Assembly: GCA_027028145.1 (NCBI GenBank)
Contig: JALVJV010000019.1
Location: forward strand, 62,001-126,000
Length of the DNA stretch: 64,000 bases
Direction of reading: 5' to 3'
From: Archaeoglobaceae archaeon
GTDB lineage: Archaea > Halobacteriota > Archaeoglobi > Archaeoglobales > Archaeoglobaceae
The position numbers and the translations under genes are program-made. Below, piece after piece: positions 1 to 64,000 of this stretch; positions within the stretch are counted from its first letter, which is position 1, and each line of letters begins with the position of its first letter. A model generated the notes under the pieces. That model saw nothing but the letters and a program-made list of their open reading frames with translations, was not told the DNA's origin and ran no database searches.

Positions 1-432
1 TTGGAGATCGAAGTGCTTAAGGAACAGCTAAAGCTGGCGAAACGTCTCGATAAGCTGTGCATAATTCACACTCCAAGAAGGAACAAAGTTGAAGTTACGG
101 AGAAGACTCTAAAGATCTTGCAAGATGTCAGCTTTCCAGAGAGCTTAGCAGTGGTAGATCACGCAACGAAGGACACAGCTAAGATGATCGTAGATGCCGG
201 CTACTACGCCGGATTGACGGTTCAAGTCGGAAAGCTGAACGCTGAAGAGGTTTACGAAATAGTTTCCGAATTGGGCTTCGAAAGATTCGTTTTAAACAGC
301 GATACCGGATTCGACAAAGCGGATATGTTCGCAACTGCTAAGACCGTAAGATTTCTGGTGGAAAAGGGAATCGATAAGTCGGATGTGGAAAGATTAGCCG
401 TTAAGAACGCCCTAAGATTGTTCAAGCTTTAA
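1..432 (+). CDS. TatD-like metal-dependent hydrolase, C-terminal part (cut by window edge)
   Basis: This is the C-terminal part of a TatD-family TIM-barrel hydrolase, a group of metal-dependent phosphoesterases/nucleases. Visible signs are an IIHTP segment typical of the metal-binding strand, a later LNSDTG segment whose Asp matches the last metal ligand, and the family ending ALRLF. The frame is open to base 1, so the TTG there is not a trustworthy start and the N-terminal metal site (HxH) must lie outside the window. The gene ends five bases before the convergent amidotransferase gene, with a T-run between them. A full-length relative lies at 39111-39938. Confidence 0.75.
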   Translation: MEIEVLKEQLKLAKRLDKLCIIHTPRRNKVEVTEKTLKILQDVSFPESLAVVDHATKDTAKMIVDAGYYAGLTVQVGKLNAEEVYEIVSELGFERFVLNSDTGFDKADMFATAKTVRFLVEKGIDKSDVERLAVKNALRLFKL

Positions 433-436
433 TTTT

Positions 437-991
437 TTATCTCTTGCAAATCTTAACGAAGTTCTTGTAGAACTTCTCACCCTTCTCCGTATGATATACT
501 TCGGGATGCCACTGAACCCCATAGATCGGCTTCTTCTTGTGCCTCATAGCTTCGATCTCGCAGATATCGGATTCTGCAAGCTTCTTGAATTCCTCCGGCA
601 AACTCTTGACCTCATCCATGTGACTCGCCCAAACCCTAAGTTCTTTCGGCAAGCCCTCGAATATCTCATCTTCTTCAACTATTCTAACCTTAACCTCCGC
701 GTAACCTCCAGCTTTACCCCTTCCGACTTCTCCTCCGAAAACCTTCGCGATCAGCTGATGCCCCAAGCAGATTCCCAAAATCGGAACGTCGAGTTCCTTC
801 ACATACAGCTCACAGTTACCCGTTCTGTCTAAGGATGGACCTCCCCCCAAGATCAACCCGTCGATATCCTTAAGCTCCTCCACCGGCGTTGTGTTCTCTA
901 TTAACTTCGTCTCAACTCCCAAATCCCTAAGCGTTCTGTGGATAAGATGGTTGTATTGTCCGTAGTTATAAACCACGTAGATCTTAACCAT
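437..991 (-). CDS. guaAA: GMP synthase, glutamine amidotransferase subunit (subunit A)
   Basis: Class I glutamine amidotransferase that supplies ammonia to the separate archaeal GMP synthetase subunit for XMP to GMP conversion. The oxyanion strand LGGGPS, the nucleophile motif GICLGHQ and the C-terminal WHPEV with the catalytic His and Glu are all present. At 184 residues it is the usual size for the free-standing archaeal subunit. I chose the ATG at 991 because [11 protein letters not shown] is the family N-terminus; the ATG at 1021 would add ten unrelated residues. The ATP-pyrophosphatase partner is not in the window. Upstream lies a GC-rich structured segment with a TATA box. Confidence 0.9.
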
Positions 992-1040
992 CGAAGAAGA
1001 ATCTGCCATGCAGGATATCAAGGTTTCGATGGTTGTAATT

Positions 1041-1089
1041 GGCGGCTTGCCGACGGGCGTTCATCGGTTGGCGAACGCCCACTCCCGCC
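1041..1089 (-). ncRNA. GC-rich stem structure, possible small RNA or structured leader
   Basis: An island of high GC sits in an otherwise AT-rich intergenic region. GGGCGTTC (1055-1062) pairs perfectly with GAACGCCC (1073-1080). An outer GGCGG (1041-1045) pairs with CCGCC (1085-1089), leaving an asymmetric internal loop. On the minus strand an ACA trinucleotide follows the lower stem by a few bases, reminiscent of an H/ACA guide RNA, and a TATA box lies about 30 bases upstream. Either a small RNA or a structured 5' leader of the amidotransferase gene would fit. Strand and identity are inferred. Confidence 0.35.
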
Positions 1090-1120
1090 GTAACGGCATT
1101 GGATTATACTCGATAAGATC

Positions 1121-1131
1121 TTATAAACTTT
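1121..1131 (-). promoter_or_regulatory. TATA-like promoter element upstream of the GC-rich stem and guaAA
   Basis: Read on the minus strand the segment gives GTTTATAAG, a good archaeal TATA box. A start about 25 bases downstream, near 1100, would begin transcription just before the GC-rich stem (1041-1089) and then run into the amidotransferase gene at 991. The box overlaps the stop codon region of mptD, so guaAA can be transcribed separately from the lipid operon. Confidence 0.45.
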
Positions 1132-1132
1132 A

Positions 1133-1462
1133 CTACGATTTATCGGCTACCTCCATCATAGGATACCTTAGCCTTTCATCCCATCTCAGAACTGCCCTTA
1201 CAACATCATCTCCAACTTTTACCACGACTTCAGCCGAAAGCATCTCGGCATCGAGCGACGTGTATCCAAAAGCGGAGATCTTCTCCTTAAGCTTATCCCT
1301 GTCGATCCTAACCTTAGCATCGACAACGAATGGCTGAAGCTTTATACAACTCTCCATCGCTTTTTCGAGTATTTCGACGTTCTCGAAGCTAACGGGGACG
1401 CCTACGAACTGGTGAAAAAGAGCTCCAAGCTTTATTCCCGCTTCAAAATGGGCTTTGCTAAT
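1133..1462 (-). CDS. mptD: Archaeal dihydroneopterin aldolase (MptD), apparent ATT start
   Basis: Archaeal MptD family (DUF372), which converts 7,8-dihydroneopterin to 6-hydroxymethyl-dihydropterin in tetrahydromethanopterin-type pterin synthesis. The block FEAGIKLGALFHQFVG, followed by SCIKLQPFVVDAKVRID, is characteristic. A conventional start exists only at the ATG at 1357, which would delete the whole FEAGIKLGALFHQ region. The same frame continues upstream with no ATG, GTG or TTG. It meets GGGGGTGAG four bases before an ATT at 1460-1462, giving 109 residues, near the usual 115-120. I therefore take ATT as the start. The first 31 bases overlap the end of pssA, so it is probably the last gene of that operon. 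It ends in TAG. Confidence 0.75.
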   Translation of the reverse strand: MSKAHFEAGIKLGALFHQFVGVPVSFENVEILEKAMESCIKLQPFVVDAKVRIDRDKLKEKISAFGYTSLDAEMLSAEVVVKVGDDVVRAVLRWDERLRYPMMEVADKS

Positions 1463-2049
1463 GGTCTCACCCCCGGACTTAAGATGTATAACACCAGCAT
1501 CAGTAGCAGAACATACGTTGCGTAGATTACGAATGCATTTGCAACGATAACGATTCCGCAGGCAAGCATCAGAATCCTGTTTTTAACTCTCATATATTCA
1601 AGATCGCATATCATCAGAATGGATAGAATTATGGCTATAGCATCAAGGCACGGAAGCTTGAGGTTTATCCAGCACGATAGCGTGAGGGCTGAAGCTACGG
1701 TAGGAAGCCCGACGAAATCTTCTTTCGATAGAACGTTGAATCTCGCAAGCCTCAGAATACTTGCGATCAGATAAATAGCTCCGATCCATAGAAATCCGAA
1801 GTGATAGAGAATCAAAGAAGGGAAGGCTCCGAAGGATATCAGATCGGCTAAGGAATCGAGATCCTTCCCCAACTTGCTCTTCCCCAGCCTGTTCGCGATA
1901 AATCCGTCCATTCCATCCATCAAAGCTGAGAAGTAGAGGAATTTAAGGGATAAAACACCCCGAATGAGGTAGCATATTCCGAGGAAGCCCGATAATGCGT
2001 TCAAAATACTGAAGATGTCCGCCAAGCCAAGTTCTTTAAAGATTTTCAT
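1432..2049 (-). CDS. pssA: CDP-alcohol phosphatidyltransferase, archaetidylserine synthase type
   Basis: Membrane enzyme that would join serine to CDP-archaeol to make archaetidylserine. The CDP-alcohol phosphatidyltransferase motif is present as DGMDGFIANRLG, then GKDLDSLAD, around residues 45-72. The rest is hydrophobic, with about six membrane segments; 205 residues is normal. The start codon overlaps the stop of the decarboxylase gene by four bases (ATGA), indicating coupled translation. Its neighbours (decarboxylase and archaeosortase) point to serine rather than inositol or glycerol as the acceptor. Confidence 0.88.
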   Translation of the reverse strand: MKIFKELGLADIFSILNALSGFLGICYLIRGVLSLKFLYFSALMDGMDGFIANRLGKSKLGKDLDSLADLISFGAFPSLILYHFGFLWIGAIYLIASILRLARFNVLSKEDFVGLPTVASALTLSCWINLKLPCLDAIAIILSILMICDLEYMRVKNRILMLACGIVIVANAFVIYATYVLLLMLVLYILSPGVRPLAKPILKRE

Positions 2050-2612
2050 GCTTTCACCGCTATGGTTTCTCCAGCCTTAACCTTGTCGCCTACACTTTTA
2101 ACGAATCTGTAACCCTTCGGAATTTCGATTATAACCCTCGAACCGAACCTGATTATCCCGATCCTCTGCCCTTTCTTGACGAATTCTCCCTCCTTAACGT
2201 AGCAGACGATTCTCCTCGCAAACATTCCTGCCACCTGAGTAACCTTAAATATCCCGTCCTCGTTCTCGATGTATATCTCGTTTCTCATCGCCTTCTCACT
2301 CCTTACGAATGCCGGTGGCTTGCTACCCTTTTTTAGGATTATCTTCTTCACGACTCCGTCAACCGGCGCTCTATTAACGTGGCAGTCGAAGGGTCTCATG
2401 AATATTTCAAGCCTGTTACCTTCCAAATAATCTATCCTGCCGTCAGCGGGAGAAACGACTCCGTCCCCTATCTCCCTTTCCGGATCTCGGAAGAAGACGG
2501 CGGTAAATGCTACCGCAATCGCCAACAGAATTAAGAAGAACTTGAACTTGAAGAGCAGAGGAAGGGTAAGCAGTTCGATCGCTATCAGCTTAAGTCCCGT
2601 CCTTTCTATCAT
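2046..2612 (-). CDS. psd: Archaetidylserine decarboxylase proenzyme (PSD family)
   Basis: Pyruvoyl enzyme that decarboxylates archaetidylserine to archaetidylethanolamine. Two N-terminal membrane segments (residues 8-40) precede VVSPADGRID, HVNRAPVDG and the self-cleavage site RFGSR near residue 155. There the Ser would become the pyruvoyl group of a short alpha chain. At 188 residues it matches the short archaeal form. It overlaps artA by 23 bases upstream and pssA by four downstream, so the three are one transcription unit. Confidence 0.9.
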   Translation of the reverse strand: MIERTGLKLIAIELLTLPLLFKFKFFLILLAIAVAFTAVFFRDPEREIGDGVVSPADGRIDYLEGNRLEIFMRPFDCHVNRAPVDGVVKKIILKKGSKPPAFVRSEKAMRNEIYIENEDGIFKVTQVAGMFARRIVCYVKEGEFVKKGQRIGIIRFGSRVIIEIPKGYRFVKSVGDKVKAGETIAVKA

Positions 2613-3357
2613 GCTTCCAGACCTCCCCCAACTCCTCCTTGAGGTTGTATATTAAATCGGCGAGCTCCGGTAGAAATCTGAACACTCCCAGAGATATCAG
2701 CACCAACGCTATCGTCGCGAGTATCTTGCATATAACATGATGCGCAATATAAAAGCTGTCTTCTCCGAACCATTCGTTTCCGTAAGCTACAACTACGAAA
2801 ACGTTTCTGAACAGGTTTAGGACGTAAATAACCGGAACGGAGATCATGAAAGCCTTAAGCCTTCTTTTCAAATCTGCTTTTACTCCAAGCGTTGCTCCGG
2901 CGAAGAGTGCCATACTCTCTATGCCGGTGCATGCTAAGATTATCTCAACGTATTTACCGTTTAAAGCGATTTTGTTGAACGATAGCTTCTCAATTTTAAA
3001 ACCGAGCATATTCCCAAGAGCTACGGTTTGATCCGCTACTACGCTTATTATTCCTCTCTTAAGCCAAGGATCGACTGCGAAGGGGAAGTAGAAGAGAGCG
3101 GAAAGAGCAGAAAAAGCAGTGACGTCTAAAAAAACGTTCAAATTCTTGGTTTTTAGTATCGTCAATCCGATCATCGTGAACAAGACGAATGCGAGGATCA
3201 TGATCGTAGTGTTGAAGTAATCCATAATGGCGAGGTAATTCGGAATCTCCGTGAGCCAGTATACGCCGAATAGAATCCACCCGATGCAACCGACAATTCT
3301 ATTCTTGGTTGCGACGAAGATGAACATGAGGGCTACGGCTAAGAAGACTACGAACAT
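2590..3357 (-). CDS. artA: Archaeosortase A (exosortase/archaeosortase family)
   Basis: Integral-membrane transpeptidase-like protein that removes the C-terminal PGF-CTERM sorting segment of surface proteins and attaches them to a membrane lipid. The catalytic triad of the family is visible: Cys143 in LACTGIES, Arg184 in LNLFRN and His206/207 in YIAHH. There are about seven to eight membrane helices. In Haloferax, ArtA-dependent lipid anchoring needs PssA and PssD (published knowledge). Here the three genes overlap in one operon, which supports that link. No PGF-CTERM substrate is encoded in the window. Confidence 0.88.
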   Translation of the reverse strand: MFVVFLAVALMFIFVATKNRIVGCIGWILFGVYWLTEIPNYLAIMDYFNTTIMILAFVLFTMIGLTILKTKNLNVFLDVTAFSALSALFYFPFAVDPWLKRGIISVVADQTVALGNMLGFKIEKLSFNKIALNGKYVEIILACTGIESMALFAGATLGVKADLKRRLKAFMISVPVIYVLNLFRNVFVVVAYGNEWFGEDSFYIAHHVICKILATIALVLISLGVFRFLPELADLIYNLKEELGEVWKHDRKDGT

Positions 3358-3381
3358 GATTGAAACCCTCGGCTTCGATAC

Positions 3382-3513
3382 TTAAGGGTTCTGAGAAGTA
3401 ACAAAGCTGAGTATATTCCACAAGATCGGTGAATGGTAGTTGGTCGCGACGCAGTATTGTGCGTAACCTAAATAGTTCGTCGACAGTGTTGCCATAGTAG
3501 TCTTATCTGACAT
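3382..3513 (-). CDS. Possible 43-residue small ORF between DUF460 gene and artA
   Basis: An ATG at 3513 opens a 43-codon frame ending in TAA, filling most of the gap between the DUF460 gene and artA on the same strand. The product starts MSDKTTMATL and is rich in Tyr, Asn, Ser and Thr, with one modestly hydrophobic stretch (PILWNILSFV). CTTTAAATG just upstream could be a TATA-like element or simply the end of the previous gene. No Shine-Dalgarno sequence is seen. I do not recognise the protein, and it may be a chance frame. Confidence 0.3.
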   Translation of the reverse strand: MSDKTTMATLSTNYLGYAQYCVATNYHSPILWNILSFVTSQNP

Positions 3514-3521
3514 TGGATCAT

Positions 3522-6618
<3,097 letters not shown>

Positions 6619-6660
6619 AACTCGGCATATCCCCGAAACAATATATCGATTACCAAAATC

Positions 6661-6669
6661 CTTATATCT
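6661..6669 (+). promoter_or_regulatory. TATA box of tRNA-Gln
   Basis: The sequence CTTATATCT lies 23-31 bases upstream of the first tRNA nucleotide at 6692, the expected spacing for an archaeal promoter with transcription starting at or just before the tRNA. Confidence 0.5.
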
Positions 6670-6691
6670 CCTAACGATTAATCTGCAATGA

Positions 6692-6764
6692 AGCCCCGTA
6701 GGGTAGTGGTCAATCCTGCGGGACTCTGGATCCCGCGACCCCGGTTCGAATCCGGGCGGGGCTA
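6692..6764 (+). tRNA. tRNA-Gln (anticodon CUG)
   Basis: A 73-nucleotide cloverleaf. The acceptor stem AGCCCCG pairs with CGGGGCT and A is the discriminator. T8-A9 precede the D arm (GGGTAGTGGTCAATCC). The anticodon stem CGGGA/TCCCG encloses the loop CTCTGGA, with CTG at 6726-6728. The T arm is CCCGG-TTCGAAT-CCGGG. No CCA end is encoded and there is no intron. It sits at the left border of an AT-rich, gene-poor stretch. Confidence 0.93.
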
Positions 6765-7155
6765 TTACCTTCCGATTTAACCAACGCTATTCTGCAGTTG
6801 GCTGTAGGGTGTATAGATTTTGAAAGTGGGGAAGAGTTGAGGTTAAGAACGACTAAGATTAATGTTTGTTTTTTAACGATTGATAGATTGTATGGGTATT
6901 CATTACCTATGATAATTATTATGTATTTAATATAATAATTATTATATTATTTAATTAATATTTAATATTATGTAGCAAATAAGTGCATACACAACTATAC
7001 AAATTCCTCATAAGAGATATATAATTTAGTGTCAAAATGCGGATTTTCAAAACCTGTAATTAAATCCGAAGCACCTATCAGGATAGGGGTTTTGTGTTTT
7101 TATTATGCGATAAAGATTTTATAATTTCCTGAGCATTATCGTATTAGGTGAAAAG
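6765..7155. other. AT-rich intergenic region after tRNA-Gln
   Basis: No gene was found in these 391 bases. The segment about 6900-6970 is almost pure A/T, with repeated TAAT/ATTA words. CCTATCAGGATAGG (a six-base dyad, about 7073-7086) followed by TTTTGTGTTTTT looks like a weak transcription stop on the plus strand. TTTATAATTT, about 30-40 bases before the ATG at 7156, is a plausible TATA box for the toxin-antitoxin genes, followed by GGTGA as ribosome binding site. Confidence 0.5.
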
Positions 7156-7455
7156 ATGTTAACGGCTGAAGAGATCCTCAGGCTCATTCAGCAAAACAGA
7201 GAAAGGATAAAAAGATATGGTGTTAAGAGGATAGGGTTGTTTGGTTCTTATTTAAGAGGGGAACAAAAGGAAGATAGTGATATAGATATTCTGGTGGAAT
7301 TCGAAAAGGGCAAGAAGACCTTTGACAACTACATGGAGCTCAAATTCTTTCTCGAAGAACTGTTCAAGCGAAAAGTTGATCTTGTAATTGCTGAAAGCGT
7401 TAAACCAGAATTGAAGAAGTACATAATGGAAAGTGTCAGATATGCGGGATTATAG
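7156..7455 (+). CDS. mntA: MNT-family nucleotidyltransferase antitoxin
   Basis: Minimal nucleotidyltransferase of 99 residues with the signature [10 protein letters not shown] and then [10 protein letters not shown], where Gly-Ser and the two Asp bind nucleotide and metal. In the MNT/HEPN (type VII) toxin-antitoxin systems this enzyme AMPylates a Tyr of the HEPN toxin and so neutralises it. The partner gene follows at once, overlapping by 14 bases. GGTGAAAAG is its ribosome binding site. It ends in TAG. The pair lies in the AT-rich stretch between tRNA-Gln and the CRISPR array. Confidence 0.88.
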
Positions 7456-7783
7456 AGCTTATTTAAAAGATATCCTTGAGGCAATCGAAAGAATTGAAGA
7501 ATATACAGAAGGCTTGGATTTTGATGATTTTTTAGAAAATAAAATGGTGCAGGATGCCGTTGTAAGAAGACTCGAAATAATAGGAGAGGCTGTAAAGAAT
7601 ATTCCCGAAGAAATCAGAAATAAAAAACCGGAAATCGAATGGAGAAAAATCGCCGGGTTGAGAGATATTCTCATTCATGCTTACTTCGGTATTGACTTCG
7701 ATATAATCTGGGATATAGTCAAAAACAAGTTACCAGAACTTAAAGAGAAAATCATCGAACTGCTGGAAGAGCTTGAGGGGTAA
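7442..7783 (+). CDS. hepT: HEPN-domain ribonuclease toxin (HepT, DUF86)
   Basis: HEPN toxin of the MNT/HEPN pair, 113 residues from the ATG at 7442. I preferred that ATG over the GTG at 7433 because [18 protein letters not shown] is the family N-terminus. The RNase motif R-x4-H-x-Y is present as RDILIHAY in the C-terminal half. Its Tyr is the known AMPylation target in characterised pairs. A poly-T tract follows the stop. Both halves look intact, so the module is probably functional. Confidence 0.88.
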
Positions 7784-7959
7784 AATGTTAATCTTTTGCA
7801 TTTTTTCAATATAAGTTCTATGATCTCTTTAAGCACAAATCTTTTAACAAATCTACAAAATTTTGGCTTAACAATAGATATATTCATTTTTTATAACCTT
7901 TCTGCCGAATTCCGTAGGCATGTATTTGGTTAATTTTTTCATGGTTGTAATTTGTGTAA

Positions 7960-8007
7960 CAACTTTTAAAAAAGTTGATGGTTGTTAGATGAATAACAAC
8001 CTTCAAC
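7960..8007. repeat. Two overlapping inverted repeats (alternative hairpins)
   Basis: CAACTTTT (7960-7967) pairs with AAAAGTTG (7970-7977). GTTGATGGTTGTTA (7974-7987) pairs with TAACAACCTTCAAC (7994-8007) with one mismatch in 14 and a six-base loop. The two structures share GTTG (7974-7977), so only one can form fully. On the minus strand the long hairpin is followed by a T6 run, like an intrinsic terminator. Function unknown. Confidence 0.6.
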
Positions 8008-8472
8008 CTTTAAAATTCTCACAGGAATTCCAATCATGTACGGTTACGAAGATCCCATATTATCACCGATTGATTATCTTTCTGGTCATTTATCACATCG
8101 AGAATAAAGAAAATCTGGAGTTTTGCCAGTAATATGTTTCGATGAAGTGGATCACATAAGGAGAAACTCAATCCTAACCATGCTCTCTGTTGAATGCTTT
8201 TAGATTGGATAGATCTGAGTTGGTCGGGGATCTTAAGATTCCCAAGTTTTATAGATTAAACTTGTAATTTAGGTTTGGTTATTTTAGGTATTGGAGGTAT
8301 GTTATAATTATTCTGAAGTTTATCCTTGATGAAATTGTTTAGATTTTCGATTAGGTGAACTATAGTAAATTAAATCGAAAGAAATCGTAAGGATAAAAAT
8401 CGGGTAAAGTTATATACGACATGCATTATCGAAGTCGTCAGAACGTATTTAAATCAAACACTAATTCAGAAA

Positions 8473-8481
8473 AGTTTATAT
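8473..8481 (+). promoter_or_regulatory. Putative CRISPR array promoter (TATA box in leader)
   Basis: AGTTTATAT lies about 30 bases upstream of the first repeat at 8509. It is a good archaeal TATA box for transcribing the array in the plus direction. That direction agrees with the ATTGAAAG repeat end, which would become the 5' tag of the crRNAs. Confidence 0.5.
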
Positions 8482-8508
8482 CTGTAAATACCCCCTAAAT
8501 CATACATA

Positions 8509-9151
8509 GTTTAAATCAGACTAAAATAGGATTGAAAGCCCGAAGTGGTTGAAAGGTTGAAAGCAATATTGAAAATGTTTAAATCAGACTAAAATAGGAT
8601 TGAAAGGACTCGGTGATTACTCAGGATGGAGATACGAGGTTTGTGTTTAAATCAGACTAAAATAGGATTGAAAGCCTATGATGACGCTACTTTTATTCAC
8701 TCTCTATTTTAAGTTTAAATCAGACTAAAATAGGATTGAAAGAATTGCAATAACATAGATACGGGCAAACAAAGGGCAAAAGCGTGTTTAAATCAGACTA
8801 AAATAGGATTGAAAGGACTCCGATGCCGTAATAACCTTCTTTCTTGAACTGAAGTTTAAATCAGACTAAAATAGGATTGAAAGATAATTTTATCCATTCT
8901 AAAGTCTGCGGCTGTTAAACTGTTTAAATCAGACTAAAATAGGATTGAAAGGAGATTTCATGGCACATAGTCCGCACTCAGCAATTTGCGTTTAAATCAG
9001 ACTAATATAGGATTGAAAGATAGGCGTGACATACGATCCGAATGCAACAGGATATTTGTTTAAATCAGACTAATGTAGGATTGAAAGTTGGTTGCATTTA
9101 TCCAGAACTTAACAACTTTTACAGGGTTTAAATCAGACTAAAATATTGAAG
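8509..9151 (+). CRISPR. CRISPR array, 10 repeats and 9 spacers, no cas genes nearby
   Basis: The 30-base repeat starts GTTTAAATCAGAC and ends AGGATTGAAAG. Repeats begin at 8509, 8577, 8645, 8713, 8786, 8854, 8922, 8990, 9058 and 9126. The first seven are identical. The eighth and ninth have one and two substitutions in the middle, and the last is a 26-base degenerate copy that has lost AGG and one A. Spacers are 38 bases except the fourth, which is 43. Decay at the right end and an AT-rich region with a TATA box at the left set the leader side and plus-strand transcription. The repeat end ATTGAAAG resembles type I-A/III archaeal repeats. No cas gene lies in the 64 kb. Confidence 0.97.
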
Positions 9152-9175
9152 GTGCATTAACAAAAAAGAGGATAA

Positions 9176-9619
9176 TCACAAAGAATCCTTTCTCTTCTCA
9201 ACAACCCTTATCCATTCTATAGCGGTGTAGGGATAGTTCCCGCTTTCGTCCTTTTCCATAGACTTTACCATATCCCAAATCGTGAGCAAGGCAACGCTTA
9301 CGCCCGTCAAAGCCTCCATCTCCACACCGGTTTTACCTACGGACTTGACCGTGCAGACTGCCCTAACACCTTCATCACCAACGTCGAAATCGATGCTCAC
9401 CGAAGTTATCGGAATTGGGTGGCACATCGGAATAATTTCCGGAGTTTTTTTAACAGCCAATATCGCCGCTATGCTTGCAGTATTGAGAACGTCGCCTTTC
9501 GGAGTTTTGCCTTCCTTTATCGCCTTAACCGTCTCCTTCCTCAGCTTTATAAAGCCCTCAGCCACCGCAACCCTTATAACGTCGTTCTTAGTTGAAATGT
9601 CCACCATCTTCGCTGGCAT
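9176..9619 (-). CDS. moaC: Cyclic pyranopterin monophosphate synthase
   Basis: MoaC converts the MoaA product into cyclic pyranopterin monophosphate in molybdopterin/tungstopterin synthesis. Conserved signs are [10 protein letters not shown] at the N-terminus, the active-site MCHPIPI and the C-terminal block [19 protein letters not shown]. Length 147 is normal for archaea. The product is needed for the tungsten enzyme encoded at 16787-18523. The gene ends only 24 bases from the last CRISPR repeat. A TATA-like AAATAAATTTT lies between it and the divergent rps17e. Confidence 0.93.
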
Positions 9620-9707
9620 AAATCATCGGAGATCGAAAACTGAAAAATTTATTTCGGTCGGGAAAACTTAAATAAGATACTATCCAAATCGAAGGGGAGG
9701 TGATCGA

Positions 9708-9905
9708 ATGGGGACGGTTAAACCAGCTTATATTAAAAACATAGCGATGGAGTTGCTCAGAAAGTATCCGGACGTATGGACTGGAGATTTCGACGTAAAT
9801 AAGAAGCTCGTCCAAGAGCTTACGAACATAAAGAGCAAGAGGGTTAGGAACAGGGTGGCTGGTTACATAACGAGAAAGGTCAACAGAGGGTGGGTAAATG
9901 TTTGA
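9708..9905 (+). CDS. rps17e: 30S ribosomal protein S17e
   Basis: Archaeal/eukaryotic ribosomal protein S17e, 65 residues, recognised by [13 protein letters not shown], then the [20 protein letters not shown] block. A strong ribosome binding site (GGGGAGGTGATCG) sits just before the ATG. AACTTAAATAAG about 35-45 bases upstream is a likely TATA box. Its stop overlaps the start of dapA by eight bases, so a ribosomal protein and a lysine-pathway enzyme are co-translated. Confidence 0.95.
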
Positions 9906-10767
9906 AGGCGTAATTCCCGCCCTCGTAACGCCCTTCAAGGAAAACTTCGAGGTCGACTACGAAGGGATAGCAAAGCTCTTGGATTATGTTGAGAAGCACG
10001 TGGATGCGGTTGTGCCGGCTGGAACGACAGGCGAATCCGCTACGCTGAGCTATCAGGAACACATAGAGGTCGTTAAATACGTGTGCGATGTCGCAAACGT
10101 TCCCGTTATCGCCGGAGCCGGCTCTAATTCGACGAGAGAGGCTGTGTTCTTGGGAAAGGAGGTGGAAAAGGCTGGTGCGGATGCCGCGATGTTCATAACG
10201 CCTTACTACAACAAGCCGAACAAGGAGGGACTTTACCAGCACTACAAGAAGATAGCGGAGGAGATATCGATTCCGATAATAATCTACAACGTTCCGAGCA
10301 GAACCGCTTGCAACATAACGCCCGATGTCGTTGAAAGGCTGGCAAACGATTTCGACAACATAGTCGGCATTAAGGAAGCGAGCGGAAATCTGAAGCAGGT
10401 GTGCGAGATAATAAACAGAACACCGGACAACTTCGTTCTCCTCTCTGGAGATGACTTCCTAACATTGCCGATTCTCATGCTCGGCGGTAAAGGCGTTATA
10501 AGCGTAGCCGCAAACGTCGCTCCTCACCTAATGAAGGAGATGTATTCTGCCTTCAAGGAGGGAGACATAGAAAAGGCGAGGGAATTCCACTACAGACTCA
10601 TGCCGCTCTTCAGCGTTCTGTTCATCGACACGAATCCGATTCCGGTGAAAAAAGCCCTCGAACTGATGGGATTGCCAGCCGGAAAACCGAGATTGCCTCT
10701 CGTAGAGCTGGATGAAGAAAAAACCAAAAAGGTTGAAGAGGTTCTCAGAAGCTTGGAGTTACTCTAA
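9898..10767 (+). CDS. dapA: 4-hydroxy-tetrahydrodipicolinate synthase
   Basis: DapA condenses pyruvate with aspartate semialdehyde, the first committed step to diaminopimelate and lysine. The TIM-barrel signatures are [13 protein letters not shown], the Tyr of [24 protein letters not shown] and GIKEASGN, whose Lys forms the Schiff base with pyruvate. Length 289 is typical. It lies in an operon with rps17e. dapB (15524-16303) and dapF (55357-56199) are elsewhere in the window, supporting a diaminopimelate route. Confidence 0.94.
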
Positions 10768-11174
10768 TATTTTAGCTCCATCTCAGCCTTCTTGATCGTA
10801 TTTACGATATCCTCGACGATGTCAGCCATTACCTCTTGTTTCGATGCCTCTTCCTTCAACTTTTTAACTTTTTTCTCTAAATCGTCCAAAACCTCGACGA
10901 TTCGCTTGAAATGTGTGCTAAGCTGTGAGATTGCGTAGATCTCAAGCATCTTAAGGTTGTTCAGAGCTTCCTTGTCGGTGATATCTCCACCGTAGAACTT
11001 ATCCATTATAAATTCGACATCGTTTCTGAACATCTCCTTTATCTTCTCCTCATCTGTAAGCTCCTTCACGGCATTTTCGATGTCGTTCGCAACTTCCATA
11101 GCCTTCTGCAGAAGTTCTCCGACTTTATCCAGATACGTATTTCTATACATCATTCCCAAAACCCCCAAATTCAT
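10764..11174 (-). CDS. Uncharacterised coiled-coil protein
   Basis: I do not recognise this 136-residue protein. It is acidic and lysine-rich, predicted almost wholly helical, with a coiled coil around residues 85-110 (EVLDDLEKKVKKLKEE) and no membrane segment or signal peptide. It lies three bases downstream of pyrG on the same strand and overlaps the end of dapA by four bases. In-frame ATGs at 11153 and 11150, preceded by a run of G, could be the true start and would shorten it by seven or eight residues. Confidence 0.65.
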   Translation of the reverse strand: MNLGVLGMMYRNTYLDKVGELLQKAMEVANDIENAVKELTDEEKIKEMFRNDVEFIMDKFYGGDITDKEALNNLKMLEIYAISQLSTHFKRIVEVLDDLEKKVKKLKEEASKQEVMADIVEDIVNTIKKAEMELKY

Positions 11175-11177
11175 TAT

Positions 11178-12770
11178 TTATAACCTTTGTCGTTTGAAAT
11201 CCAGAGCCGCTTTGACGAAGCCCACAAAAGGCGGAGAAGGAGCGTAGGGGCGGGATTTAAACTCTGGATGGAACTGCGTTCCCAAGTAGAATCTGTTCCT
11301 CGGATATTCGATTATTTCGACCCTTCTTCCGTTGTCCGAATAGCCGGATATCACGAGCCCGTGTTTCTCCAAATCTCCCCTATACTCCGGATTAACCTCG
11401 TAACGATGCCTGTGCCTCTCGTATATCTTTTCTTTGCCGTATAACTCGTGAGCCATCGTTCCCGGGACTACGGTCACCTCTATCTCTCCGAGCCTCATGG
11501 TTCCGCCGAGCGCATCGATCTCCTTCTGTTCCGGCAGTAGGTCGATTACCGGATGATCTGTTTCAGCCAACTCACTGCTGTTCGCATCCTCCCAGCCTAT
11601 TACGTTCCTCGCAAACTCGATTACTGCAAGCTGGAATCCGAAGCATATGCCCAAAAACGGAATGTCATTTTCTCTCGCATACTGAATAGCCTTGATCTTA
11701 CCTTCCGCACCCCTCTTCCCGAAACCGCCCGGAACGAGTATTCCATCCGCATCGATCTCTATCTCGTCATGCTTTTCGAGCTCCTCGCTCTCGATCCAGA
11801 GGATTTTAACCTTACAGCCTGCTTCGATTCCGCCGTGCTTTAACGCTTCCCTGATGCTTATGTATGAATCCCTGACGTGAGTGTATTTCCCGACTACGGC
11901 AATCGTCACTTCCTCCTTCAATTCCTTTAGCCTTCGAACCATTTCCGCCCATTCAGTTTTTTCCTCTTTCTTCTCAAGCTTCAGTCTCTTGAGCAGGTAT
12001 TCGTCGAGCCCTTCCTCTTTGAACTTCAGAGGGACTTCGTATATCTCATCCGTATCCTCATCGCTTATTACCGCCTCAACCGGAACGTCGCAGAACAGAG
12101 AGATTTTCCTCTTGGTTTCAGGGCGTAGCTTTTCGACGCACCTTCCAACTATAACATCCGGCTGTAAACCGATGCTCCTAAGCTCCTTTACGCTGTGCTG
12201 AGTCGGCTTCGTCTTCTGCTCTCCGCCCTTATCGAGAGGAACCAAAGTGACGTGAACGAGCATGAAGTCCTCTTCCTTCTCCTCGTTCTTCATCTGTCTT
12301 ATCGCCTCCAAGAAAGGCATCCCCTCTATGTCACCCACAGTCCCTCCTATCTCGACCAAGCAAACATCCGCACCGCTCTTCTCAGCTACCCTCCTGATCC
12401 AAGACTTTATCTCATCCGTAACGTGAGGTATTATCTGAACCGTCTGCCCCAGATACTCTCCCTTCCTCTCCTTCTCGATGACGTTTCTGTATATCTTACC
12501 AGTAGTTATGTTATGCTCTCCGGTTAGTTCGATGCCGATGAAACGTTCGTAGTGTCCCAAATCCAAATCGACTTCCGTTCCGTCTTTAAGAACGTAAACT
12601 TCACCGTGCTGAAACGGGTTCATAGTTCCGGCGTCGATGTTGATGTATGGATCGATCTTTATCGGAACAACCTTGTAGCCCATATCCACGAGCAATCTGC
12701 CGATAGAAGCGGCGGTGATCCCTTTTCCAAGCCCGCTCATCACTCCGCCGGTAACGAAGATGTATTTCAT
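11178..12770 (-). CDS. pyrG: CTP synthase
   Basis: PyrG aminates UTP to CTP with glutamine and ATP. The N-terminal synthetase domain begins [16 protein letters not shown] (P-loop) with [18 protein letters not shown] following. The C-terminal glutamine amidotransferase domain (from about residue 290) has GGFGKRG, the nucleophile in LGICFGFQ and the C-terminal TQFHPEF. The ATG at 12770 fits the family N-terminus. An ATG at 12776 and a GTG at 12779 are in frame, and the first overlaps the stop of the upstream gene. Length 530 is normal. Confidence 0.95.
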
Positions 12771-12775
12771 GATCA

Positions 12776-12958
12776 TCACTTCCTCAACTCTGGTCTAAGC
12801 ATAATCGGAATCCCGTCTTCGATCGGATAATCCGTCCCGCATTTCGTGCAGATGAGCTTGCCGGAAATTATCTCTTCCTCATTCTCCTCCTCAACTTCCA
12901 GCCTGAGATCGCCCTTGCAGATCGGACAGGCTAAGATATCCAACAGCTCCCTCTTCAT
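12776..12958 (-). CDS. Trm112-like zinc protein
   Basis: Small protein of 60 residues of the Trm112/UPF0434 family, with two CxxC pairs (ACPICKG and CTKCGTDYP) that would bind zinc, and the usual ending [10 protein letters not shown]. Trm112 proteins activate several tRNA, rRNA and protein methyltransferases. Which partner is used here cannot be seen. It overlaps the pyrG start region, so the two are probably co-transcribed. Confidence 0.85.
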
Positions 12959-12983
12959 AATGTTGATCGTTTAGACCTTCATT

Positions 12984-14048
12984 TTATAACGATTTTGAAA
13001 GGACTATGTTCGAGTTCTCTATTTTCAGCAGTGGGGTTAGATGCTCAAGAACGCTCTTATCCTTCAAAACTTTAAGCAGAACCTTTTCGTGATACTTCAA
13101 AGCTTTCCTTATCGGTCTCGGTAGGCTCTGAAGTTTCTCTCCGAATAGGAATTTGCCGAATATCTTTTCGACATCATCGATCTCGATCGATCCGAGCTCG
13201 ATCAATTCGCGATAGAGCTCTCTAAGAGTCGGTCTTAGTTCAACGTCTATGCGGTGCATCCCGCAACAGTTCGCGGTTTCGAGATCGAAGTATCCTTCCT
13301 TGCAAAGACCAAAATCCAGACCATACTTACCGCAAGCTTCTCTGATCTCCCTTAGAATTTCGGGCGCATCAACCTTTATAAGGTTGCCTTCAAACGAGTA
13401 GTGGCTCCACTTCCGCCAGAATTTGCAGTAGAATTCCAACTCCGACCTTTCGATCCTGAGAGGTTCAACAGTAATTTGATCGACGTAATCCGCAACCCTT
13501 TTAACGAATTCCTCAGCGTTCGTGAAAGAATAGTTTGGAATCAGAGGCTGAAGTCTTAAAACTTTGGGAGCTTCTATCTTGCTTAAAGCTTCCAACCTTC
13601 TAATTGGATGAGGAGCCCTCGGCTCCAATTCGGTTCTGTCCAAGGAACTTATCGACATCTGAACCACAATAAGCCCCTCATCGGACATCTCATTGATCGT
13701 GCTCTTCCAAGGATCTTTTGCTATTCTATCAGACTTCGTGCACAGAATTATCGGAATCTCATGCTTAAGAGCCGTTTTCATCAGCTTAAGCGAAAGCTTG
13801 AACTTTTCCTCGACATCCTGTAGGGGTTCGGAAAGTGTCGCGAGCCTGAACGGAATCCTTATCTCAAGCTTCTTTGCGACCTTCTTGAACATCCCCAAAG
13901 CCTTCGGACGGGGCTTTATTCTACCGCTTCGATACCACCTTGCGTAACAGTAGAGACAGTTGAAGGAGCAGTTCGTGTATGGCTCCAAGCGGAATATCGA
14001 ATAGCAGAGCGGGCTTATGATCTTGCTCGGATTTATCGCAAGTTCCAT
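12984..14048 (-). CDS. Radical SAM protein (SplB-like, COG1533 type)
   Basis: Radical S-adenosylmethionine enzyme with the cluster motif CSFNCLYC near residue 27, followed by YARWYR. It has the general layout of the SplB-related archaeal group; the substrate is unknown. A C-terminal helical extension of about 90 residues follows the barrel. I chose the ATG at 14048 (354 residues), because starts further upstream would overlap the divergent RNase Z gene and add unrelated sequence. Additional Cys residues around residue 255 (ETANCCGMH) could hold metal. Confidence 0.8.
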   Translation of the reverse strand: MELAINPSKIISPLCYSIFRLEPYTNCSFNCLYCYARWYRSGRIKPRPKALGMFKKVAKKLEIRIPFRLATLSEPLQDVEEKFKLSLKLMKTALKHEIPIILCTKSDRIAKDPWKSTINEMSDEGLIVVQMSISSLDRTELEPRAPHPIRRLEALSKIEAPKVLRLQPLIPNYSFTNAEEFVKRVADYVDQITVEPLRIERSELEFYCKFWRKWSHYSFEGNLIKVDAPEILREIREACGKYGLDFGLCKEGYFDLETANCCGMHRIDVELRPTLRELYRELIELGSIEIDDVEKIFGKFLFGEKLQSLPRPIRKALKYHEKVLLKVLKDKSVLEHLTPLLKIENSNIVLSKSL

Positions 14049-14082
14049 AAAAAGTTTAAGGAGCGAACGGTTTATCAAAGAC

Positions 14083-15003
14083 ATGCAATTGAAGATCACA
14101 TTCCTTGGAACTTCCGGCACTGTTCCGAGCGTCAATCGAAATCCATCGGCAATTCTAATTCAATACGGGGGAGAAAGGATTCTGTTCGACTGTGGAGAGG
14201 GGACGCAAAGACAGATGATGATCGCAAAGACCGGCTTCAGCGGACTTAACAGCGTTTTCATAACTCACATGCATACGGATCACTTCATAGGTGTCTTCGG
14301 GCTTATAGAAACTTTATCGCTGAACGAGAGAAAGGATAAGCTCACTTTCTACGTTCCGGTTGAGAAAGCCAAGTTTCTGGCTACTCTCTTCAGGATGTTC
14401 GGCTACCATCACCTAAGCTTTCCCATCGAGGTTGTAGGGCTCAGCGATGGTGACGAGGTTAACTTCGGCAGGTTCAAGATAGTCGCATTTAAGACGGAGC
14501 ACACCACGCCGAGCTTGGGCTACGCTTTAATTGAGAGAGACAGACCGGGCAAATTCAACAGGGCTAAAGCGGAAGCTCTGGGCATTCCACCCGGCCCGCT
14601 GTATGCGAAGCTCGTGAGGGGGGAAAGCATAGAGATAAACGGAAGGGTGATAACGCCGGACATGGTCGTAGGCCCTCCGAGACCGGGGAGAAAGATAGTC
14701 TACACCGGAGACACGAGACCTTGCGAAAGGACGGTGGAAATCGCAAGGAATGCGGACATACTGATTCACGACGCATCTTTCACTTCGGATCTGCAGGAAT
14801 GGGCTGAGGAGACGAAACATTCCACCGCAAGGGAAGCGGCTGAGATAGCGAAGAGGGCTGGAGTTAGGCAACTGATTTTGACGCACATAAGTGCGAGATA
14901 TTCGAAGGATGCGACACCTCTGCTTGAAGAAGCGAAGAGTGTATTCGAGAACGTTATGGTTGCCGAAGACCTGATGTCGATCGAAGTTAAATACAGAGAC
15001 TGA
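14083..15003 (+). CDS. rnz: Ribonuclease Z (tRNA 3'-processing endonuclease)
   Basis: RNase Z cuts the 3' trailer from tRNA precursors. The metallo-beta-lactamase motif HMHTDHF is present near residue 65, and TGDT, HDASF and the His of THISARYS provide the other metal ligands. LGTSGTVPS at the N-terminus and the 306-residue length are family-typical. The ATG at 14083 gives the canonical MQLKITFLGTSG start. Both tRNA genes in the window lack an encoded CCA, in keeping with such processing. Confidence 0.94.
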   Translation: MQLKITFLGTSGTVPSVNRNPSAILIQYGGERILFDCGEGTQRQMMIAKTGFSGLNSVFITHMHTDHFIGVFGLIETLSLNERKDKLTFYVPVEKAKFLATLFRMFGYHHLSFPIEVVGLSDGDEVNFGRFKIVAFKTEHTTPSLGYALIERDRPGKFNRAKAEALGIPPGPLYAKLVRGESIEINGRVITPDMVVGPPRPGRKIVYTGDTRPCERTVEIARNADILIHDASFTSDLQEWAEETKHSTAREAAEIAKRAGVRQLILTHISARYSKDATPLLEEAKSVFENVMVAEDLMSIEVKYRD

Positions 15004-15131
15004 TTTAAGCATAGGAGTAACGTTAGCCGAGAATTCCCGAGCAAATCGACGGCAATTGTGGTGAATCGGAATTAAATGGTTAAGAAATTTTAAAAATCAA
15101 AAATAATTTAAAATAAATATATTTTGGAAAG

Positions 15132-15338
15132 TTACTCGTATTTTGCGGCGAGCTTGATGTCCTCAACCTTTACGGTCTTTCTTCCGGCGTGCTTTGCGAT
15201 CTCAACAGCCTTCTTCGCGATTTCCAACGCTTTCTCCTCAAGAATCTCCGCCATCTTTTCTACGGCTTCGGCACTGACTCTCTCGGCTCCAGCCTTTCTA
15301 ATCAATCTGTCGATAGGGGCGAGTGGCAACTCAGACAT
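15132..15338 (-). CDS. Archaeal histone
   Basis: Histone-fold protein of 68 residues with the usual start [19 protein letters not shown] and the C-terminal [12 protein letters not shown]. The ATG at 15338 is preceded by GGAGGTGGAG, an excellent ribosome binding site. An upstream frame extension to 15368 has no family support. It would dimerise and wrap DNA. A TATA box lies at about 15375-15383. Confidence 0.95.
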
Positions 15339-15373
15339 ATACTCCACCTCCAACCTATCTTTTTGCACAAGGA

Positions 15374-15384
15374 GTATATAAATT
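15374..15384 (-). promoter_or_regulatory. TATA box of the histone gene
   Basis: Read on the minus strand, AATTTATATAC lies about 36-46 bases before the histone ATG at 15338, leaving room for a short leader that contains the GGAGGTGGAG ribosome binding site. Confidence 0.55.
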
Positions 15385-15523
15385 TTTATCTCAAGCCAAC
15401 CCCAACTTGAGGTAACTTGAACGAATGATCGGTGGGGTCTGGTGCCAATAGGGGTCGTTTCGTCGGATCAATATTATAGAAAAATAAAAAAATAAATAAA
15501 ATTGGTGGCAAGGCTATGCTCGA

Positions 15524-16303
15524 TCACAAGCCCAAGACGTCATTCATTCCGTATATACCCGGCTTATCCACCTTGGCTATCCACTTTACAGCCTTGATAG
15601 CCCCACTTGCAAAAGCCTGCCTGCTCAAGGCTCTATGCGTGATCTCTATTCTCTCACCCATTCCGATGAAGAATACGGTGTGCTCTCCGACGATATCTCC
15701 GCCACGAATGGCGAATACGCCTATTTCGTCACCCCTTGGGCAGACTCCTTCTCTGCCGAACACGAGCTTCCTATCGCCCAAGTGCTTCTTTATTATCTCA
15801 GCCGCCTTCAAAGCGGTTCCGCTAGGTGCATCCTTCTTGAACCTGTGGTGCATCTCGAGGATCTCGATGTCGTAGTCCTTGAGGAATTGAACGGCAGACT
15901 CGATTAGTTTCCAGAATATGTTTACGCCGACGCTGAAGTTCGGAGAAATAACAGCCGGAACGTTCCTGCAATACTCCTCTATCTTCTTCCAATGTTCTTC
16001 GGTGAAACCCGTTGTTCCGACGACCAACTTCACCCCCTTTCGCGAAGCAACTCCGATGTTCTCCACCGCCGCCTCGGCTGTCGTGAAGTCAACGAGGACA
16101 TCGGCGTTAAGCACATTCTCCATCTCCCTCGCATCCGTAATCGGAACGCCGATCCTTCCGACGCCAGCTACCTCACCGGCATCTCTGCCAATCTCTCTCA
16201 CATCGAAAGCCTGAGCGAGTTCGAGCTCTTCATCCTGCACGACGTTTTGGACGATAAGCCGACCCATCCTTCCAGCGGCTCCGGCAACCGCGACTCTGAT
16301 CAT
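15524..16303 (-). CDS. dapB: 4-hydroxy-tetrahydrodipicolinate reductase
   Basis: DapB reduces the DapA product with NAD(P)H. The Rossmann motif VAGAAGRMG opens the protein. VDFTTAEA, GTTGFTEE and SPNFSVGVN follow, and the signature EMHHRFKKDAPSGTA contains the substrate-binding His and Lys residues. Length 259 is normal. It is a single-gene unit, divergent from the ferredoxin gene at 16386. Confidence 0.95.
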   Translation of the reverse strand: MIRVAVAGAAGRMGRLIVQNVVQDEELELAQAFDVREIGRDAGEVAGVGRIGVPITDAREMENVLNADVLVDFTTAEAAVENIGVASRKGVKLVVGTTGFTEEHWKKIEEYCRNVPAVISPNFSVGVNIFWKLIESAVQFLKDYDIEILEMHHRFKKDAPSGTALKAAEIIKKHLGDRKLVFGREGVCPRGDEIGVFAIRGGDIVGEHTVFFIGMGERIEITHRALSRQAFASGAIKAVKWIAKVDKPGIYGMNDVLGL

Positions 16304-16385
16304 ATCCTAACGTCTGCACGAAGCATAAATAATAATTATGAATTAGGCGATAAAGTTAAATTATTTCATGATCATAATTATAGAT

Positions 16386-16790
16386 ATGCCAAAACGACTC
16401 GTCATAAAGGACATCGAAAAGTGCGTCGGCTGTGGACTATGCATGTTCGCCTGTTCGAGAAGACACGGCGAAATAGGAAACGATTACTCCGGCATACTTC
16501 CGGTAAGTCTAAGCGGTTTTGAGAGGGGTGCAACCGTCATATTTTGTAGAGCTTGTAAGGAACCTCCGTGCGCTCAGGTATGTCCGACGAACGCTTTAAC
16601 GCCGAGGAAGGGCGGAGGAGTCGTTTACAGAGAAGACCTGTGCATAGGATGCAAGAACTGCATGGAAGCCTGCACGATAGGTGCTATATTCGAAAGGAGA
16701 AACGGGAAACCGGCTTTATGCATTCACTGCGGTTACTGTGCGAATTACTGCCCGCACGGAGTTTTGGGTTTTGAGGAGGTGGAGGCATGA
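16386..16790 (+). CDS. Ferredoxin with four 4Fe-4S clusters, AOR partner
   Basis: Electron-transfer protein of about 134 residues with four Cys groups (CVGCGLCMFAC, CRACKEPPCAQVC, CIGCKNCMEAC, CIHCGYCANYC), enough for four 4Fe-4S clusters. It immediately precedes and overlaps by four bases an aldehyde ferredoxin oxidoreductase gene. It probably serves as that enzyme's electron-transfer subunit, as in the tungsten enzymes that carry a polyferredoxin-type partner. The ATG at 16386 gives MPKRLVIKD; an earlier in-frame ATG at 16368 is possible. No Shine-Dalgarno sequence is seen, so the mRNA may be leaderless. Confidence 0.85.
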   Translation: MPKRLVIKDIEKCVGCGLCMFACSRRHGEIGNDYSGILPVSLSGFERGATVIFCRACKEPPCAQVCPTNALTPRKGGGVVYREDLCIGCKNCMEACTIGAIFERRNGKPALCIHCGYCANYCPHGVLGFEEVEA

Positions 16791-18523
16791 AGGTTCTCAA
16801 GATCGATCTTTCGAAATACAGATACGAGGTCGAGGATAGGAAGGATCTTTTTGAAGAGTGGATCGGAGGAACAGGAGTTGCGGTTCAGTTGCTCAAGGAG
16901 GAAATGGATCTAAGAGCGGATCCGCTGAGCGAGGAGAACGTAATAGTATTTGCGATAGGCCCCTTCACTTCGGCATATCCGTTGGCTTCGAAGACCGTTG
17001 CGATGTTCAAGAGTCCTCTAACCGGAAACTTGGGAGAAAGCCATGCGGGAGGAAGAACTGCCACAGCCATAGCAAATGCTGGCTACGGTGCCATAGTGAT
17101 CAAGGGAAAGAGCAAGAAACCGATCTACATCGTAGTTCACAACGACAAGGTATACTTCAGAGATGCCAGAGTCATCTGGAACATCGCGGACTCGCTAATA
17201 GTCGGGAGGATAATAGCAGAAAGGGAGAGCGGTAGAGGTATCAGAACTGTGATGAGGATAGGAGGAGCGGGAAACAAACTTGTAAGATACGCGTGCGTTA
17301 CGACGGAAACGTATAGACACTTCGGAAGGCTCGGCTTGGGAGCGGTTTTCGGAAGCAAGAACCTGAAGGGTTTGGTTGTGATAGGAAGGGGAAGCAGGAA
17401 GATTCCGGACAGACACAAGTATAAGGAAGTTTACGAGAAGATCCTGAAGCTCGCGTTGGAATCCGATGCTATGAAGAAGTATCACCTGCTCGGAACGGCT
17501 GTGAACGTAAATCCTCTAAATCAGCTTAAAGCTCTGCCGACGAAGAACCTCAAAGCTACGAGGTTCGAGAAGGCTGAGGAGATAAGCGGTGAAGCTTTGG
17601 CTGAGCACAACTTGGGAAGAAGAGTTGCATGCAGTCACTGTCCGATCGCATGCATTCACATCGCCGCATTGAGAATTCCGTATGAAACAGAGCCCTACTT
17701 CTACAAGACGATAATGATATCATACGACTACGAGCTAATTTACGCTCTTGGTTCGATGCTCGGAATAGGGAGCAGAGACGGTCTGCTTAAGCTGATTCAC
17801 AAGGTTGAAGTCTACGGCTTGGATGCGATGAGCACCGGCGTTTGCTTGGCTTGGGCCACCGAAGCTCTTGAAAGGGGATTGATAACTGAAAAAGAAACCA
17901 TAGTAAAGCTGAGCTTCGGAGACGTCGATGCCTATCTGAAGGCTATAGATTACATCGTGAAACAGCCGAACGAGTTCTACAGGGTTCTCGCTCAAGGCGT
18001 TGAGAAAGCTTCGGAAGTTTACGGCGGAAAGGAGTTCGCGTTGGCGTTCGGAAAGAACGAGATGCCAGGCTATCACGTCGGCTACGCAACGCACATCGGC
18101 TATCTCATAGGCTTGAGGCACAGTCACCTCGATAACGCGGGCTATTCCCTCGATCAGAAGCTCAAGGAGATTCCAAAGCCGCAAGAAATAGTGGACAGGC
18201 TCGTGAAGGAAGAGGAGTGGAGACAGGTGCTTTCGAGTCTTGTAGTGTGCTTCTTCGCAAGAGGCGTTTACAAGCCCGAGATAGTTGCTGAAGCGTTCGA
18301 AGCTTTGGGCTACGAAACCAGTCCCGAAGAGCTTAAGATGAAGGGCGAAAAGATTTACAGGGAGAAGCTGAGGCTTAAGATAAAGATGGGATTCGATCCG
18401 GATTCGCTTAGACTGCCGAAGAGGATATTCGAAACGGAGTGCTTCCACGGGAAGTTGAAGGAGGAATACGTTAAGGAAGCATTGAGGTATTGGAAGGAGA
18501 GATACGTGCTACCTTTAGTTTAA
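16787..18523 (+). CDS. Aldehyde ferredoxin oxidoreductase family tungsten enzyme
   Basis: AOR-family enzyme of 578 residues, which oxidises an aldehyde or related substrate with a tungsto-bispterin cofactor. N-terminal pterin-binding features include WIGGTGVAVQLL, GPFTSAYPL, NLGESHAGGR and GRLGLGAVFGSKNLKG. The 4Fe-4S ligands are CSHCPIAC near residue 285 and a later Cys in SSLVVCFF. It is somewhat shorter than the 605-residue Pyrococcus AOR. Substrate cannot be deduced. The pterin cofactor would need moaC (9176-9619). Confidence 0.87.
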   Translation: MKVLKIDLSKYRYEVEDRKDLFEEWIGGTGVAVQLLKEEMDLRADPLSEENVIVFAIGPFTSAYPLASKTVAMFKSPLTGNLGESHAGGRTATAIANAGYGAIVIKGKSKKPIYIVVHNDKVYFRDARVIWNIADSLIVGRIIAERESGRGIRTVMRIGGAGNKLVRYACVTTETYRHFGRLGLGAVFGSKNLKGLVVIGRGSRKIPDRHKYKEVYEKILKLALESDAMKKYHLLGTAVNVNPLNQLKALPTKNLKATRFEKAEEISGEALAEHNLGRRVACSHCPIACIHIAALRIPYETEPYFYKTIMISYDYELIYALGSMLGIGSRDGLLKLIHKVEVYGLDAMSTGVCLAWATEALERGLITEKETIVKLSFGDVDAYLKAIDYIVKQPNEFYRVLAQGVEKASEVYGGKEFALAFGKNEMPGYHVGYATHIGYLIGLRHSHLDNAGYSLDQKLKEIPKPQEIVDRLVKEEEWRQVLSSLVVCFFARGVYKPEIVAEAFEALGYETSPEELKMKGEKIYREKLRLKIKMGFDPDSLRLPKRIFETECFHGKLKEEYVKEALRYWKERYVLPLV

Positions 18524-18663
18524 ATTGTGTATTTTTAATTTATTTAAAAATTTTGTTAAATTCGTGTTGTTAAATTCATGCGCGATTCGGCTTCACAACA
18601 GCATGGCGTTGCTTGGTATACGTTAGGCAAAATGAATTTAAAAATACCGACAAAGGTTGGAGC

Positions 18664-19215
18664 ATGAGGTTGTTCGTAGCCGTAGATATGAGCGAAGAAC
18701 TTAGGGAAAGGTTGAACGAGCTATGCGAACTCGTCGGTAAATTCAAGGGCGTCAAGCCCGTTGAGAAGGAAAACATACACATAACGCTGATGTTCTTGGG
18801 CGAAGTGCCAGACAGAAGGGTCGAAATTATCAGAGAAAAGCTTAGGGACATCAAAGCCGAGCCCTTCAAGTTGCATCTCAAAGGATTGGGATTCTTCCCC
18901 TCAGCCGGACAGGTTAGGGTTATATGGGTCGGCGTCGAGGAAGGCAAGGATGAGATTTCGAAACTCGCCGATTTGGTTGGGTCATCGATGAGGAAACTCG
19001 GATTTAAGAGGGACAAGGACTTCGTCGCGCATGCAACGATTGCAAGGGTTAAAAAGATCACAGCAGAAGATAGGAGAAAGCTGTTTCGGGCGTTGGAGCC
19101 TTACATGAACGAGGACTTCGGCTGGATGGATGTTAAAGATTTCAGACTGAAGAAGAGCACCCTAACATCTAAAGGACCCATTTACGAAGATTTGGAGGTG
19201 TATGATCTGGGCTAA
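18664..19215 (+). CDS. thpR: RNA 2',3'-cyclic phosphodiesterase (ThpR/LigT family)
   Basis: 2H phosphoesterase of 183 residues with the two catalytic HxT motifs, HITLMFLG near residue 40 and HATIARV near residue 120. Family members hydrolyse 2',3'-cyclic phosphate ends of RNA and were first described as a 2'-5' RNA ligase. The ATG at 18664 gives the usual MRLFVAVDMSEELRER start. AATTTAAAAATA about 25 bases upstream is a likely TATA box, suggesting a leaderless message. Confidence 0.9.
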   Translation: MRLFVAVDMSEELRERLNELCELVGKFKGVKPVEKENIHITLMFLGEVPDRRVEIIREKLRDIKAEPFKLHLKGLGFFPSAGQVRVIWVGVEEGKDEISKLADLVGSSMRKLGFKRDKDFVAHATIARVKKITAEDRRKLFRALEPYMNEDFGWMDVKDFRLKKSTLTSKGPIYEDLEVYDLG

Positions 19216-19302
19216 TTTTAGAATTTAAATTACGATCACCCAACCCTCACAATTTGAATACATACAAAGTCCGCAGATACGATTCGAAATGAATAAATAT
19301 AG

Positions 19303-20886
19303 ATGTCTAAATTTTTTACAATGATGAAAAAGCTGATCGTAGCAGTTGCAATTTTAATTTTAATATGCACGGTTGCCGACGCTAAGTTTACACCGAAAGG
19401 CGTCATAATACACGAGTTTCCGGCTGGCAACGATTACGTAGTTATATATTCAAAAAATTTAACCAAAACAGAAATAATTGAACTGTTTAAATCCGCTGGA
19501 TTGCCCGTTAAAAATGTTGAAGTAAGCAAGGAAGACGGCTATAACGTTTTTACCGTTTATACGTCACTTGGCGAAAAAGTCGGAATTTTAAAGAGACGAA
19601 TAGATGGCAAAATACTGGCTGAGCTATCTAAACTTGGTGATGTCTATATTTACATCGACAAGGGCTGTATAGTCAACGGAGATGTTCGTTTGGTTGAACG
19701 TGGAAACGTTCAAAACTTATACAAGGTCGTAGGTTACGGAGATGTAACTTACAAAGTTCGAGATAGCACGCTGATAGAATTGTTGGTAGTTTTCATCATA
19801 ATACCGATTTCGTCATTCATCCTCTCAAGATACTACGCCATGAGGGTGTTTTCGTCTGATTTAAGCAGGGAAGAAAAACTGTATAGGATAAGAAGGTTGG
19901 CAATACTCATTCCGATCCCAATAGCACTAATTTTGGCGTTTCTCATGATAACGCTGAATATCGCAACTATTTACGACATGGTCATGAGTTACTTCTTCGG
20001 ATACAACGAAACACTGTTCGCAATCGGCTTCCTCGGAATTTGGATACTGATATACGTTATTTCGATGATATTCACAACGATGGGATACCTGCCTTACTAC
20101 AGAATGCTGAAGAGAGAAGAGATCAAGCCGGGAAAGACCACGAAGTATTCGATTCTGGCTATCCTAATGCTGGTAGTCCCGATGATCATTTGGATAGTTT
20201 TGATACTTAATCTGCCAAAAAATATAACGTCCAATACTGAATTCGTGATCGGAATTTTCGTAATCTTCATGTTAGTGCTAATGAGTCTCTCTCCGAATTT
20301 GGTCACATTATTCCAGAAGGCTGAAAGCTTGAAATCGCCCTTAAGAGATGAAATTATCGAATTCTGTAAAAGAAACGGCGTCAAGATTTCGGACGTTAAA
20401 GTTCTCAGAGATCTACCGGAAAAGTTCGCAAATGCCGGAGTATCGGGTATCTTGCACAAATACGTATTCCTAACAGATCATCTAATTAACAAATTCTCCA
20501 AAGAAGAGATACTTGCCGTAATAGCTCATGAGATAGGTCACGTCAAGGAAAAGCATAACCTGATCTCCGGCATATACGTCATCGCGTTCTTCGTTATCTG
20601 GATTTACGTATCAAAGTTTGTAGACCTATCCAAATTAAGTCTCTACAGCTTCATGGCGCTGTGGTTCGCAGTAATTTTAGCGTTCATTTTAATACACGGT
20701 AGGATAATGGTTTATTTGGAATACAGAGCGGATAGATACGCCGCGGAAACGGTTGGAAGAGAACTATACATAAGAGCCCTATCCAAGTTGGCTGAAATAA
20801 ACGTTATGAAAAGAAAAACGGGTAAACTATTCAACCTGCTTACCCTACATCCATCAATAGAGGATAGAATTAAGAAGTTACAGTAA
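19303..20886 (+). CDS. Membrane M48-family metalloprotease with extra N-terminal domain
   Basis: Zinc metalloprotease related to HtpX. The zinc motif HEIGH (VIAHEIGHVKEKHN) lies near residue 406 and the third ligand is in LEYRADRYA near residue 475. A signal-like hydrophobic N-terminus (VAVAILILICTVADA) is followed by about 140 residues that should be outside the cell. Five membrane helices then precede the catalytic part and one more follows it. HtpX proper is about 300 residues, so the N-terminal sensor-like domain is an addition. In-frame ATGs at 19321 and 19324 are alternative starts. Confidence 0.82.
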   Translation: MSKFFTMMKKLIVAVAILILICTVADAKFTPKGVIIHEFPAGNDYVVIYSKNLTKTEIIELFKSAGLPVKNVEVSKEDGYNVFTVYTSLGEKVGILKRRIDGKILAELSKLGDVYIYIDKGCIVNGDVRLVERGNVQNLYKVVGYGDVTYKVRDSTLIELLVVFIIIPISSFILSRYYAMRVFSSDLSREEKLYRIRRLAILIPIPIALILAFLMITLNIATIYDMVMSYFFGYNETLFAIGFLGIWILIYVISMIFTTMGYLPYYRMLKREEIKPGKTTKYSILAILMLVVPMIIWIVLILNLPKNITSNTEFVIGIFVIFMLVLMSLSPNLVTLFQKAESLKSPLRDEIIEFCKRNGVKISDVKVLRDLPEKFANAGVSGILHKYVFLTDHLINKFSKEEILAVIAHEIGHVKEKHNLISGIYVIAFFVIWIYVSKFVDLSKLSLYSFMALWFAVILAFILIHGRIMVYLEYRADRYAAETVGRELYIRALSKLAEINVMKRKTGKLFNLLTLHPSIEDRIKKLQ

Positions 20887-20922
20887 AGCGCATCCCGAAG
20901 CTAAAAAGCAAAAAAGAAAGGA

Positions 20923-22122
20923 TCATTCGACGAAGGGCAGAATTGCGAAAACCTTCGCATCGTTGACGATGTTATCTATGAGGCAGAACTCGTTCGGCTT
21001 GTGCGCGTTGCCGACGAACGTAGCCCAAACTGCCGTTGGAAATCCCGCTTTTCTGAAAAACGCCGCACAGGTATTTCCGCCTATTCCAACAACCCTCGCA
21101 TCTATTCCCCTTGCAATCCTTATCGCCTTTTTAAGTTTTGTAACGACTTCGCTGTCTTCTGGCGTCGGAGGAGAGCTTTCCTTTTGAACGACTTCGACCT
21201 CAATCGGCATCCCGTCCTTCTCCTCAAACCTTGCTTTTACCTCGTTAACGACTTCAAGCACATCGTTTAAATCGTATTCCGGCAGTATCCTGCAGTCCAT
21301 GTAGCTTACATCCAATCCGGGAATCGTGTTAACGTTATCGACATTCTTTTCCCTCTTCGTCGGCTCGAATGTTGAATTGGGTGGACTGAAAAGATCGTTT
21401 TTGGCGTTGAACCTCCTATGCAGTTCTTCATCGAGCTCAAGCAGGAACCTCATAGCCCTCCTACAGGCGTTGAGCTTCGGAGTGCTTGCGTGCGATTGAA
21501 TCCCGTGAACCTTAAACTTCAGCCAAAGTATGCTCTTCTCAGCTATTTCAATCTCGTCTCCCTTCTCATTCCCAGCATCTGGAACGACGATTAAATCCCC
21601 ATCCTTAAATACGTTCTTCTTCAGCAGATGCTGAATGCCGTATTTGCTTCCGGTCTCTTCATCCGAAACGAAAGCCAAGCCGAAGCTAAGCTTCGGAGTT
21701 TTCCCAAGCTTCAGTATAGCCTTTCCGGCGAAAAGAGAGCTTACTATGGCTTGATTGTTATCTTCTGCCCCTCTTCCGTATATTCTTCCGTCCTTAACAA
21801 CCGCTTTAAAAGGAGGAATCTCCCAAAGCGAAGGGTCGCCTTCGGGAACGACATCCATATGCGAAACTATCCAAACGGTTCTATCGCTTTCCCCCTCTAT
21901 TTTTGCTAAGATGTTCGGTCTAACTCCTCCCTTAGCCCTATCGTCCCTTGCATCGATTCTCTCAACTTCGAAACCTTCCAACAGTTTCATCAGATACTCA
22001 GCCTTATCCAACTCCCCTTCCCCACCGGAATCGGGGCCTATAGCCTTTATTTCTATCAGATCGCACATCACTTTGACCATATCCTTCCTAAATTCCTCAA
22101 CAACCCTCAGCAGATCATCCAT
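20923..22122 (-). CDS. M20-family metallopeptidase / amidohydrolase
   Basis: M20-family zinc hydrolase (ArgE/DapE/ACY1/CPG2 group) of 399 residues. The first metal motif is VSHMDVVPEGD, then GRGAEDNNQAIV, then the catalytic DEETGSKYG and the later GGNTCAAFF. An internal dimerisation domain (roughly residues 185-310) is present. The substrate, a peptide or an N-acyl amino acid, cannot be told from sequence. The ATG at 22122 lies eight bases inside the end of the HTH gene, indicating translational coupling. Confidence 0.85.
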   Translation of the reverse strand: MDDLLRVVEEFRKDMVKVMCDLIEIKAIGPDSGGEGELDKAEYLMKLLEGFEVERIDARDDRAKGGVRPNILAKIEGESDRTVWIVSHMDVVPEGDPSLWEIPPFKAVVKDGRIYGRGAEDNNQAIVSSLFAGKAILKLGKTPKLSFGLAFVSDEETGSKYGIQHLLKKNVFKDGDLIVVPDAGNEKGDEIEIAEKSILWLKFKVHGIQSHASTPKLNACRRAMRFLLELDEELHRRFNAKNDLFSPPNSTFEPTKREKNVDNVNTIPGLDVSYMDCRILPEYDLNDVLEVVNEVKARFEEKDGMPIEVEVVQKESSPPTPEDSEVVTKLKKAIRIARGIDARVVGIGGNTCAAFFRKAGFPTAVWATFVGNAHKPNEFCLIDNIVNDAKVFAILPFVE

Positions 22123-22588
22123 AGGAACCACCCAAAAGCTCATCTATCCTCTTCTCCAAATTTTTAATTTCCTCCAAAACTTCCGCATCCTTCGACTTCT
22201 TAAGCTCCTCAAGCTCTGCAATTACTGGAGCGAGAATTCTAAAAACGTTTCCGTTTTCGTTAACGCCGTTGACGATATCCTTCAAGATCGAAAGCTTTCT
22301 CCTAGCAACGAAATCCTTTCTGAGCTCGTTTCTTAAATTCCTCAGCATCTCGGCGATCTTTCTTCCGTCTTCGGTAAATCTGACGACCCTAACCCTTCCC
22401 TTAACCTCGCTCTCAATCAGAGCATTTTTTTCGAACTCGCTGAGAACCTTTGAGATGTAGCTGTATGGGGAGCCTATTTCCTTCGAAATTATAAGGGGAT
22501 AAACGCTTTTTCCGTTCTCCTCTGCTTCCAATATCTTGATCATTATCTCAACCGTTTTTTCATGCAGAAACATCTTTTCCAAGCTCAT
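22115..22588 (-). CDS. Winged-helix transcription regulator
   Basis: A 157-residue protein with an N-terminal winged-helix domain: helix-turn-helix around residues 30-55 (ISKEIGSPYSYISKVLSEFEK) and the wing RVRVVRFTEDGRKIAE. A charged helical C-terminus that may dimerise follows (residues 80-155). It resembles MarR-like archaeal regulators; the target is unknown. It overlaps the MscS gene by 29 bases and the M20 peptidase gene by eight, so it probably controls this cluster. Confidence 0.78.
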   Translation of the reverse strand: MSLEKMFLHEKTVEIMIKILEAEENGKSVYPLIISKEIGSPYSYISKVLSEFEKNALIESEVKGRVRVVRFTEDGRKIAEMLRNLRNELRKDFVARRKLSILKDIVNGVNENGNVFRILAPVIAELEELKKSKDAEVLEEIKNLEKRIDELLGGSYG

Positions 22589-23360
22589 CCTTTCCCCTCC
22601 TGAGCCAAACGACCCTTTGCGGAAACGGAATCTCTATTCCGGCTTTTTCGAGCTCAACCTTTATTTTCCAGAGGATTTCGGTTTTTGCATCATACCAAAC
22701 CGACGAAGGACTCCAAACCCTCACGACTATATTAACGCTACTCTCCCCCAGTTCGTCGACGAATATCTGGGGTTCCGGATTCTTCAGCGCGAACGGATGT
22801 TCGTCGATAACCCTCCTTATGATTTCTATCGCCCTTTCCGCGTCATCCTTGTAGCTGATACCGATTACGTATTCGAACCTCCTCACGGGATTTGCCACCA
22901 GATTGACGATGTTCGATGTAAACATCTTTTCGTTCGGTATTCTTACGAAAAGCCCATCGTATGTTCTTATGATCGTCGATAGGATTTGGATGTCCTCTAC
23001 AAAACCCGCAACATCTCCGACCATTATCTGATCCCCTATCCTTACGGGTCTCTCAGCCATCAGAAATATTCCAGAAACCAAGTTCGCCACGACGCTTCTG
23101 CTCGCGAAACCGACAACAAGCCCGGCAAAGCCTCCGGCGGCGATCAATCCCGATGGATTAACTCCGACGAAGGGAAGGGCGAATAGGACGAAAACCGCGA
23201 TTATGGTTACATTAACGATTTTTAAGATCAGATTTAGCTCGTTTTTCGGAATCTTCTCAGCAAGAGTTCTTCTAATGTAAATGCCGATTATCTTCGCAAC
23301 TATAACGCCGAGGGCAACGGCAAATGCGAATATTAAAAGCCCTTCGACGGAAACGCTCAT
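22560..23360 (-). CDS. mscS: Small-conductance mechanosensitive channel (MscS family)
   Basis: MscS-type channel of 266 residues with three N-terminal membrane segments. The pore helix is recognised by GLIAAGGFAGLVVGFASRSVVANLVSG (rich in Gly and Ala), followed by the beta domain start RPVRIGDQIMVGDVAGFVEDI. The ATG at 23360 overlaps the upstream stop (ATGA) and has GGGGGTTGA before it. It would release solutes on hypo-osmotic shock. Confidence 0.92.
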   Translation of the reverse strand: MSVSVEGLLIFAFAVALGVIVAKIIGIYIRRTLAEKIPKNELNLILKIVNVTIIAVFVLFALPFVGVNPSGLIAAGGFAGLVVGFASRSVVANLVSGIFLMAERPVRIGDQIMVGDVAGFVEDIQILSTIIRTYDGLFVRIPNEKMFTSNIVNLVANPVRRFEYVIGISYKDDAERAIEIIRRVIDEHPFALKNPEPQIFVDELGESSVNIVVRVWSPSSVWYDAKTEILWKIKVELEKAGIEIPFPQRVVWLRRGKDELGKDVSA

Positions 23361-23995
23361 TTCAACCCCCACTCCATGGTAAAAGCTCTTCCTATTAATC
23401 TTCTGGTTGTGTAAAGTTCTATTGCCTTCTTCATACCCTCAACTATCGGCTTGTCGATGAAAGTAGTTTCCGCCGAAATTCTGCTCAGAATTTTCATCTC
23501 AGCCCAGCACGATGCAAATTCGCTGTAATATATCTTCATGGCATGGCAATCCAAAACGACCTTCCCGACTTCAACCCAATCCCCTCCGTTCCTGACCACG
23601 AGCTTCAGCACTCCCTCCCTTAAAGGATCAACCTCCGGAATTTCGTAATAAACTTCACTCCAGAACCATCTGCAAACCACACCGTTTTTCGGATTTCCGT
23701 ATAGCGTATATTTCGGCTTATCGAACGTGAAAACATCTACAACGGCAATCTTGTCGTCGTGTTTTGCAAAAACTCCGATCTCAATTGGAAACTTTAGGTA
23801 GATGGTTTCGACTGCATTCGGCTTAATCAGAATGGGTGGGAAGTCTATTTCGAGGTATTTTGTAACGTTCTTCGGAAGGTTTATCGGCTCAACCGGATTG
23901 ACAACGATTTCGCATTCCGGTAAGATCTTCCTGACATCATCTCTAACGTAAATAAGCCTGCCGTTTTTTCTTTCAAGCTTAATCGGAACGAACAC
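23357..23995 (-). CDS. Archaeal conserved protein, probably DUF432
   Basis: A 212-residue protein with no membrane segment, resembling the archaeal DUF432 family. Recognisable parts are YLKFPIEIGVFA, KYTLYGNPKNGVVCRWFWSEVY and a C-terminal helix ending RRLIGRAFTMEWG. Function unknown. It overlaps the MscS gene by four bases, so the two are translationally coupled, and a role related to the channel is a fair inference but only that. It is the first gene of a four-gene minus-strand set. Confidence 0.7.
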   Translation of the reverse strand: MFVPIKLERKNGRLIYVRDDVRKILPECEIVVNPVEPINLPKNVTKYLEIDFPPILIKPNAVETIYLKFPIEIGVFAKHDDKIAVVDVFTFDKPKYTLYGNPKNGVVCRWFWSEVYYEIPEVDPLREGVLKLVVRNGGDWVEVGKVVLDCHAMKIYYSEFASCWAEMKILSRISAETTFIDKPIVEGMKKAIELYTTRRLIGRAFTMEWGLK

Positions 23996-24061
23996 TTAAC
24001 ATATTCGGCATTGACAGATAATAGCGTTACGGTCAAATATCCTCGCAAAAACTTCTCAACG

Positions 24062-25027
24062 ATGCAGATCGTAATCGACGGAAATCAAGCCTACACATCG
24101 TATTCAAAAAATTTGGAGAGGAGAGGCTTTGGGGTTAAGAAGGGCGGCAAGATACTTCTGCATCCGGTCGAAGTTGTATATCTGGCAGTTAAGAATGGAG
24201 CGGATGTGAGGTTAAAGGGGAAAAGTTTGAGTCCGCCCGAGCTCTTCAGCTGGGCTGTTTCCATAGATGAAGACTTCGTTCCCTACTACTACGCCTACGA
24301 GGATCTCAGAAGGAGGGGATATAAAGTCAAGCCCATGGATGAGTTTTTAATTGCAAAGCACGTATTTCTGCCGGTTGCGGAGTCGAAGATGATTTCGATA
24401 TCCGAAGTTGCCGAGAAAAGGGTTGAAAACTTGGTTCTTGCAGTTGTCGATGACGAAAATGATGTAACCTATTATAAGGTGGAGGAGATCGACGTTAAGG
24501 GTTGCCATTTTGAAAAAATCGGCAAGATACGCGGATATCTCGTCAAAGATAGAATCCTCAGCGAGGATACGGAAATATTCGAGCGCTTCTTTTACGGAAG
24601 TCTAAAGGACGGTATAGTCAGTCTGTCGCTACTGGAAAGCCTATACTTAATGGAAATCGGCGCTCTTGAGGTGTATAGCCCTAACGGGAAAATTTCGATC
24701 GAAGAACTTAGAGAATTGGCGAGATCTTTTGATCCGAACTTCGATAGGAGGTTTGAAGTTTACAAAGATCTGAAGCTCAGAAATTTTGTCGTAAAGACAG
24801 GTTTTAAGTTCGGAAGCGATTTCAGAGTTTACGAAGAGGTTAGAAGTGTAGAAGACCTACCGCACTCGAAGTTTTTGGTTACCATCGTGGATGATAGGAG
24901 ATTGCCGATGTTCGAAATTGCGAGAGCCGTTAGGTTGGCTCAAAACGTTAGAAAGAAGCAGGTGTTTGTATATAAAGATGAAGAGGGTAGAAATAGGTTC
25001 GTTCTGGTTGAAAGAATCAGAGTTTAA
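24062..25027 (+). CDS. endA: tRNA-splicing endonuclease (two-repeat homodimer form)
   Basis: Archaeal tRNA-intron endonuclease of 321 residues, the length of the form built from two tandem repeats that works as a homodimer. The first repeat (residues 1-150) lacks catalytic residues. In the second, the catalytic region is visible as LRNFVVKTGFKFGSDFRVYE, then LPHSKFLV with the His, and AQNVRKKQV with the Lys. The ATG at 24062 gives MQIVIDGNQAYTSY. The window's two tRNA genes have no introns. Confidence 0.9.
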   Translation: MQIVIDGNQAYTSYSKNLERRGFGVKKGGKILLHPVEVVYLAVKNGADVRLKGKSLSPPELFSWAVSIDEDFVPYYYAYEDLRRRGYKVKPMDEFLIAKHVFLPVAESKMISISEVAEKRVENLVLAVVDDENDVTYYKVEEIDVKGCHFEKIGKIRGYLVKDRILSEDTEIFERFFYGSLKDGIVSLSLLESLYLMEIGALEVYSPNGKISIEELRELARSFDPNFDRRFEVYKDLKLRNFVVKTGFKFGSDFRVYEEVRSVEDLPHSKFLVTIVDDRRLPMFEIARAVRLAQNVRKKQVFVYKDEEGRNRFVLVERIRV

Positions 25028-25151
25028 ATTGTATAATTCGCAATTTATCTTTGTTATATAATTATTTTTCATGTTATTTAGTGAACGGGCGTATTTGTTA
25101 TAAGAAGTGCTACCTTTTCAGGTTATTGGTAATACCCGAATCTTTCGTAAG

Positions 25152-25162
25152 ATTTATTATCC
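25152..25162 (+). promoter_or_regulatory. Probable promoter of the hdr-mvh operon
   Basis: TCCTTATAAGC contains a good TATA box about 65 bases upstream of the GTG start at 25224. That leaves a leader of roughly 40 bases with the ribosome binding site GGGGTGGTG. A dyad-like GGTTATTGGTAATACC just upstream (25120-25135) could be a regulator site, but this is not proved. Confidence 0.45.
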
Positions 25163-25223
25163 TTATAAGCTAACTGTTATTGATTATTGGGTAGTTTCTC
25201 GCTACCGATAGGGGTGGTGTTAC

Positions 25224-27317
25224 GTGCCTAAGATAGGAGTATACATTTGTCACTGTGGAGAGAACATAGCCGGAGCAGTAAACATTGAAGAGGTTAAAAA
25301 GTTCGTGGAGAAGTTGCCTGACGTTGTTGTGGTCAGGGACTACCTCTTCATGTGCTCCGACCCCGGACAGGAGATAATCAAGGAAGACATCAGAAAGGGA
25401 CTCGTGGATAGGGTTGTAGTAGCCGCCTGCACACCGAGAACTCACGAGCCGATTTTCAGAAAAGCTTGTGAAGATGCCGGTTTGAACAAGTATTACTTCG
25501 AGATGGCGAACATCAGAGACCAGTGCTCGTGGGCGCATTGGCATGAGAAGGAGAAAGCCACTGAGAAGGCGAAGCAACTTATAGCCGCGGCAGTTGCAAA
25601 AGCAAGACTGCTCGAACCTCTGGAGGACAGATACGTAGAACTGAACAAGAACGTAATGGTGGTTGGAGGAGGTATCGCCGGCATATTCGCCGCTTTGGAT
25701 TTGGCTAACGCCGGATTTAAGGTTTACCTCGTAGAAAAATCGCCATCCATCGGAGGAAACATGGCTAAATTGGATAAAACTTTTCCGACAAACGACTGCT
25801 CCGCTTGTATCCTTACACCGCTAATGGTCGAGGTTGCTAACCACCCGAACGTCGAACTGCTAACGTATTCGGAAGTCGAAGCGGTGGAAGGAACCGTCGG
25901 TAACTTCAGGGTTAAGGTGAGAAAGAAGCAGACATACGTCGATTGGGAGAAGTGCACCGGCTGTGGCGCTTGCCTCAACGTCTGCCCGCCGAAGGCAAGG
26001 GTGCCGGATGAGTTCAACGAAGGTCTTAGCTTGAGAGGAGCGATATACATCCCATTCCCGCAGGCTGTGCCGAAGAAGGCCGTGATCGATCCGGACGCTT
26101 GCATAAGCTGTAGCGGAAGATGGTTCGGTGAGGAGCCGAGGAGAACTAAGGACGGTAAGCCGATCTTGGCTCCTTGTGAGAAGGTCTGCCCAACTGGTGC
26201 TTGTAGCAGAGACGAGCCGAGAGATCCGAACGGCGAATTAATCGAGCTCAACGTCGGATCGATAATCGTCGCCACCGGTTACAGGGTAATGGACAAGAAG
26301 CACTTCAAGGAGTTCGCTCCCGACAGCCCGAACGTGATTACGGCACTGCAGATGGAAAGACTGATCTCAGCCACCGGCCCAACCGAAGGTAAGCTGATCG
26401 TTCCTTCGGACATACCGAAGTATCTCGAATGGAAGAAGAAGGTCGAGAAAGGTAAGGAAGCCAAATTGGAGGCGAGAAAGCCGCACGTCATTACGTTCGT
26501 TTCATGTGTGGGTTCAAGAGACGAAAGGTTCCACACCTACTGCTCCAAGGTTTGTTGCATGTATATGCTAAAGCAAGCTATGCTTCTGAAGGAGAAGTAT
26601 CCCGACTTGGACATATACATATTCTTCATAGACGTCAGAACTCCCGGAAAGGACTTCGACGAATACTACATGAGATGCAGGAAGTTAGGAATCAAGATAA
26701 TCAAGGGTAAGGTCGGGGGAGTCCAGAGATTGCCGGATGAGAGGTTGCTCGTCAGAGGCTACGATGCAGACTTGGGTAAGCCGGTGGAACTCATCTCCGA
26801 CATCGTCGTTCTTGCAACTGCCATCGAGCCGAACACCGATCTGAAGGATCTGGCAAGGAAGCTCGGTATCAACGTCGGAGCCGAGGGATTCCTGAGAGAG
26901 AGACATACAAAGCTGTATCCTGTTGACACGATGACCGAAGGTGTGTTCATCTGCGGTTGCGCCCAAGGCCCTAAGGACATTCCAGACTCCGTAGCCCAAG
27001 CTAAAGCTGCCGCATCCTCAGCCATGTCGTTGCTCGCTCCGGGTAAGATGAGGGTAGAACCGCTCATCTCCGAAGTCAATCCGGAGAAGTGCACGGGTTG
27101 CGGTATCTGCGCGCCCTTGTGCCCGTATGGAGCGATAGAATACGTTGAAGTCGACGGAAAGAGAAGGGCGAAGATAAATGAAGCCATCTGCAAGGGATGC
27201 GGAGTCTGCACGGCCGCATGTCCGAGCAAGGCGATAACGTTGCACGGGTTCACATACGAGCAGGTTCTCGCTCAGATAAAGACGATTGCAAGAAAGGGTG
27301 TTATTGAGGAGGTGTAA
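25224..27317 (+). CDS. hdrA: Heterodisulfide reductase subunit A, electron-bifurcating FAD subunit
   Basis: HdrA of the MvhADG-HdrABC complex; its FAD splits electrons from H2 between ferredoxin and the disulfide-reducing HdrBC. The N-terminal domain (CHCGENIAG) is followed by the FAD-binding VVGGGIAGIFAALDLANAG near residue 145. CSACILTPLMVEVA and a ferredoxin insert (CTGCGACLNVC) come next, and two C-terminal clusters (CTGCGICAPLC, CKGCGVCTAAC) end the protein. At 697 residues it is slightly longer than methanogen HdrA. All Cys codons are normal, with no selenocysteine. The start is GTG after GGGGTGGTG. Confidence 0.93.
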   Translation: MPKIGVYICHCGENIAGAVNIEEVKKFVEKLPDVVVVRDYLFMCSDPGQEIIKEDIRKGLVDRVVVAACTPRTHEPIFRKACEDAGLNKYYFEMANIRDQCSWAHWHEKEKATEKAKQLIAAAVAKARLLEPLEDRYVELNKNVMVVGGGIAGIFAALDLANAGFKVYLVEKSPSIGGNMAKLDKTFPTNDCSACILTPLMVEVANHPNVELLTYSEVEAVEGTVGNFRVKVRKKQTYVDWEKCTGCGACLNVCPPKARVPDEFNEGLSLRGAIYIPFPQAVPKKAVIDPDACISCSGRWFGEEPRRTKDGKPILAPCEKVCPTGACSRDEPRDPNGELIELNVGSIIVATGYRVMDKKHFKEFAPDSPNVITALQMERLISATGPTEGKLIVPSDIPKYLEWKKKVEKGKEAKLEARKPHVITFVSCVGSRDERFHTYCSKVCCMYMLKQAMLLKEKYPDLDIYIFFIDVRTPGKDFDEYYMRCRKLGIKIIKGKVGGVQRLPDERLLVRGYDADLGKPVELISDIVVLATAIEPNTDLKDLARKLGINVGAEGFLRERHTKLYPVDTMTEGVFICGCAQGPKDIPDSVAQAKAAASSAMSLLAPGKMRVEPLISEVNPEKCTGCGICAPLCPYGAIEYVEVDGKRRAKINEAICKGCGVCTAACPSKAITLHGFTYEQVLAQIKTIARKGVIEEV

Positions 27318-27320
27318 CGG

Positions 27321-27884
27321 ATGGAGATTACGGAAGGCGTTCCTCCCGTTATTAATTTAACCGAAGTTGCGGAGAGGGAGAAGGAGGAGTTCGAAAAGAA
27401 GGTTTCTGAGCTCATCATTGAATTCGGAGCGGAGAACTTACTGGCTTGCATGCAGTGCGGGGCTTGCGCTTCCATCTGCCCGCTTGCGAGAGTTGGCTTC
27501 GAATGGTATAACAAGAAGCTGATCAAAGCGATACTGATCGGCATGAAGGAGGAGCTTTTGGATGACCCAACACCGTGGGCTTGCGTTGCCTGCAACAGAT
27601 GCACGGAGATCTGCCCAAGGCAAGTTGCTCCGTTCGAAGTGATGTTTGCGATGAGAAGGCTTATGGTTGAAGAGTTCGCCATTCCCACGCTTGCGATTGA
27701 GGGACTCAGAAGCCTATACGAGCACGGACATGCGGTTTACATGACCGGAAGGGAAGCGAGGAAAAAGGTAGGTCTACCAGAAAATCCACCTTCAACCGAT
27801 TCCGATGAAAAGGCTCTGCAGGATCTCAGAACGATTTTGAAGAATACCAAGCTTGCCGAACTCGGTCTTATTCCTATGGAGTGA
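27321..27884 (+). CDS. hdrC: Heterodisulfide reductase subunit C
   Basis: HdrC passes electrons from HdrA to HdrB through two 4Fe-4S clusters, whose Cys sets are CMQCGACASICPLA and CVACNRCTEICPRQ. Length 187 matches. It begins three bases after hdrA, and hdrB follows nine bases later. Confidence 0.94.
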   Translation: MEITEGVPPVINLTEVAEREKEEFEKKVSELIIEFGAENLLACMQCGACASICPLARVGFEWYNKKLIKAILIGMKEELLDDPTPWACVACNRCTEICPRQVAPFEVMFAMRRLMVEEFAIPTLAIEGLRSLYEHGHAVYMTGREARKKVGLPENPPSTDSDEKALQDLRTILKNTKLAELGLIPME

Positions 27885-27893
27885 GGTGGTCAT

Positions 27894-28826
27894 ATGATTT
27901 CGGAAACCGTGAAGGAGGAGAAGAAACTCAAGTTCGGATTGTTTTTGGGCTGTAACATTTCTTTCAATAGACCGGACGTCGAGCAAGCGATGAGAAAAAT
28001 CTTTCCGGCTTTGGGCGTTGAAATAGACGACTTGGTCGGACAATCGTGCTGTCCGACATGGGGAACGGTGCCATCCATCGATATCGTCGGCTGGTGCGCT
28101 GTGGCTGCGAGAAATCTCGCTTTAGGAGAGGAGAAGGGAATCGATCTGATGACAGCTTGCAACAGCTGTTACGGAAGTTTGAACGAGGCGAGGCACAAGA
28201 TGCTCAAGAATCCGGAGATAATGAGCAAGGTAAACGAGATCCTCGCGAAGATCGGCAAGAAGTATGAGGGAAAAGCTAAGTGCAGGCACGTCGCATGGGT
28301 TCTCTACAAGGATGTAGGCTTGGAGAAGATCAAGGAGTCGATAAAGTATTCGTTGGACGGAATAACGGTTGCTGTTCAGCCGGGCTGTCACTTCTTATGG
28401 CCTTCCGAAGTTTATCCAGACAAAGAGAAAGATCCGTTCAATCCCAAAGTGCTGAGAGAGCTTTGCGAAGCTTTAGGGGCGGAAGCTCCATACTACACCA
28501 AACTCATCGATTGCTGTGGAATGGGTGCCTTGAGAAGCACGGATCCCGAGAAATCGTTTATCCTCGTAAGGGAGAAGCTTGAGTGCATAAAAGAGGAAAT
28601 CGACGCCGATCTGATCGTAACTACATGCTCTTCATGCCTCATCCAGCTTGACGACGCTCAGGAGAAGCTTAGAAAGGAGGGCAAAATCAACTTCTCGATT
28701 CCGGTTCTGCACTACGTTCAGTTGCTCGCCATCTGCATGGGTTTCGATCCCCAGCAGGTGGCTGGAATTTGCGTTACGCCGAGAGATGAGGTAATTAAGA
28801 TGATTTTGGAGGGTGGTAAGAGATGA
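27894..28826 (+). CDS. hdrB: Heterodisulfide reductase subunit B
   Basis: Catalytic subunit with two CCG domains that hold the unusual non-cubane 4Fe-4S clusters splitting the disulfide. The first domain shows QSCCPTWG and CNSCYGS, the second IDCCGMG and TCSSCLIQLD. Length 310 is normal. In an organism that does not make methane the physiological disulfide may differ from CoM-S-S-CoB; that is inference. Its stop overlaps the mvhD start (ATGA). Confidence 0.93.
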   Translation: MISETVKEEKKLKFGLFLGCNISFNRPDVEQAMRKIFPALGVEIDDLVGQSCCPTWGTVPSIDIVGWCAVAARNLALGEEKGIDLMTACNSCYGSLNEARHKMLKNPEIMSKVNEILAKIGKKYEGKAKCRHVAWVLYKDVGLEKIKESIKYSLDGITVAVQPGCHFLWPSEVYPDKEKDPFNPKVLRELCEALGAEAPYYTKLIDCCGMGALRSTDPEKSFILVREKLECIKEEIDADLIVTTCSSCLIQLDDAQEKLRKEGKINFSIPVLHYVQLLAICMGFDPQQVAGICVTPRDEVIKMILEGGKR

Positions 28827-29236
28827 GTGAAGAGTGGGAGCCCAACATCATAGTTATCGCCTGCAACTGGTGCACATACCAAGCAGCCGATCTTGCCGGG
28901 AGCTTGAGGTATTCCTATCCGCCGACGGTGAAGGTGGTCAGGGTCCCCTGTAGCGGTAGGGTCGAGCCGGAATTCGTGCTCGAAGCTCTGATCAACGGGT
29001 CGGATGGTGTCCTAATAGGAGGTTGCCATCCCGGAGACTGCCACTACAAGGAAGGGAACTACAAGGCTTTGAGGAGGTTCAAGCTACTCCACAAGCTCTT
29101 GACGGAATTGGGAATCGAGCCGGAGAGGGTAAGACTGGAGTGGATAGGCGGTTCTGAAGGTTTGAAGTTCGCCGAGGTTATGAAGGAGTTTGACGCTACC
29201 ATCAGAAAGTTGGGACCAAATCCCCTGAAGAGGTGA
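28823..29236 (+). CDS. mvhD: F420-nonreducing hydrogenase iron-sulfur subunit D
   Basis: MvhD/VhuD bridges hydrogenase and HdrA with a 2Fe-2S cluster. Its Cys residues appear in ACNWCTYQAADLAG, RVPCSGRV and GGCHPGDCHY, and the 137-residue length fits. Order and spacing (four-base overlap with hdrB, four bases before mvhG) make it part of the same message. Confidence 0.93.
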   Translation: MSEEWEPNIIVIACNWCTYQAADLAGSLRYSYPPTVKVVRVPCSGRVEPEFVLEALINGSDGVLIGGCHPGDCHYKEGNYKALRRFKLLHKLLTELGIEPERVRLEWIGGSEGLKFAEVMKEFDATIRKLGPNPLKR

Positions 29237-29240
29237 TTAT

Positions 29241-30200
29241 ATGGCTCTCAAATTTGCATTCTATTTAGCCGCCGGTTGTGCGGGATGCGAAATGGCGCTG
29301 GTGGATCTGGCGGACAGACTCGTTGACGCGTTGGGTGAGTTGGAGGTAGTCTTCTGGGCGCCGACCGTAGCAGACATCAAGTATAAGGACTTGGAGGCGA
29401 TGCCGGACAAATCGATCGATGTCGCGCTCGTCGATGGAGCCATAAGGCTCAGCGAGCAGGAGCACATCGTAAAAGTTCTCAGGCAGAAGGCTAAGATATT
29501 GGTCGCCTTCGGTGCTTGCGCCGCAATGGGAGGAATTCCGGGACTCGCGAACATGCACACGAAGGACGAGATCTTCGAGACCGTCTACTTTAAGACTTAC
29601 AGCACGGACAATCCCGATGGTGTGGTTCCGCAGACCAAGTGCGTTGTGGACGGAAAGTATGAGCTAACCCTACCGGAGTTCTGGAACGAGGTCAAAGCAC
29701 TGCATCAGGTCGTCGATGTCGATTACTTCGTAGGCGGATGCCCGCCACATCACGAGCACGTCGCTAAGATCGTCGAGGCGATCGTTAGCGGAAACCTACC
29801 GCCAAAGGGATCTTGGATCACTGACGGAAAGTCGGTCTGCGACGTCTGTCCGAGAAATCCAGCCAACAAGGGCAAAACGAGAGAGATCGTGAAGGAAGTT
29901 AAGAGAACCATCGAGGGAATACCGGATGAGGATAGATGTCTGCTTCAGCAGGGGTATCTGTGCTTCGGTCCAGTAACTCAGGGAGACTGCGGTGCGAGCT
30001 GTCCTAAGGTTAACATACCGTGCAGAGGATGCGGTGGGCCGTTGCCGGGAGTTAAGGACTTCGGTGCGAGGGCTATCGCTTCTTTAGCCAGCATCCTCGA
30101 CGACAGTGCCGTTGATCAGCTTATGGAGAAGTATCCGAGCCTTGCAAAGCTGTTCTACAGATACTCCCTGCCGGTGGCGACGATCAATAAGAGGAGGTGA
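29241..30200 (+). CDS. mvhG: F420-nonreducing [NiFe] hydrogenase small subunit
   Basis: Small electron-transfer subunit of the group 3 [NiFe] hydrogenase, 319 residues. The proximal cluster ligands are in AAGCAGCEMALVDL and GACAAMGG, with GGCPPHHEH later, and further clusters lie in CDVCPRN, CLLQQGYLCFGPVTQGDCGASC and PCRGCGGP. No signal peptide, consistent with a cytoplasmic enzyme. It directly precedes the large subunit gene. Confidence 0.94.
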   Translation: MALKFAFYLAAGCAGCEMALVDLADRLVDALGELEVVFWAPTVADIKYKDLEAMPDKSIDVALVDGAIRLSEQEHIVKVLRQKAKILVAFGACAAMGGIPGLANMHTKDEIFETVYFKTYSTDNPDGVVPQTKCVVDGKYELTLPEFWNEVKALHQVVDVDYFVGGCPPHHEHVAKIVEAIVSGNLPPKGSWITDGKSVCDVCPRNPANKGKTREIVKEVKRTIEGIPDEDRCLLQQGYLCFGPVTQGDCGASCPKVNIPCRGCGGPLPGVKDFGARAIASLASILDDSAVDQLMEKYPSLAKLFYRYSLPVATINKRR

Positions 30201-30205
30201 GTGGT

Positions 30206-31666
30206 TTGAAGAAGATCGAGATCAATCCGATTACGAGACTCGAAGGTCACGGCAAAATTGCGATATTTTTGGACGAATCCGGTAACGTCGCTGAGGCCTT
30301 CTTCCAAGTCGTAGAGCTAAGAGGATACGAGAGGTTCCTCGTAGGAATGCCGATAGAGGAGGTGCCGAGAACAGTTTCCACGATCTGCGGTGTTTGTAGA
30401 GCGATCCATCACACAGCCGCAACAAAGGCTTCGGATCAGATTTACGGCGTTGAACCGACCGAAACGGCTAAAAAGATCAGAGAGCTATTCGTAAATGCCC
30501 ACTACGTTGAAGATCATGCGGTGATTCTCTACGCTTTGGGCTTGCCGGACTTCGTTGTTGGGCCAGAAGCGGATCCGGCTGAAAGGAACATAGTCGGATT
30601 GGTTAAGAAGGTCGGAGTTGACGTTGCGAAGGAGGTTCTTAGGAAGAGAAGCTACGCGGTGAAGATCCTCGAAATGCTCGGTGGAAAGCCGATTCATCCC
30701 GTTGCAGGACTGCCGGGAGGATGGTCGAAGAGAGTTACGGAGGAAGAGAGACAGGAGATCGAAAAGCTTGCTAAGGAGCTTGTAGAGTTGGGCAAGCTTA
30801 CGATTCAGATATTCGAGGATGTTATCCTGAAGAACGAGAAGTATATGGAGCTGATTACGAGCGATGCTTACAGATCCGTGCTCAACTACATGGGAACGAT
30901 TGACGAAAAAGGCAGGGTGAACTACTACGACGGAGTTCAGAAGATCATAGACACTAAGGGCAACGAGATCGGAAGGTTCACGGGCAAGGAATACCTGAAC
31001 TACATCGCTGAGAGGGTTCTGCCGTGGAGCTACCTGAAGATGCCGTATCTAAAGCAGATCGGCTGGAAGGGCATAGTCGACGGCGATGGCACGAGTCTAT
31101 ACAGCGTAGGTCCGTTGGCGAGACTCAACGTTGCCGACGGCATGAACACGCCTCTCGCTCAGGAAGCCTACGAGAAGATGTTCGACGTTCTGAAGGAAAG
31201 ACCGATCCACTACGTAATGGCGTATCATTGGGCGAGAGCGATCGAGTTGCTGAACGCCGCTGAGAGAGTCCTCGAGCTTGCTCAGGATCCGGAGATCACA
31301 AGCCCGGATGTAAGAGCGGAGCTTGGAGAGGTTACCGGAGAAGGTGTGGGAATAATCGAAGCTCCGAGAGGAACCCTGATCCATCACTACAAGACCGACG
31401 AAAAAGGAATAGTCACCGAAGCGAACCTGATCGTCGCTACGACTCACAACAAGGGTCCGATTACTTTAGCAATCAGAAAAGCCGCCAAGCACTTCATAAA
31501 GAACGGACAGGTTGACGAGAAGATTCTCAACTACGTCGAGATGGCTTTCAGACCATACGACCTCTGTCTGGCTTGTGCAACCCACGTATTGCCGGGTAGA
31601 TTGCCGATAGAGATAAACATCTACGATAGCGACGGAAATCTCTACAAGACCCTAAGAAACTTCTAA
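30206..31666 (+). CDS. mvhA: F420-nonreducing [NiFe] hydrogenase large subunit
   Basis: NiFe-site subunit. The N-terminal ligands are in TICGVCRAIHH and the C-terminal ones in DLCLACATHV (general form DxCxxCxxH). The 26 residues after that His should be removed by the maturation protease encoded next. The Shine-Dalgarno sequence GAGGAGGTG sits six bases before a TTG at 30206, giving MKKIEINPITRLEGHG, so I prefer it over the GTG at 30197 that lies inside the SD. The reading frame gives 486 residues. Confidence 0.94.
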   Translation: MKKIEINPITRLEGHGKIAIFLDESGNVAEAFFQVVELRGYERFLVGMPIEEVPRTVSTICGVCRAIHHTAATKASDQIYGVEPTETAKKIRELFVNAHYVEDHAVILYALGLPDFVVGPEADPAERNIVGLVKKVGVDVAKEVLRKRSYAVKILEMLGGKPIHPVAGLPGGWSKRVTEEERQEIEKLAKELVELGKLTIQIFEDVILKNEKYMELITSDAYRSVLNYMGTIDEKGRVNYYDGVQKIIDTKGNEIGRFTGKEYLNYIAERVLPWSYLKMPYLKQIGWKGIVDGDGTSLYSVGPLARLNVADGMNTPLAQEAYEKMFDVLKERPIHYVMAYHWARAIELLNAAERVLELAQDPEITSPDVRAELGEVTGEGVGIIEAPRGTLIHHYKTDEKGIVTEANLIVATTHNKGPITLAIRKAAKHFIKNGQVDEKILNYVEMAFRPYDLCLACATHVLPGRLPIEINIYDSDGNLYKTLRNF

Positions 31667-31667
31667 C

Positions 31668-31680
31668 CTTTTTTTATTAT
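31668..31680 (+). terminator. Poly-T terminator after the hdr-mvh operon
   Basis: A run of T residues (CTTTTTTTATTAT) begins two bases after the mvhA stop, the usual form of an archaeal intrinsic terminator. It is followed within 60 bases by the next promoter. Confidence 0.55.
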
Positions 31681-31731
31681 TTTCCTCACAAAACTGCAGG
31701 TATTTATACACCAAGGTTTTTAGCTTAAATC

Positions 31732-32178
31732 GTGAAAACGATTGTAGTTGGTATCGGAAATCCAATACTGAGAGACGACTCCGTCGGGATTAAGGTCGTT
31801 GAAGAGCTAAGTAGGGATGTGGATGTCGATACGGCCATCCTTACTACTACGAACTTCGAAGTCCTCGACAAGATCTTGGGATACGACAAAGCTATAATCG
31901 TCGACGCCATACAAACCGGAAACGAGCCGGGAACGATCTACGAGCTATCCATCGATGACATATTCGTAACGTATTCTTTTACGAACACCCACAACCTCAC
32001 CCTTGCGACGACTTTAAAGCTTGGGTATGTCATATTTCCAGAGAAGATGCCCAAAGAGATAAAGCTGATAGCTATAGAAGTGGAGGACGTTGAAAATTTC
32101 GGGGAGGAATGCACTCCGAAGGTTAGAGAAGCGATACCGAAAGTTGTGGAAATGATTAAAAGGGAAATTTCGAAATGA
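31732..32178 (+). CDS. Hydrogenase maturation protease (HycI/HyaD family)
   Basis: Endopeptidase of 148 residues that removes the C-terminal tail of the [NiFe] large subunit after nickel insertion. The family motif GIGNPILRDDSVGIKV is at the N-terminus; DAIQTG and THNLTLATTL carry further conserved positions. It has its own TATA box (ATTTATA near 31702) and a GTG start with no Shine-Dalgarno sequence, so it is probably leaderless. Its position right after mvhA points to MvhA as substrate. Confidence 0.9.
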   Translation: MKTIVVGIGNPILRDDSVGIKVVEELSRDVDVDTAILTTTNFEVLDKILGYDKAIIVDAIQTGNEPGTIYELSIDDIFVTYSFTNTHNLTLATTLKLGYVIFPEKMPKEIKLIAIEVEDVENFGEECTPKVREAIPKVVEMIKREISK

Positions 32179-32184
32179 TAAAAT

Positions 32185-32904
32185 CTATATCTCTTCGAAA
32201 GCCTCCTCGAAAAGTTCGGAATACTTCGAAGGTTTAACTAAGAACTCAAGCTTGCTCAAGTCTTTAACGAGCTTATACATTTCATCGCTCCTCTTCAATC
32301 CGAGCTCCTTCAAAATTCTTGGCTTTACGAACCTTATTTCCGGAACTTCTCCGTATCTCTCGTTCTTTATCCATCCGTCTTCCGTGTAATAATAACATGC
32401 ACCTCTCAGCCTTTCGTATGGTTCGTAATCGGACTTGAAATCTCTGCACACCCAGTTAGTCATCCTAAGCTCCTTGTTGGACGGATTTATCGTTACATGC
32501 CCGTAGTTTGGCGGAATTATCACCTTATCTCCGGCTTTAGCTTCCACAACGATGACGTCAACTATCCTTCCGTTCTCAACCTTCTGAAGCAGGTAATAGG
32601 CTTCACCGCTCAGAACTTCGTATATCTCCGCGTAGCTCAAATTTCCTTCCGCTATGGGATGATAGTGACCAAACGTCTTTATGAACTCCCTACCTACCTT
32701 ATTCGGCGGGATTATCGTCAGATCGAACCTAAGCCTGTGCTCCAAAATCCTGTCCCTGTCGCTCTTGCTGTAGTAAAGATCTCTGAACATGTAGTAAGCG
32801 GGAAAGTTTTCTTTAAGCTCTTCGGGAAATGCCAAGACTGGCTTCAAGTCCTTAGCCCACCTTATGTCCGGTTTAAATTTCCTTCCGGCGATTTCGATCT
32901 CCAT
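32185..32904 (-). CDS. pgiA: Glucose-6-phosphate isomerase, archaeal cupin type
   Basis: Metal-dependent cupin isomerase interconverting glucose 6-phosphate and fructose 6-phosphate. Metal ligands and signature are visible in TFGHYHP, EIYEVLSGEAYY and PPNYGHVTINPS. At about 239 residues it is longer than the roughly 190-residue Pyrococcus enzyme because of a C-terminal extension of about 45 residues with an LKELGLKRSDEMYKLV segment. The ATG at 32904 (MEIEIAGRKFKPDIRW) is preferred to one at 32925. Confidence 0.9.
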   Translation of the reverse strand: MEIEIAGRKFKPDIRWAKDLKPVLAFPEELKENFPAYYMFRDLYYSKSDRDRILEHRLRFDLTIIPPNKVGREFIKTFGHYHPIAEGNLSYAEIYEVLSGEAYYLLQKVENGRIVDVIVVEAKAGDKVIIPPNYGHVTINPSNKELRMTNWVCRDFKSDYEPYERLRGACYYYTEDGWIKNERYGEVPEIRFVKPRILKELGLKRSDEMYKLVKDLSKLEFLVKPSKYSELFEEAFEEI

Positions 32905-32968
32905 GGAGCTAATTTGAACGACCAACTTTTAAGGGTAACCGTTTTATCATCGACATCGAACTTGGATT

Positions 32969-33775
32969 ATGCTCGTAGCCCACACGCCGGATGCCGACGA
33001 TGCCTTCATGTTCTACGCAATGATCGCCGGAAAGATTCCAACGAGGCTTAAAATCGAACATACGATCGAAGACATAGAAACGCTCAACAAGATGGCTTTC
33101 GAAGGAAAATTGGACGTTACCGCTTTGTCGGTTCACGCTTACGCATATTTGGACGATAAATACCGTATTCTGTCAGCGGGTGCAAGCGTCGGAGATGGAT
33201 ACGGTCCGATTGTGGTTGCAAAGGAGAGGATAAAACTCGATAATGCCAAAATAGCCATTCCCGGAAAATACACGACCGCAACTCTATTGCTTAAGCTCGC
33301 CGTCGGAGATTTCAAAGCCGTTGAGATGAGGTTCGACGAAATAATCGATGCGGTGAAGTCCGGAGAAGTGGACGCCGGGCTTTTGATTCACGAGGGACAG
33401 ATAACTTACGAAATGCACGGCTTAACCAAGGTCTTGGATCTCTGGGAATTTTGGCACGATCAAACCAAACTACCTCTTCCTCTCGGTGTCAACGTGATAA
33501 ACAGAAGGATTCCAGAAGAAGATCAGAGGGAGTTCCTGAGGGTTATGAAGGAAAGCATAAGGTTCGCTTTGGAGAACGTGGATGAAGCGATAGATTACGC
33601 TATGAGGTATTCGAGAGGATTGAGCAGAGAACTCGTTAAAAAGTTTGCACTGATGTATGTAAACGAATACACATACGAGATGCCTCCAAGAGTTGTTAAG
33701 GCAATGGAAAAATTATACGAGATGGCTGAAGAGAAAGGAATCCTGAAGAAACCTAAGCTTGACATTTTGAGCTAA
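32969..33775 (+). CDS. mqnD: MqnD-like protein, menaquinone (futalosine) pathway
   Basis: Protein of the MqnA/MqnD family with a periplasmic-binding-protein-like fold; MqnD makes 1,4-dihydroxy-6-naphthoate from cyclic dehypoxanthinylfutalosine. Recognised by AHTPDADDAFMFYA at the N-terminus (the family has SPCPND or SPDADD here), DVTALSVHAYAYL, GDGYGPIVVA and LPLPLGVNVI. Length 268 fits MqnD. A menaquinone-type electron carrier is consistent with Archaeoglobaceae. Its end overlaps the convergent regulator by 23 bases. Confidence 0.8.
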   Translation: MLVAHTPDADDAFMFYAMIAGKIPTRLKIEHTIEDIETLNKMAFEGKLDVTALSVHAYAYLDDKYRILSAGASVGDGYGPIVVAKERIKLDNAKIAIPGKYTTATLLLKLAVGDFKAVEMRFDEIIDAVKSGEVDAGLLIHEGQITYEMHGLTKVLDLWEFWHDQTKLPLPLGVNVINRRIPEEDQREFLRVMKESIRFALENVDEAIDYAMRYSRGLSRELVKKFALMYVNEYTYEMPPRVVKAMEKLYEMAEEKGILKKPKLDILS

Positions 33776-34031
33776 CGGCAACTATGAATTTCCTTTTCGG
33801 AGGGGGAGAGATTTCGATTCTTATCTCTTTTACCAATCTGTAGACTTTTCTCTTTCCGACGTTTCTACTTTCCACCAGTCCAGCTTTCTCAAGCACTTCC
33901 AAGTGATGTTTCGCCGTTTTACCGTCCATCTTTAGCTCCTCCATGATCTCGCTAACACATTTCTCACCTCTCGATAGCATTTTAAGTATCATCAACCTCT
34001 TCTTCGAACCGATTGCGTCGAGTATCATCAA
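33753..34031 (-). CDS. ArsR-like winged-helix regulator
   Basis: A 92-residue DNA-binding protein with the ArsR/winged-helix core: KRLMILKMLSRGEKCVSEIM, recognition helix KTAKHHLEVLEKAGLV and wing RNVGKRKVYRLV. No metal-binding Cys pair of the ELCVCDL type is present, so a metal sensor role is unlikely; two single Cys residues remain. It starts 50 bases from the divergent amphi-Trp gene and may control that cluster. ATGs at 34031 and 34028 are both possible. Confidence 0.82.
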   Translation of the reverse strand: MMILDAIGSKKRLMILKMLSRGEKCVSEIMEELKMDGKTAKHHLEVLEKAGLVESRNVGKRKVYRLVKEIRIEISPPPKRKFIVAVSSKCQA

Positions 34032-34081
34032 GTATAAAATTCCTAAGAAGGTTTATATAGATTAAAGTTCGATGAGGGGAC

Positions 34082-34357
34082 ATGGTGGAGTTGCCCGTTC
34101 ACAAGGATAAGAAGGTGATAGAATCCGGGGAGTTCGAGTTCGAAACTTACTTAAGCAAGGACGAGCTCGTAAAATTCCTCAGAAATCTGGCGGATCAGAT
34201 CGAAAAAGGTAATGAAATCGAAGTTTCTTCGGAGGACTGGGTGATAAGATTCGCATTCACCGAGCCGATAGAGGTCGAGATAGAATTCGACGCGGAAGCT
34301 AAAAAGCTCGAATTCGAAATAGAGTTCAAGCAGAGGTCCAAGATCGTAACGGGGTGA
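34082..34357 (+). CDS. Amphi-Trp domain protein
   Basis: Short acidic protein (91 residues) of the amphi-Trp domain family, recognised by FEFETYLSKDELVKFLRNLADQIEKG and EDWVIRFAF, followed by alternating charged and hydrophobic strands (VEIEFDAEAKKLEFEIEF). Function unknown. GGTTTATATAG 25-35 bases upstream of the ATG is a good TATA box, so this is the first gene of a run that includes the prenyltransferase-fold gene, crcB and DUF190. Confidence 0.8.
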   Translation: MVELPVHKDKKVIESGEFEFETYLSKDELVKFLRNLADQIEKGNEIEVSSEDWVIRFAFTEPIEVEIEFDAEAKKLEFEIEFKQRSKIVTG

Positions 34358-34363
34358 TTAATT

Positions 34364-35173
34364 ATAGACGTTGAAGGTTTGAAGAGATTCGTGCTTGAGA
34401 GGAGATCGGAAGACGGAGGATTCGCATTCTGCAATCCCCTACCCTCTTCGCTCCCGGAAACGTTTTACGCCGTTTACATTTTAAATGCCATAAACGTCGA
34501 TATCGAGGACGAAGATAAGCTCGTCGATTTTTTGCTGAAAAAGCTCAATCCGGACGTTTATTCAATTTTTTACGTTTACAACACCCTTTCGATTCTGAAC
34601 GAGGAACTGCCGGATTACTCGGAATTTCTGCTTGGAAGACTTAAGGAGGCTATGAAAAGGGAGAAACGATCCGATTTGGGACACGAACTCGGAATTACGG
34701 CCACATACTCCTTCGAGAATCCGAATATACTTAGGGAATTATACATGATAGTAACATCCCTGAAACTGTTGGGTTCGGATGTTTCGAAGGAAGTATACGA
34801 TTTCGTAACGCGGTTTAAGCGGAACGGCGGATACGGAATCGGAAGGGCTAACTTGAAGGACACTTTCTATGCAGTTTCGATTTTAAGGGATGAAAACGTA
34901 GTGGATTTCGTTCTAAAGCACGAATGCAAGGAAGGCGGATTCGCGAAACATCCCAAAGCGCATCCGCCGTATCTTGAAGACACTTTCTACGCAGTTTCGA
35001 TCCTAAACGCCGTGAATTACGGCTATAAAAACGAAAGAACGATTCGATATATAGAGAAGTTGCAAAATCCGGATGGAGGGTTTAGGAGGAGTATCTACGG
35101 CGGAATCTCTACTCTTGAGGATAGCTACTACGCGGTTGCAAGCTTGAAGCTTATGGGGGTGAAAATACGATAA
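34364..35173 (+). CDS. Prenyltransferase/squalene-cyclase repeat protein, apparent ATA start
   Basis: A protein of about 269 residues built of repeats seen in prenyltransferase beta subunits and terpene cyclases: SEDGGFAF, LPETFYAVYILNA, RNGGYGIG, LKDTFYAVSIL, LEDTFYAVSILNA, PDGGFRR and LEDSYYAVASLKL. No DxDD or zinc-ligand set is clear, so activity is uncertain. The first TTG (34379) lies 21 bases after the only ribosome binding site (GGGGTGA, 34351-34357). ATA at 34364 lies six bases after it and ATT at 34361 three, so a non-canonical start is likely. It is in the same frame as the upstream gene, separated by one TGA. Confidence 0.7.
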   Translation: MDVEGLKRFVLERRSEDGGFAFCNPLPSSLPETFYAVYILNAINVDIEDEDKLVDFLLKKLNPDVYSIFYVYNTLSILNEELPDYSEFLLGRLKEAMKREKRSDLGHELGITATYSFENPNILRELYMIVTSLKLLGSDVSKEVYDFVTRFKRNGGYGIGRANLKDTFYAVSILRDENVVDFVLKHECKEGGFAKHPKAHPPYLEDTFYAVSILNAVNYGYKNERTIRYIEKLQNPDGGFRRSIYGGISTLEDSYYAVASLKLMGVKIR

Positions 35174-35547
35174 ACATTCTGCTGATAGGTTTGGGAGGAT
35201 TCGTCGGTGCAATTTTGAGATACGTAGTGAGCGGTCTGGTTCAGGACGGCATAGTGACGTTTCCCATTGGAACCCTTGCAGTCAATACGATAGGCAGTTA
35301 CTTTCTGAGCCTTATCATGTATCTCTCGGAATACTACGGATTTTTCAACACCAATGCGAGGATATTCCTGACTATAGGTCTCTTGGGATCCTTCACGACG
35401 ATGTCCACGTTCAGCTACGAGTCCTTCAGGCTACTTGAGGAAAACAAAATGCTTTTATTTGCCTTAAACGTAATCGCTACCGTATCACTAACGCTGTTTG
35501 CAGTGTATCTGGGTAGGATAACGGCACTAACGGTATGGAGGCGTTGA
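35170..35547 (+). CDS. crcB: CrcB/Fluc fluoride channel, apparent ATA start
   Basis: Fluoride export channel with four membrane helices, recognised by GLGGFVGAILRYVVSG, FPIGTLAVNTIGSYFL and the central GLLGSFTTMSTFSYE. The first TTG (35191) would remove the beginning of helix 1. In the same frame an ATA at 35170, overlapping the upstream TAA as ATAA, lies seven bases after GGGGGTGA (35155-35162) and gives the usual N-terminus with NILLIGLGGFVG. I take ATA as the likely start (125 residues). The DUF190 gene follows, as often seen for this family. Confidence 0.8.
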   Translation: MNILLIGLGGFVGAILRYVVSGLVQDGIVTFPIGTLAVNTIGSYFLSLIMYLSEYYGFFNTNARIFLTIGLLGSFTTMSTFSYESFRLLEENKMLLFALNVIATVSLTLFAVYLGRITALTVWRR

Positions 35548-35549
35548 TT

Positions 35550-35885
35550 ATGGAGGATGCAGTCCTTCTTAGGATATTTATAGGAGAATCGGATAAGTAT
35601 GAGGGCAAACCGCTTTACAAATATCTCGTCGAATTCTTTAAAAAGGAGGGTTTGGCTGGGGCAACGGTGATAAGGGGAATTTACGGCTTCGGAAAGACGA
35701 GCATAATAAGATCGCCGTCAATCCTTCGCCTGTCCGTCGATCTTCCCATAATAGTCGAGGTAGTAGACAGCAGAGAAAAAATAGAGAGGATCAAACCGAA
35801 GTTGCTCGAAATAGTTAAGGAAGGTCTAATTACTGAGGAAAAAATCAACGTGGTTATATACAGAGGAAAAGGCAACAACCCATGA
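35550..35885 (+). CDS. DUF190 family protein
   Basis: A 111-residue PII-like DUF190 protein, recognised by LLRIFIGESDKYEGKPLY, GLAGATVIRGIYGFG and LSVDLPIIVEVVDS. The family is often encoded beside CrcB fluoride channels and is thought to regulate them (inference). The ATG at 35550 has GGAGG at 35537-35541 and lies two bases past the crcB stop. Confidence 0.85.
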   Translation: MEDAVLLRIFIGESDKYEGKPLYKYLVEFFKKEGLAGATVIRGIYGFGKTSIIRSPSILRLSVDLPIIVEVVDSREKIERIKPKLLEIVKEGLITEEKINVVIYRGKGNNP

Positions 35886-35894
35886 AGTTCGCCG

Positions 35895-36350
35895 TTACCT
35901 CAACTCGATCTTCTCCTCACGAACGACCTTCTTTTCGACCCTCTCAGCTTTCGAAAAAGATCTGTATTTACCCTTGTTTATGTATTCCTCTATTTTTCTT
36001 ATAAATCTATCGTTCGTTCTAATGACCGGCAGAATCGTCGTGTCTCCCCTTATGTCCTTGATCTTGTCAACGTATTCCACTGTGTCGTCGTTGCCGTAGT
36101 AGAGAACCCAGTTTCTGAAATCCCCAACCTCGCAGAAGGATGCGTAGCTTATCAACTCAACTATCGCGAACTTTCCGTCGATTATTCCGTGAAGCGTGTC
36201 GTAATCGACCAAGAACAACCTTCCGTTCGAATAAAACAACCTTTCGGCTTCCAAGGCTATAGCCTGCCTGACGAACTCGTCCAAGCTGAACTCCTCCGGC
36301 TCGTCGAGCATCACTGGTCCAATGTAGATTATTTGATCCATAACCAACAT
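35895..36350 (-). CDS. Uncharacterised protein
   Basis: I do not recognise this 151-residue soluble protein. It begins MDQIIYIGPVMLDEPEE if the ATG at 36341 is used, contains a mixed alpha-beta pattern (LFLVDYDTLHGIIDGKFAIVELI, NWVLYYGNDDTVEYVDKI) and ends in a basic and acidic tail. It lies 15 bases after the RPA-like gene on the same strand and may be co-transcribed with it. Confidence 0.65.
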   Translation of the reverse strand: MLVMDQIIYIGPVMLDEPEEFSLDEFVRQAIALEAERLFYSNGRLFLVDYDTLHGIIDGKFAIVELISYASFCEVGDFRNWVLYYGNDDTVEYVDKIKDIRGDTTILPVIRTNDRFIRKIEEYINKGKYRSFSKAERVEKKVVREEKIELR

Positions 36351-36365
36351 TTAGCGGAATGCCAA

Positions 36366-37274
36366 TTAAAGCTTTTGCAAAGCAATTACCGTGCTCCAAC
36401 CGCAGTGAACTTCGATTTCCCCGTCCCAGCCTATCTTGGGATACGCGTTGTATATCTCGATCTCATCGCCCACGTCGATTTCCCTGTAGAGCTTGGCATG
36501 CTCTCCCCAAAGCAGAACCTTAACCCTATCCGTTTCGTCCGATATGAATACCTCAGCCAAGTCCTTTCCCTTAACGAGCCTTACTCCGTTGAGACCGCTG
36601 ATCCTTCCCCTCACGTTTACCTTCTGCAGTGGAATTATCTTGCATATCGGAGTAAATACGTTTGAAAAGTCGACTTCAACGTTATTTATAACTCTAAGCT
36701 CGGTTATCACGAACTCTTCATTTCCGAAACCCAGAGCCTCAATAACATCCCCCCTTTTAAGCTGAGCTTTGCATTTCAGAGTGCAGACCTTCACCGAACT
36801 TCCGTGCTTAAGTGCAATCTTAGTGCCGTTCGTAGCCAAGACTATTCCGCGAATCTTCTCTCTCGAATCCTCCAATATCTCGACGTCGGAAGGATCGTTA
36901 ACGGATAGCTCGATTCCGTCCCTTCTCTTCACGAATCCCCTAAGCCTAACCCTGCAACCTTCGACGATATCCCCAGCTTTAATTAGTTCGGCGGAATCGT
37001 TCCAGAAGGTAACCCTAACCCTCGCATTTTCGTCCCTAAGAATGGCGTTCGCTACCAGACCCCTTCTTTCATCCTTTACAAATTCCCTGACGCTCAATAC
37101 CTTTTCTATCACCCCTTCAACCGCAACCTTTCCCCTCTTATTCGCAAGCTCGCTCAGCCTCGTCGTCGGAATTCTTCCGAAGCTGTAATCCACAAGAAGT
37201 TTCAGGGTTTCGTCATCGATCAAATCCCCGAAGTGCTCCTTAAACTCTTGCAACCTTCGCTGGTATTCTTCCAT
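36366..37274 (-). CDS. RPA-like single-stranded DNA-binding protein (OB folds)
   Basis: Archaeal replication protein A-like protein of 302 residues. Three OB-fold stretches are visible: GKVAVEGVIEKVLSVREF with NARVRVTFWN, then IRGIVLATNGTKIALKHG, then VNVRGRISGLNGVRLV with RVKVLLWGEHAKLY. There is no zinc finger. It would bind single-stranded DNA in replication and repair. I prefer the ATG at 37274, which has AAGGAGATC just before it, to the TTG at 37295. Confidence 0.85.
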   Translation of the reverse strand: MEEYQRRLQEFKEHFGDLIDDETLKLLVDYSFGRIPTTRLSELANKRGKVAVEGVIEKVLSVREFVKDERRGLVANAILRDENARVRVTFWNDSAELIKAGDIVEGCRVRLRGFVKRRDGIELSVNDPSDVEILEDSREKIRGIVLATNGTKIALKHGSSVKVCTLKCKAQLKRGDVIEALGFGNEEFVITELRVINNVEVDFSNVFTPICKIIPLQKVNVRGRISGLNGVRLVKGKDLAEVFISDETDRVKVLLWGEHAKLYREIDVGDEIEIYNAYPKIGWDGEIEVHCGWSTVIALQKL

Positions 37275-37339
37275 CGTGATCTCCTTATAGCCCAAATCGA
37301 TATAGTTAACGGTTTAAACAATCGTGACAAATTTTGAAC

Positions 37340-38767
37340 ATGGAAACGATCACGTCCGAGGAGATGATGGTCGTCGATACGAACTGCGAGTATTACGGAT
37401 TGTCGAGGCTTCAGCTTATGGAGAATGCCGGAAGGGGGGTTGCCGAAGAAATCGCAAAGAGGTTCGAACCGTGCAAGGTTGCGATTTTTGCAGGCTTGGG
37501 AAACAACGGCGGAGATGCCTTCGTCGTTGCAAGGCATCTGAAGGGCTTTGAGGTCGAGATGTATCTCATGGGATCTGCCAAGGATATAAGAACGGACATA
37601 GCCTTGAGGAATTTCAGGATTCTGAAGGAGTGCGGTTTCAGAATTTTCGAGGTTAGGGATTCCACCATGCTTAAAGAAATCGATGCGGAAATAGTTGTTG
37701 ACGGTATGCTCGGAACGGGAGTTAGAGGAAAGCTTAGGCAACCTTACGCGAGGGCTGTTGAGATTATAAACGAATCAGATGCAAAGGTTTTTGCCGTGGA
37801 CGTTCCGACCGGATTGAATCCCGATACGGGCGAGTATGAGGAAGCTGTAAAAGCAGATTACACGATAACGTTTCACAAGGCGAAGCCGGGATTGCTGAAG
37901 GCTAAGGAGATCGTGGGAGAGCTTATAGTCAAGGATATAGGCATTCCGAAGGAGTTAGAGATGCTAACTGGGCCCGGAGAAGTTAAATTAACATACAAGA
38001 GGTTTGAGGGCGGTCATAAGGGCAGTCACGGTAGGGTTCTTGTAGTCGGCGGAGGAGAATACACCGGAGCCCCAGCCTTAGCCGCTTTGGCATCTTACTA
38101 TGCTGGAGCTGACATAGTGACGCTGGTGGTTCCTGAGAAGATTTACGGCATAGTTGCATCGTTTTCGCCGAATCTGATCGTCAGGAAGGTTGAGGGCGAT
38201 GCAATAACGCTTAGACATTTTGATACGATAGCCGAAATCGCGAAAAGGCATCATGTAGCCGTTTTGGGCATGGGGGTTGGAAGGAATGAGGAATTCAGGG
38301 AATTCGTTGCCGAATTCCTTAAGTGTGTTGATAAAGCCGTGCTCGATGCTGACGGCTTGATTTCCGATATTCCCGAAGGTGTCGAGTGCATCTTAACTCC
38401 GCACGCCGGGGAATTTAAGAGGGTCTTCGGCTTGGATGCAAGTTTGGAGAATGCGAAGAAGGTGGCTGAGAAGATCAAAGCGACGATACTGCTTAAGGGA
38501 AGGGAAGACGTGATAACGGATGGCAGTAGGGTGAAGGTAAACAGAAGCGGGAACGCGGGAATGACAGTCGGCGGAACAGGTGACGTTTTGGCCGGAATTA
38601 CCGGAGCGTTCTTCGCGTTAAACGATGCCTTTTGGAGCGCGTGCGCCTCTGCCTTCGTTAACGGAAGGGCTGGAGATCTATGCCTCGATAACTTCGGCTA
38701 CAACTACACGGCTTTAGACCTGATTAGAATGATTCCGAAGGCTATAAAAGAATCGCTTGAATTTTAA
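37340..38767 (+). CDS. nnr: Bifunctional NAD(P)H-hydrate epimerase/dehydratase
   Basis: Two-domain repair enzyme for damaged NAD(P)H. The N-terminal YjeF_N epimerase (residues 1-210) has GLGNNGGDAFVVARHL and VDVPTGLNPDTG. The C-terminal ADP-dependent dehydratase has HKGSHGRVLVVGG, LTPHAGEFKRVFG and GNAGMTVGGTGDVLAGI. Length 475 is normal for the fused form. The ATG at 37340 is preferred to the TTG six bases earlier. Confidence 0.94.
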   Translation: METITSEEMMVVDTNCEYYGLSRLQLMENAGRGVAEEIAKRFEPCKVAIFAGLGNNGGDAFVVARHLKGFEVEMYLMGSAKDIRTDIALRNFRILKECGFRIFEVRDSTMLKEIDAEIVVDGMLGTGVRGKLRQPYARAVEIINESDAKVFAVDVPTGLNPDTGEYEEAVKADYTITFHKAKPGLLKAKEIVGELIVKDIGIPKELEMLTGPGEVKLTYKRFEGGHKGSHGRVLVVGGGEYTGAPALAALASYYAGADIVTLVVPEKIYGIVASFSPNLIVRKVEGDAITLRHFDTIAEIAKRHHVAVLGMGVGRNEEFREFVAEFLKCVDKAVLDADGLISDIPEGVECILTPHAGEFKRVFGLDASLENAKKVAEKIKATILLKGREDVITDGSRVKVNRSGNAGMTVGGTGDVLAGITGAFFALNDAFWSACASAFVNGRAGDLCLDNFGYNYTALDLIRMIPKAIKESLEF

Positions 38768-39051
38768 TCCTGCTCGGTTTTCACCCTCTCAACGATAACG
38801 TTTCCGGCTACGATTTCGTCGACGCTGTGTATCACCGCTCCGAGCTCTTCTATAACCTTCTTTATTTTTTCGAAATCCATGTTGTTACCTACAATCGTAA
38901 TTTTCAAAGTCTCCGTATTCTGATCCATTTCGGAAAGGCTCAAATTTACGCCATCCACGTTTTCAACTTCGCTTAGTCTCAACGCCAGTATTACGTTACT
39001 CGGTTCGTGCGGTTTTAAGACATCCAGCACCAATCTCCTCAGCCCGGTCAC
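38764..39051 (-). CDS. DUF211 family protein
   Basis: A 95-residue archaeal protein of the DUF211 family with a ferredoxin-like ACT-type pattern: RRLVLDVLKPHEPSNVILAL, ENVDGVNLSLSEMD, then LKITIVGNNMDFEKIKKVIEELGAVIHSVDEI. Function unknown, though the fold suggests ligand binding. It overlaps the end of nnr by four bases tail to tail. Confidence 0.85.
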   Translation of the reverse strand: MTGLRRLVLDVLKPHEPSNVILALRLSEVENVDGVNLSLSEMDQNTETLKITIVGNNMDFEKIKKVIEELGAVIHSVDEIVAGNVIVERVKTEQD

Positions 39052-39110
39052 AATAACATCTTAATCCTACTTTGTATTTAACTGTTTTTCACCAAGCCAA
39101 TGCGGGGATT

Positions 39111-39938
39111 TCACTCGATCATCTCCACTCCGTAAACCCTCTCAACGTTTTCAACGCATATCTTGTAAATGAAATCCTCATCGAATCCGTTCTTCAGCAG
39201 TTCCTTAACCTTTCTCGGAACGGTCTTTGGCCCCAAAACCGCACCGGGTCTGCTTTTATCGTCTATGTAGTCCGTTTCGAGCATGAACCTATCTCCCTGC
39301 TTTGCCGCCTCAAGCGCGTAATCGTTTAGGCATATAACCGAAGGAAATATTCCGACTTCCTCGAACTCTTTCACTTTGGGCGGAGAGAAGTGCTTAACGA
39401 CCTTTTCCCTTTTCAATCCGACCTTATCAGCCATTTCGGCTATCTCCTTGATCCCTTCGAGCGTGTAAGATTCCGTATGCAACTGAACCGCACATCCGAC
39501 ATCCTTAGCAACTTCGAACGCGTGCATCATTACCTCGTTGCTAAGATCCCAGACGTCCTTCGGAACTTTGTAGTGCGGTCTTCCGCTCTTTATCGCCACT
39601 GCCTTCCCTTCCTCAACGTATTTCCCCGCCAATTCCAAAGCTTCCTTCATTATCTCAGCCGCCCTCTTGAATCCCAACCTCCCGCCGATTATCGTTATCT
39701 CAGCCGGATGAACGCCTAAAACGGCGAAAGCTCTGACGATCTTGTTGGCTTTGTTTACCAAGCTGATGTGGGCGTCGAATATCTTTTTGAAGTCCTCTCC
39801 CTTCGTGGGCTTAACGTTGTAGTGCTTGCTAAGTAGGGAAACTAGAAACACGTGCGTTCCGCCGGCATTTTTGAACTGCTCCAGAGCCTTAAGCCTGAGG
39901 TGATTGTAGAGGTGCATGTGGTCGTCCGTTATTATCAT
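39111..39938 (-). CDS. TatD-like metal-dependent hydrolase (COG1099 type)
   Basis: Amidohydrolase-fold protein of 275 residues. The metal-binding HMH appears in DDHMHLYNHLRLKAL. Further ligands are probably in GVHPAE, QLHTESY, KHFSPPKVKEF and LETDYIDDKSRPGAVLGPKTV. It belongs to the archaeal TatD-related group with unknown substrate. It appears complete, unlike the related fragment at the left window edge. Confidence 0.85.
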   Translation of the reverse strand: MIITDDHMHLYNHLRLKALEQFKNAGGTHVFLVSLLSKHYNVKPTKGEDFKKIFDAHISLVNKANKIVRAFAVLGVHPAEITIIGGRLGFKRAAEIMKEALELAGKYVEEGKAVAIKSGRPHYKVPKDVWDLSNEVMMHAFEVAKDVGCAVQLHTESYTLEGIKEIAEMADKVGLKREKVVKHFSPPKVKEFEEVGIFPSVICLNDYALEAAKQGDRFMLETDYIDDKSRPGAVLGPKTVPRKVKELLKNGFDEDFIYKICVENVERVYGVEMIE

Positions 39939-40011
39939 GGAAAAGCGGTTGGCGGTTTCGGTAGTTATCCTTAACGCTAAGGTTTAATAGCTCGCAATGA
40001 AATCATAAGCC

Positions 40012-40887
40012 ATGAAGTGGAACGTCTGGTTCGGCGAAGTCGTTGAGGAAGACGGCAAGCTGATCGCTAAGAAATCGAGCGATCTTGTTGAATCCTTCAA
40101 GAACGCTTCGAATCCCGAAGCTCTCCCATTCAATTTGCCCGAAGTTGGGCTTCAGGTTTTCGAATCGCTTGAGGATTATTACAGAACACTCCGCAAGATC
40201 GCTATAAAGGTAACTTCGGAGAAGGTTGAGAGGGAGCTCAAAAGGGAGGATAGATACGTAATATTGCTGTTGAAAGCCTTGGACAAGCTCAACGAAAGTA
40301 TAAACATGCTTGAAGAGAAGCTGAGGGACATAGAGGAGGTTAAGATTAGCGAAACCACCGAGGACTTCAGGGAGAGAATCGAAGAGCTGAAGAGGTTGAG
40401 GAGGAGAATAGAGAAGGAAATAGAGGATGTCATAACCAAGATAGCTCCCAACCTTACGGAGATTGCCGGAGCCGTTATAGCCGCAAGGCTACTTGAGAAG
40501 GCCGGAAGTTTGGAGAGGTTGGCATTCCTGCCGGCGAGCAAGATCCAGATTTTGGGAGCGGAGAAGAGTTTATACAAGGCTTTGGCAAGGATGAGAAGAG
40601 GGAAGCCCGCAAAAACACCCAAGCACGGAATAATATTCATTCATCCGTTCATAAGAACGTTGCCGAAGAGAAAGAGGGGTAGGATGGCGAGGTTCATGGC
40701 GGCGAAGCTTGCGATAGCGGCGAAGCTGGACTACTTCAAAGGTGAGCTGGACGAAAGTCTTGCGGAATCGGTTCGAAAGAAATACGAGGAGTTGAGAAGG
40801 GAGAAGGACAAACCGAAGAAGGAGGAACCAAAGCAAGAGCGCAGGGAAGAAAAACAGAAAAAGATGAAAAAGCCGAAACGTAGGTGA
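40012..40887 (+). CDS. nop5: Nop5, C/D box RNP core protein
   Basis: Archaeal Nop5/Nop56-58 protein of 291 residues, which links fibrillarin to the L7Ae-bound guide RNA in 2'-O-methylation RNPs. An N-terminal fibrillarin-binding domain is followed by a coiled coil (residues 95-145) and the Nop domain with LLEKAGSLERLAFLPASKIQILGAEK and KTPKHGIIFIHPFI. A lysine/glutamate-rich tail ends it. The fibrillarin gene follows 49 bases later. Confidence 0.95.
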   Translation: MKWNVWFGEVVEEDGKLIAKKSSDLVESFKNASNPEALPFNLPEVGLQVFESLEDYYRTLRKIAIKVTSEKVERELKREDRYVILLLKALDKLNESINMLEEKLRDIEEVKISETTEDFRERIEELKRLRRRIEKEIEDVITKIAPNLTEIAGAVIAARLLEKAGSLERLAFLPASKIQILGAEKSLYKALARMRRGKPAKTPKHGIIFIHPFIRTLPKRKRGRMARFMAAKLAIAAKLDYFKGELDESLAESVRKKYEELRREKDKPKKEEPKQERREEKQKKMKKPKRR

Positions 40888-40936
40888 ATACCTTTTACGA
40901 ATAACATTTTAAAGCTTGAAGGGGGTTATAGCAACG

Positions 40937-41584
40937 ATGAAAGAAGTAATCCACAACGTCTTTATAATTGAAAGGGAAGGTAGGGAGATTTTGGCAACGA
41001 AGAGCAAATACGGTAGCCACTACGGTGAGAGGAAGATAGGGGAATTCAGGGAGTGGATACCGTCAAGGAGTAAACTTGCGGCGATGATACTCAAGGGGCA
41101 CATCATAGACATAAAGCCGGATTGGAAGGTTCTCTACTTGGGAGCCGCAAGCGGGACCACGGTGAGCCACCTCGCGGATATCGTTGATGAAGGAATTATA
41201 TACGCGGTAGAATATTCCGCAAAGCCGTTCGTAAAGTTCCTCCAGCTTGCTGAGGAAAGGAGGAACATAATCCCTCTGCTTGAGGACGCCTCTACTCCTT
41301 GGAAGTATAACGGAATAGTCGAGAAGGTGGACTTCGTTTACCAAGACATAGCCCAAAAGAACCAAATCGAGATATTCTTCGCAAACATCGACATGTTCCT
41401 GAAGGATGGCGGAGAGGGAGTTATAATGGTCAAGGCGAGGAGCATAGACTCAACCGCCGAGCCTGAAGTGGTTTTCGAAAGGGTTGTAGAGGAATTGGGA
41501 GAGAAACTTGAGGTTATTGCTCACGGATCGTTGGAACCTTTCCATAAAGATCATATTTATGTTCACGTTAGGAAGACAAAGTAA
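40937..41584 (+). CDS. flpA: Fibrillarin-like rRNA/tRNA 2'-O-methyltransferase
   Basis: SAM-dependent methyltransferase of the C/D RNP, 215 residues. Motif I is VLYLGAASGTTVSHLADIV; YAVEYSAKPF, VDFVYQDIAQKNQ and ARSIDST are also diagnostic. The ATG at 40937 is preferred to the TTG at 40916 because MKEVIHNVFIIE is the family start and GGGGG lies about 14 bases before it. Organised with nop5 as in most archaea. Confidence 0.94.
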   Translation: MKEVIHNVFIIEREGREILATKSKYGSHYGERKIGEFREWIPSRSKLAAMILKGHIIDIKPDWKVLYLGAASGTTVSHLADIVDEGIIYAVEYSAKPFVKFLQLAEERRNIIPLLEDASTPWKYNGIVEKVDFVYQDIAQKNQIEIFFANIDMFLKDGGEGVIMVKARSIDSTAEPEVVFERVVEELGEKLEVIAHGSLEPFHKDHIYVHVRKTK

Positions 41585-41620
41585 TATATTGAGTGTGATA
41601 ATCATTGTGAAGGTGATCGA

Positions 41621-43123
41621 ATGGGGAGGGAAATTGCCGTATTCGATACCACGCTGAGAGATGGTGAACAGACTCCGGGCGTTTCTCTTCCGGTTAGCTA
41701 CAAAATTCAGATCGCCAAACAGCTCGATAAGTTGGGTGTCGATGTAATCGAAGCGGGATTCCCTTCAGCTTCAAAAGGTGAGTTCGAAGCTGTAAAGGAG
41801 ATAGCGAACTTGGGCTTAAACGCTAAGATCTGCGGTCTCGCAAGGATGGTCAAAGGGGATATCGACGCCGCTATTAAGGCTGATGTCGATATGGTTCACA
41901 TATTCATTCCGACATCCAAAATTCAAGTTGAGCATACGATAAAGAAAAGCAGGGAAGAAATAATCGAAATAAGCGTCGAATGCGTCGAATACGTAAAGGA
42001 TCACGGCGTCGAATGTATGTTCTCGGCGATGGATGCGACGAGAACTGAGATGGATTATCTGAAGAGGATCTACAAAGCGGTTGAAGAGGCTGGAGTTGAC
42101 ATAGTCAACGTGCCGGATACTGTCGGAATCGCAACGCCCTTCAAGTTCTACGACATGATAAAGGAGTTGAGGGAACATCTTAAGGTTCCTATAGACGTCC
42201 ACTGCCACAACGACTTCGGCTTGGCTACCGCGAACACATACGCTGCCGTTTTAGCCGGAGCTAATGAGGTGCAGGTTACCGTTAACGGGATAGGGGAAAG
42301 AGCGGGAAACGCCGCACTTGAGGAGGTTGTTGCACTGCTATACGCTGAGGGATTCAAGACGAACGTAAGGATGGAGTATTTAGTGGAAACTTCGAGGCTC
42401 GTGGAGAGGCTTACCGGAGTCAAGTTACCTCCGAACAAGCCGATCGTTGGTGAGAACGCATTCAGCCACGAAAGCGGGATTCATGCGCACGGAGTGCTGA
42501 AGGATGCGAGGACTTTCGAGCCGGGCATAATAACGCCGGAGATGGTTGGACACAAGCGTAGGATAGTCATAGGTAAGCACGCCGGAAGGCATCAGATAAA
42601 GAAGATGCTCGAAGATGCCGGCTATGTTGTGGATGAAGAAAGCCTGACGAAGATAGTGGAGAAGGTCAAAGAGCTTGGAGATAAGGGTAAGAAGGTCACC
42701 GATCTCGATCTATTCACGATAGCCGAGGTTATCTTGGGAGAGGTCAGAAAGGAGGAGAGAGCGGTGAACATAGAGGAGGTTACGGTGATAACTGGAAACA
42801 AGATAACTCCGACAGCCGTCATCAACGCTGAAGTTATGGGTAGGAAGAAGGTTACATCAGCCATAGGTGTCGGGCCGGTCGACGCTTCTCTGAAGGCCGT
42901 TACGGAACTGTTGGGTAAGAAGATCAAGATTACGGAATTCAGAATGGACGCGATTACCGGAGGAAGCGATGCTTTGGCTGACGTTTACGTGACGATCAAA
43001 GATGAGAGCGGAGAAACCTTTACGGCAAGAGCGGCTGGAACGGATATAGTCATGGCATCTATAGATGCGGTTATAAACGCTGTGAACTACCTAATGCTCA
43101 GGAAGAAGAAGGGTAGGCGATGA
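41621..43123 (+). CDS. leuA: 2-isopropylmalate synthase / citramalate synthase family enzyme
   Basis: LeuA/CimA-type acyl-CoA condensing enzyme of 500 residues. The catalytic TIM barrel has FDTTLRDGEQTPGVSL, HCHNDFGLATAN and NGIGERAGNAALEE. The C-terminal LeuA-dimer regulatory domain (from about residue 370) is complete. LeuA, CimA and homocitrate-type paralogues are hard to tell apart without alignment, so leuA is the most likely name rather than certain. AAGGTGATCG precedes the ATG. First gene of an overlapping six-gene operon. Confidence 0.85.
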   Translation: MGREIAVFDTTLRDGEQTPGVSLPVSYKIQIAKQLDKLGVDVIEAGFPSASKGEFEAVKEIANLGLNAKICGLARMVKGDIDAAIKADVDMVHIFIPTSKIQVEHTIKKSREEIIEISVECVEYVKDHGVECMFSAMDATRTEMDYLKRIYKAVEEAGVDIVNVPDTVGIATPFKFYDMIKELREHLKVPIDVHCHNDFGLATANTYAAVLAGANEVQVTVNGIGERAGNAALEEVVALLYAEGFKTNVRMEYLVETSRLVERLTGVKLPPNKPIVGENAFSHESGIHAHGVLKDARTFEPGIITPEMVGHKRRIVIGKHAGRHQIKKMLEDAGYVVDEESLTKIVEKVKELGDKGKKVTDLDLFTIAEVILGEVRKEERAVNIEEVTVITGNKITPTAVINAEVMGRKKVTSAIGVGPVDASLKAVTELLGKKIKITEFRMDAITGGSDALADVYVTIKDESGETFTARAAGTDIVMASIDAVINAVNYLMLRKKKGRR

Positions 43124-43662
43124 TCATGTCACTGAGGAGGAAGATAAGTCTATCTAAGGTTCAGAAAATTAAAAAATTTCTTTCATCTAAAAAATCCGAA
43201 AATAGAAAGAAGATAGGTGTTCTTGTGGATGGCCCGAACATGCTTAGAAAGGAGTTTAACATCAATCTGAGCGAGATAAGGGAGATACTTTCGGAATACG
43301 GTGACATAAAGGTTGCAAAGGTCTTCTTAAACCAGTATGCGAGCGAAAAGCTTGTTGAGGCTATAGAAAATCAGGGATTCGAGCCTGTAGTAACGTCCGG
43401 CGATGTGGATGTCAGGATGGCCGTCGAGGCTATGGAACTCATCTACAACGACTCGATAGACGTCATAGCTTTGGTTACAAGGGATGCCGACTTCAAAGCG
43501 GTGCTTAAGAAGGCTATGGAGATGGGTAAGGAGACCATAATCATCGGAGCGGAGCCGGGGTTCTCTGCGGCGCTCAAGAATTCCGCCGACATCGCAATAG
43601 TTCTGAACGAGGACGATTTTGAAGAGGTGGAAGAAGAGGTAAAGGAGCAGGTCAAAGCATGA
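43120..43662 (+). CDS. NYN/PIN-like nuclease-fold protein
   Basis: A 180-residue protein of the archaeal NYN (Nedd4-BP1, YacP-like) family. Acidic PIN-type positions are visible in VLVDGPNMLRKEF, SGDVDVRMAVEAMEL and VTRDADFKAVLKKAMEMG. A basic N-terminal 35-residue segment may bind RNA. Nuclease function is inferred from the fold. It overlaps leuA by four bases and mfnD by four. Confidence 0.83.
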   Translation: MIMSLRRKISLSKVQKIKKFLSSKKSENRKKIGVLVDGPNMLRKEFNINLSEIREILSEYGDIKVAKVFLNQYASEKLVEAIENQGFEPVVTSGDVDVRMAVEAMELIYNDSIDVIALVTRDADFKAVLKKAMEMGKETIIIGAEPGFSAALKNSADIAIVLNEDDFEEVEEEVKEQVKA

Positions 43663-44597
43663 AAGTTTTCCTGTTCGAGTTCGCAACCTGCTTGGGAGAT
43701 CTGCCGGCGAAGATTGCCGTGGAAGGACTGGGAATGTTCAAATCGCTCTACGAAGGGTTTACGGAGTTTTGCGATGTCGTATCGTTTATAGGTTTGGATG
43801 GTATCAGTTTCGATGTTGTAACCTTCGATTGCGATGATAAATTCGTCTGCCATCTTGAGAGATCGGATTTCGCCCTCGTCATAGCCCCGGAAACCGATTG
43901 GAACTTGCTTAAGCTGACGAAGATAGTGGAAGAGCACGGAGTTCCGAACTTGGGCAGTTCTTCAGAGGCAATAGAGATAACATCGGACAAGTGGGTTCTC
44001 TACCAAAAGCTGAAGGGTAAGGTCGAGATGCCGAAAACCTCGCTCAAGCCTATAGATCCGCCCTTCATCGTAAAGCCGAGGGTTTCCTGCGGAGGGGAAG
44101 GTATAAGAATTGCCGACAACGTTCCGGATGGTTACGTAGCTCAGGAGTTCATAAAAGGGATAGATTTGAGCGTAAGCTTGATGGTCGGCGACAGCATCGA
44201 AGTTTTAAGCGTAAACAGACAGATAATAGAGTCGTTCAGATACAAAGGGGCGATAGTTCCGTTCGATTTTAGAGAGGACGTAGTTGAAACTGCTTTGAAA
44301 ACTGTTGAATCGATCAGGGGGCTGTTCGGATACGTCGGAGTTGACGTCATCCTTTCGAACGACGAAGAGGTCTTTGTGGTCGACGTTAACGCGAGGATAA
44401 CGACGCCTTCGATACTCTTCAGAGACGTCTACGGGATAAACCTTGCAAAGTTGCTCATAAAGAACTACGAAGGAAAGAACATTCCGGAATACGCACCGAA
44501 AAGGAAGATGGTTCTTAAGAAAGTCGAAGGCAACAGAGAAAACAGCTACGTTACTTTGGGTGGATACTCATTGGTTAAGGAGGTTCTGAATGGCTGA
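43659..44597 (+). CDS. mfnD: ATP-grasp ligase, probable tyramine--glutamate ligase
   Basis: ATP-grasp enzyme of 312 residues resembling MfnD, which joins glutamate to tyramine in methanofuran synthesis. Recognised by FEFATCLGDLPA at the N-terminus, IVKPRVSCGGEGIRIAD for the nucleotide-binding loop, FIKGIDLSVSLMVG, and FVVDVNARITTPS with the metal ligands. A methanofuran gene fits an organism with C1-carrier chemistry. Substrate is by family; other ATP-grasp roles are possible. Overlaps pyrF by eight bases. Confidence 0.75.
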   Translation: MKVFLFEFATCLGDLPAKIAVEGLGMFKSLYEGFTEFCDVVSFIGLDGISFDVVTFDCDDKFVCHLERSDFALVIAPETDWNLLKLTKIVEEHGVPNLGSSSEAIEITSDKWVLYQKLKGKVEMPKTSLKPIDPPFIVKPRVSCGGEGIRIADNVPDGYVAQEFIKGIDLSVSLMVGDSIEVLSVNRQIIESFRYKGAIVPFDFREDVVETALKTVESIRGLFGYVGVDVILSNDEEVFVVDVNARITTPSILFRDVYGINLAKLLIKNYEGKNIPEYAPKRKMVLKKVEGNRENSYVTLGGYSLVKEVLNG

Positions 44598-45213
44598 CAT
44601 CATCTTAGCTTTGGATCTTACGGATGCAGAGAAGGCCGTTAAGATCGCCGAAGAGGTTTCGGAATACGTATCGGCAATTAAGGTTAACTATCCGCTCGTC
44701 CTCTCAGCTGGAGTTGATATAATAGGAAAGCTCAGCGAGATTAAGCCGGTGATAGCGGATTTCAAGATCGCTGACATTCCATACACGAGCTCGCTGATAG
44801 CCGAGATAGCTTTTAAGAATGGAGCCAAAGCGGTTATAGTTCACGGTTTCGCCGGGAAGGAGACGGTTAAAGCTGTTTTGGATGTCGCGAAGAAGTTCGA
44901 TGGAGAGGTTTACGTCGTAACCGAGCTTACGAGCTCAACGGAGTTCTTCAAAGATATTTCGGATGAGATAGCAAGGATGGCTAAGGAACTGGGATGCCAC
45001 GGAATAATAGCCCCCGGAAATCGAGCAGATAGGGTTAAGGAGTTGAGAAGAATCGTTGGGAATTTGAAGATACTGTGCCCGGGCATAGGCGTTCAGGGCG
45101 GGGATGCGAAAGCTGTCATAAAGGCTGGAGCGGATGCGATCATCGTTGGGCGGAGCATATACAACGCTGAGAATCCGAAGAAGGTTGCGGAAGAGTTGTC
45201 GAAGCTGGTATGA
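44590..45213 (+). CDS. pyrF: Orotidine 5'-phosphate decarboxylase
   Basis: Last enzyme of UMP synthesis, 207 residues. The catalytic DxKxxD is present as DFKIADIP near residue 57, and the C-terminal phosphate site as GVQGG with VGRSIYNAENP. Its TGA stop overlaps the ATG of the following radical SAM gene (ATGA at 45210-45213). Confidence 0.95.
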   Translation: MADIILALDLTDAEKAVKIAEEVSEYVSAIKVNYPLVLSAGVDIIGKLSEIKPVIADFKIADIPYTSSLIAEIAFKNGAKAVIVHGFAGKETVKAVLDVAKKFDGEVYVVTELTSSTEFFKDISDEIARMAKELGCHGIIAPGNRADRVKELRRIVGNLKILCPGIGVQGGDAKAVIKAGADAIIVGRSIYNAENPKKVAEELSKLV

Positions 45214-46190
45214 TCGGCGTTTATTCAAACCTATATTACCCAACGAGATGGGTTCCGCTCAAGCGAAGGGGATTGGGCTGGCATAGGTGCAACAAGCTTT
45301 ACGAGGAGCACGAGTGCATAGCATCCTGCGGTCTTATAGATTCCTAGCTTGAGATAGTGCTCGACATCAAAGGTTGCAACCTGAACTGCAAATACTGCTG
45401 GGGATGGAAGATGCGCTATATGTCGAAGGACATAAGAAAGACTCCCGAGCAAGTCGTTTCGGACATACTCTGCAGAATCGAGAAGACTATCAACGATAGG
45501 TTCGTTGCAAGGTCTAAGTATAGGTTCGGGGTTATCAGGATCACCGGCAACGAGCCTACGTTGCAGTGGGGGCATATAATCGAAGTCATTAGGATTCTAA
45601 ACGATCCCGAAAGGTTAATTGAAATATGCAAAAATAAGGATGTCGCCGAAATCGCTCACGGCTTAAAGCTAATAGTCGAGACGAACGGAGTTCTGCTGAA
45701 TCGGGTAGATCTCGAACCTCTGTTGGATATTCGGGATATCAGAATAGATTTCGACGTATCTTTCAAGGGCGTAAATCCAGATCAGTTCGAGTGGCTTTCC
45801 GATAAACCGTCAAAGCTATTCAAAAGCCAGATAGAAGGTTTCGTTAGGCTTTTCGATTTCGTGGAGTCGAACGGACTTGAAAATGTAAGGGTTAACCCGG
45901 TCTTGGGAATAAACCACGCCCCAAATTACTGCGTTTGGAGTAAGGGCAGAAGGTTCGTCATGGACGTCGAAATAATCGATAGACACGGAAACAAGCTTGA
46001 TTTCGAAGATTTCTCTAAGGATTTCGAGGAGGAAGTTCTGTCGAGGAAAGATTTGAGATTCGATGAGGCTCCCTTCAGGGAATACTTCGGAATAAACAGA
46101 GAGAGAACGAGGTTGGTGGTGGCGGTGGTTTACGAAGGAGTCAGGTATCTGCACGTTTTGCCTTCGGAAATTCCGGATCTGGTGGGATAA
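45210..46190 (+). CDS. Radical SAM protein with an in-frame TAG at codon 46
   Basis: Radical SAM enzyme with CNLNCKYC (Cys56, Cys60, Cys63). A GTG at 45357 could start a 277-residue form only seven codons before that motif. But the same frame is open back to an ATG at 45210 that overlaps the pyrF stop, broken only by TAG at 45345-45347. The 45 codons before the TAG look coding (YYPTRWVPLKRRGLGWHRC, then Cys36 and Cys40). Possibilities are a point mutation or sequence error from TGG, readthrough or pyrrolysine, or reinitiation at the GTG. TAG ends mptD, mntA and cbiB here, so it is normally a stop. Function unknown. Confidence 0.7.
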
Positions 46191-46192
46191 GC

Positions 46193-47284
46193 ATGCTCTA
46201 TCTCGTTAGATATTCGGAGATATTTCTCAAGTCGGAATGGGTTCGCAGGAAGTGGGAAGACAGACTCATTCGGAACATAAAGAGGGTTCTGGACTGCAGA
46301 ATAAGGAGAGAGAGGGGAAGGATCTGGGTCATCACGGACGATCCCAATGCGAAAGAGAAGCTGAAAAAGATCTTCGGGATAGTCTCGTTTTCGGAATGTC
46401 ATCACTGCAAGCTTGAAGATCTCGACAGATTTGTAGTGGATTTCTGCAGGATGATCGGAATAGAGAAAGCCAAGACTTTTGCTGTTAGAGTTAAGAGGGT
46501 CGGAACTCACGATTTCACATCTCAGCAAAAAGCCGCTGAAATCGGAGCGATAATTCTTAGGAACTTTCCGAACCTCAAAGTCGATCTCGATAACCCCGAT
46601 TTAACGATTTACGTTGAGATAAGAGACGATGACTGCTATCTCTTCAGCGAGGTGATTAGAGGTGTGGGCGGAATACCCTTGGGTGTCGAAGGTAAGCTCG
46701 TTTCTCTTTTTTCCGGCGGAATAGATTCGCCCGTCGCAACTTGGCTGATGATGAAGAGAGGGTGCGAGATTATCCCGATATACTTCGACTGCTCACCGTT
46801 CACGGACGAATCGACGCTCAAAAGGGCTAAAGCTGTTGCCGAGGTTTTGAGGGAATACGATCCCGATTTCGAGCTAAGAATAGTTGAGCACGGCGAGTTT
46901 CTGATTAAGCTTAAGGAAATTCTGAAGGAAATGAGGCTCGAAAGCTACACGTGCGTTCTTTGCAAGAGGAGGATGTATAGGGTTGCCGAAGAGATCGCAA
47001 GGGAGGAAGGGGCGAAGGGGTTGGTTACGGGCGAATCGTTGGGGCAGGTAGCGTCGCAGACTCTGGACAACCTCATGGTGCTCGACGAAGCTTGCAGATT
47101 GCCGATATATCGCCCCCTAATCGGTTTCGACAAACTTGAGGTTGAAGAGCTTGCAAAGAAGATAGGAACTTTCGAAGCTTCGATAATGCAGGCAAAGGAA
47201 TGCGAAGCGGTTCCAAAGAAACCCGTTACGAGGGCTAAGCTTGAGAAGGTTCTTGAGATCGAGGAAAAATTAGAACCAGTCTAA
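46193..47284 (+). CDS. thiI: tRNA 4-thiouridine synthase ThiI
   Basis: ThiI activates tRNA U8 by adenylation for sulfur transfer. Domains in order are a ferredoxin-like N-terminus with SEIFLKSEWVRRKWE, a THUMP domain (residues 60-165), and the PP-loop VSLFSGGIDSPVATWLM near residue 185. VTGESLGQVASQTLDNL completes the set. There is no C-terminal rhodanese domain, as usual in archaea, so the sulfur donor is separate. Both tRNAs in the window have T at position 8. The end overlaps the convergent KH gene by 15 bases. Confidence 0.93.
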   Translation: MLYLVRYSEIFLKSEWVRRKWEDRLIRNIKRVLDCRIRRERGRIWVITDDPNAKEKLKKIFGIVSFSECHHCKLEDLDRFVVDFCRMIGIEKAKTFAVRVKRVGTHDFTSQQKAAEIGAIILRNFPNLKVDLDNPDLTIYVEIRDDDCYLFSEVIRGVGGIPLGVEGKLVSLFSGGIDSPVATWLMMKRGCEIIPIYFDCSPFTDESTLKRAKAVAEVLREYDPDFELRIVEHGEFLIKLKEILKEMRLESYTCVLCKRRMYRVAEEIAREEGAKGLVTGESLGQVASQTLDNLMVLDEACRLPIYRPLIGFDKLEVEELAKKIGTFEASIMQAKECEAVPKKPVTRAKLEKVLEIEEKLEPV

Positions 47285-47803
47285 GCTTCTCATCTTTATC
47301 TCCCTCCTCTTCCTCTCCAAGAATCTTTGGACTGTGGAGTGCTGAGCTCCCTCGACCAACATCATTATAGCCTCTCTCGCAACTGCAACGCTTTCCGCAT
47401 CCCCTATTATCGCGACGGTTTTACCGTAAACGGAGATGTTCACGTTGAGTATGTCTTCGATGAGCTTTCTCATCTTTCCCTCCTTTCCGATTATCCTCCC
47501 CTTTATCCTTTCCAAGTGCTTCGGCGGAACGTAGGATGTTAGATCGATGATCTCCAAAACGGTCATCTCATCCTGTAGAAGTTTCATGGCTGTGTCCGGA
47601 TTGAATCCGTGAGCGATAGCCTTTATTACGTCCTGAACTCTGAGAAAGTTGATCGGATCTTCGCACTGAATCCTAACTACACCCGTCTTACTGCTTATGT
47701 TGACCTTACAGCCAGTCTCCCTTTCTATCCTTTCTTTAACCTCGCCTTCCTTACCGATCAGAACGCCTATTCTGTCTTCTGGAATTACGAGTTCGATCTC
47801 CAT
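47270..47803 (-). CDS. KH-domain RNA-binding protein (archaeal Dim2/Pno1-like)
   Basis: A 177-residue protein with two KH domains: RIGVLIGKEGEVKERIE (residues 8-25) and GRIIGKEGKMRKLIED (around residues 100-116), both with intact GxxG loops. It resembles the archaeal relative of Dim2/Pno1, which in eukaryotes acts in small-subunit maturation together with Rio1, encoded 400 bases upstream on the same strand. The ATG at 47803 has AGGTGAAAAG before it and is preferred to one at 47830. Confidence 0.88.
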   Translation of the reverse strand: MEIELVIPEDRIGVLIGKEGEVKERIERETGCKVNISSKTGVVRIQCEDPINFLRVQDVIKAIAHGFNPDTAMKLLQDEMTVLEIIDLTSYVPPKHLERIKGRIIGKEGKMRKLIEDILNVNISVYGKTVAIIGDAESVAVAREAIMMLVEGAQHSTVQRFLERKRREIKMRSLDWF

Positions 47804-47918
47804 CTTTTCACCTCGGAACATATTGAGCAACGCCCGTTTTAACAGTATCGTTTGGTAACGTCAAGTTTGCACGGTGCAAACCAAAACATTGAAAAATTTA
47901 CAGATAAAAGTGTCGTAT

Positions 47919-48224
47919 ATGCATCTTATGGAAACTCTCATAAAATTTGTGGAGATTCCCCTCGGCATAGCGGTCATCTTCGTTTGGTTTTACGGTTACG
48001 CTAAGACGAGGGAGAAGGGTTTCGCTCTCATAGGTTTCGCCGGCGTTCTTAGATTTTTGTGCTCTCTTCCGTTGTGGTTTCTGGTCACTTTTACTTCGCT
48101 AAGTATTCGAGATATATTCTACACTTTCCAGAAGTTGGCGTTCGTCGTGGATGTAGTATCATACGTTCTGATAATCTGGGGTATAATGTCTTTAATCGAC
48201 CGATTCCGCTGTGATGAAGTTTAA
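47919..48224 (+). CDS. Small uncharacterised membrane protein
   Basis: About 101 residues with three predicted membrane helices (PLGIAVIFVWFYGYA, FALIGFAGVLRFLCSLPLWFL, and LAFVVDVVSYVLIIWGIMSL). I do not recognise a family. No Shine-Dalgarno sequence precedes the ATG at 47919 or the one at 47928. AAAATTTACA about 30 bases upstream may be a TATA box for a leaderless message. It lies on the opposite strand between the KH and RIO1 genes and ends two bases from RIO1. Confidence 0.6.
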   Translation: MHLMETLIKFVEIPLGIAVIFVWFYGYAKTREKGFALIGFAGVLRFLCSLPLWFLVTFTSLSIRDIFYTFQKLAFVVDVVSYVLIIWGIMSLIDRFRCDEV

Positions 48225-48226
48225 AA

Positions 48227-49033
<807 letters not shown>

Positions 49034-49062
49034 CTAAAACCTATTAATACATTCCCTCGATA

Positions 49063-49830
49063 ATGGCAATCGTGGAAGTGAGGGTTTATCCTGTAAAGCT
49101 CCCGTTAATTAAGCCGGGAGACGATTTGGCTAAGCTCATAGCCGAAGCTTTCGAGCTTGAGGACGGAGATATTATTGCAATATGCTCCACGGTAGTTTCC
49201 AAGGCTGAGGGAAGGATTGCGGAATTAAAAGATTACGATCCTTCCGATGAGGCTGTAAAAATTGCTGAGAAGCTTAATCTCGAGCCCGAATTCGTTCAGG
49301 CGGTTTTGGATGAGAGTGAGGAGATCCTGCTCGATCATCCTTTTCTGCTCGTCAAAGCGAAGTTCGGGAACATCTGCGTAAACGCCGGAATAGACAGATC
49401 GAACGTCGAAGCTGGCAAGATTATACTTCCGCCGAAAAATCCCGACGAAAGTGCTGAGAAGATAAGAAGGGGTATCGAGCGAATTACCAGCAGTAAGGTC
49501 GGAGTGATAATTACAGATACAAACGGCAGATGCTTTAGAAGGGGTGTTGTGGGCTTTGCCATAGGAATTTCCGGAATTAAAGCTATGAGGAATTGGATGG
49601 GTGAGAGAGATCTATTCGGCAATAGGCTTGAGAAGACGGTTGAATGCGTAGCGGATGAGATCGCCGCATTTGCTAACTTGATAATGGGTGAAGGGGATTG
49701 GGGGATTCCGGTCGTCGTTTTCAGAGGCTTAAATTTGATCGGAGAGGGAAGTATGGACGAGATCTACAGAAGCGAGGAGGAAGATGTAATTAGGAGGAGC
49801 CTTATTGAGGTAAGGATTTTAAAAGATTGA
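49063..49830 (+). CDS. cofE: Coenzyme F420-0:L-glutamate ligase
   Basis: CofE adds the gamma-glutamyl tail to F420-0 using GTP. Recognised by VYPVKLPLIKPGDDL, ICSTVVSKAEGRI, VCVNAGIDRSN-type sequence (ICVNAGIDRSNVEAG) and ITDTNGRCFRRGVVGFAIG with metal-binding residues. Length 255 is typical. It indicates F420-dependent metabolism. A radical SAM gene follows 14 bases later. Confidence 0.94.
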   Translation: MAIVEVRVYPVKLPLIKPGDDLAKLIAEAFELEDGDIIAICSTVVSKAEGRIAELKDYDPSDEAVKIAEKLNLEPEFVQAVLDESEEILLDHPFLLVKAKFGNICVNAGIDRSNVEAGKIILPPKNPDESAEKIRRGIERITSSKVGVIITDTNGRCFRRGVVGFAIGISGIKAMRNWMGERDLFGNRLEKTVECVADEIAAFANLIMGEGDWGIPVVVFRGLNLIGEGSMDEIYRSEEEDVIRRSLIEVRILKD

Positions 49831-49844
49831 GCGATCTGTAGGCG

Positions 49845-50912
49845 ATGCTATACATAATCTTCCTAACCGGCGTCTGCAATTTGAGGTGCAAGTATTGCGG
49901 CGGAACAATTCCGGATTACGTAATGCCCAATGATGTTCAGTATAAGATCGAAGAGCTTAAGGATTTCATTTCTCAAGACGAAAATCCTTCAATAGCCTTC
50001 TACGGCGGCGAACCTCTCCTCAGGATCGATCTCATGAAGAAGATCATGGATGAAATCGATGCTGAGCATTACATACTTCAAACTAACGGCTTGCTTTTGC
50101 ACAAGCTCGATGAAGACTACATCACCAGATTCTCCACGATACTGGTTTCTATCGACGGAAGGAAAGAAGTTACGAACTTCTACAAAGGCGAAGGTGTTTA
50201 CGAGCGGGTTATTGAGAACGTTCGGAGGATAAGGGGAATCTACGATAACGAGTTGATAGCGAGGATGGTGGCTACCCAGAAAACCGAAATCTACGAAGAC
50301 GTTCTACATCTGCTATCTTTAAACCTCTTCACCCACGTCCACTGGCAGATCGACGCTGTCTGGAGTTCGGAAGGTATTTGGAAGGACTTTGCGGGCTGGG
50401 TGAGGAGATACAACGATGGAATTTCGAAATTGGTAGATTACTGGGTCGAAGAAATGAGAAGGGGAAGGATTTTGGGAATAGTTCCGTTTCTCGGAGTTCT
50501 GAAGGCTTTGTTGGGATATCCGAATAAATCTCCCCCTTGCGGTTCCGGAGTTGATTCCTTCGCCATCACAACTGACGGAAAGATCTTAGCCTGTCCCATA
50601 TGTCCGGACTTGGAGTGGAACGTTTTGGGCGATTTGAGATCGGATCCGAACAAGCTTCCGAAATTTGAGATGCTCGAACCGTGTAAGAGTTGTGAATACC
50701 TAAGCGTGTGCGGCGGAAGATGCCTCTTCTTCAATCGAGAGAGGCTCTGGGGCGATGAGGGATTCAGGCTGGTTTGCTCTACGGCAAAACATCTGATTCA
50801 AGAGATCGAGAGGGTTAAGCCCGAAATACTGGAGATGGTTGAAAGGGGAGACATCGAATTTGAGGATCTTATATACCCGAAGTTCAACAACACGACCGAA
50901 ATAATCCCCTAA
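49845..50912 (+). CDS. Radical SAM/SPASM protein, AF0577-like peptide-modifying type
   Basis: A 355-residue radical SAM protein with the cluster motif CNLRCKYC near residue 11, FYGGEPLL, and a C-terminal SPASM-type Cys set (PPCGSGVDSFAITTDGKILACPICPD, then CKSCEYLSVCGGRCLF) for auxiliary clusters. This layout matches the archaeal AF0577-type group predicted to modify a peptide (annotation-level knowledge). No obvious precursor peptide was found beside it. It follows cofE closely and may share its promoter. Confidence 0.78.
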   Translation: MLYIIFLTGVCNLRCKYCGGTIPDYVMPNDVQYKIEELKDFISQDENPSIAFYGGEPLLRIDLMKKIMDEIDAEHYILQTNGLLLHKLDEDYITRFSTILVSIDGRKEVTNFYKGEGVYERVIENVRRIRGIYDNELIARMVATQKTEIYEDVLHLLSLNLFTHVHWQIDAVWSSEGIWKDFAGWVRRYNDGISKLVDYWVEEMRRGRILGIVPFLGVLKALLGYPNKSPPCGSGVDSFAITTDGKILACPICPDLEWNVLGDLRSDPNKLPKFEMLEPCKSCEYLSVCGGRCLFFNRERLWGDEGFRLVCSTAKHLIQEIERVKPEILEMVERGDIEFEDLIYPKFNNTTEIIP

Positions 50913-50947
50913 AAAAACTTATAAATACCACCAAAACAACGTCCGAT

Positions 50948-51937
50948 ATGGACGAACTGCTTAGAGATGTTGCGTTTTTAATCAGAAACGGAACGGCTGT
51001 AGACGCTTTAAACGCCGTAGTTAGTAAGGCTCCAGACGATGTGAAGGAGAAGGCTAAGAAACTGTTCGACGATCCTAACGTCATTCAATCTCTCGACGAA
51101 AAATGGGCTGATTTGCTTTCTTTGATCTACTACGCTCACCTCTCACGCTACTCCGCTCAACTCACGACGAGACAGGGTATTGCTGGGCAGGTTGCTTCCT
51201 CATTGATCGCCGCCAAGCTCTCTAAAAAGCTTGGGATTCCCGAGCTTGAAGCCATGTTCTTGCTGAGCGGTGCCAAGGCTCTTACTTTAATGGGAATGAA
51301 AGATAGGGCGGAAGTTTGCTATTTGAAAGCCGAGGAGATCCTTAGAGATTTGGTCAAGAAGGACGAATCGTTTCTGAGGGAACTTGCCGACGTTTTGAAC
51401 GACTTGGGGATAATTTACGTTGAAATGAACGAGAAAGAGAAGGGAGAGAGATACTTGGAAGAAGCCCTAAAGATCAGAAGGAAGCTCGCTGAGAAGGATG
51501 AATCGTATTTGCCCGTTTTGGCTCAGACTCTGAACAACTTGGCTTCGCTCTACAAGGATATAAGGAGATACGGCGAAGCGGACGAGTTCTTCGACGAGGC
51601 TGAGAAGATATACAGAAAGCTCGTCGAAAAGGATGAGAACTACATAATCGATTTAGCCGTCGTTTTGTGCAACTACGGAGCTTTGTGCAGGGTAATAAGG
51701 GAGTTCGATAAGGCTGAAGCCCTTTACAAAGAAGCCCTTGAGATATTCAAAAAGCTAACCGAAAAGGACGTCTTCTACAATTCCGGAGTTGCGGACGTTC
51801 TGATGTATCTGAGCGGGCTTTACAGAGACAAGGGCGAGTTCGACAAGGCGGAGGAATACATGAAGAAGGCAAACGAAGTTTACAACGAGCTCCTTGCTAA
51901 GTTGCAAGAACGCTCAGAAGCTTCTTCAGGAGCTTAG
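50948..51937 (+). CDS. Tetratricopeptide-repeat protein
   Basis: A 329-residue, highly charged helical protein. From residue 110 on it has repeated units of about 45 residues, each with a form of ALADVLNDLGIIY, KGERYLEEALKI, VLAQTLNNLASLYKD, YGEADEFFDEAEKI, and so on, ending EYMKKANEVYNELL. Such repeats form a scaffold for protein binding; no enzymatic domain is visible. CTTATAAATA near 50918 is a good TATA box. The last 41 bases overlap the convergent reductase gene. Confidence 0.85.
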   Translation: MDELLRDVAFLIRNGTAVDALNAVVSKAPDDVKEKAKKLFDDPNVIQSLDEKWADLLSLIYYAHLSRYSAQLTTRQGIAGQVASSLIAAKLSKKLGIPELEAMFLLSGAKALTLMGMKDRAEVCYLKAEEILRDLVKKDESFLRELADVLNDLGIIYVEMNEKEKGERYLEEALKIRRKLAEKDESYLPVLAQTLNNLASLYKDIRRYGEADEFFDEAEKIYRKLVEKDENYIIDLAVVLCNYGALCRVIREFDKAEALYKEALEIFKKLTEKDVFYNSGVADVLMYLSGLYRDKGEFDKAEEYMKKANEVYNELLAKLQERSEASSGA

Positions 51938-53009
51938 GCTTCCTTACAATTTTTATTATAGCCGGAAGAACCTTTAACAATGTAGATGGGTTATCCATGT
52001 GCAGTTCCTTAGCCAAATGCGAGTAATCCTTGGCTATTCTGACGAGATAATTGTATTCTTCGTCGTTCAGCATAGAATACAGTCTATATATCTTCATTCC
52101 GAAGCTTATCTCCCTTCCGATGGTTTTAAGGTATTCCTCCCTGAACTTTCTGAGATCGGGAAAATATTCTTCGAGGATTTCGGTAGCTCTCAGCAGATAA
52201 AACAATCCCCCGCCGGTATAAGGTTTAACCATCCCAGCCGAATCTCCTATTAAGGCAACGTTATCTTTAACGAAGTCTATCAGCCCGATAGGTATCGCTC
52301 CTACGTTCAATTCTATTACCTTGTCCGATCTTATCCTCTTCGAAGCGGATGGATGTCTTCTGATAAGGTTATCGAGACATAACTTGGGATTCGATCTCGA
52401 AACTACGCCTATCCTTGCGGTTTCATCCAGCGGAATTGCGTAGGCAAAGAACCCGTCCGAATAACTATTTCCGAAGAAGAGCTCGACCATGTCGTCGCTC
52501 AGAGCTTCGTATCTGCATTCCATCTGAACTGCCGGAAGGATCTTAGGTCTATCGAAGCCGAAGCATCTCGCAACAGCCGAATAGACTCCGTCCGCTCCTA
52601 TTATCGCATCGAATTTAACCAACTTTATTTCACCGAACCTAATTATCTTCGCCTTTCCATCCCTCGCACATACGAACTTCGACTTAACCCAAACTTCAGC
52701 GAATTCCGATGCCTTCGCCAAGAGATCTCTGTCCAATATCTTCCTCTCTACAACAACACCTCCGCACTTGCCTTCCAACTCGACGTAATCTCCGTTTGGG
52801 GCAATGAAAAAAGCCCCTCTTACATCCTTCACCTTGCACTTCGATAACCTTCTCAGCCTTTCGTAGCAATCCGAACTTATCAACCCTGCACACTGAACGG
52901 GAAATCCGGCAGATTGATGCTCCTCAACTATCAGAACATCGTGATGCTTTCCGATGGCTATGGCCGAAAGACTTCCGGCAGGTCCGCCGCCTACGATTAA
53001 GACCTTCAC
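51897..53009 (-). CDS. Geranylgeranyl reductase family flavoprotein
   Basis: FAD-dependent reductase of 370 residues, of the group that saturates the geranylgeranyl chains of archaeal lipids. The N-terminal VLIVGGGPAGSLSAIAIG binds FAD, FPVQCAGLIS is the family motif with the conserved Cys, and GADGVYSAVARCFG and LIGDSAGMVKPYTGGG complete the signatures. A related isoprenoid such as a menaquinone side chain could also be the substrate. It lies 18 bases downstream of the MBL-fold gene. Confidence 0.87.
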   Translation of the reverse strand: MKVLIVGGGPAGSLSAIAIGKHHDVLIVEEHQSAGFPVQCAGLISSDCYERLRRLSKCKVKDVRGAFFIAPNGDYVELEGKCGGVVVERKILDRDLLAKASEFAEVWVKSKFVCARDGKAKIIRFGEIKLVKFDAIIGADGVYSAVARCFGFDRPKILPAVQMECRYEALSDDMVELFFGNSYSDGFFAYAIPLDETARIGVVSRSNPKLCLDNLIRRHPSASKRIRSDKVIELNVGAIPIGLIDFVKDNVALIGDSAGMVKPYTGGGLFYLLRATEILEEYFPDLRKFREEYLKTIGREISFGMKIYRLYSMLNDEEYNYLVRIAKDYSHLAKELHMDNPSTLLKVLPAIIKIVRKPKLLKKLLSVLAT

Positions 53010-53027
53010 ATGAACTCCTCAATGAAT

Positions 53028-53849
53028 TTACTTAAAACGTTTCCATACTACGTAGCCGTCCCTCTCTTCAGCCACTATCAGCCCCCTTCTGTAAAGGCTT
53101 GACAGATGCCCCTTTACCGGAGGCTTCAGGACTATCACGGACTTCAGATTTCTAACCCTCGCAATCCTTGCAACCTCTGCTATCAGCTCGTCCTCCCTTA
53201 TACCTTCCTCGGGAATCATGGAGTATATCATCCTATCTATGTCCTCTATTGTCCTTATGTTCTCCCTTATAACCTTAAGCCCATCCTTCCTTTCGAATAT
53301 TTCCCCATGCCCCGGAATGAGATAATCCCAATCGAGCTTCAGCATCCTGTATAGACTTTCGATTACCAAATCGGGATCGGTGTAATACAAAATTCCGAAC
53401 TCTCGCCAATATTCGATCGGGTAAACCGAATCACCGGCTATAAGCGAGTTTTCGACTAAATAGCCTACGTGAGTATATGTGTGTCCGGGAAGGGGGATGC
53501 AGAATGGATAGTTTTCAGCGAACTCGTCGACTTCAACTCCTCTCCCGCGGAAGTATGGCGTAACCATGTCTTCGGGAAGAAAAGCCCAGCTGAATAATCC
53601 CCGCCAGTTTATCGTTGGATCCTCTATCATGTTCGCCTCAAGCTTCGGAGCAACTATCTTCGCCCTATCCTTTAGCAGATATGCATCCGCAAAATGATCC
53701 GCATGCCCGTGAGTTATGAAGACTGTTTTGACGTTCCCGTAAACATCTCTGCCAACGTTCGGATCGAAGACGCTATTGTTCCAGATAACGGTGTTGATGC
53801 CGAATCTACCTTTATAAATCGTGAACTTTTCAAGTTTGAGATGCATCAT
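53028..53849 (-). CDS. Metallo-beta-lactamase fold hydrolase
   Basis: A 273-residue MBL-fold protein. Motif HGHADHF appears near residue 45 (FITHGHADHFAD), PLPGHTYTHVGYL, AGDSVYP and IPGHGE supply the other metal ligands. A C-terminal winged-helix-like part (residues 215-270) ends the protein. Substrate unknown; a thioesterase or lactonase role is possible. Starts at 53849 or 53846 fit better than the ATG at 53894, and AATTTTAAG about 30 bases upstream suggests a leaderless message. Confidence 0.8.
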   Translation of the reverse strand: MMHLKLEKFTIYKGRFGINTVIWNNSVFDPNVGRDVYGNVKTVFITHGHADHFADAYLLKDRAKIVAPKLEANMIEDPTINWRGLFSWAFLPEDMVTPYFRGRGVEVDEFAENYPFCIPLPGHTYTHVGYLVENSLIAGDSVYPIEYWREFGILYYTDPDLVIESLYRMLKLDWDYLIPGHGEIFERKDGLKVIRENIRTIEDIDRMIYSMIPEEGIREDELIAEVARIARVRNLKSVIVLKPPVKGHLSSLYRRGLIVAEERDGYVVWKRFK

Positions 53850-53948
53850 GAAATAAATCACGATTAATTCTCTTAAAATTTTTATCTTCGGCAAATGATT
53901 AATTTTTCCAAAATCTCATTCAAGCTAAATCGTCAAAAATCGAAGGAT

Positions 53949-53961
53949 AAATTTATATATG
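53949..53961 (+). promoter_or_regulatory. Strong TATA box before a 45-residue ORF
   Basis: AAATTTATATATG lies 20-32 bases upstream of the ATG at 53981, the canonical distance for a leaderless or very short-leader archaeal transcript. It is among the clearest TATA boxes in the window. Confidence 0.6.
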
Positions 53962-53980
53962 TCGAATTAGTCATAAAGGC

Positions 53981-54118
53981 ATGGACTGCAAGAGGGTTTG
54001 GGTAATTACCGCAAGGACGTTCGTAAAGGATAACGTTGATGGCATAGTCAAGGAGCTCGAATCGAAGGGTTTCAAGGTTGAAAAGAGGGAACTGATATTC
54101 GAATACGACAACTTTTAA
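53981..54118 (+). CDS. Small protein of 45 residues, unknown function
   Basis: A 45-codon frame starting MDCKRVWVITART and ending FEYDNF. It lies directly behind a strong TATA box, with AAAGGC just before the ATG. The composition is protein-like: two beta strands (RVWVIT, FKVEKRELIFEY) flank an amphipathic helix (NVDGIVKELESKG). I do not recognise a family; it could be a small ferredoxin-fold-like or antitoxin-like protein. Codon use resembles its neighbours. The next gene begins 23 bases later. Confidence 0.6.
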   Translation: MDCKRVWVITARTFVKDNVDGIVKELESKGFKVEKRELIFEYDNF

Positions 54119-54141
54119 ATTTTTTAAGCAAATCGAACTTC

Positions 54142-54735
54142 ATGGAAAGAATTTTTCGGTTTATAGATATCTATCCAGATCTTTCAACCTACATAATCGT
54201 TGTCGTAGCAACGATGCTTCAGTTCTTGATTGGCAATTACCTCGCACCAGTTCTGGCAATATCATTCATGCTACCTACTTTGATCGTCACACTTCCAACG
54301 AACGTGGTTATGAAGAGGACGTTTAAGGTTAGAAGACCGAAGCGGTATTACGAAAGCGTTAAGGTTAAAACGGTATTCGAAGGTTCTTTTCCATCTTTTC
54401 ACTCCCAATTCTCTGCCGGAGAAGCAACGGCGTATATAACCGGAATAGCACTGTATTCACCTGAAAATATACGTTTTAAAGCGTTAATTCTGGCTTTGAT
54501 AATCGCCGGTTTATCATCGGTGGTTATAGCGTATTCGAGGGTTGCGTTGGGTCTGCATCATCCTGCAGATGCGTTTGGAGGTTTCATTTTCGGTGTGTTC
54601 ACGGGATTTGCCGTTCCCTACGCTTTAAGATTCGCATGGATTAAAATACCACTAATCCTCCATCTTCTCATGATTGCGATCTTCGTTTTAACGGTTTTCT
54701 TTCTCTCGTCGAAGCAGAGAAGGATTAGAAATTAA
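54142..54735 (+). CDS. PAP2-family membrane phosphatase
   Basis: Integral-membrane phosphatase of 197 residues with the three PAP2 motifs: RTFKVRRPKRYYE, then SFPSFHSQFSAG, then SRVALGLHHPADAFGG carrying the catalytic His residues. About five membrane helices. Likely substrate is a lipid or isoprenoid phosphate or diphosphate, by family. Probably co-transcribed with the small gene before it. Confidence 0.85.
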   Translation: MERIFRFIDIYPDLSTYIIVVVATMLQFLIGNYLAPVLAISFMLPTLIVTLPTNVVMKRTFKVRRPKRYYESVKVKTVFEGSFPSFHSQFSAGEATAYITGIALYSPENIRFKALILALIIAGLSSVVIAYSRVALGLHHPADAFGGFIFGVFTGFAVPYALRFAWIKIPLILHLLMIAIFVLTVFFLSSKQRRIRN

Positions 54736-54772
54736 GCATCACAGTTATATTTTACGAGACCTACTCACCGAT

Positions 54773-55291
54773 ATGCTTGAATATCTGTATCCGATTCGAA
54801 CTTACCTCATAGTTTCGGGAACGATGGAGAATCCGAACGTAATGACTGCCGACTGGGTAGTGCCTTTATCATTCAACCCGCCGATGTGCGGTGTTGCGAT
54901 AGGTCACACGAGATACACGAAGAAGCTTATAGACGAGCACGGGGAATTCGTGGTTGCCGTTCCTACGATAGAATTGCTTAAAGACGTTTGGATTGCCGGA
55001 ACTTTGAGCGGTGCAGACGTAAACAAGGCTAAAAAGATGAGCGTTACTTTCGTTCCTTCGAAGAAGGTTAAAGTTCCGTCCATAAAGGAGTGCCAAGCGA
55101 ATTTGGAGTGCAAGGTCGTTAACGCTGTCGAGACTGGAGATCACGTCCTTTACGTCGGAGAGATCGTTGATGCTAGCTACGGAGATGCATTTAAAACCGG
55201 TTCGCCGGATGTTGAGAACTACAAATTCATACTGCACGTCAGCTTGGGAGCAAGATTCACAACGAATTCATCGGATATATACAGACCTTAA
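54773..55291 (+). CDS. Flavin reductase-like FMN-binding protein
   Basis: A 172-residue protein of the flavin reductase-like/flavoredoxin group. MTADWVVPLSFNPPMCGVAIG forms the FMN site and FVVAVPTIELLKDVWIAGTLSG the next. It probably binds FMN and passes electrons, or acts as an NAD(P)H:flavin reductase; the partner is unknown. Its end faces dapF tail to tail across an AT-rich gap. Confidence 0.87.
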   Translation: MLEYLYPIRTYLIVSGTMENPNVMTADWVVPLSFNPPMCGVAIGHTRYTKKLIDEHGEFVVAVPTIELLKDVWIAGTLSGADVNKAKKMSVTFVPSKKVKVPSIKECQANLECKVVNAVETGDHVLYVGEIVDASYGDAFKTGSPDVENYKFILHVSLGARFTTNSSDIYRP

Positions 55292-55356
55292 TTTAATTTT
55301 TAAAGAGTTTTAAGATTTTACATTGTCCGTCATTCTAAACATCAACGGGTGTCGGG

Positions 55357-56199
55357 TCACGGCAAACTTATGCCGAGCTCACTCAGATTAACTTCGCCGT
55401 CCAAGATTCTGCTTGCAGTTCCGGTCATGTAAACGCTTTCCCCAACTTCTATCTTCAGAATACCTCCTCTTGTTTGAACTTCTACCTTTCTGTCGAGTAT
55501 TCCAAGCTTGTAGCCCACAACTGCAACGGCACAGCTTCCCGTGCCACAGCTCAAGGTTTCGTCCTCAACCCCCCTTTCGTAAGTCCTAACCAAAACCCTG
55601 TTTTTGGAAACGACCTTCGCGAAGTTCACGTTGATCCCTTCCGGAAACATCTCGTGATACCTTATGAAGCGAGCCGGCTCGATTATGTCGAAATCCAAGC
55701 TATCTACGAATACCACAGCATGCGGGACTCCGGTGTTTACGGCATAAACCTTGAATCTTCGCCCGTTAACTTCGAATTCCTTTCCCCAAACCTCTTCTCT
55801 CGCCGGAACATCCCTGCCGAACTTGGGCTTGCCCATATCCACCTTTACCCACCACCGCCCATCAAACCAAACTTCGAGTTCCTTAACTCCGACCGACGTT
55901 TCTACCCTCACCGTTCCCTCCTCAGCATAACCCTCTTCGACTATATACCTACAGAAGCATCGAATTCCGTTCCCGCACATCTCGGCTTCACTTCCATCGC
56001 TGTTGAAGTATCTGAACTTCGCATCGCCAACCGAAGACCTCTGGACGAAGAGAACGCCGTCAGCACCGATTCCGAATCGTCTGTGACAGATAGCTCTGAC
56101 GAAGTCCGGCTTAAGTTTTTCCGGAATTATCTCGTTCTTAAATTCATCGACGAGTATGAAGTCGTTTCCGTTTCCGTGCATCTTGGTAATTCTGATCAT
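55357..56199 (-). CDS. dapF: Diaminopimelate epimerase
   Basis: DapF isomerises LL- to meso-diaminopimelate by a two-Cys mechanism. Cys in AEMCGNGIRCF and Cys in TLSCGTGSCAVAV are both present, with KMHGNGNDFILVD at the N-terminus. Length about 280 is normal. The ATG at 56199 (MIRITKMHGNGND) fits better than the one at 56208. With dapA and dapB it gives three lysine-pathway genes in the window. Confidence 0.95.
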   Translation of the reverse strand: MIRITKMHGNGNDFILVDEFKNEIIPEKLKPDFVRAICHRRFGIGADGVLFVQRSSVGDAKFRYFNSDGSEAEMCGNGIRCFCRYIVEEGYAEEGTVRVETSVGVKELEVWFDGRWWVKVDMGKPKFGRDVPAREEVWGKEFEVNGRRFKVYAVNTGVPHAVVFVDSLDFDIIEPARFIRYHEMFPEGINVNFAKVVSKNRVLVRTYERGVEDETLSCGTGSCAVAVVGYKLGILDRKVEVQTRGGILKIEVGESVYMTGTASRILDGEVNLSELGISLP

Positions 56200-56285
56200 C
56201 CGAGCCATCTACTATCGAACATTTTTAAATGTGTCGACGAACACACTTGATAAAGTTTATAAGCGAGTCATCACCAGTTGAGATT

Positions 56286-56975
56286 ATGGATATAATGGAA
56301 AACATCGATGACTTAATTTTAAAGCTTGAGAATTTAAGAACAAGATTAATTTACGATACTCCCTACCCAACGGTCAGTTTCATATTCTTTCATTATATAC
56401 CGAAATTTCAATTTAAAAACAAATACATTTTAATTTTCTCCGAAACCATCTCCAGAGGGCTTGAAAAGGTTCGTAAATCCCTATCACGCTACTCTACGGA
56501 TATAAGCGGCATTTTGGATGAAATCAAGGTCATAAAGATCGGAAAGAGCTATGAGGTTCCCTTCGGCGAGCTACACGAGTTCATACCTTACGATGAGATC
56601 GAAGACGGATTTATGAGGATAGAGCACACTTTTAAGAAGCTCAAGAGTGACGATCTTTTGATATTCTTCGGAATGCATCTCATTCCGGTAATCTACGGAA
56701 AGGAAATTCTGAGGGGTTTGATGGAGCTATACGATGCGATTCCGAAAGACATAACCCTTCTGAGCACTTGTCCCGAGCACATATACGACAAGAACCTCGA
56801 AACGATCATCAGGATGTTCTACGACATAGTTTTGAGAATAAGGAAGGAAGACGAACTATTTAGATTCGGAAGGGATGCCTATCTCATCGGAGTTGAGCAG
56901 AGTTCGATTCCGGAGATAAAGCCCAGATTCGGAAGATACATAATAGATTCGAGTGGCAAATTCATCAGAGTGTAA
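56286..56975 (+). CDS. Uncharacterised protein, weakly like DUF257/KaiC-type fold
   Basis: About 229 residues from the ATG at 56286. Alternating strands and helices (KYILIFSETISRGLEKV, DDLLIFFGMHLIPVIYG, DITLLSTCPEHIYDK, DAYLIGVEQSS) suggest a RecA/KaiC-like core without a Walker A motif, as in the poorly known DUF257 group. This is a weak resemblance only. Its last 97 bases overlap the convergent cbiB gene, which is unusual. Confidence 0.6.
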   Translation: MDIMENIDDLILKLENLRTRLIYDTPYPTVSFIFFHYIPKFQFKNKYILIFSETISRGLEKVRKSLSRYSTDISGILDEIKVIKIGKSYEVPFGELHEFIPYDEIEDGFMRIEHTFKKLKSDDLLIFFGMHLIPVIYGKEILRGLMELYDAIPKDITLLSTCPEHIYDKNLETIIRMFYDIVLRIRKEDELFRFGRDAYLIGVEQSSIPEIKPRFGRYIIDSSGKFIRV

Positions 56976-57793
56976 AAAATCACTGCCATTGCGCATAGCT
57001 TGATGTAAACTTTGATAGCCCTTTCGACATCGCCAATGCTCGGAGTTCTTCCGGCTTTTACCTCGTAATACCCGGGCTTCACCAGAGTTACGCCCAAAAC
57101 ACCAGCCATCGCGGAAATCGGATATCCGCCATTTAACTTGATCTTTCTATACTTTGCGATGGTCTTCAGAGCCTTCGGATTCAGCAGTATGAATAGCAAA
57201 GCCGAGAGCCTCGCCGGTATGAAGTTCAACGCATCGTCAAGTCTTGCACAGAAACAACCAAAACACCTGTATCTCTCAGTTCTGTAACCTATCATAGCGT
57301 CGCACGTATTCACCGCTCGATACACCAGAGCTCCATACGTTCCGAATAGGGTGTAGTAGAAGAGTGGAGCGAATACGCCATCCACGAAGTTCTCGGCTAT
57401 GGATTCGATCACAGCTGAGGAGAGCTGACCGTCGTTGAGCTTCGAAACGTCTCTGCTGACGATTTTCTGGACTTCATCTCTCACTATTTTTCCGTTTTCG
57501 ATAGTCCTCTTAGCATGTTCTACCATACTCCTGATGGAAATTGAAGCAAATAAAAGATAGAAATCGAGGTATAGCCTTTCGGCAACGTAAACGATCAGAA
57601 TGGCAAGCAAACAGACTGCAAGGGTCAAACAAGCTCCGACGATCAAATCCGCCGAGCACGACGATCTCTCATATCTCCTATCAACAAGCTCCACTATCTT
57701 TCCAAACCAAACGGTGGGGTGAATTTTTTCGGGTGGTTCGCCGAGCACTGCATCTAAAACCACGGCGATCAGCAGTATCAAAACCTTCTCCAC
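56879..57793 (-). CDS. cbiB: Adenosylcobinamide-phosphate synthase CbiB
   Basis: Membrane enzyme that attaches aminopropanol phosphate to adenosylcobyric acid. Recognised by DAVLGEPPEKIHPTVWFGK at the N-terminus, ESIAENFVDGVFAPLFYYTLFG, YRAVNTCDAMIGYRTERYRCFG, DDALNFIPARLSALL and NGGYPISAMAGVLGV. Length 304. The last 32 residues lie in the region overlapping the opposite gene. It ends in TAG and is expressed away from tRNA-Ser. Confidence 0.93.
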   Translation of the reverse strand: MEKVLILLIAVVLDAVLGEPPEKIHPTVWFGKIVELVDRRYERSSCSADLIVGACLTLAVCLLAILIVYVAERLYLDFYLLFASISIRSMVEHAKRTIENGKIVRDEVQKIVSRDVSKLNDGQLSSAVIESIAENFVDGVFAPLFYYTLFGTYGALVYRAVNTCDAMIGYRTERYRCFGCFCARLDDALNFIPARLSALLFILLNPKALKTIAKYRKIKLNGGYPISAMAGVLGVTLVKPGYYEVKAGRTPSIGDVERAIKVYIKLCAMAVIFYTLMNLPLESIMYLPNLGFISGIELCSTPMR

Positions 57794-57845
57794 AGCGAAG
57801 ATTTAAGGGAAGACTTTAAAAACTCTGCAGTATAAGTTGATCTGA

Positions 57846-57929
57846 GCCGGGGTTGCCGAGTGGTAAGGCGCGGGCCTGGAGAGCCCGTGTCCCGTAAGGG
57901 ACGCGTGGGTTCGAATCCCACCCCCGGCG
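57846..57929 (+). tRNA. tRNA-Ser (anticodon GGA)
   Basis: An 84-nucleotide class II tRNA. The acceptor stem GCCGGGG pairs with CCCCGGC, with G as discriminator. The anticodon stem CGGGC/GCCCG encloses CTGGAGA with GGA at 57878-57880. A long variable arm (GTCCCGTAAGGGAC) and the T arm GTGGG-TTCGAAT-CCCAC follow. No CCA is encoded. A minus-strand open frame crosses it (see 57930-58101). Confidence 0.94.
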
Positions 57930-58101
57930 TAGGAGTCGTCCAATCCTCTAAAAGGGATTGATAGACTTCTAAAAACTTTTCCAAAAACTTCTCGACAAAG
58001 AATGAGAGATTTCGACCGAGGAGACCGAGTTTTTCAGCCTTCTCAAGAAGGTCTTTCCTTATGATGAACGTCTTTCTACATCTCCGGACATCCGTGTATT
58101 T
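57930..58101 (-). pseudogene. Ribbon-helix-helix antitoxin-like remnant abutting tRNA-Ser
   Basis: A minus-strand frame open from a TAG at 58102-58104 reads RKTFIIRKDLLEKAEKLG, then NLSFFVEKFLEKFLE. This is the strand-helix-helix pattern of CcdA-like antitoxins found near archaeal integrated elements. There is no ATG, GTG or TTG before the conserved part, so the N-terminus is lost, frameshifted or starts unusually. The frame then runs straight through tRNA-Ser without a stop. TTTATATAA at 58129-58137 could be its TATA box. I read it as the trace of an element inserted at the tRNA. Confidence 0.5.
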
Positions 58102-58127
58102 CTATGGAAATCCTTTAAAATTAGAAA

Positions 58128-58865
58128 TTATATAAATTTCATTGCGAACTTTATCGCGAGAACGTAGAAGATCAAACCGAGAAGTTTTTTGACCTGCTGT
58201 GGTTTCAGGTATCTGTGGGTTACGTATCCAGCGGAGTATCCAGCAAAAACAGCCGGAATTGCCGCGGAAAGCAGAAGTGGCCAATCGACACCTCCCAGCT
58301 TCCAATATGCCAAGAAGCTCGTAAAGGAGCTGAAAGGAACGCTGAGTGCGGTTACAGTAGTTACTATTTTCGGATCGAAGCCGTATAATATCAGCATCGG
58401 CGATATTATCCCACCACCGCCGATGCCAAGCAATCCCGAAAAGAAACCGGCCAATGCACCAACGAGTGCCGGAACGAGTATGGGGCTATCTTTTCTGTAA
58501 GATTCTCTTTTTTTCGGAACGAAGACCATGGTTCCGGCAAAGAAGAGGAAAGCCGTAAAAGCTATACCAACAACCTTCTCCGGAACAACGAAGGATACGT
58601 AGGCACCAATAGGTGCAAAGAGAACCGAGGTAGTTACCAGAGGTAGCGCCAGTCTGTAATTTACCTTGCCGTGTTTAATATTGTGGGCTGTGATGGATGA
58701 TGTCGAGATGAAATTCGTAAACAGACCGGTTGATCTCGCTATCGGAAAGGGAACGCCGATAAAAACGAGTATCGGTATTAACGCTACCGCCGAGCCGAGA
58801 CCGCCCAAACCGAATACGAACGCCGTTACGAATGCGACGGCTGAGACCAAGATCAACGACGGCAT
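58128..58865 (-). CDS. TauE/SafE family membrane transporter
   Basis: Sulfite exporter TauE/SafE-family protein of 245 residues with about eight membrane helices in two similar halves. Recognised by GLGGLGSAVALIPILVFIGVP in the first half and GFFSGLLGIGGGGIISPMLILYG in the second. Members move sulfite, sulfonates or other anions; for a sulfur-metabolising archaeon sulfite is attractive but not shown. TATATATA upstream near 58888-58895 is a likely promoter. Confidence 0.87.
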   Translation of the reverse strand: MPSLILVSAVAFVTAFVFGLGGLGSAVALIPILVFIGVPFPIARSTGLFTNFISTSSITAHNIKHGKVNYRLALPLVTTSVLFAPIGAYVSFVVPEKVVGIAFTAFLFFAGTMVFVPKKRESYRKDSPILVPALVGALAGFFSGLLGIGGGGIISPMLILYGFDPKIVTTVTALSVPFSSFTSFLAYWKLGGVDWPLLLSAAIPAVFAGYSAGYVTHRYLKPQQVKKLLGLIFYVLAIKFAMKFI

Positions 58866-58973
58866 ATCCCCGCTACTTCGGTAGAATATATATACTTTTC
58901 TGCTGTTAATTGTTTCTTATTTAATCTTAAAACATGGAAAATGTTAAATATTAAAATAACGCATATTTTATGC

Positions 58974-59333
58974 ATGGTCAAAGCGGTTGTTGTCTGTTGC
59001 GAGAAGATAAGGGACAGGATATGCATCGGATGCGCGAGGTGCTTCAAAGCCCTTTCTCTGAAGGCTGGAAAGTTCGGTGAGGTCGATAATGTGGAAATAG
59101 TCGCATGGACGAGCTGTGGAGGTTGTCCCGGGCTCGTAGTTCCGAAACTGAATAACCTGAACTTGGTTCTGAAGCAGATAGGGGTGGAATACGACGTCGT
59201 ATTCATAGCCTCCTGCATAGTTAAAGCGGTCAAAACCGGATACTGCAACATAGATCTGGAAAAACTTGCGAAGGACGTTGAGGAGGAAATCGGAAAGCGG
59301 GTTATTATTGGAACGAAGCCTCCCGAAATTTAA
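58974..59333 (+). CDS. CGGC-domain protein
   Basis: A 119-residue protein with a CGGC domain: VVVCCEKIRDRICIGCARCFKAL at the N-terminus, then TSCGGCPGLVVPKL and IASCIVKAV. Its many Cys residues probably bind a metal or cluster; the family has no settled function. The ATG at 58974 gives MVKAVVVCCE. TTAAATATTAAAAT about 30 bases upstream is a likely TATA box. It ends one base before the transporter gene starts, so a metal-related link is plausible. Confidence 0.82.
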   Translation: MVKAVVVCCEKIRDRICIGCARCFKALSLKAGKFGEVDNVEIVAWTSCGGCPGLVVPKLNNLNLVLKQIGVEYDVVFIASCIVKAVKTGYCNIDLEKLAKDVEEEIGKRVIIGTKPPEI

Positions 59334-59334
59334 T

Positions 59335-60186
59335 ATGAGAACTGAGAGATTCATCTTCGTAGCTTTTATAAACGTAATCATTGCATATTTAATGTTTTAC
59401 TTTTATACAATTTCGGGTAGCTCCGCCCTTTTTGCCGAATTCATACACAACCTATGCGATTTCATCTGCTTGGGGATTGCGGCTGTTTCCTCGTATCTCT
59501 CAAGTTTAAAACCTGATACCAGAAGGAGCTACGGTTATCTAAGGGCGAAGGTTCTATCGGCTCTGTTGAATGCCGGAATCATCGCATTCGCATCCATCAA
59601 CATACTGCTGAAGATCAAGACTTCCAAGCCAGCCGGTTCGTATATGATCACGGTAGCCGGCATAGCCATACCGCTGAACGCCATCGGATACCTCTCCCTC
59701 AGGAACGACGAGAGTTTAAACGCGAGAGCGGTCAGACTCCACCTCCTGATGGATACGGCTTTATCGACACTCGTAATGTTTGCCGGATTCGCCGTTTCGC
59801 TCGGATACTACTGGATCGACGCCGTTACTGCTGTCGTTATAGCCGTTCAGATGCTCATTCACAGCACGAGTATATGCGTAAGGAGTATCGAAATACTCAT
59901 GCAGTTCCCTCCCAGAAGCGTAGATGTAGAGGAGCTAACGTCCGCTATAAGGAAAATCCCCGGTGTTAGAGACGTCCATCACGTTCACGTCTGGCAGATT
60001 GATGAGTTCAACATCCATTTCGAATGCCACGTAACGCTTGATTGTTGTCTTTCCCTTAAAGAGGCAGACGGGGTTAGGCGGAGGATAGAGGAAGTCCTGA
60101 GGGCGATGGGGGTAAACCATACGACATTGCAGGTGGAATGCTCATGCGTTAACGAACGTTGCGAAATCGGCAGAGGTGGAGTTTGA
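59335..60186 (+). CDS. Cation diffusion facilitator family transporter
   Basis: CDF-type metal exporter of 283 residues. Six membrane helices are expected. The metal site fits SSALFAEFIHNLCDF in helix 2 (His and Asp) and a second one in helix 5 (GYYWIDAVTAVVIA). The cytoplasmic C-terminal domain has VRDVHHVHVWQIDEFNIHFECHVTL. The metal (zinc, iron, manganese or other) cannot be told. The ATG at 59335 follows the CGGC gene's TAA by one base. Confidence 0.88.
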   Translation: MRTERFIFVAFINVIIAYLMFYFYTISGSSALFAEFIHNLCDFICLGIAAVSSYLSSLKPDTRRSYGYLRAKVLSALLNAGIIAFASINILLKIKTSKPAGSYMITVAGIAIPLNAIGYLSLRNDESLNARAVRLHLLMDTALSTLVMFAGFAVSLGYYWIDAVTAVVIAVQMLIHSTSICVRSIEILMQFPPRSVDVEELTSAIRKIPGVRDVHHVHVWQIDEFNIHFECHVTLDCCLSLKEADGVRRRIEEVLRAMGVNHTTLQVECSCVNERCEIGRGGV

Positions 60187-60296
60187 TCTTCGACGTATTT
60201 GCATCTGAAACATCAGAGTATTTTCGGGGAAACCCGTAAATTAAGTTTCACGTCCGAAGTTGGAACGTTGTGGAATTCCAAAAAAGTAGAGCAAAG

Positions 60297-60307
60297 TTTA
60301 AATAACG
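60297..60307 (+). promoter_or_regulatory. TATA box of the arginine decarboxylase gene
   Basis: AGTTTAAATAA sits 23-33 bases upstream of the ATG at 60330, which fits a leaderless transcript and supports that ATG over the internal one at 60360. Confidence 0.55.
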
Positions 60308-60329
60308 ATTATAGAGACGTTGCCACTAA

Positions 60330-60863
60330 ATGAAAGCAAACGAACTTAGAACAGCAAACATGGAAGGAATTGGAAGAATATTAGTCCCTAAGAAGGTATT
60401 CTTTACTTCAGGCGTAGGTCATCACGAAGATGCGCTCGTGTCTTTCGAGCTGGCGTTGAGAGATGCCGGGATAGAGAAATTCAACTTGGTCTACGTAAGC
60501 AGTATAGTTCCACCCAAATGCGAGATAATCGAAAGGGATGAGGGTTTAAAATACCTCTTCCCCGGACAGATAGTCTTCTGCGTTATGGCGAAGATGACGA
60601 GCAACGATGCGGGAAGAACGATTTACGCGAGTTTGGGTGTAGCAATTCCGGAAGATGAAAATTTGAACGGCTACTTAACCGAATACTACGGCTACTGCGA
60701 TGAGGATGAGGACGTAGGAAAGTATGCAGAGGATAAGGCGGAGTATATGCTTAAAACGGCATTTGGCATTGATCTTATGAAGAAGTTCAATGTAACAAGG
60801 AAGGCCAAGGTGAAGGAGGGGAAATACACGACGGTTGTAGCAACTGCTGTTTTCATCCTGTAA
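60330..60863 (+). CDS. pdaD: Pyruvoyl-dependent arginine decarboxylase
   Basis: Makes agmatine from arginine, for polyamines and for the agmatidine base of archaeal tRNA-Ile. The self-cleavage site is seen as YVSSIVPPKCE near residue 53; cleavage between the two Ser would create the pyruvoyl group. GVGHHEDALVSFELALRDAGI, MTSNDAGRTIYASLG and the Glu-rich segment after it are family features. Length 177. Its end overlaps the convergent permease gene by 11 bases. Confidence 0.92.
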   Translation: MKANELRTANMEGIGRILVPKKVFFTSGVGHHEDALVSFELALRDAGIEKFNLVYVSSIVPPKCEIIERDEGLKYLFPGQIVFCVMAKMTSNDAGRTIYASLGVAIPEDENLNGYLTEYYGYCDEDEDVGKYAEDKAEYMLKTAFGIDLMKKFNVTRKAKVKEGKYTTVVATAVFIL

Positions 60864-63126
60864 ACTCCTTCGTAACCTTGTCTATTTCCATTTTGGCTAT
60901 GTATCTTATCCCCGGAACGAGCGAAATCGCGAGGGTTACGATTATTATAACCGTCGTTATCACGTATGTTCGCGGATACATGACGAAGGGCATGTTGAAT
61001 ATCTCGCTCTTGTAGGTCATCTTGAACCCCTGCAAGGTCATTAGAGCCATAGGGAAACCGATTATGAGACCGAATGCACCGATTAAGAACGTTTCTATGA
61101 AAAGCGAAACAGCTATCTCCTTAACCGTGTAACCGAGCATTCTGAGCGTTGCGATTTCCCTCTTCCTTTCAAGTATGTTTATCGTAGTCGTGTTGAATAT
61201 CTCAGCAAAAGCCAATGATGCTCCGAAGAGAACCGAGAAGACGAAGAAATCATACATCATGCTCATCATTTCCTCGGTAACCCTTCTCAGCCTCTTCATC
61301 GAAACGACCGTTCCGAACTTCTTCAGCTCGTTTTCATTTCCACCCTTTACAATAACCTCGTTCGGTCTGAATCCGAGCCTTTCAAGTTCTTTGAGATTGG
61401 CATAGCAGACTGGCATTAGGGGCTGGGGAATTATGTCGTAAACCTTCAGCTTAACCCTTCCCAATTTCGTAAAAGCCTCTATCGTCTCTCCCTTCGCTAT
61501 GCTGAGGTTCTCGGCTATGTATTTCGGGAGGATTATGCCTTCAGGTGGCGGAAAATGTCTTTTACCGTTCAGATCGTATATGTTGTATAAATCCTGATTG
61601 GATGGCAGTCCGATGAGATTGCTCGATTTAGTCAAGCCGTTTCTCTCGATCAGAATCCAAGTCTCGATTATTGGGTAAGCTTCCCTTACATCTTTAAGCG
61701 ATTTTACGGCCATCAGATTCGAACATTCGACTTTATAGTCGAAGGTCTGAATCTTTTCGAACTGTATGTGGAGCATCTCATCTACGGAATCTATGAAAGC
61801 CATGGATGTTGCAATCAGGACGACGCCCATTGCAACGCCAAATAAAGTATAGAGGGTTCTTTTAGGATTTCTGAATACGTTCTTTATCGCAAGCCTCGTT
61901 AGAATCGAAAACCTTGCAAGATACCTTTCAAAGCGTATAACGCGGTATTTTACCGTGTATCCCCTCATAGCTATCGCCGGTTCTATTTCGGCAACCCTCT
62001 TTGCCGTGAAAATTCCGGCGATAATCGGAGTTAGAAATCCGGCAAGTATCGATGAAAGCAAAACGTTCGGATATATCTTCGATACGTAATAGGGAAGGTT
62101 TAGAACGTCCACGTAAGCTGAGGTCATGCCTGCGGATATGTAGTAACCCGCAATAATGCCGGCGGAAGTTCCTATAAAACCTATAAGGATCGAATACATG
62201 AGGTAATGAATTACCACGCTTCTCTTCGAGTAGCCCAAGGCTCTAAGAACGGCTATAATTCCGATCTGCTCCATAACGATCCTTGAAAGCAGAATGTAAA
62301 TTGCCAAAACTGCAATAAAAAGAAGCAAACTCGGAAACGTTAATGCCATATGCCTGAATCCTTCGAGATCCATTCTGAGAAGCTTATAGCTCGGCTGATC
62401 TTCCCTTTTGTAGAAGTTCTTCAATCCGTATGGCTCGAATATCTTTTTAACTTCGTTCAGAATCTCATCGATTCTGTCTTTATAGTATACGGTTAAATGG
62501 ACTTCCGTGATCTTTCCCTTTAAGCCCGTTATTCTTTCCATCAGCCTGTAAGGGACGAAAATAATACCGAAATCCTTCGGAGAAGTTAAAATGTTTCTCC
62601 TTTCCGCAATTAGAACATACTCCGGACTGTAAGCCGTTCCGGAAATTCTGAGGTTATATGTCTTTCCGTTAACTCTTACGTGAATGACTTCGCCGACGCT
62701 TATCCCGTTGAGATCAGCAAACTTCTTCAAAATGAGAACCTCGTTGCGCTTCGGATAAACACCTTCGACCAAGTATATGCTGTCAACCTTCGAATTCTTC
62801 TCCGGAATGGAAACAAGCTTCAGCTGTATTTCCCTCCCTTCTATCTCCATCGTCGCATATGCAGTCAACCTTCCGACAACTGCCTTTACTCCCGGAATAG
62901 CCTTAACCTTCTTAAGCAGATCTATCGGAGCGGGATTGAATTCGACGCCAATATCTTCGAAGTTCGTCTGTGCGTAAAATTTTTTATATGTCGCTTCTAT
63001 ATTTAAATACGATGAATAGAGACCGCTGAACAGGGCTATTCCCAAAAAAACCAGAAAAGAGACTGCCAAAAACTGCCACTTCTGAGCCTTTAAATCCCTT
63101 AAGGCTTTTATAAAAAGCGTCTTCAT
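60853..63126 (-). CDS. ABC transporter permease, MacB/FtsX type with two FtsX domains
   Basis: Permease of 757 residues. An N-terminal membrane helix precedes an external domain (residues 45-255) and a first FtsX core of three helices (LLLFIAVLAIYILLSRI onwards). Then KNVFRNPKRTLYTLFGVAMGV begins a second copy with its own external part and FtsX core (FGASLAFAEIFNTTTINILERKREIATLRMLG). Two FtsX units in one chain mark the larger LolE/MacB-like exporters. The ATG at 63126 has GAGGAG six bases before it and overlaps the ATPase stop. Confidence 0.88.
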   Translation of the reverse strand: MKTLFIKALRDLKAQKWQFLAVSFLVFLGIALFSGLYSSYLNIEATYKKFYAQTNFEDIGVEFNPAPIDLLKKVKAIPGVKAVVGRLTAYATMEIEGREIQLKLVSIPEKNSKVDSIYLVEGVYPKRNEVLILKKFADLNGISVGEVIHVRVNGKTYNLRISGTAYSPEYVLIAERRNILTSPKDFGIIFVPYRLMERITGLKGKITEVHLTVYYKDRIDEILNEVKKIFEPYGLKNFYKREDQPSYKLLRMDLEGFRHMALTFPSLLLFIAVLAIYILLSRIVMEQIGIIAVLRALGYSKRSVVIHYLMYSILIGFIGTSAGIIAGYYISAGMTSAYVDVLNLPYYVSKIYPNVLLSSILAGFLTPIIAGIFTAKRVAEIEPAIAMRGYTVKYRVIRFERYLARFSILTRLAIKNVFRNPKRTLYTLFGVAMGVVLIATSMAFIDSVDEMLHIQFEKIQTFDYKVECSNLMAVKSLKDVREAYPIIETWILIERNGLTKSSNLIGLPSNQDLYNIYDLNGKRHFPPPEGIILPKYIAENLSIAKGETIEAFTKLGRVKLKVYDIIPQPLMPVCYANLKELERLGFRPNEVIVKGGNENELKKFGTVVSMKRLRRVTEEMMSMMYDFFVFSVLFGASLAFAEIFNTTTINILERKREIATLRMLGYTVKEIAVSLFIETFLIGAFGLIIGFPMALMTLQGFKMTYKSEIFNMPFVMYPRTYVITTVIIIVTLAISLVPGIRYIAKMEIDKVTKEFTG

Positions 63127-63827
63127 CACCAGCTCAGCTCCTCGGGTTCCATTGGTTCGGGATTCTCTTCTACCCTCATAACCCGCCCGTCTCTGAAGTG
63201 AATTACCCGATCAGCCATCTTCGCGATTACCGCATTGTGCGTAACGAGGAGGAAAGTCCTACCCTCTTCCCGATTTATGTCTCTCATTACCTCGAGAACC
63301 TTTTTACCCGTTTCGAAGTCCAAATTCCCGGTCGGCTCGTCGCAAAGTATCAGATCTGGATTCTTAACCAGTGCCCTCGCGATGGCTATTCTCTGCTGCT
63401 CTCCACCGCTCATCTCTGTCGGCAAATGATCAGCTCTGTGCTTTAAGCCGACTACCTCCAAAACTTCGTCCACGTCCCTCGGATTGTCAACGAGTTCCGC
63501 GGAAAGCTGAACGTTCTCCCTTGCCGTTAGCGTCGGAATTAAATTGTAGAACTGAAATACGTAGCCTATATGCCTTCTCCGAAACATCGTAAGCTCCTTT
63601 TCGTTAAGCGATGATATCTCCATATCTCTGAAGAAAACCTTTCCTTTGGTTGGCTTATCGATTCCCCCGGCTATGTTCAGCATCGTCGTCTTCCCGCTTC
63701 CAGAAGGTCCGAGAACGACGACGAATTCTCCCTCCTCTATGCTGATATTAACTCCCCTCAAAGCTATTACATCGACCTTACCCATCTTGTATATCTTCCA
63801 TACGTTCTCAAACCTCAAGATCGTCAT
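63126..63827 (-). CDS. ABC transporter ATP-binding protein (MacB/LolD type)
   Basis: ATPase of 233 residues with Walker A GPSGSGKTTML, Q-loop YVFQFYNLIP, signature MSGGEQQRIAIARAL, Walker B LILCDEPTGNLD and the H-loop VTHNA. This matches the LolD/MacB group that powers FtsX-type permeases. It is translationally coupled to the permease and to the gene upstream, whose stop overlaps its ATG (TCATGA). Confidence 0.94.
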   Translation of the reverse strand: MTILRFENVWKIYKMGKVDVIALRGVNISIEEGEFVVVLGPSGSGKTTMLNIAGGIDKPTKGKVFFRDMEISSLNEKELTMFRRRHIGYVFQFYNLIPTLTARENVQLSAELVDNPRDVDEVLEVVGLKHRADHLPTEMSGGEQQRIAIARALVKNPDLILCDEPTGNLDFETGKKVLEVMRDINREEGRTFLLVTHNAVIAKMADRVIHFRDGRVMRVEENPEPMEPEELSW

Positions 63828-64000
63828 GATTTCCTTCTAAATTTTAAGGCTAAACCGATTAAAATTATTAGAGCGACGAGGATAATCGGAGCATAGTTTT
63901 GCGATGGAAACACATAAAGGGTAAACTCTTGAGTAATCGTATGCCTCTGCAAAGTCGGATCGAGATAAGTTATAACGGCATCTATCCTGTATTCTCCCGG
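63824..64000 (-). CDS. C-terminal end of a membrane-anchored surface protein (cut by window edge)
   Basis: A frame open to the right edge encodes 58 residues: an extracytoplasmic beta-rich end (GEYRIDAVITYLDP, TQEFTLYVFP), then one membrane helix (APIILVALIILIGLAL) and a basic tail KFRRKS before TGA. This is the usual end of the archaeal S-layer-like exported proteins encoded beside MacB-type transporters. The TGA overlaps the ATG of the ATPase gene, so the three genes form one operon. Confidence 0.7.
   Translation of the reverse strand, partial: PGEYRIDAVITYLDPTLQRHTITQEFTLYVFPSQNYAPIILVALIILIGLALKFRRKS

Follow-up and report, generated by a model that had tools for sequence, protein, structure and literature searches.

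The window (the whole 64,000-nucleotide stretch analysed) comes from a member of the Archaeoglobaceae whose genome, referred to here as G000, is a draft of 1.52 Mb in 24 contigs. It contains a predicted crcB gene whose start region overlaps the stop codon of the gene upstream. The features of this junction are as follows:

34351..34357, + strand: Shine-Dalgarno site GGGGTGA of the gene at 34364; conserved in G000 to G003, and containing the TGA stop of the preceding gene
34364..35173, + strand: gene for a prenyltransferase-like toroid repeat protein (PF00432), likely start ATA 34364-34366
35155..35162, + strand: Shine-Dalgarno site GGGGGTGA of crcB, inside the 3' end of the upstream gene; read directly
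35167..35169, + strand: ACG, the most likely crcB start
35167..35547, + strand: crcB, predicted Fluc-family fluoride channel, 126 residues with ACG as start
35170..35172, + strand: ATA, proposed as the start in an earlier note on this DNA and here taken as codon 2
35171..35173, + strand: TAA stop codon of the gene at 34364; overlaps the start region of crcB; read directly

Judged by profile matches, the crcB product is clearly a member of the CrcB/Fluc family over its length; fluoride transport is predicted by family only. It matches PF02537 in a family profile search (E 2.7e-25, profile positions 1-102 of 103) and scores 85.5 bits with TIGR00494, for which the cut-off is 80.45. Counted from the ATA codon at 35170, residue 4 is the first one in the family match. 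At the junction the upstream gene reads AAG CTT ATG GGG GTG AAA ATA CGA TAA, and crcB, which lies in the -1 frame relative to it, reads GGT GAA AAT ACG ATA AAC ATT CTG CTG ATA GGT TTG. The crcB frame stays open 5' of the start region, and its first ATG, GTG or TTG is the TTG at 35191. The earlier note had described GGGGGTGA at 35155-35162, the ATA seven bases after GGTGA and the overlap of this ATA with the upstream TAA as ATAA; all three are present in the letters of G000.

Four other genomes of the genus, separately assembled, also carry crcB. The Shine-Dalgarno sites and start regions of the five congeners are:

G000: site GGGGGTGA; start region GGGGGTGAAAAT-ACG-ATA-AAC
G001: site GGGGGTAA; start region GGGGGTAAAAAT-ACG-ATA-AAT
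G002: site GGAGGTGG; start region GGAGGTGGAAGA-ACG-CTG-AAT
G003: site GGGGGTGA; start region GGGGGTGAAAAT-ACG-ATA-AAC
G004: site GGGGGTGG; start region GGGGGTGGAAGA-ACG-CTC-AGC

There is no ATG, GTG or TTG at the aligned N-terminus of crcB in any of the five, in agreement with the view of the earlier note that crcB has no usable canonical start. Every congener has ACG at 35167. The codon at 35170 is ATA in G000, G001 and G003, CTG in G002 and CTC in G004, and is thus near-cognate, differing from AUG by one base, in four of the five. The overlap between this codon and the upstream stop takes the form ATAA in three species and CTGA in G002, and is missing from G004. A four-base overlap of the ATGA type, which the earlier note had treated as a property of the gene, is therefore not a conserved feature of crcB in the five congeners. 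The same note had tied unusual initiation to a strong Shine-Dalgarno sequence; the site need not be very strong, as G001 has the weakened GGGGGTAA. In more distant relatives crcB has canonical starts. These align with ACG 35167 in three genomes (ATG in G016 and G009, GTG in G024) and one codon 5' of it in G015, and the GTG of G005 and G017, both of genus g2, aligns with 35170.

The gene upstream of crcB also appears to begin at a near-cognate codon. Its start codon is ATA in G000, G001 and G002 and ATT in G003; G004 has ATG at the aligned position. In the window this gene (34358-35173, + strand) lies in the same frame as an amphi-Trp gene, directly after the TGA stop of the latter. Read-through of this TGA is a possible minor alternative for the gene at 34364 alone. 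As a general account read-through was rejected: G004 has a separate gene with its own ATG, and neither crcB nor mptD is in frame with the gene before it.

The mptD gene lies at the other end of the window:

1133..1462, - strand: mptD, dihydroneopterin aldolase family (PF04038, E 8.1e-41), likely start ATT 1462-1460
1467..1474, - strand: Shine-Dalgarno site GGGGGTGA of mptD, four bases before ATT; read directly

In G000, G001, G002 and G004 the mptD Shine-Dalgarno site is GGGGGTG[AG], and the start codon at spacing 4 is ATT in the first three and ATC in G004. None of these four genomes has a canonical codon near the mptD N-terminus; many relatives from other genera have an ATG within a few codons of the ATT site. 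mptD overlaps its upstream gene by 31 bases. Together with the gene at 34364, mptD favours the suggestion of the earlier note that this lineage tolerates AUA and AUU starts; the set of codons is apparently wider than that note had it, including ACG, AUC and perhaps CUG.

Further candidates are found outside the window. A permease gene on contig C9 of G000 (L058:68-1171) has ATA behind a strong Shine-Dalgarno site (GAGGTGAGGAGGT-ATA), followed by about 46 codons without a canonical start. Alignments with G001 and G003 begin at its first residue, and the open frames there are nearly equal to it in length. The first 18 residues of the C9 permease are encoded a second time by the final 54 bases of contig C11, which suggests that the two contigs may join there. 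In another genome of the family, G009, two adjacent genes in a minus strand block (C1 180001-200000, L131; the locus id is approximate) seemingly have near-cognate starts, one ATA after AAAGGAGGTGAGAAA and the other ACG after AGGGGTGAGAAA. A third G009 gene (C1:1067233-1068873, 547 residues) is without a nearby canonical start, and a TGA stop and a GAGGTGAT site immediately precede its ACG; from its sequence we take its product to be a glycogen-synthase-like glycosyltransferase. Comparison of 121 G000 genes with their congeners (221 start comparisons) gave no further clear near-cognate case.

Substitution patterns indicate where crcB coding begins. Among the five species, the codons from 35170 to 35190 differ 19, 4 and 42 times at codon positions 1, 2 and 3 respectively, and the preceding 21 bases differ 17, 16 and 10 times (one base was padded in the G004 row, which leaves the result unaltered). 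The latter pattern is expected where only the frame of the upstream gene is translated, so the crcB frame appears to be translated from about 35167-35172. A start at the TTG (35191 in G000), with a shorter first helix, has the attraction of being the first codon acceptable to standard gene finders. It is nevertheless highly improbable: the codon is TTT in G003, the seven codons that precede it show the substitution pattern of protein-coding sequence, it has no Shine-Dalgarno site at proper spacing, and it would cut helix 1 of the family, as the earlier note had also argued. Of the two codons that remain, ACG is the better candidate because it is conserved in all five congeners, lies at the modal spacing and aligns with the ATG or GTG of relatives. 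In a sample of 100 canonical G000 genes with a strong Shine-Dalgarno site, spacings of 3, 4, 5, 6 and 7 bases after GGTGA occur in 5, 45, 11, 18 and 9 genes; measured from GGTG[A/G], ACG 35167 lies at 4 bases and ATA 35170 at 7. The crcB site is complementary to the 3' end of 16S rRNA and, with ACG, stands at the spacing of canonical genes, the site being weaker in G001. We therefore favour, at a probability of roughly 0.6, the reading that crcB starts at ACG 35167, a near-cognate codon placed by the Shine-Dalgarno site. Conservation of this ACG should be read with some caution, since its letters overlie an arginine codon (CGA or CGC) of the upstream gene, which may account for part of it. Arginine codons in the G000 sample are AGA or AGG in 90% of cases and CGN is rare, at about 10%. 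Of 22 comparable sites with CGN, 6 keep it in G002 as well as in G004; the constraint was set aside as a decisive test of ACG, being weak evidence only. A start at ATA 35170 (CTG in G002), reached by termination-reinitiation across the four-base overlap, was the proposal of the earlier note. AUA is near-cognate, as is the CTG of G002, the codon overlaps the stop in four of five species much as in ATGA pairs, ATA is apparently the start of the gene at 34364, and two g2 relatives have a GTG at this position. Against these points stand the CTC of G004, the rarity of spacing 7 and the three relatives whose canonical starts align with 35167. With ATA in three of five congeners, the note probably named the wrong codon, and the ATA start is rather unlikely.

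Two other explanations would dispense with a near-cognate start altogether. A -1 frameshift on ATGGGGGTG in the upstream gene would give a fusion protein with no separate crcB start. crcB does lie in the -1 frame, GGGGGT is found in four of five species, and mptD has the same phase at its own GGGGGT; however, G002 has GGAGGT, which is not slippery, and relatives carry a normal crcB start. The gene at 34364 is in frame with its upstream gene and cannot arise in this way, and the sites of the G009 examples are varied and without such runs. Frameshifting is thus an improbable source of CrcB. A sequencing error or a pseudogene might be considered given that G000 is a draft in 24 contigs, but this is barely credible. 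The canonical start is missing from five separately assembled genomes, which for practical purposes excludes an error in sequencing, and the reading frame is intact, with dN 0.13 and dS 0.90 between G000 and G004.

The frequency of candidate near-cognate starts was estimated from a 774-kb sample of G000 and 400-kb samples of each of four further genomes: G009, G014, G005 and the outgroup G029. Genes were called by dicodon score, and a gene was counted if coding signal was present 5' of its first canonical codon and if a Shine-Dalgarno match was followed, at a spacing of 3-6 bases, by a near-cognate codon; 500 permuted Shine-Dalgarno motifs served as the null. G009 shows a clear excess and G000 a moderate one; two other genera show none. 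The G000 sample contains four such genes against a mean of 0.75 for permuted motifs, five of the 500 permutations reaching four, in support of the wider claim of the earlier note; the thresholds had been fixed with the first candidates already in view, and the figure is weaker for it. G009 was chosen as a control before its count was known. It has six genes in 400 kb (permuted mean 0.62; none of 500 permutations reach six): three with ACG, at spacings of 4, 5 and 6, and one each with ATA, ATT and CTG. G014 has none and G005 has one in the 400 kb sampled from each. The outgroup has two (permuted mean 0.43; 30 of 500 reach two). Varied thresholds gave the same picture.

A mechanism can be proposed for the ACG start of crcB. 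The 3' end of G000 16S rRNA is GGATCACCTCCT, which pairs with the Shine-Dalgarno motif. By pairing with GGGGGUGA at the 3' end of the upstream gene, the 30S subunit would bring ACG (35167-35169) into its P site, so that position rather than codon identity selects the start. Ordinary initiator Met-tRNA (anticodon CAU) would then start at ACG, near-cognate pairing sufficing for initiation at a low rate. The overlap between the crcB start and the upstream stop suggests that initiation is for the most part coupled to translation of the upstream gene. ACG rather than ATA as the start, coupling, and insertion of methionine are all inferred from sequence. The same mode may operate in a small set of genes of the genus, with mptD starting at AUU or AUC and the gene at 34364 at AUA or AUU, and, it seems, in one or more further genomes of the Archaeoglobaceae.

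The initiator tRNA of G000 (L050:3665-3739) is normal, with A1, a GC-rich anticodon stem and the anticodon CAU, and the other two CAU tRNAs also look ordinary, in about half of the genome. A changed initiator tRNA was rejected on these grounds, over the same half of the genome; no altered anticodon accounts for the near-cognate starts. A match to the whole aIF1 profile (PF01253) is present in G000 and in almost every relative. In archaea this factor acts against initiation at non-canonical codons, and it is the one expected to resist near-cognate starts (PMC6237735). Candidate starts lie between -31 and +10 bases from the upstream stop in seven of nine cases, and at +101 and +157 in the other two; six of nine candidates with a listed upstream gene start within 14 bases of its stop. 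Most are therefore close to a stop and two are distant, and coupling probably helps but is not required. In a Haloferax gene pair, coupling is lost at a distance of 22 bases (PMC10666635).

Tentatively, and with somewhat less than an even chance of being right, near-cognate starts (ACG, AUU, AUA, AUC and CUG) may be stably inherited in about 0.5-1.5% of the genes of some Archaeoglobaceae, held in place by Shine-Dalgarno position. They would have persisted across several speciation events, possibly because weak initiation fixes the dosage of coupled genes. If this is true, ACG is a natural archaeal start codon, and ACG, AUU and AUA starts conserved across species would show that Shine-Dalgarno position can override codon identity in some archaea. 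Such genes would form a natural test set for the roles of aIF1 and aIF2 in start selection. By our own reasoning, they would also be truncated or lost in annotation, because gene finders normally accept only AUG, GUG and UUG.

Near-cognate starts are already known in bacteria and eukaryotes; what is predicted here is a conserved archaeal set. Near-cognate starts are listed in NCBI code table 11, from whose start list ACG is absent, and bacterial infC has a rare AUU start. As proposed here for crcB, infC has a conserved near-cognate start behind a Shine-Dalgarno site; it is a single autoregulated gene, whereas the candidates here are several unrelated genes of one archaeal lineage. An ATT start in E. 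coli has about 0.3% of the efficiency of ATG (quoted in PMC10666635). The sigR gene of Streptomyces has a conserved non-canonical GTC start in a translationally coupled pair, and its expression is kept low (PMC5472188). The likeness to crcB lies in a conserved non-canonical start within a coupled pair; sigR differs in that it is bacterial, uses GTC and is repressed by IF3. Archaea have aIF1 and its relatives in place of IF3. The only starts named in a review of archaeal initiation are AUG, GUG and UUG (PMC7531240), and the literature searched, the coverage of which is incomplete, yielded no account of ACG or AUU as conserved archaeal starts. In the overlapping gene pairs of Haloferax, as in crcB, the downstream start overlaps or abuts the upstream stop; those pairs have canonical starts, however, and rare non-canonical ones such as ATT are merely allowed for (PMC10666635). 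Yeast initiates at the near-cognate codons ACG, AUU and UUG (PMC6898956). The set of codons used in eukaryotes is similar to that proposed here, and archaea share eukaryote-like aIF1, aIF1A and aIF2; eukaryotes find their starts by long-range scanning, whereas the archaeal candidates would be positioned by a Shine-Dalgarno site.
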